A DNA stretch of 64,000 bases from Flexistipes sinusarabici DSM 4947 (lineage in GTDB: Bacteria; Chrysiogenota; Deferribacteres; Deferribacterales; Flexistipitaceae), in the NCBI RefSeq assembly GCF_000218625.1, contig NC_015672.1, positions 496,001-560,000 of the forward strand, read 5' to 3'. The notes below the pieces were generated by a model. That model was not told the origin of the DNA. It saw nothing but the letters and a program-made list of their open reading frames with translations, and searched no databases. Of this stretch, positions 1-64,000 are shown one piece after another. The translations under genes and the position numbers were made by a program. Each line of letters opens with the position of its first letter. The first letter of the stretch is position 1.

Positions 1-708
1 AAAGGCGGAAGAAACAGTTACGGAAGGATTACCGTCAGGCATAAAGGCGGTGGAAACAAGAGGCTTTACAGAGTAATTGACTTTAAGAGGAACAAAATTG
101 ATGTTCCCGGTGTCGTTAAAACAATAGAATATGATCCTAACAGAAGTGCAAGGATTGCACTGATCGTGTATGCTGATGGAGAAAAAAGATATATTCTTGC
201 TCCTATCGGGCTGAAAGTGGGCGATCATGTTTTAAGTGGTAAGGATGCCGACATAAAGCCCGGCAACTCACTGCTGCTGAAAGAAATCCCCGTTGGGACA
301 GTGTTACACAATGTGGAACTCAGGCCTGGTAAAGGTGGCCAGCTGGCAAGGTCTGCCGGTACATACTCCCAGCTTCTTTCAAAGGAGAAAGGGTATTGCC
401 ACGTAAGACTGCCTTCCGGTGAAATAAGGCTGGTAAATGCCGAATGCAGGGCAACAGTCGGCCAGGTTAGCAATCCTGAACATGAAAATCTGTCTGTTGG
501 TAAAGCCGGTAAGAACAGATGGTTTGGAATACGCCCAAGTGTACGCGGCGTTGCCATGAACCCGATAGACCATCCTCACGGTGGTGGTGAAGGCAGAACA
601 AGCGGCGGCAGGCACCCTGTTACGCCATGGGGTAAACCAACCAAGGGTTATAAAACTAGAAAGAGTAACAAGCCGACAAATAAATATATTATTTCAAGGC
701 GTAGATAA
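1..708 (+). CDS. rplB: 50S ribosomal protein L2, 5' end missing
   Basis: The reading frame is open from the first base of the window to the TAA at 706-708, so the gene is truncated by the window edge and about 40 N-terminal codons are absent. The C-terminal half carries the L2 hallmark region [13 protein letters not shown], which holds the conserved histidine near the peptidyl transferase centre, followed by the basic tail. L2 binds 23S rRNA domain IV and is needed for subunit association. It is followed after 11 nt by rpsS, the standard S10-operon order. The GTG at 166 is internal and not the start. Confidence 0.97.
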
Positions 709-719
709 AGGAGGATAAC

Positions 720-998
720 GTGCCGAGATCCCTCAAAAAAGGACCGTTTATAGATGATCATTTGCTGGATAAAGTAAATGCAGCAAAAGAGAAAGGGGAT
801 AAGAAGGTCATTAAAACCTGGTCAAGAAGAAGTACGATTCTGCCTGAAATGGTGGGTTTGACATTTGCTGTACATAATGGTAACAAATTTATCCCTGTTT
901 ATGTAACTGAAAACATGGTCGGTCACAAGCTCGGTGAGTTTGCTTTGACGCGTACGTTTCGCGGCCATAAAAAAGACGATAAAAAAGTTAAGAGATAG
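720..998 (+). CDS. rpsS: 30S ribosomal protein S19
   Basis: 92 residues, the normal S19 length, starting with GTG at 720 behind an AAGGAGG Shine-Dalgarno that begins at the rplB stop codon. The N-terminus [11 protein letters not shown] and the motif [13 protein letters not shown] are typical of the family. S19 lies in the head of the 30S subunit next to S13 and contacts the A-site tRNA region. It is co-transcribed between rplB and rplV. Confidence 0.97.
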
Positions 999-1009
999 GT
1001 GGGATGATC

Positions 1010-1342
1010 ATGGATGTTCAAGCTAAAGGAAGGTATGTAAGAGTATCTCCCAGAAAAGCTCGTCTCGTAGCTGACTTAGTAAGAGGCAAAAGCGCAGAAG
1101 CCGCGATAGATATTCTTAATTTTACTCCTAAGAAAGCGGCAAAAGATATTACGAAGGTTATCAAATCTGCGGTTTCAAACGCTGAAGAAAATCATGGCGT
1201 GAGAGATGTTTCCGGATTGAAGATAAAGGAAATCAAAGTTGACGGCGGTCCTATTCTGAAAAGATATATGCCGAGAGCCTATGGCCGTGCGACTATGATA
1301 CGCAAAAGGACCAGTCACATAACAGTTGTTTTGTCGGAATAG
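1010..1342 (+). CDS. rplV: 50S ribosomal protein L22
   Basis: L22 lines the polypeptide exit tunnel with a long beta hairpin; the hairpin region with [22 protein letters not shown] is present at the C-terminus. Two in-frame ATGs exist at 1004 and 1010. I prefer 1010 because the GGTGGG ribosome-binding sequence at 998-1003 abuts the first ATG and is correctly spaced for the second. The product from 1010 is 110 residues. The stop codon lies just upstream of the rpsC Shine-Dalgarno. Confidence 0.95.
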
Positions 1343-1355
1343 TGGAGGTGAAATA

Positions 1356-2015
1356 GTGGGGCAAAAAGTACATCCTGTGGGAATTCGGATTGGAGTTAAT
1401 AAAAACTGGAAGTCCGTTTGGTATGCAGGTAAAAGAGAATACAGAAAAAATCTTATGGAAGATCTGAAAATCAGAGATTTTCTTAAAAAAAGGCTGAAAC
1501 AGGCCGGAGTGTCTTCAGTTGATATAGAAAGGATGGGCTCTAAACTTAAAATAACCCTCAATACAAGCAGACCCGGGATTGTTATAGGCAAGAAAGGGGC
1601 TGAGATAGAGAAACTGAAAAAAGAGCTCAATAAGTTTACTGCTGCTGATGTACAAGTTGGTATCAGGGAAATTAAAAAACCTGAAACCGATGCACAATTA
1701 ATCGCTGACAACATAGGTTTCCAGTTGATCAGAAGGGTTGCCTTCCGTAGGGCAATGAAAAAGGCCGTACTACAGGCTATGAAGGCCGGAGCTCAGGGGA
1801 TAAAAGTGATGTCATCCGGGCGACTTGCCGGTTCCGATATGGCGAGAACCGAATGGTACATAAGAGGCAGAGTTCCTCTTCAAACCCTGAGAGCAGATAT
1901 TGAATACGGTTATTCCGAAGCCTTGACCACATATGGGATAATCGGTGTTAAGGTTTGGCTTTTTAAAGGTGAAATAATTGAAGCTAAGAATAATAGTAGT
2001 ACAGAGGTAGATTAA
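1356..2015 (+). CDS. rpsC: 30S ribosomal protein S3
   Basis: S3 binds the 30S head and forms part of the mRNA entry channel. It has an N-terminal KH domain, where [14 protein letters not shown] is the GXXG-type RNA-binding loop, and the C-terminal S3 domain with [19 protein letters not shown]. The GTG at 1356, behind GGAGGTG at 1344-1350, gives the canonical N-terminus [12 protein letters not shown] and 219 residues. The frame is open further upstream to 1326, but that stretch overlaps rplV and has no family similarity. Confidence 0.96.
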
Positions 2016-2017
2016 TC

Positions 2018-2446
2018 ATGTTAATGCCAAAAAAGTTAAAATACCGAAAGCAGTTTAAAGGCAGGATCAAAGGAAAGGCCACAAAAGGCAATTCCATAGA
2101 ATTTGGTGAGTACGGTTTGCAGGCTACCCAGAAAGGGAAGATTACCAGCAGGCAGATAGAAGCCGCCAGGATTGCTATCAACAGGTCTTTACGTAGAGGA
2201 GGAAAGGTATTTATACGTATTTTCCCCCATAAGCCAATTACTCAGAGACCTGCTGAAACAAGAATGGGTAAAGGAAAAGGCGCTGTGGAATTCTATGTAG
2301 CTCCCATAAAAGAAGGTACAATATTGTACGAAGTACGCGGAGTTTCAGAAGAGAAAGCGCAGGAAGCTTTGAGACTTGCTTCCCACAAACTTCCTGTAAA
2401 GTGTAAGTTTGTCAGAAAATCACAGGTTGAAGGAGGCGAAGAATGA
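2018..2446 (+). CDS. rplP: 50S ribosomal protein L16
   Basis: 142 residues with the family start [17 protein letters not shown]16 helps position A-site tRNA and organises the central protuberance side of 23S rRNA. Conserved segments include [22 protein letters not shown] and the end of the globular core. It begins 2 nt after the rpsC stop, with GAGG at about 2004, and overlaps rpmC by 4 nt (ATGA), which implies translational coupling. Confidence 0.96.
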
Positions 2447-2637
2447 AGCCTTCAGAGATAAGAGAAATGACAGCTAATGAAATAGAAAATAAAGAAAAAG
2501 AGCTTCGTGAAGATTTGTTCAGACTCAAATTTAAACTGGCAACCGGAGAGCTGGAAGATACGTCGAAAATTAAGCTGACTCGCAGAGATATCGCCAGATT
2601 GAAAACAATCTTAAAAGAGAAAAAAGCAGAGGTATAA
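2443..2637 (+). CDS. rpmC: 50S ribosomal protein L29
   Basis: 64 residues; small two-helix protein at the tunnel exit, where it contributes to the docking platform for trigger factor and SRP. The sequence shows the typical [19 protein letters not shown] core and the basic C-terminal helix. The ATG overlaps the rplP stop codon by 4 nt, and rpsQ starts 1 nt after its own stop. Confidence 0.95.
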
Positions 2638-2638
2638 G

Positions 2639-2914
2639 ATGCAGGAAAGAGGTGTAAGAAAAATAAGAAAGGGCGTTGTTACCAGTAATAAAATGGACAA
2701 AACGATCGTTGTCAAAGTTGAAGGGCTTAAGCTTCACAGTAGATATCAAAAGTATATTAAAAGAAGCAAAGAGTTTAAAGCCCATGATCCGAACAATGAG
2801 TGTCAAATGGGCGATATAGTGGAAATAATGGAAACAAGACCTCTCAGCAAAACCAAACGCTGGAGATTTGTAAAGTTGATAGAACGTCCGATTGGGGCTG
2901 CAGATAATAGTTAA
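2639..2914 (+). CDS. rpsQ: 30S ribosomal protein S17
   Basis: 91 residues. OB-fold primary binder of 16S rRNA 5' domain. The family motifs [18 protein letters not shown] and [20 protein letters not shown] are present. It follows rpmC almost without spacer, with GAGGTA as ribosome-binding site inside the end of rpmC, and is followed by rplN as in most bacterial spc regions. Confidence 0.95.
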
Positions 2915-2933
2915 ATAGTTTAGGGGTATAAAT

Positions 2934-3302
2934 ATGATTCAGATACAATCTAATCTAAAAGTGGCAGATAACTCTGGTGCGAGAGAACTACAGTGTATTA
3001 AAGTGCTTGGTGGCTCAAAAAAGAAATACGGCAGAATTGGTGATGTTATAGTTGCTAGTGTAAAAGATGCCATACCTGACAGTAATGTTAAAAAAGGCTC
3101 TGTTGTCAAGGCAGTAATAGTTAGAACAAGAAAAGAGAACAGGCGTACAGACGGAACCTATATCAAATTTGATGATAATGCTGCCGTTTTGATTAACAAA
3201 AATAACGAGCCGCTTGGTACACGTGTTTTCGGCCCTGTTGCAAGGGATTTGAGAGCTAAGGGATTTGTAAAAATAGTCTCCATGGCTCCTGAGGTACTTT
3301 AG
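2934..3302 (+). CDS. rplN: 50S ribosomal protein L14
   Basis: 122 residues, exactly the usual length, starting [19 protein letters not shown]14 forms intersubunit bridges with 16S rRNA and contacts L19. The signature region [16 protein letters not shown] is present. The start is preceded by AGGGGTAT. It stands between rpsQ and rplX as in the standard spc order. Confidence 0.97.
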
Positions 3303-3311
3303 GAGGTAATA

Positions 3312-3644
3312 ATGGCATTGGTAAAATATAAACTGAAAAAAAATGATCCTGTTATTGTTAAAGTAGGAAAAGACAAGGGTAAAAAGTCTAAGATACTTAA
3401 AGTTGACAAAAAAAACGCTAAGTTATTTTTAGAGGATGTCAATGTAGTAAAGAGGCATACAAAACCGAATCCTATGGATCCGGACGGCGGAATTCATGAA
3501 AAAGAGATGCCGATAGACATTTCAAATGCAATGTATTACTGCAAAAAATGTGACTCCGGCGTGCGGCTTGGTGTGAAAGTCCTCGGCTCCGGACAGAAGC
3601 AGCGATTTTGCAAGTCATGCGGCGAAATTGTCGATAAAGATTAA
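3312..3644 (+). CDS. rplX: 50S ribosomal protein L24
   Basis: 110 residues; initiator of 50S assembly near the tunnel exit. An N-terminal KOW motif ([17 protein letters not shown]) is followed by [11 protein letters not shown] and the extended tail. The tail has a [28 protein letters not shown] segment with two CXXC pairs, a putative zinc-binding variant of the L24 tail seen in several lineages. The start codon follows an exact AGGAGG at 3301-3306. Confidence 0.95.
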
Positions 3645-3658
3645 TAGAGAGGTATAGG

Positions 3659-4201
3659 ATGTCTGTTTTGAAGGAAAAATACAGAAATGAAGTGATTCCG
3701 CACCTGCAAAGCAAGTTTGGGTATAAGAATGTGATGCAGATACCTAAGATAGAAAAAGTTGTTCTTAATATGGGTGTTGGAGAGGCTATTGGTAATCCTA
3801 AAATTCTGGAAAATGCTGTTAGTGATATGACAATGATTGCCGGTCAAAAACCGGTTATTACCAAAGCCAAAAAATCAATTGCCGGATTTAAACTGAGAGA
3901 AGGTATGCCTATAGGATGTAAAGTTACACTTAGAGGCGAAAGGGCTTATGAATTTTTAAACCGTCTTATCAATGTTGCTTTGGCCAGAGTGAGGGATTTC
4001 TCCGGTGTAAATCCTAAATCCTTTGATGGAAGGGGAAATTACGCTCTCGGACTTAAAGAGCAAATTGTTTTTCCGGAGATTGATTATGATAAAATTGATA
4101 AAATTAGAGGTTTTGATGTTATTATAACTACAACAGCACAAACAGACGAGGAAGCAAGAGAGCTTCTAAGGGCACTTGGAATGCCATTTGCAGAAAGTTA
4201 G
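3659..4201 (+). CDS. rplE: 50S ribosomal protein L5
   Basis: 180 residues. L5 binds 5S rRNA in the central protuberance and contacts P-site tRNA. The N-terminus [21 protein letters not shown] and the block [22 protein letters not shown] are diagnostic. It ends with [17 protein letters not shown]. The gene starts 14 nt after rplX and is followed after 9 nt by rpsN, whose Shine-Dalgarno begins at the rplE stop. Confidence 0.97.
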
Positions 4202-4210
4202 GAGGAAATT

Positions 4211-4396
4211 GTGGCAAAAACATCGAAATATTACTCAGCAATGAGAAAGAAAAAATTTAAGGTAAGAGAATATAACAGGTGTCCCATTTGCGGCAGAGCA
4301 AGATCTTACATAAGAAGGTTTGATATGTGCAGGATTTGTTTCAGGCAGCTGGCAAATGAGGGGATGATACCTGGTGTAAAAAAAGCAAGCTGGTAA
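4211..4396 (+). CDS. rpsN: 30S ribosomal protein S14, zinc-binding short form
   Basis: 61 residues, the length of the C+ (type Z) S14 rather than the long zinc-free form. A CXXC-X12-CXXC knuckle is visible (C24, C27, C40, C43). It starts with GTG at 4211 behind TAGGAGG. S14 joins the 30S head late in assembly. No second, zinc-free rpsN is visible in the window, so zinc-dependent regulation cannot be judged here. Confidence 0.96.
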
Positions 4397-4437
4397 GCAG
4401 CTTGGATATCGATTACCTCGAAAAAAGGAGATGAATT

Positions 4438-4836
4438 ATGGTAATGACTGATCCAGTATCGGATATGCTGGCACGTATCAGAAACGCAAATATGGTGAAT
4501 CATCAGCAGGTTAGTTTGCCATATTCCAAATTAAAAGAATCAATTCTGGAAATAATGAAAAACGAAGGGTATATTAAGAACTATCGAGTAGAGACAGAAA
4601 ACAATAAGAGCACGATTAATGTCCTTCTGAAGTATTCCGAATTGGGTGATCCGGTTATTAAAGGTCTTAAAAAAGTGAGTAAACCGGGCAGACGACAATA
4701 CGTAAAATCAAAAAATCTCAGCCCTGTACTTGGTGGACTGGGCACAGGGATCGTATCTACTTCCCATGGATTAAAGACCGTCAAGGATTGTATTAATGAA
4801 AAAATCGGCGGTGAATATCTGTGTCAAATCTGGTAA
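4438..4836 (+). CDS. rpsH: 30S ribosomal protein S8
   Basis: About 132 residues. S8 is a primary binder of the 16S central domain and, in many bacteria, the translational repressor of the spc operon. The N-terminus TDPVSDMLARIRNANM and the C-terminal block GLGTGIVSTSHGL followed by GGEYLCQIW match the family. ATGs lie at 4438 and 4444. AAGGAGA at 4426-4432 is spaced best for 4438, whereas family N-termini begin with the second (MTDP). Confidence 0.96.
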   Translation: MVMTDPVSDMLARIRNANMVNHQQVSLPYSKLKESILEIMKNEGYIKNYRVETENNKSTINVLLKYSELGDPVIKGLKKVSKPGRRQYVKSKNLSPVLGGLGTGIVSTSHGLKTVKDCINEKIGGEYLCQIW

Positions 4837-4850
4837 ATGGGGTATAAATT

Positions 4851-5387
4851 ATGTCAAGGATCGGAAAAAAACCAATAGAGATACCAAATGGTGTCAAAGT
4901 TAGCGTAAAAGATAATGTCGTAGCTGTTGAAGGACCTAAGGGCAAGCTTTCTGAACGAATTCACCCTTTGGTTGATGTAAATCTTGATGACAGCAATATT
5001 TCGGTTTCCATTAATGATGAAAGTAAGAAGAGCAGATCCCTTTACGGCTTGTCCCGGACACTTATTAACAATATGATTATAGGTGTATCCGAAGGATTCC
5101 AGCGCACACTTCTCATAGAAGGTGTAGGATACAGGGTTGCTCTAAAGGGAAAAAGTTTGGATTTTTCTCTGGGTTATTCACATCCTATTGTTGTGGACCC
5201 CCCTGAAGGCATTGAATTTGCCGTTGAGGGCAATCAGAAACTCATTGTTAAAGGTGTAAGCAAGCAACAGGTCGGCCAGGTTGCGGCTGATATCAGAAAG
5301 CTTAGAAAGCCTGAACCTTATAAAGGCAAAGGTGTCAGGTATGAAGATGAGCGTATCATAAGAAAAGCCGGCAAATCTGGAAAATAG
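4851..5387 (+). CDS. rplF: 50S ribosomal protein L6
   Basis: 178 residues with the two repeated alpha/beta domains of L6. The N-terminus SRIGKKPIEIPNGVKV and the C-terminal RNA-binding motif PEPYKGKGVRYEDE are the family signatures. L6 binds the sarcin-ricin loop region at the factor-binding site. It follows rpsH after 14 nt with GGGG as ribosome-binding site and precedes rplR. Confidence 0.97.
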   Translation: MSRIGKKPIEIPNGVKVSVKDNVVAVEGPKGKLSERIHPLVDVNLDDSNISVSINDESKKSRSLYGLSRTLINNMIIGVSEGFQRTLLIEGVGYRVALKGKSLDFSLGYSHPIVVDPPEGIEFAVEGNQKLIVKGVSKQQVGQVAADIRKLRKPEPYKGKGVRYEDERIIRKAGKSGK

Positions 5388-5398
5388 TGGGGTGAGAA

Positions 5399-5752
5399 GT
5401 GGCTAAGTTAAGCAGAAGTGAAGTCAGGAGAAAAAAACATTTCAGAATAAGAAAAAAAATATCGGGAACGGCTGATAAACCCAGATTGTGTGTGTTTAAA
5501 AGCAATAAATATTTTTATGCACAATTAATTAATGATGAAAACGGTGTAACATTGGCATCAGCATCAAGTATTGAGAAAGACCATAGAGGCAATGCAAATA
5601 AGCAGTCTGCTACAGATGTCGGCAAGAGGATCGCCGAAAGAGCTCTGGAAAAGGGCTGCAAAGAGGTTGTTTTTGACAGGAGCGGATATATTTATCACGG
5701 TAATATCAAGGCCTTTGCAGATTCTGCAAGAGAGGCCGGCCTCGAATTTTAA
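5399..5752 (+). CDS. rplR: 50S ribosomal protein L18
   Basis: 117 residues, starting with GTG at 5399 behind GGGGTGAG. L18 binds 5S rRNA with L5 and forms the central protuberance. The basic N-terminus (RRKKHFRIRKKISGTADKPRL) and the C-terminal FDRSGYIYHGNIKAFADSAREAGLEF are characteristic. Standard spc order between rplF and rpsE. Confidence 0.96.
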   Translation: MAKLSRSEVRRKKHFRIRKKISGTADKPRLCVFKSNKYFYAQLINDENGVTLASASSIEKDHRGNANKQSATDVGKRIAERALEKGCKEVVFDRSGYIYHGNIKAFADSAREAGLEF

Positions 5753-5766
5753 ACAAGGAGGATACA

Positions 5767-6255
5767 TTGAGCACAAATGATAACCAGTTAGTGGATAAAG
5801 TTGTAAACATAGGTAGGGTCACAAAAGTTGTTAAAGGCGGTAGAATTTTCAGATTTACTGCTATTGTTGTTGTCGGCGACTATAACGGGAGAGTAGGTAT
5901 AGGCCTGGGAAAAGCCCGTGAAGTACCTGATGCTATAAAAAAGGCTTCCGATGATGCCAAAAAGAATCTTGTGGAGGTTCCTGTAGTAAAGGGGACTATT
6001 CCTCACGAAACAATCGGAAAATACAGTGCGGCCGAAATAGTCATGAAGCCTGCTGCACCTGGTACGGGTATTATTGCAGGTAGCGTCACGAGGTCTCTGT
6101 TTGAGCTTGCGGGTGTTCAGAACATACTTGCTAAATCCACACGAAGCAGAAATCCCCTGAATCTTCTTTACGCCGGGTTAAACGGGCTTTTAAGCATAAG
6201 GACTCTAGAAGAGGTGGCCGCAGCAAGAGGAAAAACTGTACAGGAAATTATTTAA
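5767..6255 (+). CDS. rpsE: 30S ribosomal protein S5
   Basis: 162 residues from a TTG start at 5767 behind AAGGAGGA at 5755-5762, a case where the strong Shine-Dalgarno decides the start. S5 is an accuracy protein on the solvent side of the 30S mRNA entry. An N-terminal dsRBD-like domain is followed by KGTIPHETIGKYSAAEIVMKPA and GIIAGSVTRSLFELAGVQNI of the C-terminal domain. The next gene is rplO directly; rpmD (L30), often found here, is absent. Confidence 0.96.
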   Translation: MSTNDNQLVDKVVNIGRVTKVVKGGRIFRFTAIVVVGDYNGRVGIGLGKAREVPDAIKKASDDAKKNLVEVPVVKGTIPHETIGKYSAAEIVMKPAAPGTGIIAGSVTRSLFELAGVQNILAKSTRSRNPLNLLYAGLNGLLSIRTLEEVAAARGKTVQEII

Positions 6256-6267
6256 GAGGTGTCTAAA

Positions 6268-6708
6268 ATGAAGTTGCACGACTTAAAACCGGCAGATAAT
6301 GCCAATAAAAACAGAAAAAGACGCGGCAGAGGTGGTTCCAGTGGTCTCGGTACCACTTCCGGCAGAGGTCACAAGGGTCAGAAGGCAAGATCCGGTGGAG
6401 GCGTGAGACCCGGTTTTGAAGGCGGTCAAATGCCGATCACCAGAAGGCTGCCGAAAAGAGGTTTCAACAACTCTAAATTCGCTAAAACTGTCGAAATTGT
6501 TAATTTATCTGATATAGACATAAAGTATGCTGACGGGGAAACAGTAAACAGAGAAACTCTCGTTGAAAAAAGACTTATAAAGGGTAATAAAGATTTGATA
6601 AAAGTACTCGGTGAAGGTGATTTTTCCAAAAAATTAACGTTTGATGTTGATAAAGTATCCGGTTCTGCGGAAGAGAAGATCAAAAAAGCCGGAAGCGAGC
6701 TCAGCTGA
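6268..6708 (+). CDS. rplO: 50S ribosomal protein L15
   Basis: 146 residues from the ATG at 6268, which gives the family N-terminus MKLHDLKPADNANK. AAGAGGTG at 6254-6261 is correctly spaced for it, and the in-frame GTG at 6259 is inside that site. The glycine/arginine-rich N-terminal tail (RKRRGRGGSSGLGTTSGRGHKGQKAR) threads into 23S rRNA. It is followed by a 62-nt gap to secY. Confidence 0.96.
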   Translation: MKLHDLKPADNANKNRKRRGRGGSSGLGTTSGRGHKGQKARSGGGVRPGFEGGQMPITRRLPKRGFNNSKFAKTVEIVNLSDIDIKYADGETVNRETLVEKRLIKGNKDLIKVLGEGDFSKKLTFDVDKVSGSAEEKIKKAGSELS

Positions 6709-6770
6709 CGGAATAAACAGATCAAATGGATCACAGGAACGCGGAAATATAATATTTATTGAGGTTATTA

Positions 6771-8087
6771 ATGTTTAAAAAGATTGAGAACATATTTTCG
6801 GTACCCGAATTAAGAAGACGGATATTGTTTACACTTGCCTTGTTAATAGTTTATAGAATCGGTACACATGTACCCACGCCAGGTATAAATTCTGATGCGC
6901 TGCAGCAGTTTTTTGCCCAGCAGTCCGGTAACATTCTTGGTATGGTTGACATGTTTACCGGAGGTGCTCTCAGTCGTTTAACCGTTTTCGGACTTGGTAT
7001 TATGCCTTATATTTCCGCCTCAATTATTATACAGTTATTAACAGTTGTTGTTCCGCACCTGGCTGAACTGAAGAAACAGGGTTCAGAAGGCCAGGAGAAA
7101 ATAACGAAATATACAAGGTATGGTACAGTTGGCATAAGTGCTGTGCAGGGGCTTGGTATAGCTATAGGGCTGGAAGCCATGAACTCTCCAACAGGCACGG
7201 CAGTTGTTATGTTTCCGGGATGGGGCTTCAGACTCGTGACAGCTCTGACCCTGACAACGGGTACAGTCTTTCTTATGTGGCTGGGTGAGAGGATAACGGA
7301 AAAAGGTATCGGCAATGGTATTTCCCTTATAATATTTGCTGGTATTGTTGCAAGATTTCCTGCTGCAGTGGCAAATACCTTTAGAATGATGCAAACCGGG
7401 GAACTTCAGATTATTACACTGATTGTTGTACTTGCGATTATACTTGGTGTTACGGCAGCTATTGTATATGTGGAGATTTCCAGCAGACGGCTGCCTATTC
7501 AGTATGTCCGCAAGGCCGGAGCCGGAACCAGAGGCGGGAATGTTTCGAATTCTTATCTGCCCCTGAAGCTGAACCCTGCAAATGTTATCCCGATAATTTT
7601 TGCCGCGTCCATTATGTCATTCCCAAGTACTCTTTCTACCTTTTCACAAAATTCAATTTTTTCTCAGATCGGGGTGTGGTTTTCCCCATCATCGCCAGTT
7701 TACTATATTTTGTATGTAGTACTGATTGTATTTTTCACTTATTTTTATACATCTATCATTTTTAATCCGGATGATGTAGCTGACAATATACAGAAAAGCG
7801 GTGGAGTCATACCAGGCAAAAGGCCCGGCAAGGCTACGTCAGATTTTATCGATTATGTTCTTTCCAGACTGACATTTATTGGAGCACTGTATCTTTCTGT
7901 TTTGGCGATTCTGCCCCAGTTTATCATATCCTGGTTTAACGTTCCGTTCTATTTCGGCGGCACAAGTCTTCTTATTGTAATAGGTGTGGGACTTGACCTT
8001 ATTCAGCGTATTGAATCGCATCTGATAACACATAATTATGACGGATTTTTAAAGAGAGGAAAAGTTAAAAGAGGTGGTTTTGCATGA
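6771..8087 (+). CDS. secY: Preprotein translocase subunit SecY
   Basis: 438 residues and about ten hydrophobic segments: the protein-conducting channel of the inner membrane that partners SecE, SecG and SecA. Family motifs include FGLGIMPYISASIIIQLL in transmembrane segment 2 and GKRPGKATSDFIDYVLSRLTF near the end. The ATG at 6771 follows GAGG at 6761-6764; an open extension to 6759 has no support. It lies at the end of the spc operon as usual and overlaps adk by 4 nt. Confidence 0.97.
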   Translation: MFKKIENIFSVPELRRRILFTLALLIVYRIGTHVPTPGINSDALQQFFAQQSGNILGMVDMFTGGALSRLTVFGLGIMPYISASIIIQLLTVVVPHLAELKKQGSEGQEKITKYTRYGTVGISAVQGLGIAIGLEAMNSPTGTAVVMFPGWGFRLVTALTLTTGTVFLMWLGERITEKGIGNGISLIIFAGIVARFPAAVANTFRMMQTGELQIITLIVVLAIILGVTAAIVYVEISSRRLPIQYVRKAGAGTRGGNVSNSYLPLKLNPANVIPIIFAASIMSFPSTLSTFSQNSIFSQIGVWFSPSSPVYYILYVVLIVFFTYFYTSIIFNPDDVADNIQKSGGVIPGKRPGKATSDFIDYVLSRLTFIGALYLSVLAILPQFIISWFNVPFYFGGTSLLIVIGVGLDLIQRIESHLITHNYDGFLKRGKVKRGGFA

Positions 8088-8731
8088 TTAATATGGTTTT
8101 TTTGGGCCCTCCGGGAGCAGGTAAAGGTACTCAGTCAGAACAGATTATTAAAGATTTTGGAATTGTGCAGGTTTCCACAGGTGATATCCTCAGAAAAGCT
8201 GTAAAAGATGGAAGCGAACTTGGAAAACTTGCCAAGCAGTATATGGATGAAGGCAAACTGGTGCCGGATGATGTGATTATAGGCATTGTAAAAGATCGTT
8301 TGAAAGAAAAGGATTGTCAGAACGGTTTCATACTTGATGGTTTTCCCAGAACCATACCTCAGGCTGAAGCTTTGGATAAAATGCTTAAAGATGATCTGAA
8401 TATATCTCTGACACATGTGATTTCTCTGGAAGTGGATGACGGAAAAATTATAGAAAGACTGACCGGCAGAAGAACCTGTCCGCAATGCGGCAGAGGTTAC
8501 CATATTTCTTTTGATCCACCGGAAAAGCAAGAAATTTGTGATGAATGCAACACACAGCTTGTTCAAAGGGATGACGATAAAGAGGAAACAATAAAAAAAC
8601 GACTGAACGTTTATCACGAGCAGACAGAGCAGTTAAAGGATTACTATAGAAAGCAGAGTATACTGACAACTGTGGACGGTGAAAAAACTCCCGATGAGGT
8701 CTATAAAAATATTAAAGATATTTTAAGCTGA
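8084..8731 (+). CDS. adk: Adenylate kinase with zinc LID
   Basis: 215 residues, the long-LID form. It interconverts ATP + AMP and 2 ADP. The P-loop GPPGAGKGTQ is at residues 8-17, DGFPRT of the AMP site at about 85-90, and a four-cysteine LID zinc knuckle at C132, C135, C152 and C155. The start overlaps the secY stop by 4 nt (ATGA), and map follows after 3 nt. The secY-adk-map order is the common bacterial arrangement. Confidence 0.97.
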   Translation: MINMVFLGPPGAGKGTQSEQIIKDFGIVQVSTGDILRKAVKDGSELGKLAKQYMDEGKLVPDDVIIGIVKDRLKEKDCQNGFILDGFPRTIPQAEALDKMLKDDLNISLTHVISLEVDDGKIIERLTGRRTCPQCGRGYHISFDPPEKQEICDECNTQLVQRDDDKEETIKKRLNVYHEQTEQLKDYYRKQSILTTVDGEKTPDEVYKNIKDILS

Positions 8732-8734
8732 CAT

Positions 8735-9478
8735 ATGGTTATATTGAAATCTTCCAGTGAACTGGAATATATGAGAAAAGCCGGAGCAATTGTAAAAGAG
8801 GTTCTTAGCGGTTTATATGATATTATAAAACCCGGTGTTACCACAAAAACTATTGACAAATATGTTTATGATACTATAATTTCCCGCTCAGCTACGCCTT
8901 CGTTTAAAAATTACCGGGGGTTCAGTGGTTCAGCTTGTGTATCGATAAACGAAGTGGTTGTTCACGGAATACCAGGAGAGAATGTTCTCAAAAACGGCGA
9001 TATAATAAGCGTGGATGTTGGAGCATATAAAGACGGTTTTCACGGAGATGCCGCCAGGATTTACCCTGTCGGTGAAATAAGTGACAAAGCGTCAAAACTG
9101 ATAGACGTAACAAAAGAAAGTTTTTTTAAAGGAATTGAAAAGGCAGAAGTCGGCGGGAGATTGCTTGATATCTCTCATGCTATTCAGACTTATGTCGAAG
9201 AAAATGGATTTAATGTAATAAGGGATTATTACGGACACGGAATCGGCAGGGAGCTTCATGAAGACCCTGCTATACCTAATTATGGGAAACCTAACCGCGG
9301 CACAAGGCTTAGGGCTGGCATGGTTTTAGCAATAGAACCTATGGTTGTTGAAGGCAGTTATGAGGTTGAAACCTTGGATGACGGCTGGACAGTCGTGACA
9401 AAAGACAGGGGGCTTGCTGCACATTATGAAAATACTGTGGCAATTACCCATAACGGGCCGGAAATATTAACAAACTAA
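8735..9478 (+). CDS. map: Type I methionine aminopeptidase
   Basis: 247 residues. It removes the N-terminal methionine from nascent proteins using a two-metal centre. The expected ligands are visible in context: DVGAYKDGFHGDAARIY (two aspartates), GHGIGRELHEDP (histidine), AIEPMVV (glutamate) and AAHYENTVAIT (glutamate). It sits between adk and infA, so it is expressed with the translation genes. Confidence 0.97.
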   Translation: MVILKSSSELEYMRKAGAIVKEVLSGLYDIIKPGVTTKTIDKYVYDTIISRSATPSFKNYRGFSGSACVSINEVVVHGIPGENVLKNGDIISVDVGAYKDGFHGDAARIYPVGEISDKASKLIDVTKESFFKGIEKAEVGGRLLDISHAIQTYVEENGFNVIRDYYGHGIGRELHEDPAIPNYGKPNRGTRLRAGMVLAIEPMVVEGSYEVETLDDGWTVVTKDRGLAAHYENTVAITHNGPEILTN

Positions 9479-9487
9479 GGAATTTGT

Positions 9488-9706
9488 ATGGGGAAAAAGG
9501 ATACTATCGAGTTTGAAGGCACAGTACTTGAAGCGTTGCCCAATGCAATGTTCAGAGTAGAGCTGGAAAATGAACACGAAGTTTTAGCTCATTTATCAGG
9601 CAAGATGCGGATGCATTTTATCAGGATTCTACCGGGTGATAAAGTTACCGTAGAAATTTCCCCGTATGACCTGTCAAGAGGAAGGATTACTTACAGGCAC
9701 AAATAA
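9488..9706 (+). CDS. infA: Translation initiation factor IF-1
   Basis: 72 residues, a single S1-like OB fold that occupies the 30S A site during initiation. The sequence shows the typical [32 protein letters not shown] core and the end [15 protein letters not shown]. It is preceded by AAGGAAT and followed after 14 nt by rpmJ. Confidence 0.97.
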
Positions 9707-9720
9707 GCAAGGAGTCAGTA

Positions 9721-9834
9721 ATGAAAGTGAAAGCTAGTGTAAAACCGATATGTAAAAAGTGTAAAGTGATTAAGCGCAGGGGAATTGTAAGAGTCATTTG
9801 TGAAAATCCCCGCCACAAGCAAAGACAAGGTTAA
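9721..9834 (+). CDS. rpmJ: 50S ribosomal protein L36
   Basis: A 37-residue ORF starting ATG at 9721 and ending TAA at 9832-9834, too short for routine ORF calls. It begins [15 protein letters not shown] and ends [10 protein letters not shown]. Zinc ligands C11, C14, C27 and H32 form the ribbon of the C+ L36 type. A Shine-Dalgarno (AAGGAG) lies at 9709-9714. It is located between infA and rpsM, the canonical position at the head of the alpha operon. Confidence 0.97.
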
Positions 9835-9845
9835 GGAGGCAATTA

Positions 9846-10214
9846 GTGGCACGTATAGCTGGTGTTGATATACCTAATAATAAAAAAGTGGAAGTGGGTC
9901 TAACCTATATCTACGGAATCGGTCCGAGTACCGCTTTGAAAATAATTGAAGAATCCGGGGTGGATCGCACAAAACGAGTTAGCGAACTTAGTGAGCAGGA
10001 GATTTCCGCAATCAGAAAATTTATCGACTCTCATCTGATGGTGGAAGGTGATCTGCGTAAAGAAAAGGCTATGAACATTAAGCGCCTCATGGAAATTAAC
10101 TGTTACAGAGGTTACAGACATAAAAACAATATGCCCTGCAGAGGGCAGAAAACACGCAGTAATGCCCGCACGAGAAGAGGCATGGCCGGAAGAGGCAGTA
10201 TAAAAAGAAAATAA
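9846..10214 (+). CDS. rpsM: 30S ribosomal protein S13
   Basis: 122 residues from GTG at 9846 behind AAGGAGG. S13 lies in the 30S head, contacts P-site tRNA and forms bridges to L5. The start [25 protein letters not shown] and the C-terminal [22 protein letters not shown] are family signatures; the basic tail reaches the tRNA. First gene of the rpsM-rpsK-rpsD-rpoA-rplQ set. Confidence 0.97.
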
Positions 10215-10237
10215 GTTTAGCATAGAGTGGAGGAATC

Positions 10238-10618
10238 ATGGCTAAGCCAAGAAAAAGAAGAGAAAAAAGAAATATACCCAAGGGTATAGCGCACATTCAG
10301 TCAACATTTAACAATACAATTGTTACTTTTTCCGATATCAATGGTAATACGGTCTGCTGGTCAGCCAGCGGCGGAGAAGGGTTTAAGAATTCAAGAAAAT
10401 CCACCCCTTATGCAGCTCAGCTGACAGCTGAATCTGCTGCCAAAAAGGCTCTTGATAACGGAATGAGAGAAGTGGAAATTAATGTGAAAGGTCCGGGAGC
10501 GGGCCGGGAAAATGCAATCAGGGCAATTCAGTCTGCAGGTATTAAGATAACAGTTATCAGGGACACTACTCCTGTGCCACATAACGGCTGCAGACCGAGA
10601 AAGAAAAGAAGAGTATAA
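10238..10618 (+). CDS. rpsK: 30S ribosomal protein S11
   Basis: 126 residues. S11 forms the 30S platform near the E site. The motif [18 protein letters not shown] and the end [16 protein letters not shown] are diagnostic. The start follows GGAGG at 10228-10232. Standard alpha-operon neighbour of rpsM and rpsD. Confidence 0.97.
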
Positions 10619-10633
10619 TGTTGGAGGTTAGCT

Positions 10634-11260
10634 TTGGCTAGATATACAGAAGCGGTATGTAAATTATGCAGGAGAGAAGGGCAAAAACTGTATTTGAAAG
10701 GTGAAAGGTGCTTTAAAGACAAGTGCGGTTTTGAGAAAAAAGGGTATCCCCCCGGTCAGCACGGTCAGATGCGTAAAAAAATCAGTGATTACGGAATGCA
10801 GCTAAGGGAAAAACAGAAGGTTAAAAGGATATATGGTGTTTTAGAGGCACAGTTCAGAGTGTATTTTGCAAAAGCAGTTCAAAGGGAAGGCATTACCGGT
10901 GAAAATCTGCTGCAGATACTTGAGAGAAGGCTGGATAATGTTGTCTTCAGGTCAGGTTTTGCAAGCAGCAGGAACGAAGCAAGGCAGTTTGTCAATCATA
11001 ATCACTTTGTTGTAAATGGTAAAAAAATAAATATCCCTTCTTTTCAGGTTAGACCCGGGGATGTTGTTGAACTGAAAGAGAAAAGCCGTAAAATTCCCCG
11101 CATAAATGAATCGCTTGAAACGGCGGAAGGCAGAGGAATTCCGGAATGGGTTACAGTCGACAAATCGGGATATAAATCCACTGTTAACAGATTGCCCGCT
11201 AGAGATGATATAGCTTATGACATTCACGAACACCTGATTGTCGAGCTTTACTCTAAGTAA
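10634..11260 (+). CDS. rpsD: 30S ribosomal protein S4 with cysteine knuckle
   Basis: 208 residues, started by TTG at 10634 behind TTGGAGG. S4 nucleates 16S rRNA 5'-domain assembly and in many bacteria represses the alpha operon. The N-terminus carries four cysteines (C9, C12, C26, C31), the zinc-type S4 variant, followed by the S4 RNA-binding domain (LERRLDNVVFRSGFASSRNEARQFV). The second half ends with DIHEHLIVELYSK. Confidence 0.97.
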   Translation: MARYTEAVCKLCRREGQKLYLKGERCFKDKCGFEKKGYPPGQHGQMRKKISDYGMQLREKQKVKRIYGVLEAQFRVYFAKAVQREGITGENLLQILERRLDNVVFRSGFASSRNEARQFVNHNHFVVNGKKINIPSFQVRPGDVVELKEKSRKIPRINESLETAEGRGIPEWVTVDKSGYKSTVNRLPARDDIAYDIHEHLIVELYSK

Positions 11261-11292
11261 CTATAGGTTAGTTAGTATTGGAGGATTATTTA

Positions 11293-12300
11293 ATGATAGT
11301 AATGAATTTTAGAAGCCTTATAAAGCCGAAAAAAATAGAGCAGGAAAAAGTTACAAAGAATTACGGGAAATATTCTATAGAACCGTATGAAAAAGGCTTC
11401 GGTATTACTGTGGGCAACGCTTTAAGAAGGGTTCTGCTCTCTTCGATAGAAGGGAGTGCTGTTGTCGGCATTAGAATTGATGGTGTAAACCACGAATATG
11501 CAACTATCCCCGGAGTTCTTGAGGATGTTGTTGATATTATTCTTAATGTCAAATCTCTTGATCTTAAGCTTCATACCCATGAGCAGCGAAAAGTAAGAAT
11601 TGAGAAAAAAGGTGAAGGCAACGTTACAGCTGCCGACATTATTGGTGATCCAAATGTTGAAGTACTTGACGGAAGTCAGCACATTGCAACCATTACAGAT
11701 CCCAATGTAACGCTCAATATGGAGTTGTTTGTTGAAAGAGGTGTCGGATATGTTCCTGCTGAGGATATGAAGGAGAAATTCGATGAGGTTGATATCATCC
11801 CTGTTGATGCTGTCTTTGCACCAATAAGAAAGGTTAACTACACTGTTGACAATGCAAGGGTTGGCCACAGTACAGATTATGATAAACTCATCCTTGAGCT
11901 TGAAACCGACGGTTCCATCAATCCTGAAGATGCCATTGCATTTGCTGCTAAAATTATAAAAGATCATATGGAACTTTTTATCAATTTTGAAGAGCCGGAA
12001 TATGAAGAAGAGGAAGATGAAGTTGATGAGAAGAATGAACAAATCCTTGAACTTTTGGATAAAAGTATTGAAGAGCTTGAACTTTCAGTGAGGGCATATA
12101 ACTGCCTTAAAAATGCTGAAATTAAGACTTTGGCTGAACTCTGTTCCAAAACGGATGCAGAAATGCTGAAGACAAAAAACTTCGGAAGAAAGTCACTGGA
12201 AGAAATTAAAAAGGTTTTGAGTGAGCTGGGACTGAGCTTGGGAATGGATTTGGAGAGTATCGGTTATACTGAGAAAAATGAATCTGAGGGAGAGGAATAA
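11293..12300 (+). CDS. rpoA: RNA polymerase alpha subunit
   Basis: 335 residues from ATG at 11293; a second ATG at 11302 is also possible, and the TTG at 11278 overlaps the GGAG ribosome-binding site, so it is unlikely. The N-terminal dimerisation domain includes VTKNYGKYSIEPYEKGFGITVGNALRRVLLSS. An acidic linker (EEPEYEEEEDEVDE) leads to the C-terminal domain with LELSVRAYNCLKNAEI and LKTKNFGRKSLEEIKK, which contacts UP elements and activators. It is fused tightly to rplQ (0 nt spacing). Confidence 0.97.
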   Translation: MIVMNFRSLIKPKKIEQEKVTKNYGKYSIEPYEKGFGITVGNALRRVLLSSIEGSAVVGIRIDGVNHEYATIPGVLEDVVDIILNVKSLDLKLHTHEQRKVRIEKKGEGNVTAADIIGDPNVEVLDGSQHIATITDPNVTLNMELFVERGVGYVPAEDMKEKFDEVDIIPVDAVFAPIRKVNYTVDNARVGHSTDYDKLILELETDGSINPEDAIAFAAKIIKDHMELFINFEEPEYEEEEDEVDEKNEQILELLDKSIEELELSVRAYNCLKNAEIKTLAELCSKTDAEMLKTKNFGRKSLEEIKKVLSELGLSLGMDLESIGYTEKNESEGEE

Positions 12301-12711
12301 ATGCGTCACAGAATATCCGGAAAAAAATTAGGTAAATCAACACCACATAGATATGCTATGTTGAGAAACATGGCTAAATCTTTAGTGGAGCACGGAAGAA
12401 TAGAAACAACTGTAGACAGAGCGAAGACTCTCAGACAGTTTGTCGAGCCTTTGATTACACTTGGCAAAAAAGGTGATGTTTCTGCCAGGAGGCTCGCTTT
12501 AAGACGACTTCCCGATAAAAAAGCAGTTCACAGAATTTTCGATGAAATATCACCTAAATTCAAAAACAGACCGGGCGGATACACCAGAATCCTGAAAACT
12601 GGATACAGGGAAGGTGATAACGCTAACTCTGCAATAATAGAATTTGTAGAGGATATCAGTACTTCCGGACAACCTGCTGAAGGTGAGGAAACTGCAGAAA
12701 AAAGTGAATAA
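12301..12711 (+). CDS. rplQ: 50S ribosomal protein L17
   Basis: 136 residues beginning immediately after the rpoA stop codon. The start MRHRISGKKLGKSTPHRYAM and GGYTRILKTGYREGDNA match the family; the tail after about residue 118 is acidic and lineage-specific. L17 binds near the tunnel exit. It is the last gene of the ribosomal cluster; the strong terminator at 12739 follows 28 nt after its stop. Confidence 0.97.
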   Translation: MRHRISGKKLGKSTPHRYAMLRNMAKSLVEHGRIETTVDRAKTLRQFVEPLITLGKKGDVSARRLALRRLPDKKAVHRIFDEISPKFKNRPGGYTRILKTGYREGDNANSAIIEFVEDISTSGQPAEGEETAEKSE

Positions 12712-12717
12712 GCTTAT

Positions 12718-13305
12718 ATGAATAAATCAGATATGAAAGGGGGGGTTGAAAGCCCCCCTTTTTTTTTAGAAGCAAAAAATCTGAATTTTTCAAGAAACAA
12801 TGAAATAATCCTGGAGGATATCAGTTTCTCCGGATCTTTTAGCGGAATTTGTCTTATTAAAGGAATGGTTGGCACAGGCAAAACCACACTTTTGAAACTA
12901 ATTGCAGATATCTTTGAACCCGATTCCGGCAAAGTCTCGCTTAAATATAAAGATGTAGAAAGTACTAAATATTTTGTTCATGCCAATCCCGAATTTAATT
13001 TTGTAATGGGAAACGTCCAGGATGAAATTAAAATAGCAGGGTTGAGCTCAGATAAGTTTGACAGCTACAATAATATGGATATTGATGAGTTATCTGGCGG
13101 TCAGCTTAAAAAACTGTCCGTTTTGATTGCAGTTGAAAGCAATAAGGATATTGTTATAATAGATGAGCCTTTTGAGATGCTTGATGATAATGAAATGATG
13201 AATGTTTATGAAACAATAGTGGAGAAATCAGGTAAAAAGGGATTCGTTATTGCTACACATGAAGATATTCTGGATGATGTAGCTGAAGTGATGATTAATC
13301 TGTGA
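12718..13305 (+). CDS. ABC transporter ATPase, CbiO/EcfA-like (first of pair)
   Basis: 195 residues, only the nucleotide-binding domain: Walker A GMVGTGKTT at about 49-57, signature LSGGQ at 125-129, Walker B IVIIDEP ending near 151, and switch histidine H181 (ATHED). The Q-loop region (FVHANPEFNF) resembles EcfA/CbiO spacing but has no glutamine. The start is uncertain. ATGs at 12718 and 12733 both lack a Shine-Dalgarno, and the operon terminator is encoded in residues 8-17. No later in-frame ATG precedes the Walker A region. It probably pairs with the next gene; no EcfT or S component is adjacent, so the substrate is unknown. Confidence 0.8.
   Translation: MNKSDMKGGVESPPFFLEAKNLNFSRNNEIILEDISFSGSFSGICLIKGMVGTGKTTLLKLIADIFEPDSGKVSLKYKDVESTKYFVHANPEFNFVMGNVQDEIKIAGLSSDKFDSYNNMDIDELSGGQLKKLSVLIAVESNKDIVIIDEPFEMLDDNEMMNVYETIVEKSGKKGFVIATHEDILDDVAEVMINL
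12739..12767 (+). terminator. Intrinsic terminator of the ribosomal/alpha operon
   Basis: A G-run (12739-12745), loop TTGAAAG and six C residues (12753-12758) form a G:C-only stem, followed directly by nine T residues (12759-12767). This is a textbook Rho-independent terminator 28 nt after rplQ. It lies inside the 5' end of the next open reading frame, as noted for that ABC gene. Confidence 0.9.
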
Positions 13306-13312
13306 GAGATAG

Positions 13313-13879
13313 ATGTATTTTTATGCTGATCAGCTGAGCTTGTCTGCGGATGGGAAAACAATATTCCATGATATTTCTTTTGAGCTCTTAAAAGGCAGTA
13401 TTACATGTGTTTACGGATGCAATGGTTCCGGAAAAACAGTGTTGCTAAAAACATTGCTGGGGCTCATACAACCTGACACCGGGGAAATTAGAAAGTTTGT
13501 TGATAATAATGAAATAGGTGCCTGTCTGCAGTTTCCGGAACACCTTATATATCATTCAACAGTTGAGAAAGAAATCATGAGCTTAACTTCAGATAGGGAA
13601 TTGGCTGATGAGGTTTTGCAAAATCTGGGACTGACAGGTAAACGTAATGTTTCTCCTATGTTTTTAAGTGAGGGGCAAAAAAGACTGATGTTTCTCATGT
13701 CGCTGTTTGTTTCGCATTCACTGCTTTTTATCGACGAGCCTTTTACATCTCTTGACCGTACGAGTATTGATTTTATCGCTGATAAAATGAAAGTTTACGC
13801 CGGAAATGGTAAAAGCATTCTTTATACCACAAACAGGGTCAGGGAAACTGTTCATGCTGATAAGATTGTTAAATTATAG
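13313..13879 (+). CDS. ABC transporter ATPase, CbiO/EcfA-like (second of pair)
   Basis: 188 residues: Walker A GCNGSGKT at 35-42, Q-loop Q73 in CLQFPEHLIYHSTVEKE (an ECF-like FQxPE pattern), signature LSEGQ at 118-122, and Walker B LLFIDEP ending at 143. The switch histidine position reads TTN (N174), so this subunit lacks the catalytic histidine that its partner keeps. It begins 7 nt after the first ATPase, which suggests a heterodimer. The membrane partner is not in the window. Confidence 0.85.
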   Translation: MYFYADQLSLSADGKTIFHDISFELLKGSITCVYGCNGSGKTVLLKTLLGLIQPDTGEIRKFVDNNEIGACLQFPEHLIYHSTVEKEIMSLTSDRELADEVLQNLGLTGKRNVSPMFLSEGQKRLMFLMSLFVSHSLLFIDEPFTSLDRTSIDFIADKMKVYAGNGKSILYTTNRVRETVHADKIVKL

Positions 13880-13888
13880 AGGTTTGTT

Positions 13889-14443
13889 ATGAGAATAGAA
13901 GATCAGTTTGTTTTTTATGGCAAAAAATGTGTAAAAGAGGGGATGACAACCTCATTCTTCGGTAATATTTCTTTTTTGCAGGGTGATCTGTTGTATATTA
14001 CTGCATCAGGAGCTATGCTTGATGATCTGGGACGAAATGATATTTTGCAGCTTAATATTAAAAAGGAATCTCCTGCTGAGAAACGTGCTTCATCTGAATT
14101 GTGTGTTCATCGTAAAATATATGAAAGAACATCTTTTAAAAGCGTAATACACACCCACAGCTTATATACAGTTATTCTTTCAAAGTATAAATCACAACTT
14201 TCATTTCAGCTTTCCGAAGTGTTGCCTTTTCTGGAGAACATACCGGTTGTTGAAGGCAGAAGCGGCAGTATGCAGCTGGCTGAAAATGTGGCGACTGCCG
14301 CCGAAAAAAGTACCCTTGTGGTGGTGAAGGAACATGGTGTGTTTGCCCAGGCTCCATCATTAAAAGAAGCCTATGTCAGAATTTCTGCTTTGGAATATAT
14401 CAGCAAAAAGACCGTCCTTGAACAGATATATTATCGGGGATGA
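13889..14443 (+). CDS. Class II aldolase/adducin family protein
   Basis: 184 residues. The FucA/AraD-type metal site is visible: H88 and H90 (VIHTHS), H149 (VVKEHGVF) and a glutamate E70 at the catalytic position (ASSELCVHRKIYE). Family members retro-aldol cleave phosphorylated sugars such as fuculose-1-phosphate, epimerise ribulose-5-phosphate or act in methionine salvage; the substrate cannot be told from sequence alone. It lies 9 nt after the ABC pair and 3 nt before the ABC-F gene, so it is part of the same transcription unit. Confidence 0.85.
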   Translation: MRIEDQFVFYGKKCVKEGMTTSFFGNISFLQGDLLYITASGAMLDDLGRNDILQLNIKKESPAEKRASSELCVHRKIYERTSFKSVIHTHSLYTVILSKYKSQLSFQLSEVLPFLENIPVVEGRSGSMQLAENVATAAEKSTLVVVKEHGVFAQAPSLKEAYVRISALEYISKKTVLEQIYYRG

Positions 14444-14446
14444 TGT

Positions 14447-16276
14447 GTGAATGTACTAAATGTTCAGCATATTAATAAAAGCTACGCTGCCGACCCTGTT
14501 TTAACAGATGCTTCTTTTTCTGTTAACAGAGGAGAGAAAGTTGCACTAATCGGACAAAACGGCAGTGGTAAATCCACCCTTTTGAAGATTATATCCGGAG
14601 ATGTCTCTGCAGACTCCGGTGATATTATTCTGGCCAAGTCGTCAAAAATCGCTTCAATAAGTCAGGAAACCTGTTTTAAAGGGACTCTGTTTGAGTTTAT
14701 GGTTGAAGATTACAGGGATTTATTAAAGATGGAAACAGAGATGCATAAACGGCTTACACCTGATGTACTGGATTCATTGATGCTGAAGTATGAAAAGGAA
14801 GGCGGCTATGAATATAAAGCAAAAATAAGGACAGTACTTAAAGGGCTAGGTTTTGCAGAATCTGAATGGGAGAGAGATTTCGGCGAATTATCCGGCGGGG
14901 AAAAGATAAGGGGGAAACTTGCAAGAGTATTAGCCGGCAGAGGCGATATTTTGCTGCTTGATGAGCCTACAAACCATCTGGATATCGGCATGATTATCTG
15001 GCTGGAAACTTTTATCAGGAATACAGACAAAACTGTTATTTTTGTGAGCCATGACAGAAGATTTATCAGAAATACAGCAACGAGTGTTCTTTACCTGGCT
15101 GATAAAAAACTGATGAGCTTTAACTTGAATTATGAGGAATTTGAAAAGCATTTGAATATAGAGATTGAAAAGGGGCGAAAACAGAAACGTTTAATTGATG
15201 ACAGGAAAAAGGAGCTTGAGGAATTTATCAGGAAATACAGAGCCGGAGTAAAATCCAAACAGGTGACAATAAGGGAGAAAATGTTAGATGACCTGAAGAA
15301 TCAGGAAGAGAGTCTTTTTACACCTGAAAAAATCAATACATCATCTTTTGATATTGGCAAAAACAGGGAGGAAAATGCAACAGTCCTTGATGTAACTAAA
15401 CTTGGAATAGGTTATAAAAACAATATTATAAAAGAAAACATTTCCTTTAAATTATACAAAGGAGAAAAAACTGCTCTTATAGGTCCCAACGGAACAGGAA
15501 AATCGACTTTTTTGAAAGTGATTGCAGGACGTATGAAAGGGTTATCCGGTGATTTTTCTCTGGGCAGCAGGGTGCAGATTGGGTATCTGGATCAGAATTT
15601 TGAAGATTTGAATTCGGATCATACTGTCATGGAAGAGCTTCTGGATATGAGCACTGAGCTTGATGTGAATGACGTGCTGAGCACAGCTGCAAGACTGGGG
15701 CTTGAAAGTGCAGATATGAACAAAAAAATCGAAGTACTCAGTGGTGGTGAAAAAACCCGTGTTTGTTTTATTAAACTTGTTTTAAAAGGTGCCAACTTTC
15801 TTATACTTGATGAGCCTACCAACCATCTGGACATTGAGGGTGTAAAAGCTCTGAAGGAAGCACTGTTGAGGTTTTCCGGTGCAGTTTTGCTTGTTTCCCA
15901 TGACAGATACTTTCTGGAAGGTATCGCAGACAAATATATAATATTTAAAGATACAGGCATTTTTGAGGATTTTAACAGCATTGATAATATTGTTGAAAAG
16001 TATTCTTTGCAGCACCAGTTAGTTAATGATAAGAAAAAACGAGAGAGTAAAAATACCAGTGTTAAAAAGAAGCGGGTCAACAATTTTAAAGTGGATCGGG
16101 CTAAAGAGATGATCCTGGAGATAGAAAATCAGCTGGAAGAGCTTTATTCGGAAAGAAACGAACTGGAGACGGAATGGGAACGTCTGGCCGAGGTGAATAA
16201 AAATATAGATTCTCTTGAAGAAGAATTAATTTATAAGTATGATGAGCTGGAAAAATTAGAAAAGGGGGAAGTATGA
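14447..16276 (+). CDS. ABC-F family ATPase, Uup-like
   Basis: 609 residues, two ATPase domains in one chain and no membrane segment. The first domain has GQNGSGKST and ELSGGEKIRGKLARV; the second has GPNGTGKST and LSGGEKTRVCFIKL. Both have the LLLDEPTNHLDI type Walker B and SHDRRF/SHDRYF switches. The interdomain linker (about 225-305) is charged and helical, the P-site tRNA interaction motif region. A C-terminal coiled coil (about 545-609) resembles Uup. ABC-F proteins act on ribosomes. GTG start at 14447; overlaps hemL by 4 nt. Confidence 0.9.
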   Translation: MNVLNVQHINKSYAADPVLTDASFSVNRGEKVALIGQNGSGKSTLLKIISGDVSADSGDIILAKSSKIASISQETCFKGTLFEFMVEDYRDLLKMETEMHKRLTPDVLDSLMLKYEKEGGYEYKAKIRTVLKGLGFAESEWERDFGELSGGEKIRGKLARVLAGRGDILLLDEPTNHLDIGMIIWLETFIRNTDKTVIFVSHDRRFIRNTATSVLYLADKKLMSFNLNYEEFEKHLNIEIEKGRKQKRLIDDRKKELEEFIRKYRAGVKSKQVTIREKMLDDLKNQEESLFTPEKINTSSFDIGKNREENATVLDVTKLGIGYKNNIIKENISFKLYKGEKTALIGPNGTGKSTFLKVIAGRMKGLSGDFSLGSRVQIGYLDQNFEDLNSDHTVMEELLDMSTELDVNDVLSTAARLGLESADMNKKIEVLSGGEKTRVCFIKLVLKGANFLILDEPTNHLDIEGVKALKEALLRFSGAVLLVSHDRYFLEGIADKYIIFKDTGIFEDFNSIDNIVEKYSLQHQLVNDKKKRESKNTSVKKKRVNNFKVDRAKEMILEIENQLEELYSERNELETEWERLAEVNKNIDSLEEELIYKYDELEKLEKGEV

Positions 16277-17538
16277 ATCTGTTTGAAGAATCCAAAAAAT
16301 ATATACCGGGCGGGGTAAACAGTCCGGTAAGGGCTTTTGGTTCAGTGGGTGGAGATCCGGTTTTTATCAAAAGAGCTCATGGTTCTAAAGTGTATGATAT
16401 CAATGATAAAGAATACCTTGACTACATCTGTTCATGGGGTCCTTTGATTTTAGGCCATGCAGACGAGGATGTGGTTAATGCCGTGGTCAATGCTGCCAAA
16501 AATGGTACGAGTTTTGGTGCCCCCACTGAGCTGGAGCTGAAACTTGCGAAAAAGGTTGTGGAAAATGTTCCGTCTATGGATATGGTACGCATGGTGAACT
16601 CAGGCACTGAAGCAGTGATGTCGGCAATCAGAGTGGCAAGGGCATATACCGAAAAAGATAAAATAATAAAATTTGAAGGATGTTATCACGGTCATTCAGA
16701 CGGTCTGCTTGTTAAAGCCGGCAGTGCGGCACTGACTTTCGGTCAGCCCAGCAGCCCTGGTGTTCCGGATGATTATGCGAAAAATACATTGGTGGCTGAG
16801 TATAATAATCTCGATTCAGTTAAAAAGCTGGTGGAAGAAAATAAAGGGGAAGTTGCTGCAGTTATTGTGGAGCCAGTGGCCGGAAATATGGGTGTTGTAC
16901 TGCCAAAAGACGGTTTTTTGAAAGATTTGGAAGAGTTTTGTAAAAATGAAGGTATCCTGCTTATTTTTGATGAAGTAATAACAGGCTTCAGACTTGCTCC
17001 AGGTGGGGCAGGTGAATATTTTGATGTTGATGCTGATCTTACAACAATGGGTAAAATTATAGGAGGAGGTCTTCCTGTTGGTGCCTATGGCGGCAAGAAG
17101 GAAATTATGGAGATGGTTTCCCCCACCGGACCGGTTACTCAGGCCGGGACGCTGAGCGGAAATCCGCTGGCTATGGCTGCAGGTCTGGCTACTCTTGATA
17201 AAGTCTGCGCTCCCGGATTTCATAAAAACTTAGCTGAGAAATCGGAAAAACTTTGGCAGGGAATGCGTGATAATTGCAGGAGACTTAATGTGAATTATGC
17301 TTTCAATACTATAGAATCTATGGGTTGTTTGTTTTTCAAAGAAGGCGAAGTCACCAGTTTTAAAGAGGCTACATCCAGTGATACGGATAAGTTTGCAAAG
17401 TTTTTCCACGGGATGTTGAAACAGGGGATTACGATAGCTCCCAGTCAGTTTGAGGCTACTTTTGTATCCGATAAACATTCTGATGAAGATATTGAGTACA
17501 CTATTAAAGCACATTACAATGCGCTTAAAGATTTATAG
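16273..17538 (+). CDS. hemL: Glutamate-1-semialdehyde 2,1-aminomutase
   Basis: 421 residues. It converts glutamate-1-semialdehyde to 5-aminolevulinate in the C5 haem pathway, using PLP/PMP. The N-terminus YIPGGVNSPVRAFGSVGGDP, MVNSGTEAVMSAIRVARAYT, FDEVITGFR and the PLP lysine in TMGKIIGGGLPVGAYGG (K261) are all as expected. Haem demand fits the multihaem cytochrome a few genes downstream. The ATG overlaps the ABC-F stop. Confidence 0.97.
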   Translation: MNLFEESKKYIPGGVNSPVRAFGSVGGDPVFIKRAHGSKVYDINDKEYLDYICSWGPLILGHADEDVVNAVVNAAKNGTSFGAPTELELKLAKKVVENVPSMDMVRMVNSGTEAVMSAIRVARAYTEKDKIIKFEGCYHGHSDGLLVKAGSAALTFGQPSSPGVPDDYAKNTLVAEYNNLDSVKKLVEENKGEVAAVIVEPVAGNMGVVLPKDGFLKDLEEFCKNEGILLIFDEVITGFRLAPGGAGEYFDVDADLTTMGKIIGGGLPVGAYGGKKEIMEMVSPTGPVTQAGTLSGNPLAMAAGLATLDKVCAPGFHKNLAEKSEKLWQGMRDNCRRLNVNYAFNTIESMGCLFFKEGEVTSFKEATSSDTDKFAKFFHGMLKQGITIAPSQFEATFVSDKHSDEDIEYTIKAHYNALKDL

Positions 17539-17547
17539 AAGATTAAG

Positions 17548-17877
17548 ATGAAGCTCGTCCTTATTGTGCTGAACAAGACCGATCTTTTGGAAGAGGTTAT
17601 TGAATACTTCGTGGAAAAAGATGTGAAGGGCGGGACAGTAATGGATTCAGTGGGTATGGGCAAGATTCTTACATATGATATTCCTATATTTGCTGCTTTT
17701 AAAGAGCTCATGATCGGGAGCAAGGCGTCCAATAAGGTTGTTTTTACCACAGTGGAAGATGAGCTTCTGGAAGATTTTATGAGCGGGCTGGATAAAATTA
17801 TCAATTTCGATGAGCCCGGTACAGGTGTTGCTTTTACGATAGATATAGATAATGCTTACGGGCTTGCTTCAAGATAA
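17548..17877 (+). CDS. PII-like small signalling protein
   Basis: 109 residues with the ferredoxin-like pattern of the PII/CutA superfamily: an N-terminal strand MKLVLIVLNKTDLLEEVIEYF, then GGTVMDSVGMG, and a C-terminal PGTGVAFTIDIDNAYGL strand region. It lacks a recognisable T-loop uridylylation tyrosine and glnB motifs, so it is not GlnB/GlnK. It lies between hemL and the F0 ATP synthase genes with short spacers. A nucleotide- or metabolite-sensing role is inference; the ligand is unknown. Confidence 0.65.
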   Translation: MKLVLIVLNKTDLLEEVIEYFVEKDVKGGTVMDSVGMGKILTYDIPIFAAFKELMIGSKASNKVVFTTVEDELLEDFMSGLDKIINFDEPGTGVAFTIDIDNAYGLASR

Positions 17878-17896
17878 CGCTGAGAAAGGGATATTG

Positions 17897-18145
17897 ATGA
17901 GTAAAGGAAAGTTTGATAAAAATTCCAGACAATGGCTGAACGCAAGTACCATAGGTATTTCCATGGTGCTTGCCATTGTTGTGGGAACCCTTATGGGTGT
18001 GTATCTCGATAAATATTTTGGTACCAAACCCTGGCTGACACTTATTTTTATGATTTTGGGAATAATAGCAGGTTTTAAAAATGTTTTTTATTTCTTAAAG
18101 AAGACGGATTTATATGATAAAAACGATAAAGACAATGAGAATTAA
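17897..18145 (+). CDS. AtpZ/AtpI family F0 accessory protein
   Basis: 82 residues from ATG 17897; the open frame extends to 17852 but overlaps the preceding gene there. Two transmembrane segments (about 15-38 and 47-70) flank the short loop with YLDKYFGTKPWLTL, the pattern of small AtpZ/ATPase_gene1 proteins that precede ATP synthase genes and assist c-ring or ion (Mg/Ca) handling. It overlaps the start of the next membrane protein. Role assigned from family and position. Confidence 0.8.
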   Translation: MSKGKFDKNSRQWLNASTIGISMVLAIVVGTLMGVYLDKYFGTKPWLTLIFMILGIIAGFKNVFYFLKKTDLYDKNDKDNEN

Positions 18146-18497
18146 AAAAATCGTAATAATCTCATTGATTTTTTTTGTAATTTTGTATACAGTATTCAAG
18201 ATTTTCTACAGCGATACTTTTGCGTTAAGCCTTGCAGCAGGCTGGGCTGTTTCGTTTGGCAATTTTATAGGACTTGCGTTTAAACTGAAGAGCACACTTA
18301 ACGGTGGATATGCAAAGGCTTTGGTTTTTAATTCTCAGTTCAGACTTTTGCTGACAGGGATACTGCTTTTTGCTTTTTTTAAGAATTTTGAAGTGAGCTA
18401 TATAGGCTTGCTTACCGGCTTACTGATAAATGCAATATCTATACCCGTAGGTGGAATATTAGAACTCAGGAGGGATACTGATGGAACACCCACTTAA
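18114..18497 (+). CDS. atpI: ATP synthase subunit I
   Basis: 127 residues with four predicted transmembrane segments and a basic N-terminus (MIKTIKTMRIKKIVI). Length, topology and the place directly before atpB fit the ATP-synthase-I/AtpI group, a chaperone for c-ring assembly. The start at 18114 overlaps the upstream gene by 32 nt, and the stop overlaps atpB by 17 nt, so the three genes are translationally interlocked. A later start at 18135 (MRIKK) is possible. Confidence 0.75.
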   Translation: MIKTIKTMRIKKIVIISLIFFVILYTVFKIFYSDTFALSLAAGWAVSFGNFIGLAFKLKSTLNGGYAKALVFNSQFRLLLTGILLFAFFKNFEVSYIGLLTGLLINAISIPVGGILELRRDTDGTPT

Positions 18498-19152
18498 TAT
18501 TTTTTCCTTTTTACCGCATGAAATTACTGCCAAATATCTTCATGTTCTGATGACTTTTGTAGTAATTCTTATATCGCTGGCAATCGGACTTGTTGTTTCA
18601 AGAAAAAACAAAATGGTGCCTGATAGAAGCCAAAATGCTATAGAACTGGCAGTTAACGGTGTTTATGATATGTGTATGGACATTATGGGTAAAGACGGAA
18701 AACCTTATTTTCCTTTGGTTTTTGCCATAGGATTATATGTGCTTTTTTCGAATGTACTGGGTTTGGTCCCGGGGTTCAGTTCTCCCACTGCCAATCTCAA
18801 CACTACCCTTGCCCCGGCGTTAATAGTATTTGTTACATATAATTTTATAGGTATTAAAAGACACGGTGCAGGGTATATTAAGCATTTTATGGGCCCAATT
18901 TTGTGGCTTTCCCCTCTAATGATAATAATTGAAGTTATAGGTCATATTTCAAGACCTGTATCACTTTCTGTGAGGCTTTTTGGAAACATTTTTGGTAAAG
19001 AAGTGCTGCTTATGGTTCTTTTTATGCTCGTACCATTTCTGGTACCTCTGCCTATATATTTTCTCGGCATCTTTGTAGCCGTTTTGCAGACATATGTTTT
19101 TATGATGTTAACAATGATTTATATTAGTGGTGCTCTTGAAGAAGCACATTAA
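18481..19152 (+). CDS. atpB: ATP synthase F0 subunit a
   Basis: 223 residues, membrane protein that forms the two ion half-channels. The essential arginine is in ISRPVSLSVRLFGNIFG, and the final transmembrane hairpin ends with YVFMMLTMIYISGALEEAH. AGGAGG lies at 18468-18473 in the end of atpI. It is followed after 27 nt by atpE. Genes for b, delta, alpha, gamma, beta and epsilon are not here, so the enzyme is encoded at split loci. Confidence 0.95.
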   Translation: MEHPLNIFSFLPHEITAKYLHVLMTFVVILISLAIGLVVSRKNKMVPDRSQNAIELAVNGVYDMCMDIMGKDGKPYFPLVFAIGLYVLFSNVLGLVPGFSSPTANLNTTLAPALIVFVTYNFIGIKRHGAGYIKHFMGPILWLSPLMIIIEVIGHISRPVSLSVRLFGNIFGKEVLLMVLFMLVPFLVPLPIYFLGIFVAVLQTYVFMMLTMIYISGALEEAH

Positions 19153-19179
19153 GCAACATAAACCGCAGGAGGTAGTAGT

Positions 19180-19497
19180 ATGTCTAAAGTATTACGTATT
19201 CTGATCAACGTGGCGTTGATCATAGGAGCTTTCTCAGCAAGCGCTTTTGCTGCTGATGGTGGTGCATCATCTGCTGAGTGGGCAATTTATCTTGGTGCAG
19301 GCCTTGGTATTGGAATTGCTGCACATGGTACCGGTATAGGTCAGGGTAATGCCACAGCCAAAGCTGTTGAAGGTATATCCAGAAACCCCGGTGCATCAGG
19401 TAAAATCATTACTCCTATGATCATCGGTCTTGCTATGATCGAGTCTTTGGCAATTTATGCACTTGTTGTCAGTTTGATACTTCTTTTTGTAGTATAA
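19180..19497 (+). CDS. atpE: ATP synthase F0 subunit c
   Basis: 105 residues, longer than a minimal c subunit because of an N-terminal signal-like segment ending AFA|ADGG (cleavage likely after residue 24). The hairpin holds Q55 ([13 protein letters not shown]) and the ion-binding carboxylate E88 followed by S89 and Y93 ([10 protein letters not shown]). Q, ES and Y are shared with sodium-binding rings, but the usual threonine after ES is leucine. AGGAGG precedes the start. A short hairpin at 19507 follows the stop. Confidence 0.95.
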
Positions 19498-19506
19498 CAA
19501 TCTTTA

Positions 19507-19531
19507 GGGGAGATTTCTCCCCTTCCTTTTC
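19507..19531 (+). terminator. Weak terminator or processing hairpin after atpE
   Basis: GGGGAG and CTCCCC arms (19507-19512 and 19517-19522), loop ATTT, then a pyrimidine-rich stretch TTCCTTTTCTT. The stem is short but G:C rich. It lies 10 nt after atpE and 24 nt before the cytochrome start, so it may terminate partially or set the atpE to cytochrome expression ratio. Confidence 0.5.
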
Positions 19532-19545
19532 TTATGGAGGATACT

Positions 19546-21084
19546 ATGTGGCAGAAACTGAAAGATTTCACCAGAAAAGATCCTGTTTTATTTGTAGCTA
19601 TTATTATTGTAATTATTGTAGGATTTACTTTTGCCAATGTTGAGGTTCTACATTATACTTCGGAGCCTGAATTTTGCCAAAACTGCCATCCCGCGGAAAA
19701 AGTGGGCCCGCTCGGAGAATATTATACCTGGGAGAAGAGTCTTCATGCCACAGCTGAAGTGGATTGTTTGGACTGTCACGGTGACCCGGGAATTATCGGA
19801 TATATGGAAGCTAAGATGGGTGGTTTGAAAGATCTGTATGGTGAATTTTTCAAATCGCAGGAACATAAGATGGAAATTCTTATGAAAGGCGCAACTGATA
19901 AGGAATATGCCGCTGAATTGGTTCCTAATGAAACATGCATGCACTGCCATACAGACAGTGTGAACAAAAAACACTGGAACAACAGATTGATGAATGTGGG
20001 TATAGATTTTCGTCTTATTGATTCGGTACATAACCCCGGTTTTAGAAAATCATTCGGAAGACCTGATATTATGGAAGAAGGTGTTGATGTGGGTGTAAAA
20101 CCCAATCACAAATTCCATATTGAAGAAGTTGGTTTGAATTGTGTTGACTGTCATCTCGGTGTGGCACATGACGGGAAGCTTCATAAACTGCCTAAAATGG
20201 CCACTTGTTTTGAATGCCATCATAATGAAAGAGAAAAGAATCCGAATATTTCAGCTCCTGAAAATATGGAATGTGCAGAATGCCATAAACTGCAGGTGGA
20301 TATTCAGGCGGGTACATTTGCAAAAGAGCAAGGTGTTGATAATTTGAAGTGGTATATGGAAAGTCTTGCATGCACAGACTGTCATACAGATCCTTATGCG
20401 AGACCTACAACAGAAACCTGTGTACAATGCCATGATTCATCATATGGTGATTTGATGGTTATGTTCCAGGATACTTTTGAAAGCCGTTTGAGCAAAATTG
20501 AAAAAGATTATAAAGAGCTTTTCCACGAAAGGCTTGAAATGCCGGAAGGAAAGAGAGAACTTTTCCTAGATCTGAAAAGACTGGTCAGAGCAATGCAGAT
20601 GGACGGATCTTCCGGTGTGCACAACCCCGATTATTTTTCCATGATGATGGATAAAGCGGAAGCTCTTATCGAAAAAATCCACAATTATGACGTGGAAAGT
20701 GCGGAAAGCGGTTATAAAAGTCTGATTGAGCGTAAAGAAGAAGGCGAAATGATCGGCGGCGGAGAAGAGAAAGAAAAAGCGGAAAAAGAAGAGAAGAAGG
20801 TTTCAAATCCGCCTGAGCTTGTAGCGATTGCTCCTGACACAATTAATCTTGCCGAAAGGCACAACATTGAAACAACGAAGAAACCTGTTATCTTTGATCA
20901 TAAGATGCACTATCAGAATTTTGAGTGCTCTGAATGTCACGATAAACCAGAATCTGGAACCCTTAAGGCAGATCTTACAAAATTTTCGGGAATGAATAAT
21001 TCATTCCACCAGGAATTGTGTTTTCCATGCCATAAGGAAGAGAGAGTTCCGAGGGGAACCAGTTGTAACACATGCCATAAATAA
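19546..21084 (+). CDS. Membrane-anchored 11-haem cytochrome c, NapC/NirT-type N-terminus
   Basis: 512 residues from ATG 19546, which has GGAGG at 19536-19540; the ATG at 19534 overlaps that site. A single transmembrane anchor (13-32) precedes eleven CXXCH motifs with first cysteines at 44, 74, 131, 199, 221, 243, 276, 292, 461, 492 and 507. The first four fit a NapC/NrfH tetrahaem quinol-oxidising module ending CVDCHLGVAH. Residues about 305-455 are haem-free and helical. The last three haems, after VIFDHKMHY, resemble a cytochrome c7 module. Probably carries electrons from menaquinol to the periplasm; the acceptor is unknown. Confidence 0.9.
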   Translation: MWQKLKDFTRKDPVLFVAIIIVIIVGFTFANVEVLHYTSEPEFCQNCHPAEKVGPLGEYYTWEKSLHATAEVDCLDCHGDPGIIGYMEAKMGGLKDLYGEFFKSQEHKMEILMKGATDKEYAAELVPNETCMHCHTDSVNKKHWNNRLMNVGIDFRLIDSVHNPGFRKSFGRPDIMEEGVDVGVKPNHKFHIEEVGLNCVDCHLGVAHDGKLHKLPKMATCFECHHNEREKNPNISAPENMECAECHKLQVDIQAGTFAKEQGVDNLKWYMESLACTDCHTDPYARPTTETCVQCHDSSYGDLMVMFQDTFESRLSKIEKDYKELFHERLEMPEGKRELFLDLKRLVRAMQMDGSSGVHNPDYFSMMMDKAEALIEKIHNYDVESAESGYKSLIERKEEGEMIGGGEEKEKAEKEEKKVSNPPELVAIAPDTINLAERHNIETTKKPVIFDHKMHYQNFECSECHDKPESGTLKADLTKFSGMNNSFHQELCFPCHKEERVPRGTSCNTCHK

Positions 21085-21090
21085 CTCAAA

Positions 21091-21117
21091 AGCGACCCTG
21101 CGGGGTCGCTTTTTTTA
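21091..21117 (+). terminator. Intrinsic terminator after the multihaem cytochrome
   Basis: AGCGACCC (21091-21098), loop TGCG, GGGTCGCT (21103-21110) and a run of T residues to 21117. A strong Rho-independent terminator 6 nt after the cytochrome stop codon, closing the hemL-atp-cytochrome transcription units. Confidence 0.93.
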
Positions 21118-21171
21118 TTGTAAAATATCATTTAATCCATTAGAATTGTTTAAAAAGAGTAAGGATGGCAA

Positions 21172-21846
21172 TTGTTCCCGTTAAGCGATTCAATCAAAGC
21201 CTTGCGAAAACCGTACATTAATACATTCATTATAATTTTTAACATTGCAATATTCTTCTATCAACTTTCACTGGGCAGTGAAATGAGATATTTTATTTTT
21301 GAATACGGTCTAATACCTCTGAAAGTTTTTGCTCCATTTGAAATTGTGCCTGTCATTGAAAAAATTTATCCATTTTTTACCTCGATGTTTTTGCACGGAG
21401 GCTGGTTTCATTTGATAAGTAATATGTATTTTTTGTTTATTTTCGGTGACAATGTAGAAGATGACCTGGGACATGTAAAATATTTGTTCGTGTATATTCT
21501 GTTTGGACTTGCAGCTGCAATAACTCAGGTTATTATGTTTTCCAACTCCGGAATCCCCACTATAGGTGCAAGTGGAGCAGTTGCGGGTGTAATGGGATAC
21601 TATTTTATCCGATATCCCCATGCCACTGTCAAGACACTGGTAATTTTTATATTTTTTATTACAATAGTGGATATCCCGGCGATAATTTTTTTGGGGGTAT
21701 GGTTTTTTATCCAGTTCATAAGCGGCTCCACTCAGGCCGCTGTTGCCTCAGGAGGAGGGATAGCATGGTGGGCTCATATTGGGGGGTTTTTTGCAGGTAT
21801 TTTAATTTGTATTATAAACAGAAAGCGTTACTATAGAGCGGGGTGA
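21172..21846 (+). CDS. Rhomboid family intramembrane serine protease
   Basis: 224 residues with six to seven transmembrane segments. The catalytic serine S134 is in GASGAVAG and the histidine H202 in WWAHIGGFFAG; the oxyanion-side HLISN motif (H80, N84) is also present. It therefore looks active, cleaving membrane-protein substrates that are not identifiable here. Start is TTG at 21172, decided by TAAGGA at 21160-21164 and an in-frame stop at 21160. The stop is followed after 3 nt by hypC, so it is co-transcribed with hydrogenase maturation genes. Confidence 0.93.
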   Translation: MFPLSDSIKALRKPYINTFIIIFNIAIFFYQLSLGSEMRYFIFEYGLIPLKVFAPFEIVPVIEKIYPFFTSMFLHGGWFHLISNMYFLFIFGDNVEDDLGHVKYLFVYILFGLAAAITQVIMFSNSGIPTIGASGAVAGVMGYYFIRYPHATVKTLVIFIFFITIVDIPAIIFLGVWFFIQFISGSTQAAVASGGGIAWWAHIGGFFAGILICIINRKRYYRAG

Positions 21847-21849
21847 AAT

Positions 21850-22077
21850 ATGTGTCTGGGACTTCCCGGGAAAATTATTGAGAAAGATGAGTTTTCAGCT
21901 GTTGTGGATATAGGCGGTACAAAAAGAGAAGTATCTTTGATGATGCTTCCAGAAGAAGTCCGGATTGGTGATTATGTTATGGTACATGTCGGATTTGCCA
22001 TTTCCAAAATGGATCCTGAAGAAGCCAGAAAGACTCTTGAAACCATTATGGAGATAGCAGATGAAATTGATTACTGA
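21850..22077 (+). CDS. hypC: Hydrogenase maturation chaperone HypC
   Basis: 75 residues with the essential N-terminal cysteine (MCLGLPGKI; C2), OB-like barrel core and helical tail. HypC carries the Fe(CN)2CO fragment with HypD and delivers it to the large subunit of [NiFe] hydrogenases. It overlaps hypD by 17 nt. Presence of hypCDE predicts a [NiFe] hydrogenase elsewhere in the genome. Confidence 0.97.
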   Translation: MCLGLPGKIIEKDEFSAVVDIGGTKREVSLMMLPEEVRIGDYVMVHVGFAISKMDPEEARKTLETIMEIADEIDY

Positions 22078-23146
22078 TTTTCGCAATTCGGAGCTCTCCC
22101 GGCGGTTAATTGAAAAAATAGAAGAAGAATCTTCTTCAGAATCCGAATACTCCATCATGGAAGTTTGCGGAACTCACACTGTATCCATCTTCAAATATGG
22201 TATAAGGAGCGTACTGCCGGAAAATGTGTTGCTCATATCAGGCCCCGGCTGTCCTGTATGCGTAACATCACAGGGTGAAATAGATGCCATTTTTCAGATT
22301 GTTAAAAATAATGATGTGTCACTTCTGACATTTGGTGATTTAATGAAAGTTCCCGGCTCAAGTGGTGAAAATCTTATTAACTTACGCTCAGAAGGAAAAG
22401 ATATCCGTGTGATGCTTTCCCCCCTGGATGCAGTAAAAACTGCAGCCAGGGAGCCTGACCGCGAATTCGTGTTTGTAGGTATAGGATTTGAGACAACTGC
22501 CCCTGCAATTGCTTCGGCAGTGCTTGAAGCAAAAAATATGGGACTAAGTAATTTCTCCATACTTCCTTTCTGCAAAACCATGCCCGAAGTTTTAGGTTAT
22601 CTTTTGGACGATCCTAAGCTTGATATAAACGGGTTTTTATGCCCCGGACACGTTTCAGTGATAACCGGCAAGAACATTTATCAGCCTTTGGCGCAAAAGG
22701 GGAAGGCTGCTGTAATTACAGGTTTTGAACCTTTGGACATCCTTTCATCAATATTGCAGATTATCAGACAGATAAACAGTGGAGATTATTGCGTATATAA
22801 TAATTATTCACGTGTTGTAAGTGATAATGGAAACCGGAAGGCGGTCCAAATAATGGATACGGTATTTGAGCCCAGTCCCTCTGTATGGAGAGGTCTTGGA
22901 GAGTTGGAAGACAGCGGTTTAGGTTTAAAAGAAGAATTTAGTCTTTTCAACTCATTAGAGAAATTTAATGTGAGGGTACCTCAGGTTAGTGAAAAGAAAG
23001 GGTGCAGATGCGGTGATGTTCTGAAAGGGTATATAAAACCAAATCTGTGCCCTTTATTCAGTTTGCAGTGTAATCCGGAAAATCCGGTAGGACCCTGTAT
23101 GGTTTCGTCCGAAGGAGCATGTGCTGCATACTATAAATTTAATTGA
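22061..23146 (+). CDS. hypD: Hydrogenase maturation protein HypD
   Basis: 361 residues. HypD holds a [4Fe-4S] cluster and redox cysteines and assembles the Fe(CN)2CO moiety with HypC. Motifs include MEVCGTHTVSIFKYGI, ISGPGCPVCVT, GFETTAPAIA, LCPGHVSVITG and a cysteine-rich C-terminal region with KKGCRCGDVLKG and ending in EGACAAYYKF. The gene starts inside hypC and is 27 nt from hypE. Confidence 0.97.
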   Translation: MKLITDFRNSELSRRLIEKIEEESSSESEYSIMEVCGTHTVSIFKYGIRSVLPENVLLISGPGCPVCVTSQGEIDAIFQIVKNNDVSLLTFGDLMKVPGSSGENLINLRSEGKDIRVMLSPLDAVKTAAREPDREFVFVGIGFETTAPAIASAVLEAKNMGLSNFSILPFCKTMPEVLGYLLDDPKLDINGFLCPGHVSVITGKNIYQPLAQKGKAAVITGFEPLDILSSILQIIRQINSGDYCVYNNYSRVVSDNGNRKAVQIMDTVFEPSPSVWRGLGELEDSGLGLKEEFSLFNSLEKFNVRVPQVSEKKGCRCGDVLKGYIKPNLCPLFSLQCNPENPVGPCMVSSEGACAAYYKFN

Positions 23147-23173
23147 GAATGTTTTGAAGGATGATGAATAAAA

Positions 23174-24166
23174 ATGGAAGATAAAAAAATAACCTCGGCT
23201 CTGGGAAGCGGAGGAAAGTCTACAAACGATTTTGTCAAAGATATTATCTGCAAATACTTTGGTAATAGTATTCTTGAAAATTTGGGTGATGCCGCATACC
23301 TGGATATAAACGGAGAATTGTCATTCAGCACTGATTCGTTTGTTGTGGAACCGGAGTTTTTCCCCGGCGGTGATATCGGTAAACTGGCAGTATACGGAAC
23401 CTGCAATGACTTATCTGTCTCCGGCGCCAAACCGAAATTTTTGTCATTTTCACTAATTGTTCCCGAAGGGTATAAATTTTCAGATACCGAGAAAATTGTT
23501 GCATCTGCCGGAGCCGCCGCTGAGGAGGCAGGGGTACAGATAGTGTGCGGAGATACGAAGGTAATCTCTGCTTCGGGACTGAAATCCCCACTTGTAAATA
23601 CTGCCGGCCTCGGGATTTTAAAAAAGAAACTTAACGACTACGGTAAAATAAAAGCCGGCGACAAAATTATATTAACTTCGGATATTGCGAGACATGGAAT
23701 GTGTATTGTATCAAAAAGGGAGGGGCTTAATATTGAAAGTGAAATTGAATCGGACTGTGCAGATTTAAATCCGATTTTTGAAGTATCAGGTTATAAAGGA
23801 GTAAAGTTTGCCCGGGACGCTACTAGAGGGGGTGTAGCAGCGGTTCTGAATGAAATATCGGATAAAACCGGGCTCGGTTTTTTGATTGATGAAGCTGAAA
23901 TTCCTATGCGGGAGGATGTGAAGTATCTCTGCGAGTTTTTGGGATTTGACCCGTTGAGTGTTGCCAATGAAGGTGCAGCCCTTCTGATAGTTGAATCAGC
24001 TTTGTCTTCTAAAATTCTTGATAAAATTAAAAGTGTTAAGGTGGGGGCAGATGCTGCCTTGATAGGAGAAGTATGCAGCGAAAATAAAGTAATGCTTAAG
24101 ACACCTATAGGAGGAATCAGAAATGTCGAGATGCCGGTTGGTGAGCTTTTGCCTCGTATTTGTTAG
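23174..24166 (+). CDS. hypE: Hydrogenase maturation protein HypE
   Basis: 330 residues, AIR-synthase-like fold. HypE dehydrates the C-terminal thiocarbamate to a thiocyanate that supplies the cyanide ligands. The C-terminus ends in PRIC, the family signature with the carbamoylated cysteine (C330), and the ATP site region LGSGGKSTNDFV is present near the N-terminus. The last 44 nt overlap the start of the next gene in another frame. Confidence 0.97.
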   Translation: MEDKKITSALGSGGKSTNDFVKDIICKYFGNSILENLGDAAYLDINGELSFSTDSFVVEPEFFPGGDIGKLAVYGTCNDLSVSGAKPKFLSFSLIVPEGYKFSDTEKIVASAGAAAEEAGVQIVCGDTKVISASGLKSPLVNTAGLGILKKKLNDYGKIKAGDKIILTSDIARHGMCIVSKREGLNIESEIESDCADLNPIFEVSGYKGVKFARDATRGGVAAVLNEISDKTGLGFLIDEAEIPMREDVKYLCEFLGFDPLSVANEGAALLIVESALSSKILDKIKSVKVGADAALIGEVCSENKVMLKTPIGGIRNVEMPVGELLPRIC

Positions 24167-24383
24167 TTTTTTTACATTGATAGGTTGTGCCGATTACGAT
24201 AAGAATAAGGTCATTGAAGAACATTGTGGCACCTGTCATTCAACGGAAAGAATTTATCAGAAAAAGAGAACCAAAGAAGAGTGGAGAAAACTGGTTCATG
24301 GTATGAAGATGAGAGGACTTAAATTAACCAAAGAAGAAAAAAAGGTGTTTGAAGAGCTTTTTCAGAATTATCTGAAAAAATAA
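24123..24383 (+). CDS. Small monohaem c-type cytochrome lipoprotein
   Basis: 86 residues. A signal peptide with lipobox-like TLIGC (C22) precedes a single CXXCH (C35-H39) and the segment TKEEWRKLVHGMKMRG, which contains a methionine that may be the distal ligand. AGGAGGA at 24109-24115 places the start at 24123, inside the 3' end of hypE, giving a 44-nt out-of-frame overlap. A similar small haem domain occurs in periplasmic electron carriers. Partner unknown; position suggests a link to hydrogenase or to the upstream cytochrome. Confidence 0.75.
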   Translation: MSRCRLVSFCLVFVSFFTLIGCADYDKNKVIEEHCGTCHSTERIYQKKRTKEEWRKLVHGMKMRGLKLTKEEKKVFEELFQNYLKK

Positions 24384-24405
24384 TTTATAATTTATATAAG
24401 TTTAT

Positions 24406-24434
24406 TTGCAGATTATTTAATATTTTGTTAATAT
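24406..24434 (+). promoter_or_regulatory. Putative sigma-70 promoter upstream of hisI
   Basis: TTGCAG (24406-24411), 17-nt spacer, TAATAT (24429-24434), in an A+T-rich gap between the haem lipoprotein and hisI, 15 nt upstream of the start codon. With this spacing the mRNA would start inside or near the AAGGAG, so the leader would be very short; this weakens the call. Confidence 0.35.
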
Positions 24435-24448
24435 AAAAGGAGATAACT

Positions 24449-24760
24449 TTGATTGATTGGAAAAAAATGAACGGTTTGCTGCCTGTAGTAGTGCAGGATG
24501 CTGATAATAAAGAAGTTCTCATGCAGGCTTATGTTAACGAGGAAGCTTTAAAGTTAACTAAGGAAACGGGTTATGCACATTACTACAGCAGAAGCAGAAA
24601 AAAAATTTGGCAAAAAGGTGAAAGTTCTGGTAATATTCAATTAATAAGGGAAATATATCTGGACTGCGATGGAGATTGTCTCCTTTACCTGGTAGAACAG
24701 AAAGGACCTGCATGCCATACCGGGAGACGGAGCTGTTTTTATAGAAAATTGCATATTTAG
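24449..24760 (+). CDS. hisI: Phosphoribosyl-AMP cyclohydrolase
   Basis: 103 residues, the stand-alone HisI form without HisE. It hydrolyses PR-AMP in step three of histidine synthesis. Metal ligands are visible: C73, D74, D76 ([10 protein letters not shown]), and cysteines C89 ([10 protein letters not shown]) and C96. Start TTG at 24449 behind AAGGAGA. It stands alone here without other his genes, directly upstream of the pil operon. Confidence 0.95.
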
Positions 24761-24768
24761 GAGTTGTC

Positions 24769-25809
24769 ATGTTTGGTAAAAAAGAAAATCTCATCGGTGT
24801 TGACATAGGAAGCAACTCTGTAAAAGTTTTGGAACTGAAAAGAAAGAAAGACGGCTATGTTCTAAGCAATATCAGTCATAAGGAATTGCCTGCTGATGTT
24901 ATATCTGAAGGCACAATTGTGGATTATGGAGAAGTAGTCAATTCGATAGTGGATATCTTCAAAAACAATAAATTTTCCCATAAGAGAGTTGCATCTGCCC
25001 TCAAGGGGAATGCTGTTATTGCCAAACGCCTCACTGTAGCATCTATCGATTCTAAGAACTTCGATGAAGTTTTTCGATGGGAAGCCGAGCAGTACATTCA
25101 AATGGATATAAATGAAGTTAATATAGATTATGAAATATTAAATAAAAATCAGGGAGTTGATCAGGCGGATGTTTTGCTGGCTGTTGCGAGGAAGGATTTG
25201 ATAGCTGATATGATAAGTGTTCTGGAATCAGCAAAACTAAAACCCGAGTTGATCGATTTGGAAGTCTTTTCACTAATAAATGCTTTTGAGATGGGTTATG
25301 GAACAGACAGCGACATTACTTCAATTATAAATATAGGTCATTCTTCTATGCTCATTTTGTTTGTCAAGAACGGTTTGTACGAGTTTTCCAGGGAAACAAA
25401 CTTTGGAGTGAAAGATTGTATCGAGCTTATTCAGCAGAGATTAAATGTCAACGAAAGAGAAGCTACCACTTTGCTAAGGGATGGAGAAGCTGTGGAGTTT
25501 AATGAAGAATTGCAGGGTGTTTTTGATGAGTTCGGCAGTCAGCTTGCCGCGGAAGTTAAAAATACTTTCGATATGTTTTATACCAGCAGCCATCAAAATG
25601 TATTAAAATGTTATATCTGTGGCGGAGGTTCTAATTTATATAATGTTAAAGAAAATATAAGTAAGCAAACTTCCCTCGATGTAAATTATTTCAACCCTTT
25701 TACCAATATAGAGGTGGATAAAAAGGTGGATCTCGATTACCTTAATCAGAACATGTACTTATTTAATGTTGCCGTAGGGCTTGCTTTACGAAAGGCGGGT
25801 GACAAATGA
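24769..25809 (+). CDS. pilM: Type IV pilus assembly protein PilM
   Basis: 346 residues, actin-like (FtsA-related) cytoplasmic ATPase fold. The N-terminal phosphate-1 motif GVDIGSNSVKVLEL and later NIGHSSMLILF and CGGGSNLYNV (adenosine motif) are visible. PilM binds the N-terminus of PilN at the inner face of the membrane. AGGAG precedes the ATG, and it overlaps pilN by 4 nt. First gene of a complete pilMNOPQ set. Confidence 0.95.
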   Translation: MFGKKENLIGVDIGSNSVKVLELKRKKDGYVLSNISHKELPADVISEGTIVDYGEVVNSIVDIFKNNKFSHKRVASALKGNAVIAKRLTVASIDSKNFDEVFRWEAEQYIQMDINEVNIDYEILNKNQGVDQADVLLAVARKDLIADMISVLESAKLKPELIDLEVFSLINAFEMGYGTDSDITSIINIGHSSMLILFVKNGLYEFSRETNFGVKDCIELIQQRLNVNEREATTLLRDGEAVEFNEELQGVFDEFGSQLAAEVKNTFDMFYTSSHQNVLKCYICGGGSNLYNVKENISKQTSLDVNYFNPFTNIEVDKKVDLDYLNQNMYLFNVAVGLALRKAGDK

Positions 25810-26351
25810 TAAAAGTTAATTTATTAGCAGTTAAAAAGAAGAAATTTCGGCCTGTTTATTTTGAGTTATTACTGTTCCTTATTGTTATCGCTGCTTTAGT
25901 TTTTAGTTTTAATCTTGTTGTACAAGGGCTTAACAGTAAAGCTCAACTGATCCAGACAGAAATTGATAAGCTCAACAAAGAGTACAGAGAGTTACAACAG
26001 GTAAAAAGGGAAGTTGACGCTTTCAAACAGCAGAAACAGGAACTACAAAGTAAAATTGATATTGTTGAAAAACTGAAACAGGATCAAAAAGGCTACTATA
26101 AAATTTTAACAGTTTTTGAAAAGGCTATGCCGGAAGATGTCTGGGTCGGGTCTATAAGTTATGACGGCAAAAGCATCAATGTATCCGGTTCTTCGTTGAG
26201 AACGGCATCTGTGAACGAATTTATTATAAATTTGTATAAATCAAAAATATTTACAAACGTTAATCTTCAGGTTGTGAGAAAAAAGACTGTGGAAAATATA
26301 GATATAAATGACTTCAGCATTACCGCTGATGTGCGTTTGGGTGGGGCGTGA
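25806..26351 (+). CDS. pilN: Type IV pilus assembly protein PilN
   Basis: 181 residues. The short cytoplasmic start MIKVNLLAVKKKKFRP is the PilM-binding INLLP-type motif, followed by one transmembrane helix (about 18-38), a coiled coil (about 42-95) and a periplasmic ferredoxin-like domain. PilN dimerises with PilO to form the alignment subcomplex. It is coupled to pilM and pilO by overlaps. Confidence 0.93.
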   Translation: MIKVNLLAVKKKKFRPVYFELLLFLIVIAALVFSFNLVVQGLNSKAQLIQTEIDKLNKEYRELQQVKREVDAFKQQKQELQSKIDIVEKLKQDQKGYYKILTVFEKAMPEDVWVGSISYDGKSINVSGSSLRTASVNEFIINLYKSKIFTNVNLQVVRKKTVENIDINDFSITADVRLGGA

Positions 26352-26353
26352 TT

Positions 26354-26923
26354 ATGCGTTTTTTAGAGAAAGTTCCACTGCGATACCGAATTATAGTTGA
26401 AGTATTATTAATAGTTATTTTGGTAGCTTTATTTTATTATCTTATGTATCAGCCCAGGGTGGAAAAGATTACCCGTCTTAAGCAGCAGTATGACTCACTA
26501 AGCCTTAAAGTTTCAAGATTGAAACCGATTGCTTTAAGTTATGACCAGTTTAAAAGGGAAGTTGAACTGCTTGATAAACAATTCAATATGGTTTTGGAAG
26601 TATTGCCTAACGAGCGGAGTTACAATGAGCTGTATGACCAGATTGTCGGGCTGGCTGAGAATAACGGGGTAAAGGTTCTCTTGTTTCAGCCTGCAGGTCA
26701 GAATCGTATAGATAATTTCCATTCTTCGGTTAATTTTAAGATGAATATTGAAGCAAGGTATGTGGAGCTCATAAGCTTTTTGTATAGAATTAACTATCTT
26801 GATAAAATTATAAATTTGCGAAATATGCAGATTAAAGGAATAAAAACTAAAGAAGGAGACATTGTTTTAAATATTAATTTAGGTTTGAATTCTTATATGT
26901 TTAATGTCCCGAAGGGGAATTAA
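26354..26923 (+). CDS. pilO: Type IV pilus assembly protein PilO
   Basis: 189 residues from ATG 26354 (GGTGGGG at 26340-26345 is well spaced; a GTG at 26348 is a less likely alternative). One transmembrane helix (about 14-34), a coiled coil, and a periplasmic domain typical of PilO. The N-terminus FLEKVPLRYRI is characteristic. It bridges PilN and the lipoprotein PilP. Confidence 0.92.
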   Translation: MRFLEKVPLRYRIIVEVLLIVILVALFYYLMYQPRVEKITRLKQQYDSLSLKVSRLKPIALSYDQFKREVELLDKQFNMVLEVLPNERSYNELYDQIVGLAENNGVKVLLFQPAGQNRIDNFHSSVNFKMNIEARYVELISFLYRINYLDKIINLRNMQIKGIKTKEGDIVLNINLGLNSYMFNVPKGN

Positions 26924-26964
26924 TGATGCGTATATTATACCGTAGTTTATTAAAGGGGCCATAT

Positions 26965-27513
26965 ATGTTGAATAAATACTTTGTTTATTTTTTCTTATTA
27001 CTTTCTGTTTTTGTGTTTACAGCATGTGATATGATCCCCGGTTTTTCTGAAAAAACAGAATTTACACCTAGAAAAGAAAAACCTGTAGAGCCTGTACAGG
27101 TTGATGTGAGCAATATTAAAGAGCAGGGGAAAGAGCTTAAGAGACTTTTTGCTGACAAATATGTACCTTTGGAATATTCTTTTCAGAAAAATCCGTTTAG
27201 ATCAGTTGTCGAAATATACAAAAAATCTCAACAGGAAGAGGGTGTATCTTCTAATCCTTTAAGAAATGTTACTTTAGAAAAAATATCTCTTGTTGGAACA
27301 TTGCAGGGGGATGTGGGAATAATTGGTGTGATCAATGCCGAAGGAAGTACATATTATGTTAAAACAGGCGATAAAATAGGTGAAAACAGAGGTGTGATTA
27401 TTGACATCTCTGCAAATAAATTGCGTATAAGGCAAAGAGAACAGGATATTTTTGGGAATGTTCGTAGTGTTATAAAAGAATTAACATTGGAGCCTAAGGA
27501 GGAAGCAATATGA
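26965..27513 (+). CDS. pilP: Type IV pilus lipoprotein PilP
   Basis: 182 residues from ATG 26965, which gives an ideal lipoprotein signal ending VFTAC (C21) behind AAGGGG at 26953-26957. The frame is also open from ATG 26923, coupled to the pilO stop, which would add 14 residues. After a proline-rich linker the C-terminal domain (NPLRNVTLEKISLVGTLQGD onward) is the beta-rich PilP homology region that contacts PilQ. It overlaps pilQ by 4 nt. Confidence 0.9.
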   Translation: MLNKYFVYFFLLLSVFVFTACDMIPGFSEKTEFTPRKEKPVEPVQVDVSNIKEQGKELKRLFADKYVPLEYSFQKNPFRSVVEIYKKSQQEEGVSSNPLRNVTLEKISLVGTLQGDVGIIGVINAEGSTYYVKTGDKIGENRGVIIDISANKLRIRQREQDIFGNVRSVIKELTLEPKEEAI

Positions 27514-29978
27514 AATCCACTATCAGTAGAAAAATAAATTCGTCCATCACTTCTAAAAATAGTCGTTGGGGCGCTTTGCATATACCTTATGCATTCAAAT
27601 TAATTTCTGTTTTTACTATGTTTGTTCTGCTGGTGTCATGTGCTCAGAAACCGACTAAAACGGTGGAAAATGATACACAAAAAATTACCGTTACGAACAT
27701 TTCTATCGATAAGAATAATAATACATATGAAATGAATATTGCCACAGACGGTGAAGCATTATTTAATACATATTACTCTAAAACACCTTACAAAATAATC
27801 GCAATGGTGGGAAAAGCAGATTTTTCATCTGAGCTGATGGAGTATAATTATTCATCCGGTATTGTTGAAAGTGTAAATCTTATACCTTCCTCTAATTTTG
27901 CCACAATTGAAGTAAAGCTGAAGCAGGATGTCAATTATTCATTTAACCAGAGTGATCAGGAGCTAACAGTAAATTTTAAACCTTTAAAAGAAGGAAAAGT
28001 TATTGGTAAAAGTGGCACGGACACCGAAAACATTAATGTGTCCGAACATAAAGTGGCAAAATATGTTGAAAGTTATAATAATTTGTCTGATGGATCCGAC
28101 CTGCTCGTTAATATAGGTGTGGATGGTATAGTCAGATATGATTATGGTTACCTTGATGACGGCAAGTTTTATTTGGATTTGTTTGATGTGAAGAGTGATC
28201 TTGCCAGGAAGGCTTACCCTGGAAAAGGCCCGATAGAATCCGTTAAAGTAGGCAGTTATTACCCACCTCAGAAAGTGAGATTTATTTTTGAAATCACCAA
28301 ATCCATGCCTATTTTTGTGGGACAAGATGGCAACCATCTTGTAGTTTCAAACAATATTTCAGAAGTACCCGAGGAAGCAAAGTATATTGTTTCAATGGAC
28401 AATATTTTTGTAAACAATTACCAGAGTATCGTATTAAAGCTGACAAATGACGTACCTTTCACTAAAAAGGTTATCGATGGCAATCTTGTACTTACTTTTG
28501 ATGCCCCGTTAAAACTTTTAAACTCAGTTAAGAATGTAGTGGCTTTTGATAATCAGCCTTTTAAGAAAGTAAAGGTTGTGGAGATAAACGGGAAAACATC
28601 TTTGATTGTTGAACCCAATGGAGATATTTACGCAAAAGTTGATAAAATGCCCGAAGGCATACTTATAACCGGCAGCTTTAGTAAGTTTTCAAAAGCCGAT
28701 ATAACGATGAAAGAGCAAGCTAAGTCAGCTGAATCAACGGAAAAATCAAAGAAAGAGACTAAGAAAGAAGACCTCATCAGTATCAATATCAAAAATATGG
28801 ATGTTAAGGAGGCAATCAGACTCGTTTATTACGGAAGGGCGGAAAATCTCGTTTTCGGCAAAAACGTTCAGGGGACAGTAACTCTTTATCTGGATAAAGT
28901 GGACTACAGAAATGCCCTTGAGATGATATATAAAGAAAACGGTTTGATGGAACTAAAAGAAAATAATATTACATGGGTGGTCACTAAAGAACGCTATCAG
29001 CAGATGCAGCAGGCTAAGCTTCAGGCAAAACAGCAGGAGAAAGAACAACAGAAATTTGAGCCTATCCATACGGAAATAGTGTCTGTAAACTATTCCAATG
29101 CGTCAGAGTACAAAGGAATAATTTCCAGTGTCCTTTCTGGGAGAGGTAAAATACAGGTCGAGAAAAGAACCAACAGTTTTATTATTTCAGATACTAAGTC
29201 CGGGATTAAAAGGTCGAAAGAATTGTTGGCAAAACTTGATAAACCAATACCACAGGTGGAGATCGAGGCCCGTATTGTTGAAGTTTTTGACACTAACAAC
29301 CTGAATATTGGTATCCAGTGGGGCGGAAAATACTCAGAAAGTACAACCGCTTATGATTTCCCCGGGACTATTAATATTAGTGGTAATACGGCAGCAACAG
29401 GTCCTAGTGGAAGCGGATACTTGGTTAATTTGCCTGTGGGCAACCCCGCGGGAGCGCTCTCTTTAGCGTTAGGAAGCATATCCGGAAAATATAATCTGGA
29501 CGTAGCATTGTCTGCTCTTGAAACACAGAATAAAGTTAAAACAGTATCCAGCCCAAGAATAACTACCTTGAATAACCAGGAAGCTGAAATCAAAAGTGGC
29601 AGCACAGCTATAATCGTTCCCACCGGGGATAATACAGAAACAGAAGAAGTGGATGTAGGTATAAAACTTAATATTACTCCCCAAATCACACCGAATAATA
29701 TGATTTTTTTAAACATAGAGGTTGAAAAAAGTACATTGGGGCAGGTTACTGCAAATACTGCAACTACTGAAGAAAAGAAGGCTTCCACTCAAGTCTTGCT
29801 TGAAAATGGTGAGACAACCGTTATAGGCGGCATTTATGAAAATTCGGAAACAAGCACGGTGCAGGGTGTACCGTTTTTACAAAATATTCCGTTCTTAGGG
29901 TGGCTATTTAAGTCTAAACAAAAAATAATTGATAAAAAAGAGTTAATGGTTTTTATAACCCCGAGAGTGGTAGAATAG
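27510..29978 (+). CDS. pilQ: Type IV pilus secretin PilQ
   Basis: 822 residues. AMIN-type repeats (about 60-400), a STN/N0 domain (about 420-490, ISINIKNMDVKEAIRLVYYG), an N1/secretin_N domain (about 520-580) and the C-terminal secretin domain with VEIEARIVEV and the closing VQGVPFLQNIPFLGWLFKSK motif followed by KKELMVFITPRVVE. The N-terminus ends in LLVSC (C44), so it is predicted to be lipid-anchored rather than cleaved by signal peptidase I. It forms the outer-membrane pore for the pilus. Confidence 0.95.
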   Translation: MKSTISRKINSSITSKNSRWGALHIPYAFKLISVFTMFVLLVSCAQKPTKTVENDTQKITVTNISIDKNNNTYEMNIATDGEALFNTYYSKTPYKIIAMVGKADFSSELMEYNYSSGIVESVNLIPSSNFATIEVKLKQDVNYSFNQSDQELTVNFKPLKEGKVIGKSGTDTENINVSEHKVAKYVESYNNLSDGSDLLVNIGVDGIVRYDYGYLDDGKFYLDLFDVKSDLARKAYPGKGPIESVKVGSYYPPQKVRFIFEITKSMPIFVGQDGNHLVVSNNISEVPEEAKYIVSMDNIFVNNYQSIVLKLTNDVPFTKKVIDGNLVLTFDAPLKLLNSVKNVVAFDNQPFKKVKVVEINGKTSLIVEPNGDIYAKVDKMPEGILITGSFSKFSKADITMKEQAKSAESTEKSKKETKKEDLISINIKNMDVKEAIRLVYYGRAENLVFGKNVQGTVTLYLDKVDYRNALEMIYKENGLMELKENNITWVVTKERYQQMQQAKLQAKQQEKEQQKFEPIHTEIVSVNYSNASEYKGIISSVLSGRGKIQVEKRTNSFIISDTKSGIKRSKELLAKLDKPIPQVEIEARIVEVFDTNNLNIGIQWGGKYSESTTAYDFPGTINISGNTAATGPSGSGYLVNLPVGNPAGALSLALGSISGKYNLDVALSALETQNKVKTVSSPRITTLNNQEAEIKSGSTAIIVPTGDNTETEEVDVGIKLNITPQITPNNMIFLNIEVEKSTLGQVTANTATTEEKKASTQVLLENGETTVIGGIYENSETSTVQGVPFLQNIPFLGWLFKSKQKIIDKKELMVFITPRVVE

Positions 29979-29998
29979 TTATTAAGGAGGAGAGTATT

Positions 29999-30589
29999 AT
30001 GAAGCGTTTTATTTTAGGATTATTTATTATACCGTTTGTGGATGCATGCGGCGGCTCGGTAAGCGATGGTAACTCCGGGTCATCTTTTGAGTCTGCGAGA
30101 GTATATGTTTCAGGCAGTAGTATTGAAGGAGGAGCTTATGATGCTGACAGCGTAGATAAAGGCAGCGGTAGCTGTGATAATGTTTCTAATTACACTTTTA
30201 CTCCAGATGATATCACAGTAAATGTAAAATCTGAAGCGTTGCCAAATTTGCCGTCAGATTTGGAATTAGCTGAAGTTGAAGTTTACAAAATTACAGTATC
30301 TTTTACTCCTAATGATGATATTTCTCCAGAGTTATCTACAAAAGAATATTACCCTGTAAGCTATATTATTGAACCTAATTCGACAAAAAATATACCTGTA
30401 AGAATTATTGATAGAATTGAAAAAGTAGATAATGAATCTCCTTTGTATTTTTTTGATAACTTAGGAAAAGAATATAACTATACCGTCAATATTGAGTTTA
30501 AAGCTGAAGAACTTTTATATGGAGGCACTGACTCTCTTTCTTATAGTTTTCAGTTAAGATATTTTGATGAAGTTGATGACTGTACATAA
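29999..30589 (+). CDS. Unknown secreted or lipoprotein, PilQ-linked
   Basis: 196 residues; not recognised. A signal sequence ends at a VDAC-like lipobox (C17), followed by a glycine/serine-rich segment (GGSVSDGNSGSS) and a beta-rich acidic domain with three further cysteines. The start is preceded by GGAGGAG, 21 nt after pilQ, and lpxB begins at once after its stop. Position suggests an accessory to the pilus secretin, for example a pilotin-like or minor cell-surface protein; this is inference only. Confidence 0.6.
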   Translation: MKRFILGLFIIPFVDACGGSVSDGNSGSSFESARVYVSGSSIEGGAYDADSVDKGSGSCDNVSNYTFTPDDITVNVKSEALPNLPSDLELAEVEVYKITVSFTPNDDISPELSTKEYYPVSYIIEPNSTKNIPVRIIDRIEKVDNESPLYFFDNLGKEYNYTVNIEFKAEELLYGGTDSLSYSFQLRYFDEVDDCT

Positions 30590-31690
30590 ATGAAAGTCTT
30601 TATGATTGCCGGGGAAGAGTCCGGCGATATACACGGAAGTAATCTCATCCGTCAGCTGCAGAAGCTGGCGGATGTTTCTTTATACGGTACCGGCGGGGAT
30701 AACCTCAAATCACTGGGTCAGGAGCAGTATTTCATAACAGACCAAATGACGATTATCGGCCTGGATGATATCGTTTCAAATATTCCCTTCATTTACAGAA
30801 TGTTCAAAACACTTGAAGAAAAGCTCGATGAAGTTAAACCGGATGTGGTTATACTGGTTGATTATCCCGGCTTTAATCTGAGATTTGCCAAAAAAGCACA
30901 TGCGAAAAATTGTAAAGTAGTTTACTACATAGCTCCCCAGGTTTGGGCGTGGCATTATTCAAGGGTGCACAAAATAAAAAAATATATTGATAAAGTCTTT
31001 TGTATTCTACCTTTTGAGGAAGAACTATTTAAACAGGAAGGTATAGATGCGACTTATGTGGGCAACCCTGTAGTGGACAATATGAAGTACACATTTGCAA
31101 ACAGAAGTGAATTTTGTAAATATCTCTCATTGGATGAAAATAAAGAGATTATCGGGCTATTGCCCGGCAGCAGGAAACGGGAAATTTCCGGATTGTTGCC
31201 GGAAATGATTAAGGCCTCTGAACACTTTGCAGATAATTTTGAATTTGTTGTTGCGAAGGCAGCCGGTGTGGATGCCAATGTAATTAAAGGGTATACAGAT
31301 AACACTAAAGTAAAAATGGCAGAAAACTGTACTTATGATGTGATGAAATACTCCAAGCTTGCATGGGTTTGTTCCGGGACTGCAACTTTGGAGACTGCTT
31401 TAAATCAAACGCCGATGATTTTGTTGTATAAAGTTGGGTCGTTAAGCTGGTTTATCGGCAAAATGCTGGTAAAAACAAAATATGCCGGCCTGCCTAATAT
31501 CATTGAAGGCAGAGAAATTATTCCTGAATTACTGCAGAGCGATATGAATGCAGAAAATATTATTAACAAAACTGAGATGATTCTTAATAATTACGGTAAG
31601 TTTAAAAAAGATATAGAAAATATCAGCAGTAAATTTAATCAAATCGACCCATCCAAGAAGGCCGCTGAAGAAATACTTTCAATAATCTAA
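30590..31690 (+). CDS. lpxB: Lipid-A-disaccharide synthase
   Basis: 366 residues, GT-B glycosyltransferase at the inner membrane that joins UDP-diacylglucosamine and lipid X. The start MKVFMIAGEESGDIHGSNLI, the segment YIAPQVWAWHYSRVHKIKK, and LLPGSRKREI are diagnostic. Its presence shows an LPS-bearing diderm. It directly abuts the upstream ORF. The following 315-nt gap holds a promoter and a family A repeat. Confidence 0.97.
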   Translation: MKVFMIAGEESGDIHGSNLIRQLQKLADVSLYGTGGDNLKSLGQEQYFITDQMTIIGLDDIVSNIPFIYRMFKTLEEKLDEVKPDVVILVDYPGFNLRFAKKAHAKNCKVVYYIAPQVWAWHYSRVHKIKKYIDKVFCILPFEEELFKQEGIDATYVGNPVVDNMKYTFANRSEFCKYLSLDENKEIIGLLPGSRKREISGLLPEMIKASEHFADNFEFVVAKAAGVDANVIKGYTDNTKVKMAENCTYDVMKYSKLAWVCSGTATLETALNQTPMILLYKVGSLSWFIGKMLVKTKYAGLPNIIEGREIIPELLQSDMNAENIINKTEMILNNYGKFKKDIENISSKFNQIDPSKKAAEEILSII

Positions 31691-31740
31691 TCGTTTTCAG
31701 ATTTCTATTTAATGATTTTAACGGATTTCTACTTGTAAAA

Positions 31741-31770
31741 TTGATATTTTGTAAAATATTTAGATAATAT
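31741..31770 (+). promoter_or_regulatory. Putative promoter for the SDR-rtcB unit, split from it by a repeat
   Basis: TTGATA (31741-31746), 18-nt spacer and TAATAT (31765-31770). The -10 hexamer is the first part of the 9-bp direct repeat TAATATACT that flanks the family A repeat, so the repeat inserted immediately downstream of -10 and would be transcribed as leader. Prediction by eye only. Confidence 0.45.
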
Positions 31771-31773
31771 ACT

Positions 31774-31977
31774 TAAGTTTCGCACTTAGTTCAGTCATTG
31801 CGAAACCGAGCACTTAAAAATTTAAGTGCTCGGCTGTGGCAATCTCGAAATAGTAAAAGTAGAGAGATTGCTTCGTCGTCTTCACTCCCTGCCCTGTTAA
31901 ATGCCACAGGCAATCAGCGAAGCTGATATTTAACAGGGTGAACAAAGACGTGAAAACAGTGCAAGTGCAAACTTGAG
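31774..31977 (+). repeat. Family A palindromic repeat, copy A1 (MITE-like)
   Basis: About 204 bp, bounded by inverted ends TAAGTTTCGCACTT and AAGTGCAAACTTGAG and by direct repeats TAATATACT at 31765-31773 and 31978-31986. Inside are a 13-bp-arm palindrome CCGAGCACTTAAA (31806-31833), the GAGATTGCTTCGTCG segment and a three-way-junction core at 31892-31938. No ORF of its own. The 55-kb copy is its reverse complement with many substitutions. Non-autonomous mobile element is the best reading. Confidence 0.8.
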
Positions 31978-32005
31978 TAATATACTAAAATATAGGGGTA
32001 TAACC

Positions 32006-32797
32006 ATGGATCTTGGGCTAAAGGGCAAAGCAATGTTTGTGGCAGCATCATCGAAGGGTATTGGTTTAGGTGTGGCAAAAGCTTTGGCTGAGGAAGATGC
32101 GGATGTTTTAATAGGCAGCAGAAATGAGGAGCAGGTTGATAAAAGTGTTTCTGAATTGGATAAGTTGGGAAAGGGCAGAGTTGTCGGTCATTTCCTGGAT
32201 GCTTCTGATGCCAGATCAATCAAAGAGTGGATAGAATTTGGAATGGCAAAATTGGGAGACCCCGATGGTTTGCTTGTAAATGCCGGCGGCCCTCCTGCCG
32301 GAAAGTTTCTGGATTTTTACGACTCAGACTGGCAAAGTGCATTTGAACTGACGCTTATGAGCGCTGTGAGGATGATAAAGGCTGTACTGCCTAAAATGAG
32401 AGAAAAAGGAAAGGGCTCTGTTTTGTCCGTGACCTCATCATCCGTGAAAGAGCCTATAGAGTCACTGCTGCTGTCAAACGTTATGCGATCAGGTGTAACC
32501 AGCTTGATGAAAAGTCTCTCTGTAGAATTCGGTCCGGAAAACATCCGTTTCAACAATTTAGTACCGGGCAGAATAGACACGGAAAGGGTAAAGCACCTTG
32601 ATGAAATAAACTCAAAAATGCTGAATATCCCACTGGAAAAACATAAGAAAAATGAAATGTCCTCCATTCCATTAAGAAGATATGGCACAACGGATGAAAT
32701 CGGCAGAGCCGGAGCATTTTTACTGTCCGATGCTGCAAGTTATATTAGCGGTGTCACGCTTCTTGTGGACGGAGCCAAGACCAAGACTGTATGGTAA
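32006..32797 (+). CDS. SDR-family oxidoreductase lacking the catalytic tyrosine
   Basis: 263 residues from ATG 32006 (AGGGGT upstream). The Rossmann fold is clear: ASSKGIGLGVAKAL is the TGxxxGxG-like nucleotide loop, followed by NAGGPPAG. The active-site region SVTSSSVKEPIESLLLSNVMRSGV has no YxxxK; the pair is replaced by N and R, as in a known divergent SDR branch. The C-terminus is the usual GGxxxVDG form (SGVTLLVDG). The reaction is therefore uncertain. rtcB follows after 27 nt. Confidence 0.8.
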   Translation: MDLGLKGKAMFVAASSKGIGLGVAKALAEEDADVLIGSRNEEQVDKSVSELDKLGKGRVVGHFLDASDARSIKEWIEFGMAKLGDPDGLLVNAGGPPAGKFLDFYDSDWQSAFELTLMSAVRMIKAVLPKMREKGKGSVLSVTSSSVKEPIESLLLSNVMRSGVTSLMKSLSVEFGPENIRFNNLVPGRIDTERVKHLDEINSKMLNIPLEKHKKNEMSSIPLRRYGTTDEIGRAGAFLLSDAASYISGVTLLVDGAKTKTVW

Positions 32798-32824
32798 CAT
32801 AGTCTCTTTAAGTGTGAGGTACAT

Positions 32825-34261
32825 GTGAAGTTAAACAAAATCCGGGAGAATATATATAAAATTTCCAGGGATGATTATCCTGAAATGAATGTCCCGGCAT
32901 TCTTATATGCCTCTGATATGATGATAGAAGATATACAGAATGATCAAAGCCTTACACAACTGAAAAATGCCGCTATGCTCCCCGGAATAGCCAACGGAGT
33001 ATATGCTATGCCCGATATTCATTACGGTTACGGCCTTCCTATCGGCGGAGTGCTTCCTGTTTTTGCTGACAAAGGCGTTATCACGCCGGGGGGTGTTGGG
33101 TTTGATATAAACTGCGGTGTCAGATTGATTACATTTGATATTAACAAATCGGAACTTAAAAACCCTGAGTCTCTCGTGAAGCATTTATATAAAAAGATTC
33201 CCTGCGGAGTGGGTGAGGGTGGAAATATAAAGCTTTCAAATAAAGAAATGAAAAAACTGCTGCAGGAAGGCTCAAAGTGGGCAGTGAATAGTGGTTACGG
33301 GAACGAATCCGACCTGTACAACACTGAATCCTTCGGATGCCTCTCCGAAGCAGACCCGTCGCAGGTCTCAAAAAGAGCTATGGAGAGGGGTTCAGATCAA
33401 TGCGGAACTCTGGGGAGCGGGAATCATTTCCTTGAAATTGGATCGGTGGATAAAATTTTTGATAAAAAAACGGCAAACTTTTGGGGGCTTGAAGAAGGAA
33501 AATTAACACTGATGATTCATTCAGGCTCCCGCGGGCTTGGTCATCAGATTTGCACCGATTTTCTCAAAGTTTTCGAAAGGACACTGGAAAAATATAAAAT
33601 TAGTGTTCCCGATAAGCAGTTGAGTTGTGCGCCCGTTGACAGTGATGAATCAAGAAAATATTTTTCTGCGATGGCGTGTGCTGCCAATTTTGCATGGGCT
33701 AACAGACAAATTCTTATGAATCTGGCAGTTTCAGCAGTTGCGGATTATTTTAAAGTAAAAGCGGAAAATTTGAATTACAGGCTTATTTATGATGTGGCTC
33801 ATAATATAGTAAAAAAAGAGTTTTTTGATTTAAAATCTAAAAACTGTGAAATATATGTACACAGAAAGGGAGCTACCAGAGCTTTGCCTCCCGGTCATAA
33901 GGATTTGCCGGAGCATCTTAAAAAATCCGGTCAGCCTGTAATTATTCCGGGTGATATGGGCAGATATTCCTATATCCTTTCGGGTGTAAAAAATGCCCCG
34001 GAACTTTCTTTTAACTCGGCCTGCCACGGCGCCGGCAGGGTGCTGAGCCGCAAAAAAGCAGTCAAAACTGCCGGAGATCGTAATATTGCAATAGAGTTAA
34101 AGGATAAAAACATTTATGTGATGAGCAGGGGGAAAAAAACACTCAAGGAAGAGATGCCTGATGCATACAAAGATGTTGCAAACGTGGTTGATGTGGTGCA
34201 TAATCTGAAAATTGCCGAAAAAACGGCGAGAATTAAACCAATATGTGTTATAAAGGGTTAG
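32825..34261 (+). CDS. rtcB: RNA-splicing ligase RtcB
   Basis: 478 residues, GTP- and Mn-dependent ligase that joins 2',3'-cyclic phosphate or 3'-phosphate to 5'-OH RNA ends in tRNA repair. Metal-site segments are visible: GGVGFDINCGVRLI (D94, C97), CGTLGSGNHFLEIG, HSGSRGLGHQI and the guanylylation histidine in NSACHGAGRVLSR. Start is GTG at 32825 behind GTGAGGT. No archease or rtcA gene is adjacent; the neighbours are an SDR and a dehydratase-activator pair. Confidence 0.95.
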   Translation: MKLNKIRENIYKISRDDYPEMNVPAFLYASDMMIEDIQNDQSLTQLKNAAMLPGIANGVYAMPDIHYGYGLPIGGVLPVFADKGVITPGGVGFDINCGVRLITFDINKSELKNPESLVKHLYKKIPCGVGEGGNIKLSNKEMKKLLQEGSKWAVNSGYGNESDLYNTESFGCLSEADPSQVSKRAMERGSDQCGTLGSGNHFLEIGSVDKIFDKKTANFWGLEEGKLTLMIHSGSRGLGHQICTDFLKVFERTLEKYKISVPDKQLSCAPVDSDESRKYFSAMACAANFAWANRQILMNLAVSAVADYFKVKAENLNYRLIYDVAHNIVKKEFFDLKSKNCEIYVHRKGATRALPPGHKDLPEHLKKSGQPVIIPGDMGRYSYILSGVKNAPELSFNSACHGAGRVLSRKKAVKTAGDRNIAIELKDKNIYVMSRGKKTLKEEMPDAYKDVANVVDVVHNLKIAEKTARIKPICVIKG

Positions 34262-34263
34262 TT

Positions 34264-34563
34264 ATGGAACCAAAATGGATGGCTGTATTTCCCAACATGA
34301 ACTGGTATGAGGCCGATTTTGAGAAAAACGGCAGTGCTGTTGAGGTTACACTGTTAAAATCCGATGAGAAATTAAAGGGGAAGATTACTGCTGAAAACGA
34401 TGAAACAAAGGTTATCAGGGTTGCCCTAGAGGACGGACGGCAGATAGACCTCGCTGATTTCAATGTAATTGACAACTTTTTTGAAAACAATCATATCAAT
34501 TTTAAAAATCGCAAAGGCCTCCACAGGGAAATCAGAAGGTATATAGATTTCAGTATCTCATGA
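34264..34563 (+). CDS. Unknown 99-residue protein
   Basis: Not recognised. From ATG 34264 the product is acidic and mixed alpha/beta, beginning EPKWMAVFPNMNWYEADF, with a C-terminal helical segment RKGLHREIRRYIDF. No signal, membrane segment or cysteine pattern. It begins 2 nt after rtcB and overlaps the D-component gene by 4 nt, so it belongs to the same unit. The frame extends into rtcB to 34243, but that part is unlikely to be translated. Confidence 0.65.
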   Translation: MEPKWMAVFPNMNWYEADFEKNGSAVEVTLLKSDEKLKGKITAENDETKVIRVALEDGRQIDLADFNVIDNFFENNHINFKNRKGLHREIRRYIDFSIS

Positions 34564-35549
34564 AAAAAGTCGGCTTTACCACTACTATCCCTGTGGAAAT
34601 AATATTTGCAGCAAACCTTATCCCCGTTGATCTTAACAATATTTTTATAACGGATAATAATCCCCACACATTTATCGATTTTGCCGAGCAGGAAGGTCTT
34701 CCCAGGAATACCTGTAACTGGATTAAAGGTATTTATACTTCAGTTATGCAGAACAGCGTTGATAAAGTTATTTCTGTAACAGGCGGTGATTGCAGTAATA
34801 ATCATGCATTAACCGAAATTTTCAGAGCGGAAGGTATAGATGTTACTACTTTCAATTACCCGTATGAAAACAAGAGTCGTTATGTTTCCCTGAAATCTGA
34901 AATGAGCCTTTTAACTGCTGAGCTTGGTACGGATCTTGATACTGTGCAGAAATTTCAGGAAAATCTACAGGGAGTCAGAAGTAAGTTAAAAAGGCTGGAT
35001 GAACTCACCGTTGAGAATAAAGTGAGCGGATTTGAAAATCATTTGTGGCTTGTATCCTCAACGGATTTTAACGGTGATTATTTGAGTTTTGAAGATAATC
35101 TGATTGCTTTTTTGGATGAAGCCCAGAGAAGAGAAGAAATAAAAAATAATCTCAGAATCGGATTTGTAGGGGTTCCGCCGATATTCACAGATTTGTATGA
35201 ATTTCTTGAGAATAAAGGTGTGCATATTGCATTTAATGAGGTTCAGCGCCAGTTTTCCATTATTTCTGAAAAGAGGGATATTGTGGAAAAATATCTGGAT
35301 TACACTTATCCTTATGATATCTCCTGCAGGATTGAAGATATCAATCGTGAAATAAAAAAGCGGAAGCTGGATGGTATTATTCATTATGTGCAATCGTTTT
35401 GCTACAGACAGCTGCAGGATTTGATTATCAAACGGGAGATTGAGGTCCCTGTGATAACGATTGAGGGAAATGAACCGGGTGGAGTTGATGCCAGAACAAA
35501 AATCAGGCTTGAATCATTTATAGAAATGCTTGAGGAAAGGAAAAAATGA
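34560..35549 (+). CDS. 2-hydroxyacyl-CoA dehydratase D-component-like protein
   Basis: 329 residues of the HgdB/FldC/BcrC-related family. Three cysteines in the expected context can bind a [4Fe-4S] cluster: C52 (RNTCNWIKGIY), C78 (TGGDCSNNH) and C281 (QSFCYRQLQDL). Single-subunit relatives such as YjiM pair with an activase but have no known substrate. Starts and ends with ATGA overlaps, so it is coupled to both neighbours. Could be a double-cubane-type reductase rather than a dehydratase. Confidence 0.85.
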   Translation: MKKVGFTTTIPVEIIFAANLIPVDLNNIFITDNNPHTFIDFAEQEGLPRNTCNWIKGIYTSVMQNSVDKVISVTGGDCSNNHALTEIFRAEGIDVTTFNYPYENKSRYVSLKSEMSLLTAELGTDLDTVQKFQENLQGVRSKLKRLDELTVENKVSGFENHLWLVSSTDFNGDYLSFEDNLIAFLDEAQRREEIKNNLRIGFVGVPPIFTDLYEFLENKGVHIAFNEVQRQFSIISEKRDIVEKYLDYTYPYDISCRIEDINREIKKRKLDGIIHYVQSFCYRQLQDLIIKREIEVPVITIEGNEPGGVDARTKIRLESFIEMLEERKK

Positions 35550-36289
35550 CAAAAACAGGCATGGATTTGGGCAGCAGATTTGTAAAAATCTGCATAGAAA
35601 ATGAGGGAGAGTTAAGCTTTTATAAGTATGATACAATAGATTTTTATAAAAAATATGTAAGCAGGGACTCTTCCAACCAGCTTAAAATAGAGCACAGTTT
35701 ACTGGATAACGTCAACTCTAAGATTACAGCTACCGGCTACGGCAGGAATCTTATGAATTTCTCCAATGCAGAGGTTATCTCCGAAATAAAGGCTCATTTT
35801 CAGGGAGCCAGAAGACAGACCGGTTTGGATGATTTTGTACTGATAGATATAGGCGGTCAGGACAGTAAAGTGATAAAAGCTTCAGGCGGATTTATCGATG
35901 ATTTTGTTATGAACGATAAATGTGCCGCCAGTACAGGAAGGTTTTTGGAAAATGCAGCTAACATTTTACGTATAAATATAGATGAGATGGCTGCCTATAC
36001 GGAGAATCCGTGTAAATTAAGCAGTACCTGTGCAATTTTTTCCGAAAGCGAGATTGTCGGTAAAATTGCAGAAGGTGTTTCCACTGAGGAAATATCTGCA
36101 GGTGTTAATTTGTCCGTTGCCAGACGTCTGTTGCCTTTAGTAAAACGTTTCTCAAGATATGAAATATACGGAGCCGGTGGAGTTGTCAGTCTTAACGGCG
36201 TAAAATATTTTCTGCAAGAACTGCTGGATAAGGAGATTAATGTTTTGGAAAATTATCAATACAATGCCGCAATTGGCTGTGTGGTATAA
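35546..36289 (+). CDS. Acyl-CoA dehydratase activase (BadF/BcrA/HgdC type ATPase)
   Basis: 247 residues, ASKHA fold. MDLGSRFVKI is the first phosphate loop and LIDIGGQDSKVI the second. The [4Fe-4S] cysteines of the homodimer are C126 (NDKCAASTGRF) and C162 (STCAIFSESE). These proteins use ATP to drive a low-potential electron into the partner enzyme, here presumably the preceding D-component protein. It overlaps that gene by 4 nt and ends the unit. Confidence 0.92.
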   Translation: MTKTGMDLGSRFVKICIENEGELSFYKYDTIDFYKKYVSRDSSNQLKIEHSLLDNVNSKITATGYGRNLMNFSNAEVISEIKAHFQGARRQTGLDDFVLIDIGGQDSKVIKASGGFIDDFVMNDKCAASTGRFLENAANILRINIDEMAAYTENPCKLSSTCAIFSESEIVGKIAEGVSTEEISAGVNLSVARRLLPLVKRFSRYEIYGAGGVVSLNGVKYFLQELLDKEINVLENYQYNAAIGCVV

Positions 36290-36312
36290 AAGCAGGGGGC
36301 AGATGCCCCTGC
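36288..36312 (-). terminator. Terminator for superoxide reductase gene (convergent gap)
   Basis: GCAGGGG (36292-36298) and CCCCTGC (36306-36312) form a 7-bp stem with a 7-nt loop. Read on the minus strand the stem is followed by TTTTA, so it mainly serves the minus-strand gene whose stop is at 36321. On the plus strand it may also help end the activase transcript. Confidence 0.7.
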
Positions 36313-36320
36313 ATTAGTTA

Positions 36321-36710
36321 TCAGAATGACACATCCACTTCGCTTTCCCAGAGCCCGTGAATGTTGCAATAACTTACTGCAACAAGTTTTCCTTTTTCTT
36401 CGAGCTTAACTCTGAAACATGCCACAGGATCTGTGTATGCAGGGCCTTCATTGGCACCTTTAACGGATTCACCGTGGGAAAGAAATTCAGCTCTGCCGAG
36501 ATTGTAAATGTTACCATCTTCAGGTTTGAAATACAGAGCAATCCAGCTGATAAAGTGTTCTGTGGTGTTAGGGTGTGCAATTTCTTTTCCCACACTCACC
36601 ACTACATCGGATGCTTCACCTTTTTTAAGACCTGAAGGACATTCAATAACCGGTACATGCTTCTCGCTCTTATAATCCGCTGTTTTTACAAATTCACCAA
36701 TGTTTCCCAT
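36321..36710 (-). CDS. Superoxide reductase, neelaredoxin type
   Basis: 129 residues from ATG at 36710 with AAAGGAGG upstream. The single Fe(His)4Cys centre is complete: H18 (EKHVP), H46, H52, C115 and H118 (YCNIHG), plus E16 and the catalytic K17. No desulforedoxin N-terminal domain, so this is the class II (1Fe) form. It reduces superoxide to hydrogen peroxide without making oxygen, a typical defence in anaerobes. Monocistronic by context. Confidence 0.96.
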   Translation of the reverse strand: MGNIGEFVKTADYKSEKHVPVIECPSGLKKGEASDVVVSVGKEIAHPNTTEHFISWIALYFKPEDGNIYNLGRAEFLSHGESVKGANEGPAYTDPVACFRVKLEEKGKLVAVSYCNIHGLWESEVDVSF

Positions 36711-36732
36711 AAAACTACCTCCTTTTTTTACA

Positions 36733-36761
36733 ATTATAACACAAAAATATTGTATTACCAA
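36733..36761 (-). promoter_or_regulatory. Sigma-70 promoter of the superoxide reductase gene
   Basis: On the minus strand TTGGTA (36761-36756), 17-nt spacer, TATAAT (36738-36733). The -10 is consensus and spacing is ideal; the ATG is at 36710, leaving a very short leader containing the AGGAGG. Confidence 0.65.
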
Positions 36762-37039
36762 TGCAGTATAAATTAGGATGATTATAAATTACGTCAACAG
36801 TTTTTTCAAGTATTTTTAAAGCCGTGATGCGTAAAGTGTAACGCGTGAAGTGGAGGTAATTAAAAGTATTTGAGATAAGCAGATTCGCATAAATTATTAA
36901 TATTATAGAGGGAGATCCTTCTGCTTCTTTCGGGAGGATGCCAGACAATTTATTATGTTTTGTCACTTCGACCGGAAGCGAGTACTATGCAATAGTGCTC
37001 GGTGGAGCGGAGAAATCTCAATCGTTATTTAACAAATGT

Positions 37040-37225
37040 ACCCCTTCTTTATCTCCCCCTAAAGTAGGGGAGAGACCCGTTCCCATCCTAATATAGGAGG
37101 GGTCAGGGCTTGCCCTGTTGAATGCTGTAAGCAAATGGCTTAGCCATTTATTCAACTGGGGGTGGTATGAAAATAGCTGTTTGACAAGAGACCTCTCCAC
37201 TTCGGTCGAGGTGACAGTTTTTTGT
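37040..37225 (+). repeat. Family B intergenic repeat, copy B1
   Basis: Holds a core (37093-37188) that is about 93/96 identical to 43675-43770, including a three-way-junction segment at 37113-37160 and an alternative hairpin CAGGGC/GCCCTG at 37104-37117. It is flanked by smaller palindromic modules such as GAGACCTCTC...GAGGTGACA (37189-37216). The 682-nt gap between superoxide reductase and thiM contains only such repeats and the octamer array; short ORFs in it follow the repeats and are not genes. Confidence 0.7.
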
Positions 37226-37252
37226 AGTGTGCTTAGATACATTTATTCAATG

Positions 37253-37300
37253 TTTGCCTCTATTTCTCTACTTTTCCATTTCCCCACTTCCCTATCTCAC
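37253..37300 (-). repeat. Degenerate octamer tandem repeat (six units)
   Basis: Read on the minus strand from 37300: GTGAGATA, GGGAAGTG, GGGAAATG, GAAAAGTA, GAGAAATA, GAGGCAAA. All units are purine-rich 8-mers of the pattern GNGARRTR. The first units closely match those at 46667, although the two arrays lie in unrelated gaps. Confidence 0.6.
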
Positions 37301-37392
37301 CAATAACGTCCAGCCATTGTCATTGCTATTTTAAAAACGGTAGGGTGCCAGCTTTTGAGAGCTGCAGATTTTTAAGTGACTGATGAAAAATG

Positions 37393-38204
37393 TCAGGTAG
37401 TGTCCAGCTGAACTATATTCATACTTTTCAGAACATCTTCATCGTCGCAGGTATAGAGTGTGTCGAGGAAGGCAGTTATAAAGCTACCCGGTTTATCCGA
37501 TATCTTTGCAGCTTTTTCTCCGCAAGCTGAAAAAAGTGCACTGGCTGCCACGCAGGCTTTAAGTTTATCTTTAGGAAGTACGGAACAGAATGCTCCTGTT
37601 ACTGCTGATAAGCCGCAGCCGGTACCTGTAACTTTTGTCATGACATGGTGACCGTTTTTCGTTAGCCAGGATTCGCTGCCGTTTGTGATAAAGTCATTTT
37701 CTCCGGAAGCTGTAACTATACATTGTTTCTTGTTTGCAAGACTTTTTATGCTTTCCCGCAGTTCGCTATTAAGAGACAGGGTGCTGTCCACGCCTTTGGT
37801 TCTTACCCCTTCAGATATTACGGACATTATTTCGGAAGTGTTACCTCTGAAGACATCTATTTTCACTTCGTCAAAAATCCTTTTTACTGCTTCGGTGCGC
37901 AGTTTTGTGGCTCCTGAGCCCACAGGGTCCAGAACTACAGGTATGCTGTTTTTGTTGGCGGTCTTACCTGCCAGAATCATGGATTCCAGCCAGGAGTGTT
38001 GAATTGTGCCGATGTTGAGTATTACAGCAGAGGAGACAGAAGCAATTTCCTCCACTTCATCGATGCTGTGTGCCATAACCGGCGAGGCTCCTATTGCAAG
38101 CAGAATATTTGCTGTGGAGTTCATGACGACGTATTGGTAATGTTATGAATGAGAGGATTTTTCCCTCTTATTTTTTCTATACAGCTTTTGACTGTTTCAT
38201 ACAT
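37393..38204 (-). pseudogene. thiM: Hydroxyethylthiazole kinase with a 1-nt frameshift
   Basis: ThiM phosphorylates hydroxyethylthiazole in thiamine salvage. From ATG 38204 (AGGAGG at 38215-38210) the first 24 codons read YETVKSCIEKIRGKNPLIHNITN, then the frame runs into TGA. The remainder, from NSTANILLAIGASPVMAHS on, continues in another frame at 38124 to 37393, including the GTGCGLSAVTGAF nucleotide motif. Restoring one T between 38132 and 38133 gives ITNYVVMNSTAN, the family consensus. Either a recent inactivation or a sequencing error. Confidence 0.85.
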
Positions 38205-38224
38205 TTTATCCTCCTGTCAGCCGT

Positions 38225-38914
38225 TTAAAATAGTTTGAAGATAAAATCCATAAAAGGAATGATAAACAAAGCTGGGAGCATATTTGCCGTTTTGATTTTG
38301 GTTAATTCCAGCATATTTAACCCTATCCCGAGGATAATAATTCCTCCTACTAATGATATACCGTTCACATAGACTTCTTCGCTAAGCAGAAATGTGGCTT
38401 TTGATGCCAGTAAACTTAAAAGTCCCTGGTATACAAAAACAAAAATTGCGGAGAAAATAACGCCTATACCTAAGGTTGAAGCCAAAATAATAGAAGATAT
38501 TCCGTCAAGCAGGCTTTTGACATACAGGACAGAAGGATCATTATTCAGACCGTCTTTGATTGCTCCGACGATTGTCATAGAACCGACACAAAACAGAACT
38601 GTTGCGGTAATAAATCCCAATACAAATGTGCCGGAATTACTACCCGTTTTTTCCTGCAGATATTTGCCCGTTTTATCAAGCTTAATCTCGATATCAAGAA
38701 ATTCACCAATGCCCGTACCCAGGACCAGGCTTACAAGGCCGGGCAGAAAGTCATGATTTACAAAAGACATTTTCATACCGAGAACAAGTACAGCCAACCC
38801 CAATGCTTTTACAACGGCATCTTTTGTTTTTGTCTTGATTCTGCTGCCGAAAGTGATACCGATTAAGCTTCCTGCTGTAACTGCAATGGTATTTACTATA
38901 GTCCCTGTAATCAT
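38225..38914 (-). CDS. DUF554 family membrane protein
   Basis: 229 residues with about seven transmembrane segments, beginning MITGTIVNTIAVTAGSLIGI. The glycine-rich GSRIK and LVLGTGIGEFLDIE segments are typical of DUF554 (YdfK-like) proteins. These are often called possible transporters, but no substrate is established. The start overlaps the PLD gene stop by 4 nt and thiM follows 21 nt later, so it is part of the minus-strand operon. Confidence 0.9.
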   Translation of the reverse strand: MITGTIVNTIAVTAGSLIGITFGSRIKTKTKDAVVKALGLAVLVLGMKMSFVNHDFLPGLVSLVLGTGIGEFLDIEIKLDKTGKYLQEKTGSNSGTFVLGFITATVLFCVGSMTIVGAIKDGLNNDPSVLYVKSLLDGISSIILASTLGIGVIFSAIFVFVYQGLLSLLASKATFLLSEEVYVNGISLVGGIIILGIGLNMLELTKIKTANMLPALFIIPFMDFIFKLF

Positions 38915-39486
38915 TGGCCTATTCCGTTTATATAGTTTAATACTTTTTCTGCAAAATCTTTTGAAATAACTTTTACCGAAGCTTCATTGTTATAATTCAT
39001 AGCACTGTGAGTGAAATTGTGACTACCAATAAACACTATTTTTTTATCAATGACAATAAGTTTTGTATGAGTTCTTGTTCCCGGTGCATCATAGATGACG
39101 TTAATCCCTTCTTCAGCCAGTTCTTCAGCTGTTTCCCTGTTAACTTCATTCAAAAAACCTTCCTCTTTTTCGATATCCATGATAACAGTTACGTCCAAAC
39201 CTTTCTCTGCAGCTCTGATAAGTGCGTTTTGTATATGTTTTGTATCCTGAGTAGTATAGTCAGTGGTTTTGAACATATATATGGAGATTACAATATTTTT
39301 CTCCGCATTTTCGATACTGCTCACAGCTTCTCCAAGATATTGCCGGTTTGGCAAAAACTGTACTTTAGCAGAAACTTTCTCTCTACCGGCTTTTAAATTG
39401 ACAATGATGGCGAAAAAAACAATAAAGACTGTTAAAAGAAGCTTTAAACGGTACTTTTTAACAAAAATTTTTCCCGACTCCTTCAT
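38911..39486 (-). CDS. Membrane-anchored or exported phospholipase D-like protein (single HKD)
   Basis: 191 residues. An N-terminal transmembrane or signal segment (about 13-29) is followed by one PLD domain with the HxKx4D motif HTKLIVIDKKIVFIGSHN and the typical ISIYMF strand. Single-HKD proteins of this size act as dimers, like the Nuc endonuclease; phospholipase or nuclease activity cannot be separated here. It overlaps both neighbours by 4 nt. Confidence 0.88.
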   Translation of the reverse strand: MKESGKIFVKKYRLKLLLTVFIVFFAIIVNLKAGREKVSAKVQFLPNRQYLGEAVSSIENAEKNIVISIYMFKTTDYTTQDTKHIQNALIRAAEKGLDVTVIMDIEKEEGFLNEVNRETAEELAEEGINVIYDAPGTRTHTKLIVIDKKIVFIGSHNFTHSAMNYNNEASVKVISKDFAEKVLNYINGIGQ

Positions 39487-40076
39487 AATTCTTTTTCTTT
39501 TTCTCCTTTTAATACATATGTTATATTGTTCCAGACCATTTCCACTCCGTCTTTTCTTGTTGCTGAAAATGGAAGAACAGCATCAGCGGTCACTGAAAGA
39601 GCCTCTGCTATTTTACTGATATGTTTGTCCAATTCGTTGCGCGAAACTTTATCCTTTTTAGTAGCGGTCAGTATAATCGGTATTTCATTCTCACTCAACC
39701 ATTCAATCATAAGAAAATCATCGCCGGAAGGGATTCGCCTGATATCTATGATCAGTACACAAGCTTTAAGCTGTTTTCTTGCTTTAAGATAGTTTTCAAT
39801 AAGTCTTCCCCATTTTTTTCTTTCGGCTTTGGATGTCTTTGCGTAACCGTAACCGGGCAAATCGACAAAAATATATTTATCTTCGATATTGAAAAAATTG
39901 ATTAATTTTGTTTTGCCCGGCGTATTTCCCACTTTTACAAGCTTCTTTCTTCCCAGCAATGCATTTATCATAGATGACTTGCCTACGTTGCTGCGGCCTA
40001 TAAAGGCTATTTCAGGAAGACTTGTTTCCGGGAAACCACCTGTATCTGCTGCGGAAGTAATGAATTCTGCTTTCAT
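39483..40076 (-). CDS. engB: Ribosome biogenesis GTPase EngB/YsxC
   Basis: 197 residues. Small Ras-like GTPase needed for 50S assembly and essential in most bacteria. G1 is GRSNVGKSS (27-35), G3 DLPGYG, and G4 TKKDK; the sequence KWGRLIENYL is also typical. It lies inside a tight operon whose first gene is interrupted by an IS element, so its expression there is of interest. Confidence 0.96.
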   Translation of the reverse strand: MKAEFITSAADTGGFPETSLPEIAFIGRSNVGKSSMINALLGRKKLVKVGNTPGKTKLINFFNIEDKYIFVDLPGYGYAKTSKAERKKWGRLIENYLKARKQLKACVLIIDIRRIPSGDDFLMIEWLSENEIPIILTATKKDKVSRNELDKHISKIAEALSVTADAVLPFSATRKDGVEMVWNNITYVLKGEKEKEL

Positions 40077-40918
40077 TTTAATACTCCGGATTTTTTAAGG
40101 AAATCTTTCATTCCGAAATCGTAATCTGTGCTGAATCCTGCGGCATTTTTGTGTCCGCCGCCGTTATTGGCTTCTGCAATATCATTAACTGAAACAGTTG
40201 GAATCGACCTTAGGGAAATCTTTCTTTTTTGGGCATTTATTATAAAAATATACTGAAGCTGCATTTTCTGTAACAGATAGTTTCCCAGCTCTGAATTATA
40301 TTTTTCAGCAAAAATACATCCAAACGTTCTTCCCCATTTATCAGTGAAAACTTGAATATGTTTTTCTGAATTTTCAAAATATTTATTCTGACTTTCCTCT
40401 TCCAGCTCCAGAAGCAGTTTTTCTTCTTTTGCAAATGCAGTTGAAGGGTTACAAAGAAATCTTTTAACAAACCTGTCTATTCCGAAAAGTGTAAACAACA
40501 TATTCATTTTCAGACTTTTTTTGTTTTGCAGAAGCCAGAGGTCATAATCATTAATGCATTTCACGAGATCATGAAATTTTTTCACGTTTTTATTTTCAGA
40601 CAAAAGCCATTCATATGTTAATTTAGTTGCAGATTTGCCTGTTTCATGAATTGTGAAATCGTAACTTTTAAGATTTTCTGATGAGATGTGGTGGTCTATC
40701 AGTGTGATTTCCAGCCTGTTGATAAGGTGTTTCAGAAGCTCTTCACCGGGGGAAACATCTGTAATAATAATACGGTCGTAATGTACAAAATTGTTCAGTA
40801 TAAAGTCATCCACTTCATCGTAATTAAGATAGAATGTATCGATGTTTTTGTAAACAGACTTCAGTAGTATGGAACAGCCTGCACCGTCCATATCGTTGTG
40901 TGTAACGTGTATAATCAT
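40073..40918 (-). CDS. DHH-family phosphoesterase
   Basis: 281 residues. The metal-binding motifs of the DHH superfamily are visible: HNDMDGAGC near the N-terminus, a TDVSPGEE segment, LIDHHIS and the C-terminal DHHA1 motif GGGHKNAAGF. Relatives cleave oligoribonucleotides (nanoRNase), cyclic di-AMP or related phosphodiesters. The substrate is not clear; this member is shorter than RecJ and lacks GdpP-type membrane parts. It begins 3 nt after yjbQ. Confidence 0.87.
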   Translation of the reverse strand: MIIHVTHNDMDGAGCSILLKSVYKNIDTFYLNYDEVDDFILNNFVHYDRIIITDVSPGEELLKHLINRLEITLIDHHISSENLKSYDFTIHETGKSATKLTYEWLLSENKNVKKFHDLVKCINDYDLWLLQNKKSLKMNMLFTLFGIDRFVKRFLCNPSTAFAKEEKLLLELEEESQNKYFENSEKHIQVFTDKWGRTFGCIFAEKYNSELGNYLLQKMQLQYIFIINAQKRKISLRSIPTVSVNDIAEANNGGGHKNAAGFSTDYDFGMKDFLKKSGVLK

Positions 40919-40921
40919 TAA

Positions 40922-41116
40922 TTATTCTCCGATTATTTTTATTAAAGCCCTTTTTTTTCTGCGTCCGTCAAATTCACCGTAAAAAATCTGCTCCCATGGA
41001 CCGAAATCAAGCTTTCCTTCAGTTATTGCTACGGTTACCTCTCTTCCCATTATCTGTCTTTTTAGGTGTGCATCGCCATTGTCTTCACCTGTAAGATTGT
41101 GTTTGTAAAGGCTTAG
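40922..41116 (-). pseudogene. yjbQ: YjbQ family protein, 3' part (interrupted by IS)
   Basis: Encodes the C-terminal part from [19 protein letters not shown] to the family end [20 protein letters not shown]. The N-terminal part lies at 43210-43438 on the other side of the IS. The YjbQ (UPF0047) family forms trimers; E. coli YjbQ has been reported to have weak thiamine phosphate synthase activity. Removing the IS and one TTAG copy restores HEPLSLYKHN in frame, giving about 139 residues, the normal length. Confidence 0.93.
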
Positions 41117-43209
41117 CCCAACTTTGCCAAAAAAATGCATAAAGTGCTGGTGTGTAAAGAAGCGGATTTAAAATTATTCACTACAGACTTTTTTATTTCG
41201 TAAAATTTTGCTTGAATACCCCAAGGCCTTATAAATTGACTTTTGGTGTTCTTCAGTCTTAGAAGTCACCCTCTGCATTATCCTTGCATTTTCCTCCGTA
41301 TTCATCGAAACCGTCATCCGCATATGATTAGAAAGTTTTTTACGAACTGTACGCCAACTGTAATGTATACCCTCTGATTTCAACTTCCTCCTAAGATTAT
41401 GAACCAAATGATACGCCAAAACACTTATAAAAAGATGACCCTCCACAGCTGATTCCTTGCTGTGATATACAGGCCTTAAACCCAATTCACTCTTCAATGT
41501 CCTGAATGTGGATTCCACATCATTAAGCATTACATATATATCCCATATCTCCTGCTCACTTAAGTCAGTGAAATTTGTCCGGATTACATAGTGGCCGTCA
41601 AGTGTACCGGAAAGTTTCTCCTCATCAACTCTCCAGCGTATATCTGCTGCATTGCCAGAATCTTCTTTTTTCACAACGTCTATATCATAATATCCCGATA
41701 CCTTGCTGCATTTACTCTTAAGTCTGCCAATACGCTCAAGAACCTTCTCATAACGCTTAACACCATTCTTCTTGAATAATGAAGACCGTATATTCTCAAG
41801 ACCTTCTTCAAATCTCTGCCTAAACCTGTCTTTAATACCACCCTCTTTAATCTCCCGCATCTCACTGCTTACACATAAAAAACTCTCACCATCTACAATA
41901 TTCAATTTGCCTTTCACACTATAAGAATCATTCTTTATCCTGATATCCTCTCCGTCTGAATAATCAAGGGCTGTATCCTTCTTCCTGGAGACTGCAATAT
42001 AATTATACCCGGAATCCTTTATATACCCTAAATTCTCCTCCGAAGCTATTCCGGCATCTATTACTACTGTAGGCTTTACCTGTAAATTAACCTGTGATGA
42101 TAAATCCGTTACTATATCAATTAACGTCTTCGTTTCTGATTGATTGCCCTCATATATCTTGCTGCATATCGGAAAACCTTCCTCATTCAACACTACTCCC
42201 AGTGTCACAAGGGGGCAATCTGAACGCTTCTGCTTTGATTTACCACGCTTAGCCTTTTTGTTATTTTTCTGGATACCTTCAAAATGTGTGTTCGTAAGAT
42301 CATAAAGCAAAATCTTATTTTCAAAGTTAAACAACTGCTGTTCATACTCAAAAAGTTTTTTCTCTATCTCTTCTGAATACTTAAAAAGCTTTTCCGATAC
42401 ACGGTAAAACTGCCTCAGCGATTTCCTGTGATAATTTATTCCAAGTAATTCAAATAAACCCGACTTCTCCTTTAACCATTCATACGTATTAAGTTCACTG
42501 CCCGGATTAAGCATCCGACCTATTATTAAAGCCCTGGATATATCTATCTCGGATTCCGTGAAACCAAGAGATTTCAGCATATCTCCTATACCAAGCTCTT
42601 TAAATGATTCATTGCATATATACTCTCCGCCTATGCTCCGGGGCTCTGATACTTCTATACTGGATACATCCACTTGCTCGTATTCCGGCTCATGAGAATC
42701 CTCCTCTGATTCAGGTTGCTTTGAAGACGCTGTGATCATATTCAATTTTGCTTTCTTTGCATAAGTATGGGCAAGCTCTTCCGTCTCCTCATCAGGCTTG
42801 AATACAGGTTCCTCATAACCGTCAAGCAATTGCTCTATACGGTTTGCAAGTTCTTTTAACTGCATGGGAGGAATATGAGACAGATCTCCCATGTCCATAA
42901 CAATACGTTGTCTGGGACCCTTGGGAGTACGGTATGATTACACCAGCTTATAGGCAGTATACTTTTTTCCGGTCTTTTTATTATTGGTTATGTATGATCT
43001 TATAAACATGGACGCATTATAGCAGAAGTAGAGGCGGTGTCAATACTAAATATTATCTTAGGTCACTACAATCGTATAGCTAGCCTCTTCCTTACATATT
43101 TACTTAACCCGTGAACGAACTATCAGTACTTTACGGAGGTTGTGTTTAATAATGATTAACCAAAATCAATAAAATAATTATTTTAGAACATCGTGTTGGC
43201 AAATTTGGG
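41117..43209 (-). mobile_element. Complete IS1634-like insertion sequence, 2093 bp
   Basis: Terminal inverted repeats CCCAACTTTGCCAA (41117-41130) and TTGGCAAATTTGGG (43196-43209) match at 13 of 14 positions. Direct target repeats TTAG flank both ends (41113-41116 and 43210-43213). One transposase gene fills most of the element. Joining the flanks through one TTAG restores yjbQ exactly, so the boundaries are firm. The 4-bp duplication is shorter than usually given for the IS1634 family. Confidence 0.93.
41174..42898 (-). CDS. IS1634-family (IS4 superfamily) DDE transposase
   Basis: 574 residues, intact. DDE context is visible: LLYDLTNTHFEG (first Asp), TVVIDAGIASEENL (second Asp) and LNDVESTFRTLKSELGLRPVYH (Glu of the YREK-like region). 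The segment CPLVTLGVVLNEEGFPICSKIYEGNQSE is typical of IS1634 members. No frameshift or internal stop, so the element may still be active. It is transcribed in the same direction as the host operon. Confidence 0.94.
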   Translation of the reverse strand: MDMGDLSHIPPMQLKELANRIEQLLDGYEEPVFKPDEETEELAHTYAKKAKLNMITASSKQPESEEDSHEPEYEQVDVSSIEVSEPRSIGGEYICNESFKELGIGDMLKSLGFTESEIDISRALIIGRMLNPGSELNTYEWLKEKSGLFELLGINYHRKSLRQFYRVSEKLFKYSEEIEKKLFEYEQQLFNFENKILLYDLTNTHFEGIQKNNKKAKRGKSKQKRSDCPLVTLGVVLNEEGFPICSKIYEGNQSETKTLIDIVTDLSSQVNLQVKPTVVIDAGIASEENLGYIKDSGYNYIAVSRKKDTALDYSDGEDIRIKNDSYSVKGKLNIVDGESFLCVSSEMREIKEGGIKDRFRQRFEEGLENIRSSLFKKNGVKRYEKVLERIGRLKSKCSKVSGYYDIDVVKKEDSGNAADIRWRVDEEKLSGTLDGHYVIRTNFTDLSEQEIWDIYVMLNDVESTFRTLKSELGLRPVYHSKESAVEGHLFISVLAYHLVHNLRRKLKSEGIHYSWRTVRKKLSNHMRMTVSMNTEENARIMQRVTSKTEEHQKSIYKALGYSSKILRNKKVCSE

Positions 43210-43438
43210 TTAGAGGTTCATGCGGTGCCAGCTCTTCCAGCCATCTTTTGTAATCCTGGTGTAACCCTCCTTCATTATCGTTGATAAATACTGATGCAGT
43301 AATATGCATGGCGTTTACAAGGCAGAAACCTTCTTTTATTCCGCTTTCTCTGACAGCTTCTTCGACAACGGATGTTATATTGACAAACTCCATACGGTTT
43401 TTTGTATTAAACCATATTTCTTTACGGTGAGATTTCAT
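43210..43438 (-). pseudogene. yjbQ: YjbQ family protein, 5' part (interrupted by IS)
   Basis: Starts at ATG 43438 behind AGGAGG and encodes [17 protein letters not shown] to [10 protein letters not shown]. After the IS boundary at 43209 the frame reads eight or so IS-derived codons and stops near 43178. Conserved residues of the family such as the [23 protein letters not shown] block are in this half. Together with the 3' part it is a clean IS disruption. Confidence 0.93.
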
Positions 43439-43579
43439 TGAGATTCCTCCTGTGAATGTGTTATAAGAATATAGCACATTTAATTAAGAGTTTAAAGGTT
43501 TAGCAGAGAACTCACACAGCTTTAACATATACTGCGGCTTTTTCAATAATTTTTATATAAATAAACAGATTCACAGAAA

Positions 43580-44011
43580 TTATTAGCATATAGACAGAGA
43601 TTCCCTTGCCCGGTGGAGTGGAGTAATCTCTGACGTTAGTTTGACAATAAGTACCCCCTTTTATCCCTCTTAAAATAGGAGGGATCAGGGCTTGCCCTGT
43701 TGAATGCTGTAAGCAAATGGCTTAGCCATTTATTCAACTGGGGGTGGTATAAAAATAGTTGTTTGACAATGAGATTCCTCGGTTCCACTTCGTTTCACTC
43801 GGAATGGCATTTATCCATACGTGTCATCTCGATCAGAACGGAGTGGAGCGGAGAGATCTCAGACGCTGTTTGACAAGAGACCTCTCGGATGCGCTCGAGG
43901 TGACAAGTACATGCATACTGTCTAAGATGTTACACATATTTACCAGTCTAAAAGACTGGTGCTAGCCGCAGGCATTCTTTCGACCGAGCACTTAATGCTT
44001 TAAGTGCTCGG
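43580..44011 (+). repeat. Family B intergenic repeat, copy B2, with palindromic modules
   Basis: The core at 43675-43770 matches B1 with about three mismatches and carries the three-way-junction segment at 43695-43742. Downstream are GAGATTCCTC/GAGATCTC/GAGACCTCTC-type inverted modules and a perfect stem CCGAGCACTTAA...TTAAGTGCTCGG (43984-44011) shared with family A. The 655-nt gap between yjbQ and the RCK gene contains only these; the 68-codon ORF within it tracks the repeats. Confidence 0.7.
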
Positions 44012-44093
44012 GAAGAAATCTCTACCATATGAAACGATATAGTAAATAAATATGCAAGTATGCTTATTAAAATATTCTCTGTGAGGAGTAATA

Positions 44094-45503
44094 ATGATTG
44101 TATTTTGCGGAGTGGGATTTTTTGAGGAAAATCTTCTAAACGAAATAATAAAGCATTGGGAAGTAACCGTTATTGAAAAAGATAAAAATAAAATAGATAA
44201 GCTTCAGAGTGCAGGGAAAAATATAACTTTGACTGAAGGTGATGCAACGAGCGCAGTATTGTGGAAAAAGCTGGATACGGAGGGGATAGAGTCTGTGATA
44301 GTAACGTTCAGGGATTCTGACCTGAGCCTTGAAGTCTGCTGGATTGTGAGAAATATTCTGAAACTGGATGTGCCTATAATCGTTCTCCTTTATGAAAAGG
44401 AAGGGGAAAAGAAATTTGAAGATTCTACCGTTACATTGATAAAACCGATGGATATTTCCATAAATATAATTTTGAATAAACTTCATAAAAATTATTCCAG
44501 GGCGATTGATATAGGTCAGAAAAAAGGTGAAATTATCGAATTGAATGTCATGTCCAAATCACATATCACTGACAGGAAATTGAAAAACCTTCGTCCTTCC
44601 AAATGGCATCTTGCAGCTATTTATAGAAATAATGAACTCGTTATTCCTTCCGGCTCAACAAGAATAAAGGTCGGTGACAGGATAGTTGTGGCCGGTGAGC
44701 CTAAAATACTGGAAAATCTTGCCGGTATCTTTTCAAAAGGTATCCCTCAGTTTCCGCTGCAGTATGGTGAAGATATGGCCGTGGCCCTTGATAAAAGGCA
44801 TTCCTGGGTACTTGAGGAATCGGTTTTTCTTAATGCTGCAATAAGAACCAATAATCTGCGAATTCTGATTAGGGATTCACAAATTTCTGATGAATTGAAA
44901 AATAAACTCGATACAGGCAAACTTAGTTATAAGATTGAGGAAGAAAATAAGTCCAAAATCAGATTTGTAGAAAATAAAGAAAATGCTGGAATACACGCTT
45001 TGAGTTTTAATAGAAGCAACCTTTTTGACTACATCAGGGCGAGGGAAATATTTAAATCTGCCGAAAAGCCTATTTTTATTTCCAGAAACAGTTCTAAATA
45101 TGAAAAGGTAATTATCTCACTCAACTGTTTCGATCCGGTATATCCTATGGAGACAGGGGTTGAAGTGGCAAGACTGTTTAATATCGATTTTGAGGTCATC
45201 TATGTTACTTTACCAAAAGGGATGAGGGGGGATGCAGAAGAAATCAGGCTTGATGAAAGAAGAAATCTGGTTAAGGATTTCGGAAATCTTTACAGAAAAA
45301 AAATACCGTACAAAATAATGGAGGGTAATCCGATTGTGCAGACGCTGGAATATTTAGGAAGCACAAATGGCAAAATTTTATATATTTCAAGCTTTAAAAA
45401 AGGGAGTGCAGGCTCCCTTTTAAAACCGGAAGTCGGTTTTTATACAGCTTTCCGTTCAGAGTTCAGCTCAATTGTGATACCTCAGAAGGTTGAAAATGAG
45501 TAA
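44094..45503 (+). CDS. RCK (TrkA-N/TrkA-C) protein with C-terminal Usp-like domain
   Basis: 469 residues and no membrane segment. An N-terminal NAD-binding RCK domain (about 1-125; MIVFCGVGFFEENLLNEI, TEGDATSAVLWKK) is followed by an RCK-C domain (about 145-225; LRPSKWHLAAIYRNNELVIPSGSTRIKVGDRIVVAGEP) and a C-terminal domain (about 335-465) resembling universal stress proteins. It overlaps the start of the antiporter gene, so it is likely its nucleotide-sensing regulatory subunit. Start ATG 44094 with GAGG upstream. Confidence 0.82.
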   Translation: MIVFCGVGFFEENLLNEIIKHWEVTVIEKDKNKIDKLQSAGKNITLTEGDATSAVLWKKLDTEGIESVIVTFRDSDLSLEVCWIVRNILKLDVPIIVLLYEKEGEKKFEDSTVTLIKPMDISINIILNKLHKNYSRAIDIGQKKGEIIELNVMSKSHITDRKLKNLRPSKWHLAAIYRNNELVIPSGSTRIKVGDRIVVAGEPKILENLAGIFSKGIPQFPLQYGEDMAVALDKRHSWVLEESVFLNAAIRTNNLRILIRDSQISDELKNKLDTGKLSYKIEEENKSKIRFVENKENAGIHALSFNRSNLFDYIRAREIFKSAEKPIFISRNSSKYEKVIISLNCFDPVYPMETGVEVARLFNIDFEVIYVTLPKGMRGDAEEIRLDERRNLVKDFGNLYRKKIPYKIMEGNPIVQTLEYLGSTNGKILYISSFKKGSAGSLLKPEVGFYTAFRSEFSSIVIPQKVENE

Positions 45504-46659
45504 AGAAGAAGCTCTGCTGCTCCTTCTTATATCAGTTGGGGCATTTATAATGCCTTTTGTCGCCAGGAAATTTCATGTTCCTACTGCCGTATCAGAGCTT
45601 TTATATGGGATGTTTATAGGAAGTTTCCTGCACTTTGAGCCTCATGCCATGGGGATAATTAACTTTCTGGCTGAGCTGGGGTTTATAGTTTTAATGTATA
45701 TGGCAGGTTTGGAGCTTGATGCTGAAGATCTGCAGAAAACCTCAAATAAAACATTATTGATATTCATTTCTCATTTCTTAGCAATAGTTCTGTTCTCAGT
45801 GATACTTGTAAATATTATCAGCCTCCCCCTCTATTTTAATCTTTTTATTGTTATTACGTCCATTGGCTTACTTTTTCCCATTTTAAGTGAGCTGGGTATA
45901 ATGGAAACAAAACTGGGCAAAGAACTTTTGATTCTTGGGAGCATAGGTGAAGTTTTCAGTCTTTTGGCTTTGACAGCATTTACGGTTATTTATAATTATG
46001 GAATAAGTTATAGCGGTTTACTGCACATCCTCAAGCTGGCGGCATTTTGTGCTGCAGCTTTTCTTACTCTGAAGATTCTGCAGCTTTTTACCTGGTGGTT
46101 TCCGAGTAAACTAAGTTTTATGGCTAAAACCGGAGTCTCTTCAGAAGCGGGACTTAGAGGCAACTTTCTTAATATGCTTGTTTTTGTCGCATTGGCTGCT
46201 TTTTTGAATATTGAAGTGATAATCGGCGCTTTTATAGGCGGAATGCTTTTTGCAGCTGTTTTTAAAGAAAGGGAGAAAATTCAGGAAGGTTTTGAAATGA
46301 TAGGGCACGGTTTTCTCATACCCATTTTTTTCATCTATGTGGGGCTTAATTTTGAAACATCCCTGTTAATGGATTTTACTGTTGTCAAATATGCTCTGCT
46401 GCTCTGTCTGCTTATTATCATTGTTAGAGTGCTGGCCGGGTTTGTTTTTTTATTTGGAGCCTATAGGTTAAACAATATACCTGTTTTCCCGTTTTCCACA
46501 TCCTTTTCCCTGACCTTGCTTATAGCGGCTGCGAAACTTGGCGAAAGTCTCGGGGTATTTTCAAAAGATATCTCCGGCGGTGTAGTCCTTGCTTCCATAA
46601 TATCAGCACTGATCTTTCCATTGTTTTTCAGGATAATTATTAAAAAACTGGTTGTGTAG
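45496..46659 (+). CDS. Monovalent cation:proton antiporter, CPA2/Kef family
   Basis: 388 residues from ATG 45496 (AGAAGGT upstream; TTG at 45490 less likely), with about twelve transmembrane segments. Segments such as FLAELGFIVLMYMAGLELDAEDL and FLIPIFFIYVGLNFETSL are typical of the Na/H exchanger fold of CPA2. No RCK domain is fused; the preceding gene supplies one in trans. Ion specificity (K or Na) is not clear from sequence. Overlaps the upstream gene by 8 nt. Confidence 0.88.
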   Translation: MSKEEALLLLLISVGAFIMPFVARKFHVPTAVSELLYGMFIGSFLHFEPHAMGIINFLAELGFIVLMYMAGLELDAEDLQKTSNKTLLIFISHFLAIVLFSVILVNIISLPLYFNLFIVITSIGLLFPILSELGIMETKLGKELLILGSIGEVFSLLALTAFTVIYNYGISYSGLLHILKLAAFCAAAFLTLKILQLFTWWFPSKLSFMAKTGVSSEAGLRGNFLNMLVFVALAAFLNIEVIIGAFIGGMLFAAVFKEREKIQEGFEMIGHGFLIPIFFIYVGLNFETSLLMDFTVVKYALLLCLLIIIVRVLAGFVFLFGAYRLNNIPVFPFSTSFSLTLLIAAAKLGESLGVFSKDISGGVVLASIISALIFPLFFRIIIKKLVV

Positions 46660-46666
46660 CCGGGGA

Positions 46667-46730
46667 GTGAGATAGTGAAGTGGGGAAGTAGTTAGGTAGA
46701 GAGGCAGTGAGGCAGTGGGACGGTGAGATT
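46667..46730 (+). repeat. Degenerate octamer tandem repeat (eight units)
   Basis: Eight consecutive 8-mers: GTGAGATA, GTGAAGTG, GGGAAGTA, GTTAGGTA, GAGAGGCA, GTGAGGCA, GTGGGACG, GTGAGATT. A consensus GTGAGGTA with purine-rich bias. Located 7 nt after the antiporter stop. The remaining gap to 46951 has no gene, only the putative pccB promoter. Confidence 0.65.
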
Positions 46731-46893
46731 GGAATGGTGATTTATAGTTTGCATGTAATAAATTTTTGAAACAGTGAAAATCGATAGTCCAAATTATTTG
46801 TCTTTGTTTTATCATGACTTTATATTTGCCTGATAAATAATGTTCTTAATTTAAGCCTAATTTTTTAATATATTGGTATGTTTTAAGTATTGA

Positions 46894-46924
46894 TTGACAT
46901 ATAATGAAAATTGTGTTTTATTAT
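46894..46924 (+). promoter_or_regulatory. Putative promoter of the propionyl-CoA carboxylase operon
   Basis: Consensus TTGACA at 46894-46899, then TATTAT at 46919-46924 with a 19-nt spacer (TTTATT at 17-nt spacing is an alternative). The pccB start codon is at 46952. The -35 is perfect but the long spacer lowers confidence. Confidence 0.45.
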
Positions 46925-46951
46925 GATGATAAATAAAGCAGGGGGAAGTTT

Positions 46952-48496
46952 ATGGAAGAGAAAATCAAGCAGTTTAAGAAGCTTAGCGAAGAAGCTGAGC
47001 TCGGCGGCGGTCTTGAAAGAATCAAGAAGCAGCATAATGCCGGTAAACTTACAGCTCGGGAAAGAATTGATAAACTCTTGGATAAAGGAACATTTGTAGA
47101 GCTGGACAAGTTTGTGATGCACAGATGTACCAACTTTGATATGCAGAAAACAAAGATTTTGGGTGACGGTGTTGTAACCGGCTACGGTAAAGTTAACGGA
47201 AGAACTGTTTTTGTATTTTCACAGGATTTCACAGTTTTCGGTGGTTCGCTTTCGGAGATGTTTGCCAAGAAAATATGTAAAGTTATGGACCTTGCTGTTG
47301 AGGTTGGAGCACCTGTGGTAGGTCTTAATGACTCGGGCGGTGCGCGTATTCAGGAAGGTGTTATGTCTTTGGCAGGTTATGCTGAGATATTTTTGAGAAA
47401 CAGTCTTTCTTCAGGCGTTGTTCCTCAGATTTCTGCAATTATGGGGCCATGTGCCGGCGGTGCTGTTTATTCACCCGCTCTTACAGATTTTGTTTTTATG
47501 GTTAAAGAAACAAGTTATATGTTTATTACAGGGCCTGAGGTCGTAAAAACTGTTACAAGTGAAGATGTTACAAAAGAAGAGCTTGGCGGGGCAATGACTC
47601 ACAACTCTAAAAGCGGTGTGGCTCATTTTGCCGCTGAAAATGATGAGGATTGTCTGTTGAGAATCAGGGAGCTTATTAACTTCCTGCCTCAAAATAACAT
47701 GGAAGATCCTCCTATTGCGCCGACAAAAGACGATCCGAACAGAACGGATGATTCATTGAACAAACTGGTTCCTGAAAATCCGAATCAGCCGTATGATATG
47801 GCTGAAATTATAGAGAAAGTTGTGGATGACGGAAACTTTTTTGAGGTTCAGGAGCATTATGCCAAAAATATAATTATTGGGTTTGCGAGACTTAACGGCA
47901 AAACAATCGGGGTTGTTGCTAATCAGCCTCAGGTAATGGCCGGTGCACTTGATATGGATTCATCCATTAAAGGAGCGCGTTTCGTTAGATTCTGCGATGC
48001 TTTTAATATCCCTCTTCTCACCTTTGTGGATGTGCCCGGTTTTATGCCAGGTGTTCAACAGGAATACGGTGGTATTATCAAACACGGTGCGAAGCTTCTG
48101 TATGCATACTGTGAAGCAACTGTTCCCAAGGTTACTGTGATTACCCGTAAAGCCTACGGTGGTGCATATGATGTTTTAAGTTCAAAGCATATCAGAGGTG
48201 ATATCAACTATGCTTATCCAACGGCTGAGATTGCGGTCATGGGGCCGGATGGCGCAGTTCAGATACTCTATCGCAAAAAGATTGCGGAGGCTAAGGATCC
48301 GGACGCTATGAAAAAGAAAATGACCGATGAGTACCGCGAACGGTTTGCCAATCCGTACAGAGCAGCTGAACTGGGATATATTGACGAAGTTATACTGCCT
48401 GAAGATACAAGACCCAGACTTATTCAGGCTTATGAGTTGCTTAATAACAAGCGTCAGACCAATCCGCCCAAAAAACATGACAACTTGCCACTGTAG
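46952..48496 (+). CDS. pccB: Propionyl-CoA carboxylase carboxyltransferase (beta) subunit
   Basis: 514 residues with both crotonase-like halves of the carboxyltransferase. Oxyanion-hole segments [13 protein letters not shown] in the first half and the [23 protein letters not shown] region in the second are typical of PccB/MmdA. The adjacent biotin carboxylase and biotin carrier argue for an ATP-dependent propionyl-CoA carboxylase rather than a sodium-pumping decarboxylase. GGGGGAAG precedes the ATG. Confidence 0.93.
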
Positions 48497-48507
48497 AGGA
48501 GGTTTCA

Positions 48508-50025
48508 ATGGCTGAGATAAAAAAGGTTTTAGTTGCAAATAGAGGCGAAATAGCCATACGTATTTTCAGAACATGCAGAAAAATGGGTATAAAAACCGTA
48601 GCTGTTTATACACATGCAGACAGGAAAGCCCCGCATGTCCGGTATGCGGATGAGGCATATTGCATAACTGACAGTGCAAGTGATACAAATTATCTTAAAA
48701 TGGATAAAATTATTAAAATTGCCAAAGATACTGGGGCGGCAATTCATCCTGGGTACGGTTTTTATGCTGAAAACGCTGATTTTGTCAGAAAATGTGATGA
48801 AGAGGATGTGACGTTCATAGGCCCCAAGGCCGAGCATATTGACCTTATGGGAAGTAAAACCGGAGCCAGGATGGCTATGGCTGAAGCCGGTGTCCCCACA
48901 GTGCCCGGGACAAAAAATCCTATAAGGGATGTTGATGAAGCGAAAAAGATATGCAGGGATATAGGATATCCGATTATGCTGAAAGCCGTTTACGGCGGCG
49001 GCGGCAAAGGGATGAGGCTTGTCGAGAAAGAAGAGGATTTTGATTCTGCTTTCCGCACAGCAAGCTCCGAAGCCAAGAATGCCTTCGGCAACGGTGATAT
49101 GTATATAGAAAAGTTTATTATTCAGCCTCATCATGTTGAGGTTCAGGTTTTGGGAGATTCCCACGGCAATGCGCTGCATCTGTTCGACAGGGAATGTTCC
49201 ATTCAGAGAAGGCACCAGAAGGTAATTGAGGAAGCACCTTCTCCTTTTATCAATGAGGAAACACGTGAGAAGATGTGTGAAGTTGCTTCAAAAGCTGTAA
49301 AAAGGCTTGGCTATATAAGTGCAGGTACTCTGGAGTTTGTTGTTGGTGCTGACCAGAGCTTTTATTTCCTTGAAATGAATACAAGGCTGCAGGTGGAGCA
49401 CCCGATAACCGAAATGATTACCGGTGTTGATATTGTGCGGGAAATGATTCGTATTGCAGAAGGAAAGGAGATTTCCTTTAAACAGGAGGAAATTCATAGA
49501 AACGGGCATGCTATTGAGTGCCGTATTTATGCTGAGGATCCTTCAAACAATTTTGCTCCGTCTCCCGGACTTCTTACAATATATCAGACCCCCGAAGGAC
49601 CCAATGTGAGAGTGGAGAGCGGTGCTTACCAGGGATATGAAATTCCCTTGTATTATGATCCAATGATTGCGAAGGTTTGCGCAAACAGTAAAACACGTGA
49701 AGGCGCAATTGAAAACATGAAAAGAATCCTTTCCGAGTATATCATTGCAGGTATAAAAACATCCATTCCATTCCATTTCAGTGTACTTAAAAACGAAACG
49801 TTTTTAAGCGGAAACTATGATACGGGTTTTATCGACAACAAATTCGATAAAGAAGATCTGGAGAGAAAAGAACACGAAGATCCCACTGTACCTTTGGTTG
49901 CTGCGGCTATTAAACAACTTATGTCTGAAAAAATTGCAGCAGCCAGATCGAGGACCAGACCGGAAGTGGGAGAGTCCGATTGGAAACGTTTCGGTAAATT
50001 ACTTAATTTCGGCAACAGGATATAG
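48508..50025 (+). CDS. pccA: Biotin carboxylase subunit of propionyl-CoA carboxylase
   Basis: 505 residues: biotin carboxylase with an ATP-grasp domain (YGGGGKGMRL glycine loop), FDRECSIQRRHQKVIEEAPS and the EMNTRLQVEHPITEMITG catalytic segment. It is about 55 residues longer than AccC of acetyl-CoA carboxylase; the tail (GFIDNKFDKEDLERKEHED onward) is typical of PccA/PycA-type. The biotin carrier is separate, in the next gene. GAGGAGG precedes the start. Confidence 0.93.
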   Translation: MAEIKKVLVANRGEIAIRIFRTCRKMGIKTVAVYTHADRKAPHVRYADEAYCITDSASDTNYLKMDKIIKIAKDTGAAIHPGYGFYAENADFVRKCDEEDVTFIGPKAEHIDLMGSKTGARMAMAEAGVPTVPGTKNPIRDVDEAKKICRDIGYPIMLKAVYGGGGKGMRLVEKEEDFDSAFRTASSEAKNAFGNGDMYIEKFIIQPHHVEVQVLGDSHGNALHLFDRECSIQRRHQKVIEEAPSPFINEETREKMCEVASKAVKRLGYISAGTLEFVVGADQSFYFLEMNTRLQVEHPITEMITGVDIVREMIRIAEGKEISFKQEEIHRNGHAIECRIYAEDPSNNFAPSPGLLTIYQTPEGPNVRVESGAYQGYEIPLYYDPMIAKVCANSKTREGAIENMKRILSEYIIAGIKTSIPFHFSVLKNETFLSGNYDTGFIDNKFDKEDLERKEHEDPTVPLVAAAIKQLMSEKIAAARSRTRPEVGESDWKRFGKLLNFGNRI

Positions 50026-50037
50026 TGAGGTGAGTCA

Positions 50038-50571
50038 ATGATTACAAAAAGAGAATATTATGCAAATGTGGAAGGATTTGAAGAAGAATATAAGCTGGCT
50101 GTAGAAGAGAAAGATTACCATGTTTTTGAGGTGGATGTGCTTGGTGAGAAGCATACTGCGGATTTCAGACAGATTAATGAAAGCATTTGCTCTCTGATTA
50201 TAGATAATAAATCGTATTCTGTTGAAATAAGTGAAGACGGTGATCAGTTTGAAGTGCTGGTTGACGGTGACAGTTACAATGTGGAAATTCTTGATGATAT
50301 GAAACGTCTTATGAAATTAAGAGAGGAAGTTGGACTTGAAGGACGCCAGGTTGTAGAATCTCAGATGCCGGGATATATATGGAAGACACTGAAGGAAGTT
50401 GGTGATGAGGTCCAGGCGGGAGAGCCCGTTATGATTCTTGTTGCGATGAAAATGGAAAACGAAATCAAAGCGCCCAAAGATGGTGTTATTGAAGAAATTT
50501 TTGTTAAAGCGAGTGAAGATCCCCAGGAAAGCACTGTCGGTACAGGGGATAAGCTTTTCGTTATTGAATAA
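50038..50571 (+). CDS. Biotin carboxyl carrier subunit
   Basis: 177 residues. A C-terminal biotinyl domain (about 103-177) has the lysine K138 in VAMKMENEI, with GDEVQAGEPV and GDKLFVIE flanks. The N-terminal 100 residues are a beta-rich domain, similar to the BT domain that docks biotin carrier onto the carboxyltransferase. It completes a three-gene propionyl-CoA carboxylase. The terminator at 50605 follows. Confidence 0.9.
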   Translation: MITKREYYANVEGFEEEYKLAVEEKDYHVFEVDVLGEKHTADFRQINESICSLIIDNKSYSVEISEDGDQFEVLVDGDSYNVEILDDMKRLMKLREEVGLEGRQVVESQMPGYIWKTLKEVGDEVQAGEPVMILVAMKMENEIKAPKDGVIEEIFVKASEDPQESTVGTGDKLFVIE

Positions 50572-50604
50572 AAAATTTTACTTTTCGTTTTGTATGTTTA
50601 GCAA

Positions 50605-50628
50605 AAAGGGGCTGCGGCCCCTTTAATT
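50605..50628 (+). terminator. Intrinsic terminator after the biotin carrier gene
   Basis: AAAGGGGC (50605-50612), loop TGCG, GCCCCTTT (50617-50624), then AATTTT. It separates the carboxylase genes from the mutase, allowing independent or reduced mutase transcription. The T-run is interrupted, so it may be leaky. Confidence 0.75.
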
Positions 50629-50646
50629 TTAAAATGAGGTTTAACC

Positions 50647-52791
50647 ATGAGTGAATTTAAAAAATACAATATAAAAGACTGGGAAGAGCTGGCCAAAAAA
50701 GAGTCCAAGAAAGACAGTCTTAATCATTTAAACTGGGAAACTCCTGAGGAATTTACCGTAAAACCATTATACACTAATGAAGATATTGAAAATCTGGAGT
50801 TTGTGGACACATTCCCCGGTCTGTCTCCTTTTGTCAGAGGCCCCAGAGCTACGATGTATGCCGGCAAACCATGGACAATAAGACAGTATGCCGGATTTTC
50901 AACAGCTGAGGAATCCAACGAATTTTACAGGAAAAATCTGGCTCAGGGGCAGCAGGGTTTGTCAGTGGCTTTTGATCTGCCGACACACCGGGGGTATGAC
51001 TCAGATCATCCGAGAGTTGTAGGGGATGTCGGTAAAGCCGGCGTTGCAATTGATTCCATTCAGGATATGAAAATACTCTTTGACGATATACCTCTGGATA
51101 AGGTTTCCGTCTCCATGACGATGAACGGTGCCGTTATTCCAATAATGGCTAACTATATTGTTGCAGCCGAAGAGCAGGGAGTTTCCCAGGAGAAATTATC
51201 GGGAACAATACAGAATGATATCCTCAAAGAGTTCATGGTAAGAAACACATATATTTACCCACCGAAACCTTCCATGAGGATTGTTGCAGATATTATTGAG
51301 TATACAAGCAAATATATGCCGAAATTCAATTCTGTCAGTATCAGCGGCTACCACATCCAGGAAGCCGGTGCAAACTGTGCTCAGGAGCTGGCTTTTACCC
51401 TTGCAGACGGTCTTGAATATGTGAAATATGCCAGAGACAGAGGACTGGATGTGGATTTATTTGCTCCGAGGCTGTCTTTCTTCTTTGCAATAGGTATGAA
51501 TTTTTTCATGGAAGTTGCAAAATTGAGGGCAGCAAGGTTCTTGTGGGCAAAATTGATGAAGCAGTTTAATCCGAAAAATCCCAAATCCATGACATTAAGA
51601 ACTCATTGTCAGACATCCGGCTGGAGTCTGACAGAGCAGGATCCTTATAATAACATAATAAGAACCACAATAGAGGCAATGGCAGGTGTATTAGGGGGTA
51701 CCCAGTCTCTTCACACGAATGCGCTGGATGAAGCGATAGCTCTGCCAACACCCTTCTCCGCCCGCATTGCAAGAAATACGCAGCTTGTACTCCAAGAGGA
51801 AACCGGTATCTGCAACGTTGTTGATCCTCTGGGCGGTTCTTATTACGTTGAAAGTTTGACCAACAGTCTGATTGAAAAAGCTTCTGAAATAATTGATGAA
51901 GTTGAGAATCTTGGCGGAATGACAAAAGCCATGGAGACAGGGATGCCTAAATTGCGAATTGAGGAATCCTCTGCAAAAAAACAGGCTAAGATTGATATGG
52001 GTAAAGACGTAATTGTCGGTGTTAACAAGTATGTGAAAGATGAAGATGACTCCGTAGATGTGCTCGAAATAGATAATACAAAAGTTCTTGAAAAACAGGT
52101 GGAAAGACTTAAACAATTAAGGCAGAATAGGGATGAAAATGAAGTAAAGGCTGCGTTAGGGAAACTGACCGAAGCTGCCGAAAAGGAAGGTAATCTTCTG
52201 GAATACGCGGTTGCAGCGGCCAGAAAAAGGGCAACAGTCGGCGAAATTTCCGAAGCTATGGAAAAGGTTTTCGGCAGATATTCAGCTGATATAAAACTGC
52301 AAACCGGGGTGTATAACAGCGTGTTTGGAGAAAATGAAAAATTTGATGAAGCGAAGAAGCTGGTGGATGAATTTGCTGAAAAAGAAGGAAGAAGACCGAG
52401 AATCCTGATTGCCAAGATGGGCCAGGACGGTCATGATAGGGGTGCAAAGGTTGTTGCCACGGGTCTGGCTGATCTGGGTTTTGATGTTGATGTGGGACCT
52501 CTTTTTCAGACACCGGAGGAAACTGCAAAAATGGCTGTGGAAAACGATGTCCATGCAATAGGTGTTTCAAGTCTGGCAGCGGGTCACAAAACGTTGGTAC
52601 CGAAGCTGATTGAAGAGCTGCATAAACTCGGAGCCGACGATATAATTGTGACTGTTGGCGGTGTTATACCAAGGAATGATTACGACTTTTTGTATAAATC
52701 GGGAGTTAAGTGTATTTTCGGTCCCGGAACTCCTATATTTAAATGCGCCAGAGAGACGCTGCAGGAAATTGAAAAACATGGTGCAAAATAG
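50647..52791 (+). CDS. mutA: Methylmalonyl-CoA mutase, single-chain
   Basis: 714 residues. TIM-barrel substrate domain (about 40-560; [68 protein letters not shown]) and a C-terminal B12 domain (about 575-714) with the axial histidine H596 in GQDGHDRG. It isomerises methylmalonyl-CoA and succinyl-CoA. The neighbouring carboxylase and MeaB define a propionate or propionyl-CoA pathway; no methylmalonyl-CoA epimerase is in the window. Confidence 0.96.
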
Positions 52792-52796
52792 TACAT

Positions 52797-53774
52797 ATGC
52801 ACGTCGATAATATAATAAAAGGCGTTATAAAAAGTAACAAAAGGCACCTTGCCAAAGCAATTACGCTTGTTGAAAGCAAAAGTCTCAGCAAAAGAGAGGA
52901 TGCCGACAAGCTTTTAAACAGTATACTGCCATATACCGGGAACTCTATACGGCTTGGTATTTCCGGCGTTCCCGGTGTTGGTAAGAGCACTTTCATCGAA
53001 TCATTCGGAAAATTTCTCACTTCAATAGGTAAAAAGGTCGCTGTATTGGCTGTTGACCCTTCTTCGAAAATATCGGGTGGAAGCATTCTTGGTGATAAAA
53101 CGAGAATGCAGGAGCTGGCCAAGGATCACGCTGCCTTTATAAGGCCGTCTCCATCTGATGAGTCGCTGGGAGGTGTGGCTAGAAAAACCCGTGAATCGAT
53201 GCTGATATGTGAATCAGCCGGTTACGATATTATTATTGTGGAAACGGTCGGAGTGGGGCAATCTGAAATCGAAGTCGCCTCTATGGTGGACTGCTTTACC
53301 CTTTTACAGCTTCCGGGAGCAGGTGATGAGCTGCAGGGGATAAAAAAAGGTATAATGGAAATATCGGATATCATTCTGATCAATAAAGCTGAAGGCGAAA
53401 ATATTCACAAAGCACAGCTGGCTAAAAGTCAGATTGAAAATGCCCTGCACATATTAAAAGCGCGTGATGATAACTGGATGGTAAAAGTGCTGCTTGTAAG
53501 TGCACTTAACAATGAAGGAGTAGAAAGATTCTGGGAAGTGCTGCTCCATTTTATTACTCATATGAAAAATGGAAATTTTTTCCGGCTAAAAAGAAAAAAA
53601 CAATCAGTTGACTGGATGTGGAAGCTGCTTGACGAAGAACTCATGCGTATCTTTAAAAGCGATGAAAGAATTAAGGAGATGCTTGTTTCAACCGAAGAAG
53701 AGGTCAGAGCAGGGCATATAAACCCTGCTTCAGCAGCCAAGACTCTTCTGGATGTTTTTTTGAAAAAGAAATAA
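52797..53774 (+). CDS. meaB: Methylmalonyl-CoA mutase-associated GTPase MeaB
   Basis: 325 residues, G3E family P-loop GTPase that gates cofactor loading and protects the mutase. The Walker A is GVPGVGKST (57-65), then VDPSSKISGGSILGDKTRM, ETVGVGQSEIEV and INKAEGEN for guanine. It starts 5 nt after the mutase without a clear Shine-Dalgarno, consistent with coupled translation. Followed by a decayed family A repeat. Confidence 0.95.
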   Translation: MHVDNIIKGVIKSNKRHLAKAITLVESKSLSKREDADKLLNSILPYTGNSIRLGISGVPGVGKSTFIESFGKFLTSIGKKVAVLAVDPSSKISGGSILGDKTRMQELAKDHAAFIRPSPSDESLGGVARKTRESMLICESAGYDIIIVETVGVGQSEIEVASMVDCFTLLQLPGAGDELQGIKKGIMEISDIILINKAEGENIHKAQLAKSQIENALHILKARDDNWMVKVLLVSALNNEGVERFWEVLLHFITHMKNGNFFRLKRKKQSVDWMWKLLDEELMRIFKSDERIKEMLVSTEEEVRAGHINPASAAKTLLDVFLKKK

Positions 53775-53785
53775 GCATTGCTCTC

Positions 53786-53973
53786 ATTCAACAGGGTAAA
53801 ATTCTGAGAGTTTTGAGTAATTTGCTTTTTCGTTTTCGGCCGAGCACTTAATTTTTAAGTGCTCGGGTAGTCCCACTTCCGAAAACCTAAAAAAACACAT
53901 TATTCAAAGCTCTCGTCTTGTATTAGAGATTGCTTCGCTACGCTCGCAATGACGGAACTAAGTGCGAAACTTG
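53786..53973 (-). repeat. Decayed or chimeric family A repeat, copy A4
   Basis: Contains the right arm of a three-way-junction core (ATTCAACAGGG, 53786-53796), the shared palindrome CCGAGCACTTAA/TTAAGTGCTCGG (53840-53866), a GAGATTGCTTCGCTACGCTCGCAATGAC-type module near 53925-53953 and the terminal repeat CTAAGTGCGAAACTTG (53958-53973). The left partner arm of the core is missing. It lies between convergent meaB and the RsbW-like gene; the gap has no gene. Confidence 0.6.
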
Positions 53974-54024
53974 GCATAATAATTTAATTTTAATATGTCT
54001 GGGATTTTGAAATGTGGATTACTG

Positions 54025-54459
54025 TTAAATGATTTGGCTGTTTGTGGTGATATATTTTTTCATAGTAAAAACGCATTCACCGTCGGGATTCTGATGATAG
54101 TCTATAGAATCCATAAACTGCTTAATAATGTATAAACCTCTTCCCCTTTCATCAAAGGGGTCAGGCTTTTGGATATCTGAAAGCTCGAGCCCTCCTCCCT
54201 TATCAATTACTTCTATATTTATTGTATTATTATCCAGCTCTATCTTTATCCTTATATGCTCACTGTTTTTGCAACCGTAAAAAATGGCATTGGAAGCTGC
54301 TTCTGTTAGGGCGAGATTTATCTTGAAGGCAAGATCCTGGATTTCACCGCCGTTCCTTACTATGCTCTTTACAAACAGCTCGGCCGTCTCCCCCAAGGCG
54401 GAAACAAGTTTTATATTTCCGGGAACAGTAAGTTCCATAACGGACGGCTTTGTGTGCAT
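54025..54459 (-). CDS. RsbW/SpoIIAB-like ATP-binding regulatory protein
   Basis: 144 residues of the HATPase_c_2 class. The N-box is ALTEAASNAIFYG, with IEVIDKGGGLEL as G1 and GRGLYIIKQFMDSIDY as G2. Such proteins are Ser kinases/anti-sigma factors that phosphorylate an adjacent STAS antagonist. The start ATG overlaps the STAS stop (ATGTAATG). No sigma factor or PP2C phosphatase gene is next to it, so the output could also be a histidine-kinase-like partner switch. Confidence 0.88.
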   Translation of the reverse strand: MHTKPSVMELTVPGNIKLVSALGETAELFVKSIVRNGGEIQDLAFKINLALTEAASNAIFYGCKNSEHIRIKIELDNNTINIEVIDKGGGLELSDIQKPDPFDERGRGLYIIKQFMDSIDYHQNPDGECVFTMKKYITTNSQII

Positions 54460-54788
54460 TACATATCCTTTTTTGCAGATTCCAAATCCGGATATATCTG
54501 CAGAATCTGTGTAAGCCCCGTGGTTTTGATTATGTCCAGTATTTTAGGGCTTAAGTTGACCAGTCTGAGTTCCGTTTTCTCGTTGATAGACTTTTTGTGA
54601 AGATAAACAAGGGCACTGAGACCTGAACTGTCGATAAATTCAAGATGTTTGAAATCAATAATAGCATTCTGTGATTTTGTGAGTTCAGACATTTTTTCTT
54701 TAAATTCTCCTGAGTTACTCGCATCGATTCTTATGGTGTCCACTTCTATTATTTTTGTTTTTCCTACCATGTAATTGTTGAGTTTCAT
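54459..54788 (-). CDS. STAS-domain anti-sigma factor antagonist
   Basis: 109 residues, a single STAS domain. The phosphorylatable serine is in FIDSSGLSALVYL (D53-S55), and the N-terminal strand TKIIEVDTIRIDASNS fits. In the unphosphorylated state such proteins sequester the RsbW-like partner. It is the first gene of a two-gene minus-strand unit. Role in sigma control, surface behaviour or c-di-GMP signalling cannot be told. Confidence 0.88.
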   Translation of the reverse strand: MKLNNYMVGKTKIIEVDTIRIDASNSGEFKEKMSELTKSQNAIIDFKHLEFIDSSGLSALVYLHKKSINEKTELRLVNLSPKILDIIKTTGLTQILQIYPDLESAKKDM

Positions 54789-54917
54789 TTGCTTACCCTT
54801 CTCTCAAATTCATTTACTTATTTCTTAGTATACATCAAAAGGGCTGATTTTGCTATAATTCTTTTAAAATTTGTTAGACAGATCAGGGTGTTTCTGTGAT
54901 ATTTTTAGCGGTAAATG

Positions 54918-54946
54918 TTGATATTTTTTATGACAAAAGATAGTAT
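54918..54946 (+). promoter_or_regulatory. Putative promoter upstream of pyrophosphatase gene and repeat A2
   Basis: TTGATA (54918-54923), exact 17-nt spacer, TAGTAT (54941-54946). The next plus-strand gene is ppaC at 55279, and repeat A2 lies between, so the repeat would form most of a leader of roughly 320 nt. Prediction by eye only. Confidence 0.45.
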
Positions 54947-55045
54947 AGCGAAAGTTTTGTCTATGAATTTTTTCGGAATTTTGTTTTTTCGCCGGCGGTT
55001 TGGTTATCCATATCACCGGCAAAGAAAAGTGGTGTAAACTTAATT

Positions 55046-55247
55046 CGAGTTTCGCACTTGCACCTATTGTGAGCCTTTGCTCACCCTGTTAAATATCAGC
55101 TTTGCTGATTGCCTGTGGCATTTAACAGGGCAGGGAGTGCTAACGACGAAGCAATCTCTCTCTTTTATTTTTTTGAGATTGCCACAACAGAGCACTTAAG
55201 AATTTAAGTGCTCGGTTTCGCAATGACAGACCTAAGTGCGAAACTTG
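55046..55247 (-). repeat. Family A palindromic repeat, copy A2 (MITE-like, inverted relative to A1)
   Basis: About 202 bp whose reverse complement aligns over its whole length with 31774-31977. Ends CGAGTTTCGCACTTG and CTAAGTGCGAAACTTG are inverted repeats; the flanks ACTTAATT (55038-55045) and AATTAATT (55248-55255) match at 7 of 8, a possible target duplication. The junction core is at 55084-55130 and the GAGCACTTAA palindrome at 55190-55213. The 490-nt gap otherwise holds only the putative promoter. Confidence 0.78.
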
Positions 55248-55278
55248 AATTAATTATTTGCGTTTAAAAGGGGGTAAA

Positions 55279-56922
55279 ATGTCAAAAATTTCCGTTATTG
55301 GGCATAAAAATCCGGACAGTGATTCCATATGTTCGGCAATTGCCTATACGTATCTGAAAAACATGATTGATAAGGAAAACGAATATCGGGCATTCAGATG
55401 CGGTAATATTAACAGTCAGACTAAATTTATTCTTGAAAATGCCAACATGACAGCTCCCGATTTTATGAGCGATATATACCCTAAAGTTGAGGATGTTATG
55501 TCAAAGGATGTTGTTTCATCCCGTGCAGATTCACCGGTATTCAATGTTATGAAAAATATTGAAAATCTGAAAATCAGAATGACACCGGTTGTTGATGAGA
55601 GTAATAAAGTTAACGGCATTGTGAGTATATTGGAAATAAACGACTATTTTATGACCGGCGACATCTTAAAAAAGCCCGTTTATACATTCAGACCTGAAAA
55701 TTTTGAAAATGTGATAGACGGTTATTTTCACGCTAAAGGTGAATATGATGAATTTTCCGCCTCAATTATGGTGGGTTCTATGCCTTATGAGCGTTACGTG
55801 GAGCATATGGAAAAATTTGATTTAAGGCAGACGGTTCTGGTTGTGGGTAAAAGAAGGGATATAGTGGAATTTGCCCTCTCAAATGAAGTGCCCGCTGTTA
55901 TTCTTACAGGGATAAAATCATCAGCGGATCTTGATTTTGATTTCAGCGGCTATAAAGGCTGGGTTTACATTTCTAATCTGGATACTGCAGAGACTCTGAG
56001 GAGGCTGACCCTTACGGTGCCGGCAAAATACCTCATGAGTCCGGATATCCCAGTTATCACACCCAATGATGATTTGGATGATGCAAAAGATCTTATGTTA
56101 AGGCACAACAGAAGAGGACTTATAGTGGTGGATGAGAATGAACAGCTTGCGGGGATTGTAACCCGTTCGGATGTTTTGAAAGGTCATAAACAGAAAATTA
56201 TTATGGTGGATCACAATGAGATGAATCAGGCGGTGGATGGGACGGAAACAGCAGAAATTCTTGAAGTCGTTGATCACCACAGGTTGGGGACGGTAAAAAC
56301 CACAAAGCCCATTCAGTTTCTTGCTAAACCAGTGGGCAGCACCTGTTCCATTATTTACGAGCAGTTCAGAAATTATAATGTAGAGATTCCCAAAAATATC
56401 GGTTTGCTTCTTTTGTCAGGCGTTCTTTCCGATACAGTAATGTTAAAATCCCCAACGACCACACTTTTTGACAAGGAGATTGTGGAAGAGCTCGCAAATT
56501 TGCTAAATGTTGATTATTCAGAATATGGTAAGAAGATGTTTTATGCCACTGACAGTTTGAAATCCAGAGAGCCTGAAGAGGTTATCAATGCAGATTTTAA
56601 AAAATACAGTGAATACGGTTTTGAATTCGGCATAGGCCAGGTGGAAGTTGTTAACCTTAATGAAATAGATGAGTTGAAAGATGATTTTGTTGATGCCCTT
56701 AAAAATGTCAGAGACAGGAAAAAGCTTGATTTTGCCATGTTACTTGTTACGGATATTGTAAATACGGACAGTGTGCTTCTTTCCACTGAGTTTTATGCGG
56801 CCAAAAGACTGGTATACAGGAAACTGGACGACTATTCTTTTGATCTTCCCGGTGTGCTTTCCAGGAAAAAACAGTTGCTGCCTGAGGTTTTGAGAGTCCT
56901 TGAAGAGACCGCTAAAAAATGA
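55279..56922 (+). CDS. ppaC: Family II inorganic pyrophosphatase with regulatory CBS-DRTGG insert
   Basis: 547 residues from ATG 55279 (GGGGGT upstream; the TTG at 55258 is not favoured). The catalytic DHH domain starts SVIGHKNPDSDSICSA (H9, D13, D15) and resumes after about residue 300 with LEVVDHHRLG; the DHHA2 domain closes the protein. Between them are two CBS motifs and a DRTGG domain, as in CBS-PPases that are inhibited by AMP/ADP and activated by ATP or diadenosine polyphosphates. Hydrolyses pyrophosphate with Mn or Co. Confidence 0.93.
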   Translation: MSKISVIGHKNPDSDSICSAIAYTYLKNMIDKENEYRAFRCGNINSQTKFILENANMTAPDFMSDIYPKVEDVMSKDVVSSRADSPVFNVMKNIENLKIRMTPVVDESNKVNGIVSILEINDYFMTGDILKKPVYTFRPENFENVIDGYFHAKGEYDEFSASIMVGSMPYERYVEHMEKFDLRQTVLVVGKRRDIVEFALSNEVPAVILTGIKSSADLDFDFSGYKGWVYISNLDTAETLRRLTLTVPAKYLMSPDIPVITPNDDLDDAKDLMLRHNRRGLIVVDENEQLAGIVTRSDVLKGHKQKIIMVDHNEMNQAVDGTETAEILEVVDHHRLGTVKTTKPIQFLAKPVGSTCSIIYEQFRNYNVEIPKNIGLLLLSGVLSDTVMLKSPTTTLFDKEIVEELANLLNVDYSEYGKKMFYATDSLKSREPEEVINADFKKYSEYGFEFGIGQVEVVNLNEIDELKDDFVDALKNVRDRKKLDFAMLLVTDIVNTDSVLLSTEFYAAKRLVYRKLDDYSFDLPGVLSRKKQLLPEVLRVLEETAKK

Positions 56923-56961
56923 TGTTGATATAAATACTGAGTTCGTATATTTTTTCTGAAG

Positions 56962-57888
56962 ATGAAAGTTTATAATAATCTGTCCGAATATAACGAAGAG
57001 TTTTCCACCGTTGTGACTGTGGGTAATTTTGACGGTGTTCACCTGGGGCATAGAAAGATTCTGGAAAAAGTCAATTCAATTGCCCGTCAATATAATTTTA
57101 AGTCTGTGGTATTTACTTTCGAACCACACCCGTTGAAATATTTTGGTGCTGATGTACCGATGATTTTAACACCTTTACAGAAACAGAAACTGCTTGATGA
57201 AACGGGGGTGGACTTTCTTTTTCAAATCGAATTTTCAGAGCAGTTTGCCAAGATGACTCCGGAAGTTTTTGTCAGAGAGATTCTGGTAAAAAAACTGAAT
57301 GCCAGATTTATTATTGTCGGATATGATTATAAATTCGGCAGAAGGCGGAAGGGTGACTTTAAACTTTTACAGTTTTTATCCCAGCATTACGGATATACAC
57401 CTTTTAAAGTTGACAGGGTTGAGATCCACGGGGAAGTGGTATCAAGTACAAATATAAGAAAATTCCTTCAGGAAGGGAAAATAAAGAAGGCAAATGAAAT
57501 GCTGGGACATAACTTCAGTCTGGAAGGCACGGTGGTTGAGGGCAGTAAAATAGGAAGACTGCTTGGATACCCCACGGCAAATATACTTGTTAATAATGAA
57601 ATACTTCCTAAATTAGGAGTATATGTTTCACGTTTGGTGCTGAATGGAGTGAAATATAACTCTGTAACCAATATCGGTATAAGACCCACACTTAATGATG
57701 AAGGTCAGGACGTTAAAGTGGAAGCATTTGTATTTGATTTTAATGAAGATTTATACGGCAAAGAAGTGGAATTAGACCTGCTGGAGTATCTTAGGCCTGA
57801 AGCCAAGCTTGACAGTTTTGAAGAGCTTAAAAATGTTATCGAAGCTGACTGCCGGGCTGCCAAAAAGATTCATGCGGAGATGAAATGA
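56962..57888 (+). CDS. ribF: Bifunctional riboflavin kinase/FAD synthetase
   Basis: 308 residues. The N-terminal nucleotidyltransferase domain has VGNFDGVHLGHRKIL and, later, GYDYKFGRRRKGD and SSTNIRKFLQEG. The C-terminal kinase domain has GRLLGYPTANI (the conserved PTAN) and GIRPTLNDEG. Makes FMN then FAD. It overlaps rimO by 4 nt; no RFN riboswitch is visible upstream. Confidence 0.96.
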   Translation: MKVYNNLSEYNEEFSTVVTVGNFDGVHLGHRKILEKVNSIARQYNFKSVVFTFEPHPLKYFGADVPMILTPLQKQKLLDETGVDFLFQIEFSEQFAKMTPEVFVREILVKKLNARFIIVGYDYKFGRRRKGDFKLLQFLSQHYGYTPFKVDRVEIHGEVVSSTNIRKFLQEGKIKKANEMLGHNFSLEGTVVEGSKIGRLLGYPTANILVNNEILPKLGVYVSRLVLNGVKYNSVTNIGIRPTLNDEGQDVKVEAFVFDFNEDLYGKEVELDLLEYLRPEAKLDSFEELKNVIEADCRAAKKIHAEMK

Positions 57889-59189
57889 GCAGAGTTGCCT
57901 TTATAGGTTTGGGCTGTTCAAAAAATACCACCGACCTGGAATATTTAATGGGTTATCTTAGAGACAGCGGTTTGGATATTGTGAACGATATTACATCAAG
58001 TGATTACATAGTAATTAACACCTGCGGTTTTATTGAACCTGCTGTAATGGAAGCTATTGAAAATATTGTTCAAACCGGAGAAAAAAAACCCGAAGGGGCA
58101 AAAATAATTGCTGCAGGCTGTATGGTGGAGAGATTTAAAGACGAGTTTGAAGAAGAGTTTCCCGAAGTGGATTTTTACACGGGCGTTCACACATTAAAAG
58201 AGGCCGGAGATTTTATCCTTAAAGATTCAGGTTTAACTATAGACGAAAGCCGTGTATACGGTTCTGCCAGATTAATCGCCAATCACCCCTATTATGCTTA
58301 CATTAAAATTGCCGACGGTTGTAACAACAGGTGCAGTTACTGTATTATCCCTTCTATCAGAGGGGATTTAAAAAGCAGACCTGAGGAAAGTATCATAAGG
58401 GAAGCGGAAGAACTAATCAGAAGTGGTGTAAAAGAAATCATTCTTATCTCCCAGGATTCCACAAAATACGGTATTGATCTGTATGGGGAGGGCAGGCTCG
58501 TACAGTTGGTTGAAAAGATAAACGATTTAGCCGGTGATTTTTTTATCAGACTGCTATACCTCAATCCGGATGGTATTAATGAAGATGATATCAGGCGTTT
58601 TTCTGAAATAGAGAAGCTGGTTAAATATTTTGAAATTCCTGTTCAGCATATCAGTGACAAAATTTTATCGAAAATGCATAGAAAATCAGACAGCAGAAAG
58701 ATAAAAGATGTTTTCAGTAACATAAGGAAGGTAATGCCCGAAGCTTTTATCCGTACAACGTTTATTGTTGGTTTTCCGGGTGAGGATGAAAATGATTTTG
58801 AAGAGCTGAAAGGTTTTCTTCGGGATTTTGCACCGGATTATGCCGGTTTTTTTGAGTTTCAACCGGAAGAGGGTACGAAAGCCTTCGATATGTCTGATTA
58901 TGTGGATAATGAAAAAATTGAAAGCCGAATTTTGGAGCTGGAGAGTATACAGGAGCAAAATACCGTTGAAAGACTGAAGAAAATGCAGAACAAAGAAATT
59001 CTGGCATTTGCAGAAGGTTTCAGTGAGGATATAGAGTTTATCCCTGAAGGCAGAGCAATATTTCAGACTCCTGATATAGACGGTAAAACGTTCTTTATTG
59101 ACGGAAGAGCCGACAGAGGTTATGGTCCATATAAATGTAGTATTGAAAAAATTGTATATCCGGATATATACTGTAAAATAGTTTCATGA
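57885..59189 (+). CDS. rimO: Ribosomal protein S12 methylthiotransferase RimO
   Basis: 434 residues, radical SAM enzyme with two [4Fe-4S] clusters. An N-terminal UPF0004 domain with GLGCSKNTTDLEYLMG, the radical SAM motif CNNRCSYC, and the RimO-type IPSIRGDLKSRP distinguish it from MiaB. A C-terminal TRAM domain covers about 370-434. It adds a methylthio group to Asp of S12. Coupled to ribF by ATGA. Confidence 0.95.
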   Translation: MSRVAFIGLGCSKNTTDLEYLMGYLRDSGLDIVNDITSSDYIVINTCGFIEPAVMEAIENIVQTGEKKPEGAKIIAAGCMVERFKDEFEEEFPEVDFYTGVHTLKEAGDFILKDSGLTIDESRVYGSARLIANHPYYAYIKIADGCNNRCSYCIIPSIRGDLKSRPEESIIREAEELIRSGVKEIILISQDSTKYGIDLYGEGRLVQLVEKINDLAGDFFIRLLYLNPDGINEDDIRRFSEIEKLVKYFEIPVQHISDKILSKMHRKSDSRKIKDVFSNIRKVMPEAFIRTTFIVGFPGEDENDFEELKGFLRDFAPDYAGFFEFQPEEGTKAFDMSDYVDNEKIESRILELESIQEQNTVERLKKMQNKEILAFAEGFSEDIEFIPEGRAIFQTPDIDGKTFFIDGRADRGYGPYKCSIEKIVYPDIYCKIVS

Positions 59190-59201
59190 CGGAGAAAATT
59201 T

Positions 59202-59957
59202 ATGAAAAGAATTGTATTGTTACTCATTGCGAGCCTGATGGTTTTCAGCTGTGCAGGTAAAAATGCGGGAGAAATTACTGCCAATGAACTGTTTCAGCAG
59301 GGACTGAATCAGTTTTCTGAAGAAGATTATAATGATGCGGCTAAATTGTTTGAGCGTACCATAATGAAGGCGAACACACCGGAACTGGCGGCAAGTGCCC
59401 AGCTGTTTCTTGCTGATTCTTATTTTATGATGGAAGATTACGCTCAGGCGATTCCGTCTTACGAGCAGTATCTTAACATTTATGGAGGAAGCAAGGAGGA
59501 GCCGAGGGTGATTTATCGTCTGGCCACCTCTTATTACAGATTAATTCCCAGTATAGACAGAGACCAGACGAACACCAGGAAGGCTTTGAAACAGTTTGAG
59601 ATTTTGGAAAAAAAATATCCTGAATTTGCTAAAGAAAAAAACACAGATAAGCTGATAAATAAACTGCGCAACAAGTTAGCAAGGAAAGAGATGTATATTG
59701 CTGATTTTTATTTTCGCATTGGTGAGGAAGAAGCAGCAGCTGCCAGATTGAAAAATATTGTGGAAAATTATAAAAATACAAAAGTGTTCCCTCGGGCAGC
59801 TTTGCGACTTAGCGAATATTTTATTGAAAAGGGAAAACATGAAACACAGGCAGTAACTTATCTGAACAGTGTATTAAGACAGGAAAATGGTAAACAATAT
59901 TTGTCAGAAGTCAGTGAAATGCTTGATAAGCTGCAAAAGGATATGGGCAGTGAATAG
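59202..59957 (+). CDS. bamD: Outer-membrane lipoprotein with TPR repeats, BamD-like
   Basis: 251 residues. Lipoprotein signal with lipobox MVFSC (C17), then five TPR-like helical repeats (ANELFQQGLNQFSEEDYNDAAKLFE, AQLFLADSYFMMEDYAQAIPSYEQYLNIY and so on). Length and layout match BamD/YfiO, the conserved lipoprotein of the outer-membrane beta-barrel assembly machine. The gene is 12 nt after rimO with GGAG upstream. Another TPR lipoprotein (ComL-like) is the alternative name. Confidence 0.85.
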   Translation: MKRIVLLLIASLMVFSCAGKNAGEITANELFQQGLNQFSEEDYNDAAKLFERTIMKANTPELAASAQLFLADSYFMMEDYAQAIPSYEQYLNIYGGSKEEPRVIYRLATSYYRLIPSIDRDQTNTRKALKQFEILEKKYPEFAKEKNTDKLINKLRNKLARKEMYIADFYFRIGEEEAAAARLKNIVENYKNTKVFPRAALRLSEYFIEKGKHETQAVTYLNSVLRQENGKQYLSEVSEMLDKLQKDMGSE

Positions 59958-59992
59958 TTTAAGGTAACTTTGGAATGTTGGTGTTAATTATT

Positions 59993-60138
59993 AAAGTTTC
60001 GAACTTACACTTTTTACAAGTCTTTGTTGCGCTCGCAATGACTGGTTATGGCGTCATTACAAGGAGCCGAAGGCTGCTTGGTAATCTCAAATACGAGATT
60101 GCAACTGAGCACTTAATTTGGTCATTGCGAAACTTGAG
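59993..60138 (+). repeat. Short family A repeat variant, copy A3
   Basis: About 146 bp with ends TAAAGTTTCGAACTTA and GCGAAACTTGAG. It contains two copies of the CATTGCGA module in opposite orientation, GGAGCCGAAGGCTGC, a GAGATTGCAACTGAGCACTTAA segment, and no three-way-junction core. It fills most of the 244-nt gap between the BamD-like and TPR genes. Target duplication is not clear. Confidence 0.6.
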
Positions 60139-60160
60139 TAAATAAATTTTAATTCATATC

Positions 60161-60182
60161 TTACCCGTCAACATACGGGTAA
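60161..60182 (+). promoter_or_regulatory. Leader hairpin upstream of the TPR gene
   Basis: TTACCCGT (60161-60168), loop CAACAT and ACGGGTAA (60175-60182) form an 8-bp stem 19 nt before the TPR start codon. There is no T-run after it on either strand, so it is not a terminator. Possible role in mRNA stability or translation; no ligand or known class recognised. Confidence 0.35.
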
Positions 60183-60201
60183 AAAAACACAAGGGAAGAA
60201 T

Positions 60202-60909
60202 ATGAATAATTTTTACACACAATATGAAGAGGGCAAAGCTTGTTTTGATTCCGGGAAATATGACGAGGCGAGGGAGATTTTCGAAGAGTTTATAAAGCAT
60301 AGAAACGATTTTGCTGATGTGTATAACTATCTGGGTTATATTTATTACATTAGTGATGACAGAGAATCCGCAATCAAAGCTTATCAAAAAGCTGTGGATT
60401 TGAACCCTTCCTACACTGAGGCTATCATGAATTTTGCAGTGGTGCTGAACGACTGCGGCAGATCTGATGAGGCTCTGAAATATATGAATCAGCTGAAAAG
60501 TGTCCAATATTATGAAGGGGTTGCTGACAGCTACTGTCTTGGCAAGCTTGCTAATATGCATGCAGAAACAGCCAGAGCCTACAAAAGCCTTTTCTGGTAT
60601 GAAGAGGCCATAGAGCAATATCAAAAAGCTTTGCAGTTATGCCCAGATTTCCCTGATATCAGGCTTGAATATGCCATTGCCCTGAGAGATTACGGGGATA
60701 TGGAAAAAGCGGTTTACGAGTTTGACCAGGTAATTGTCAGAAAGAGCGACTATGCCGAAGCTTATATTCACCAGGGGATAGCATTTTATAAACTGGGCTT
60801 TATAGGGTTTGCTCTGGAATCATGGAAAAAAGGTTACGAAATTGACAGTAAGAACAAAATCCTGTCGACATTTTTGTATTTACTTAAAGGAGCTAGGGAG
60901 GTTAAATAG
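60202..60909 (+). CDS. Cytoplasmic TPR-repeat protein
   Basis: 235 residues, no signal or membrane segment. About six TPR units are visible, e.g. YEEGKACFDSGKYDEAREIFEEFI, VYNYLGYIYYISDDRESAIKAYQKA and VADSYCLGKLANMHAETARAYKSLF. The family acts as a protein-protein scaffold. It lies directly upstream of serS (0 nt apart) with AAGGGAAG before the ATG. Specific role unknown; the end EIDSKNKILSTFLYLLKG is typical of TPR proteins in gliding or pilus-bearing anaerobes, but this is not decisive. Confidence 0.85.
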   Translation: MNNFYTQYEEGKACFDSGKYDEAREIFEEFIKHRNDFADVYNYLGYIYYISDDRESAIKAYQKAVDLNPSYTEAIMNFAVVLNDCGRSDEALKYMNQLKSVQYYEGVADSYCLGKLANMHAETARAYKSLFWYEEAIEQYQKALQLCPDFPDIRLEYAIALRDYGDMEKAVYEFDQVIVRKSDYAEAYIHQGIAFYKLGFIGFALESWKKGYEIDSKNKILSTFLYLLKGAREVK

Positions 60910-62178
<1,269 letters not shown>

Positions 62179-62181
62179 TTT

Positions 62182-62853
62182 ATGAGTCCCAGGCTGTGTG
62201 TTGCAGGGATGCCTCTTTCAGTCGGTTTTGACAGAATCGATAAGGAACTTCAGAGTATAATTCAAAATTCGGAAATTATTATCGCTGAAGAGAAAAAAAC
62301 GGCACACAGAGTGCTTGCAAGAAGTGGATGCCGGGGGAGAGATTTTTTCCTTCTGAACGAACACACCGATTTGAAATCAAAGCTTTCTATTGTTGATAAA
62401 GTAAGCAGTGCAGGATTATCCTGTTTTTTTTCTGATCAGGGAACGCCTTGTGTTGCTGATCCGGGATATGATTTTGTTGATATGTGTTATGACCGCGGTG
62501 TAGATGTTTTTTCATTTCCCGGGCCTTCGAGTATTACAACAGCACTTTCACTCAGCGGTTTTTATGCGGAAAAGTTTTACTTTGCAGGTTTCCCCCCAAG
62601 GGAAAAATCATCAAGAAAAAAATTTTTTGACAAACTGTTTTCTGCTGAAGATACAATTGTTCTTTTTGAGCGTCCCTATGTTATGAAAAAGCTGGTTGAT
62701 GAGCTTGTTGTGTTCAAAAGAAGAATTGCCGTAGTTTATAATCTTGGGATGAAAGATGAGAAAGTTATAAGAGGGCGGTCAAAAGAGATTGCAAATGAGT
62801 TGAAAAATATGCCCAAGGCTCCTTTTGTAGTCATTCTGGAAGGGGTAAAATGA
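62182..62853 (+). CDS. RsmI-like SAM-dependent methyltransferase
   Basis: 223 residues of the tetrapyrrole methylase fold. DQGTPCVADPGYDFVDMCYDRGVDV and PGPSSITTALSLSGF are shared with 16S rRNA 2'-O-methyltransferase RsmI, as is GFPPREKSSRKKFF. However, the N-terminus (MPRLCVAGMPLSVGFDRIDKE) lacks the usual TPIGNLxD motif. It could be RsmI itself or a specialised relative. It lies 3 nt after serS and overlaps the next gene by 4 nt. Confidence 0.75.
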   Translation: MSPRLCVAGMPLSVGFDRIDKELQSIIQNSEIIIAEEKKTAHRVLARSGCRGRDFFLLNEHTDLKSKLSIVDKVSSAGLSCFFSDQGTPCVADPGYDFVDMCYDRGVDVFSFPGPSSITTALSLSGFYAEKFYFAGFPPREKSSRKKFFDKLFSAEDTIVLFERPYVMKKLVDELVVFKRRIAVVYNLGMKDEKVIRGRSKEIANELKNMPKAPFVVILEGVK

Positions 62854-64000
62854 ACCTGAAACAAGATACTTTAAATATTTTATATGAAGCCGTGAATTCC
62901 GTAAAACCGGATAATATTTTTGATGATGTAAATTTTAACGGCGGAAATCTAAATATTTGCGGTGATTCTTATGATTTAAACGATAAGTCAAATGTTTATA
63001 TCCTTGGCAGCGGCAAAGCTTCCGTAAAAATGGCTGAAAAGGTGAAAGAGATTCTGGGAACGAAAATTTCCGGCGGACTTATTGTATCCAATTACCATGA
63101 AGACATTGAAGGCGTTGAAGTGGCAGAGTCATCCCATCCGCTCCCCGATGAAAGCAGCCTGGAGGCCGGAAGTAAGATGTTAGAGTTTGCCAAATCATGC
63201 AAAGAAGATGATTTTATTATTTATCTTCTCAGCGGCGGAACATCCTCTCTTTTGGAATATCCGGCGGAAGGTATTGGTATTTCAGATATAAATACTGCCA
63301 CTGATATTTTAATGAAAGCAGGTGCTGATATTACCGAACTTAATACATTAAGAAAAAAACTGTCAAAAATCAAAGGGGGCAGGCTTGCCTCCTATTTGAA
63401 ATGTGACGGTGTTGTTCTTGTTTTATCTGATGTGGTGGGTGATGATCTGAATTATATCGGTTCCGCTCCCTTGTATTACGATTCATCATCTGACATTTCC
63501 GCTGATATAATTTTTGATAAATACAGTCTTTATGATAAATTACCAAAAAATGTGATTGAAAGGCTGAAATCTGAAAAAGATACAGAAAGCAGAAGATCAT
63601 TAAAACATTATATTCTGGGCAATAATAACAGGGCTCTTTTGAAAGCTGCGGAAAAAGCGGAAAATTTAAGATATAAGCCCGTGATTCTTACTTCTCTGTT
63701 GCAGGGGGAGGCCTCTGCAGCGGCAGGTTTTATTGTTTCTCTTCTGAAGTATCACAGTACTCATGAATTTTTATCTAAGCCCCTTTGTTTTATTGCCGGC
63801 GGTGAAACGACGGTGACAGTTAAAGGTGATGGTAAAGGCGGCAGAAATCAGGAGCTGGCACTGGCTGGTTTGTTAGAAATGAGCGGTTTGGGAAATGTTT
63901 CCCTTGGTTGTATCGGAACAGACGGAATTGACGGAAATTCCGATGCTGCGGGAGCTGTCGTAACGCCGAACCTGCTTGATGATGTTAGTGTTGACGAGTT
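62850..64000 (+). CDS. Glycerate 2-kinase (MOFRL family), 3' end missing
   Basis: The frame is open from ATG 62850 to the window end, giving at least 383 of about 420-450 residues. LGSGKASVKMAEKV, SSHPLPDES, LLSGGTSSLLEYP, LNTLRKKLSKIKGGRLA and CIGTDGIDGNSDAAGAVV match the GckA/TtuD glycerate kinases that phosphorylate D-glycerate at C2. It overlaps the RsmI-like gene by 4 nt. Truncated only by the window edge. Confidence 0.9.
   Translation, partial: MNLKQDTLNILYEAVNSVKPDNIFDDVNFNGGNLNICGDSYDLNDKSNVYILGSGKASVKMAEKVKEILGTKISGGLIVSNYHEDIEGVEVAESSHPLPDESSLEAGSKMLEFAKSCKEDDFIIYLLSGGTSSLLEYPAEGIGISDINTATDILMKAGADITELNTLRKKLSKIKGGRLASYLKCDGVVLVLSDVVGDDLNYIGSAPLYYDSSSDISADIIFDKYSLYDKLPKNVIERLKSEKDTESRRSLKHYILGNNNRALLKAAEKAENLRYKPVILTSLLQGEASAAAGFIVSLLKYHSTHEFLSKPLCFIAGGETTVTVKGDGKGGRNQELALAGLLEMSGLGNVSLGCIGTDGIDGNSDAAGAVVTPNLLDDVSVDE

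Follow-up and report, generated by a model that had tools for sequence, protein, structure and literature searches.

The window analyzed here is a 64,000-nt stretch of the closed genome of Flexistipes sinusarabici (2,526,590 bp), covering G000:C1:496001-560000, and coordinates given without a prefix are those of the window. On its + strand, a unit of 47 nt (family A, 31892..31938) reads, in order, CCCTGTTAAAT / GCC-ACA-GGC / A / ATCAGC-GAA-GCTGAT / ATTTAACAGGG. The left side of the outer stem, CCCTGTTAAAT (31892..31902, +), is a terminal inverted repeat, and the same word ends the gene-bearing elements described below; it is followed by arm 1 (31903..31911, +), arm 2 (31913..31927, +) and the right side of the stem (31928..31938, +). 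In full-length elements, the arms at these positions bracket the N-terminal half (arm 1) and the C-terminal half (arm 2) of a GIY-YIG nuclease gene, and the unit at 31892..31938 lies in the gene-sense orientation. Positions 31927..31941 (+) read TAT TTA ACA GGG TGA (Y-L-T-G-stop), which is likely to be the fossil 3' end of such a gene when compared with the C-terminus RLKSYLTG* of L264, L281 and L316. The family B unit of 48 nt (37113..37160, +) is composed of an outer stem (37113-37123/37150-37160), arm 1 (37124-37132) and arm 2 (37133-37149), and an identical unit lies at 43695..43742 (+). An inverted family A unit is found at 55084..55130 (- strand), and its sole difference from 31892-31938 is the arm-2 loop, AAA in place of GAA. 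The original prediction had described all of these units, and its letters, coordinates and layout of an 11-bp stem with two arms agreed with the sequence, as did the single T:T mismatch of family B, located at outer-stem pair 4.

The units of the window sit inside longer repeats. The family A unit is enclosed by a MITE of approximately 200 nt with the ends AAGTTTCGCACTT..AAGTGCAAACTTG (31775..31975, +), a second copy of which also carries a unit (55046..55248, -); the ends of both copies are approximate. The family B units are enclosed by a different host, a 105-nt repeat (37083..37187 and 43665..43769, both +), and further units are free-standing. Five other copies in the genome of the approximately 200-nt MITE, which is bounded by CAAGTTTCGCACTT..AAGTGCGAAACTTG, have no unit (L024-L028). 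The three-way-junction unit is an entity separate from its host MITE. As a side observation, one order relative has a GIY-YIG gene (L368) with the ends CTCGCAGTGACGGA..TCCGTCACTGCGAG, which resemble CGCAATGAC repeats at 53944-53993 and 55218-55267 of the window.

When the units of the window were folded as DNA, both the MFE and the centroid structures were a three-way junction, with z = -5.4 to -6.9, and 0 of 200 shuffled sequences were equally stable. Both strands of the unit fold. The two sides of each stem had been proposed to change together while the shape is kept, and a covariation test and a cross-phylum pair check agree on this. The genus is represented by 51 distinct copies, taken from three genomes; in this set, both sides were altered in 11 of 20 pairs, and 93.5% of the cells pair, compared with 20-47% in slid controls. 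The covariation score of these copies was 0.222 versus 0.120 after shuffling, with 0 of 500 shuffles reaching the observed value; as the 51-copy alignment was fitted to the structure, this score leans towards structure. The independent check relied on a search pattern in which outer-stem position 8 and the position paired with it could be any letter; in its 114 matches from across phyla, this pair was A-T 96 times, G-C 18 times and never mismatched. The window has no match to any family of Rfam 15. A likeness to integron attC sites (GTTRRRY/RYYYAAC words) was considered and dismissed: judged from the sequence and general knowledge, these words run with the opposite polarity in the folded strand.

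The pattern taken from the original prediction matched 18 exact places in the F. sinusarabici genome and none when it was reversed as a control. A covariance model built from 10 of these own copies located approximately 40 distinct places. The two repeat families that had been predicted both exist, and both are part of these approximately 40 copies. Of 40 own copies, 35 lie outside open frames of at least 100 codons; the copies occur in both orientations and inside other mobile repeats. One unit (G000:C1:2526562-2526590) is interrupted where the record of the circular chromosome was arbitrarily opened. Whole units nested in other units were also observed (L131:6856-6956, L152:4587-4671 and L115:6022-6118), two of them occupying the position of an arm.

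A congener (G017) was compared in 20-kb pieces representing approximately one third of its genome. Its orthologous MITE is identical over the compared stretch but without the unit: the filled site reads CTTTG[TTCA+47+CAG]GGAGTG, and the empty site in G017 reads CTTTG[CGA]GGAGTG. A second unit, beside L006, is also missing in G017, and the units at L003, L033, L045 and L048 are common to both genomes. These filled and empty sites show insertion polymorphism within the genus, which supports mobility of the units, whatever the route. Neither the two empty-site pairs nor G013 showed a clear target-site duplication. Direct repeats of 7 nt lie just outside the ends of 20 of 124 copies; a far control gave 4 and shuffling 1.5. 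The offset of these repeats varies, and several of them lie in repetitive flanks.

Within the order, the unit was found in only 3 of 40 genomes, all of them of the window's genus, and there was one further marginal match. Among the matches listed across all species, the outer-stem pattern with a free center was found in Patescibacteria, WOR-3, Desulfobacterota, Omnitrophota, Cloacimonadota, Bacteroidota and others, with the cross-phylum copies coming largely from metagenome bins. The 11-bp outer stem CCCTGTTRAAT/ATTYAACAGGG recurs across phyla; the arms vary freely yet remain complementary. In 70 of 104 distinct cores, both inner arms exceeded 95% of the shuffles, and 46 different arm-1 starts were counted. 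The exceptions, which have the outer stem without both arms, include short copies of WOR-3 and copies of 38-39 nt. Terminal inverted repeats are present with the consensus RTTYACCCTGTTRAAT at both ends, and the unit ends continue outward as TRAA.

To search for a parent, half-sites were enumerated in element-bearing genomes and the loci were then retrieved. A Moraniibacteriota genome (L264) contains units of 134-156 nt plus one of 297 nt. The 297-nt unit carries a gene for a GIY-YIG protein with the C-terminus RLKSYLTG*. The last codons of this gene, TAT TTA ACA GGG TGA, form the element's right end, which identifies the conserved TRAA extension as the stop codon. In Sungiibacteriota (L281), where the half-site was chosen blind to its content, the same kind of protein was found between the same ends. 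Elements of approximately 300 bp with these CCCTGTTRAAT-type ends, all coding for an Slx1-like GIY-YIG nuclease of approximately 85 aa with the right end TAT TTA ACA GGG TRA (Y-L-T-G-stop), were found in Moraniibacteriota (L264/L296), in Sungiibacteriota (L281), in the phylum of G008 (L313-L317) and in the phylum of G009 (L342-L346); the element of a WOR-3 relative (L284) has CCCTGTGTAAT ends. Within the genus of the window, a 5' remnant (L299/L300) retains the left end and arm 1 (TAGCTTGAGGT/ACCTCAAGCTA) intact, and its gene is cut after approximately 50 aa; it sits in the same genome as L135 (G018, a Deferribacteraceae bin).

The nuclease matches PF01541 with E-values of 3e-8 to 2e-17; the full proteins score 50-64 bits and the genus remnant 34 bits, against a cut-off of 22.6. 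The only solved structures that it matches are 1zg2 and 1ywl, both of which belong to the bacterial Slx1 family (PMC1564403), and the closest type is therefore Slx1, not UvrC or I-TevI. Relatives of the L281 protein were found in 147 of 380 genomes of its own phylum and, for the Desulfobacterales phylum, in 13 of 297. The nuclease is approximately 70% identical between these two phyla, and this implies that it was transferred between them. The nearest relatives of the L281 protein are bounded by CCCTGTTRAAT or CCCTGTGAAAT repeats. Terminal-repeat scores in control stretches were at most 11, with the exception of the control stretch of the GIY-YIG locus L304, which scored 22. Neither F. sinusarabici nor G017 yielded an intact gene of this type, so the F. 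sinusarabici copies may now be immobile, being either fossils or reliant on an absent partner. The GIY-YIG genes that F. sinusarabici does have (C1:2111429 and C1:2249240; L288 and L298) are identical, have an early stop, lie in a duplicated region and lack these ends. Small GIY-YIG genes hugged by quite different terminal inverted repeats of approximately 13-29 bp were noted at L282, L283, L301, L322, L325, L329, L330 and L363. In two order relatives (G032 and G025), GIY-YIG genes (L358 and L359) have CCCTGTGGAATA ends and lack the two arms.

The gene-bearing elements were also evaluated for folding. The predicted fold of 7 of 7 Patescibacteria elements with these ends consists of the outer stem and two arms. 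In arm 1, the segment just upstream of the start codon pairs with the mid-gene codons for ..L-K-L.., leaving the N-terminal half of the gene in the loop; in arm 2, the adjacent codons for ..R-F-E.. pair with those for ..R-L-K-S.., and the C-terminal half is in the loop. Synonymous-codon shuffles, in which the protein is kept, reached the observed arm score 2, 0, 0, 0, 0, 0 and 0 times of 400 for the seven Patescibacteria genes, and 0, 0, 5, 0 and 0 times of 200 for five genes of the Desulfobacterota group (L342-L346). The letters of the arms vary from gene to gene with the complementarity kept. On these shuffles, the predicted junction in the genes is shown to exceed what the protein sequence forces. 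The arms are missing in two other Desulfobacterota-group genes with these ends (L347 and L348) and in most GIY-YIG genes bounded by terminal repeats of another sequence.

The 134-156-nt units in the L264 genome share their junction letters and 3' end with the gene of that genome; compared in this way, these copies are shown to be intermediates between the gene-bearing and short forms. The genus link to the gene is based on one truncated gene and shared ends, and the arms of the small genus copies do not match those of the truncated gene.

Taken together, the units very probably derive from a GIY-YIG gene element bounded by terminal repeats, and the 47-nt units are best read as non-autonomous derivatives that lack the coding loops. 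The full-length form of approximately 300 bp would contain little beyond a single gene, whose product is an Slx1-like GIY-YIG nuclease of approximately 85 aa. Loss of one or both coding loops would give the 134-156-nt and 47-62-nt forms, in which the shape is kept and the gene is gone. The nuclease, which has about an even chance of being the mobilizing enzyme, would recognize the branched structure of the extruded or single-stranded element and cut this structure at its base. The host, by repair or replication, would then copy the element to a new place. The gene-less copies would be served in trans by the nuclease.

The same data were considered under other explanations. One is that the units are ordinary MITEs of an insertion sequence, in which a DDE transposase recognizes the terminal inverted repeat and the small units and GIY-YIG genes are cargo. 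The inverted terminal repeats, the graded copy sizes and the 7-nt direct repeats described above would fit such an origin. However, no larger element with these ends was found among the half-sites of the retrieved loci and of five genomes; the longer forms there were solely 134-156-nt units, nested units and GIY-YIG elements of approximately 300 bp. An autonomous transposase parent with the same ends was likewise not found, and the parents with these ends encode the GIY-YIG nuclease only. Moreover, the gene occupies the whole element with its 3' end being the terminal repeat, cargo has no need of arms that beat synonymous shuffles, and the gene-hugging terminal repeat recurs with other repeat sequences. 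We consider this explanation unlikely.

The order of events could also have been the reverse, with three-way-junction palindromes existing first and GIY-YIG genes homing into them, and GIY-YIG domains do occur in homing endonucleases, which are invaders of sites (general knowledge; PMC1564403). However, the coding sequence fills both arm loops and supplies the arm strands and the right end, which a single insertion cannot yield, and the intermediates still show, at the junction and at the 3' end, letters that come from the gene. This order is accordingly judged quite improbable.

The original prediction proposed a structured RNA or an ssDNA recognition element, such as those bound by REP-associated tyrosine transposases. 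The conserved shape, the compensatory changes and the character of a mobile element of the single-strand type are supported by our data; recognition of a REP by Y1/RAYT is not. Palindromes of the REP/BIME type, which a REP-associated Y1 tyrosine transposase (RAYT) mobilizes, are also small folded repeats, and the Y1 transposase that was to be looked for is present: F. sinusarabici has three Y1_Tnp (PF01797) genes, and Y1 was detected in 11 of 16 other element-bearing genomes. However, neither the 30 Y1 loci examined in these genomes nor the three own genes have a copy at a distance of 1.5 kb or less (0/30 and 0/3). The remaining 5 of the 16 genomes have no detectable Y1, an absence that is uncertain in draft bins, and the ends of the units coincide with the GIY-YIG gene instead. 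Movement by RAYT is thus very improbable. A functional structured RNA or regulatory element selected on transcripts, for example a terminator or an RNA-stabilizing element, is equally improbable, for its agreement with the covariation and with the location of most own copies outside long open frames is opposed by the lack of an Rfam match, the folding of both strands, the occurrence in both orientations and inside other mobile repeats, the polymorphic presence, the patchy distribution across phyla and the failure to see a conserved position beside the same genes in distant genomes.

Returning to the derivation from a GIY-YIG gene element, we propose, with confidence evenly divided for and against, that these elements form a distinct class of bacterial mobile element, in which a Slx1-like GIY-YIG gene of approximately 300 bp is both coding and folded into a branched DNA that would be cut by its own product, breeding gene-less three-way-junction repeats. 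Such elements are undescribed in the open-access full texts searched. Many bacterial genomes hold small palindromes of unknown origin, and the main solved case is that of REP elements with RAYT. The elements proposed here would provide a second, different parent for bacterial palindromes, namely a nuclease gene in which one and the same sequence codes for the protein and folds as branched DNA, and could rank among the smallest self-sufficient mobile elements known. The arrangement of a terminal repeat hugging a GIY-YIG gene may be general, as far as the loci compared here indicate, and with other terminal repeats such elements may have given rise to additional palindromes that are common in bacteria. 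The predictions are directly testable, as to which enzyme, which structure and which site are involved.

Compared with known systems, the units are similar to REPINs/BIMEs with RAYT (PMC2817692, PMC3116915) in being small, mostly intergenic folded repeats with a conserved hairpin shape and one small nuclease-type enzyme encoded elsewhere. They differ in that the enzyme is GIY-YIG rather than HUH/Y1, with no neighboring Y1 genes found, and in that the repeat would be derived from the gene's own sequence, the gene itself being predicted to fold into the repeat's shape. With IS-derived MITEs, which arise by internal deletion, they share terminal inverted repeats, graded internal deletions and many gene-less copies per genome. 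In contrast to such MITEs, no DDE transposase was seen, the proposed parent is a one-gene element of approximately 300 bp, and the internal fold is conserved, not the ends alone.

The nuclease shares the minimal stand-alone domain of the prokaryotic Slx1 family (1zg2, 1ywl; PMC1564403), these two structures being its nearest solved relatives by sequence. Structure specificity, a property of the eukaryotic Slx1-Slx4 enzyme, would be in keeping with a branched substrate. The prokaryotic family has been described as largely vertically inherited and likely to act in DNA repair (PMC1564403); the subgroup studied here, unlike that description, is bounded by terminal repeats, moves between phyla and leaves behind repeats that lack the gene. 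For part of the prokaryotic Slx1/GIY-YIG family, a housekeeping role is thereby called into question. Free-standing GIY-YIG homing endonuclease genes of the I-TevI type are likewise selfish nuclease genes. However, homing copies a gene into an allelic site, whereas the elements described here occupy many unrelated sites and have structured ends and gene-less derivatives, and their nuclease is closest to structures of the Slx1 lineage.
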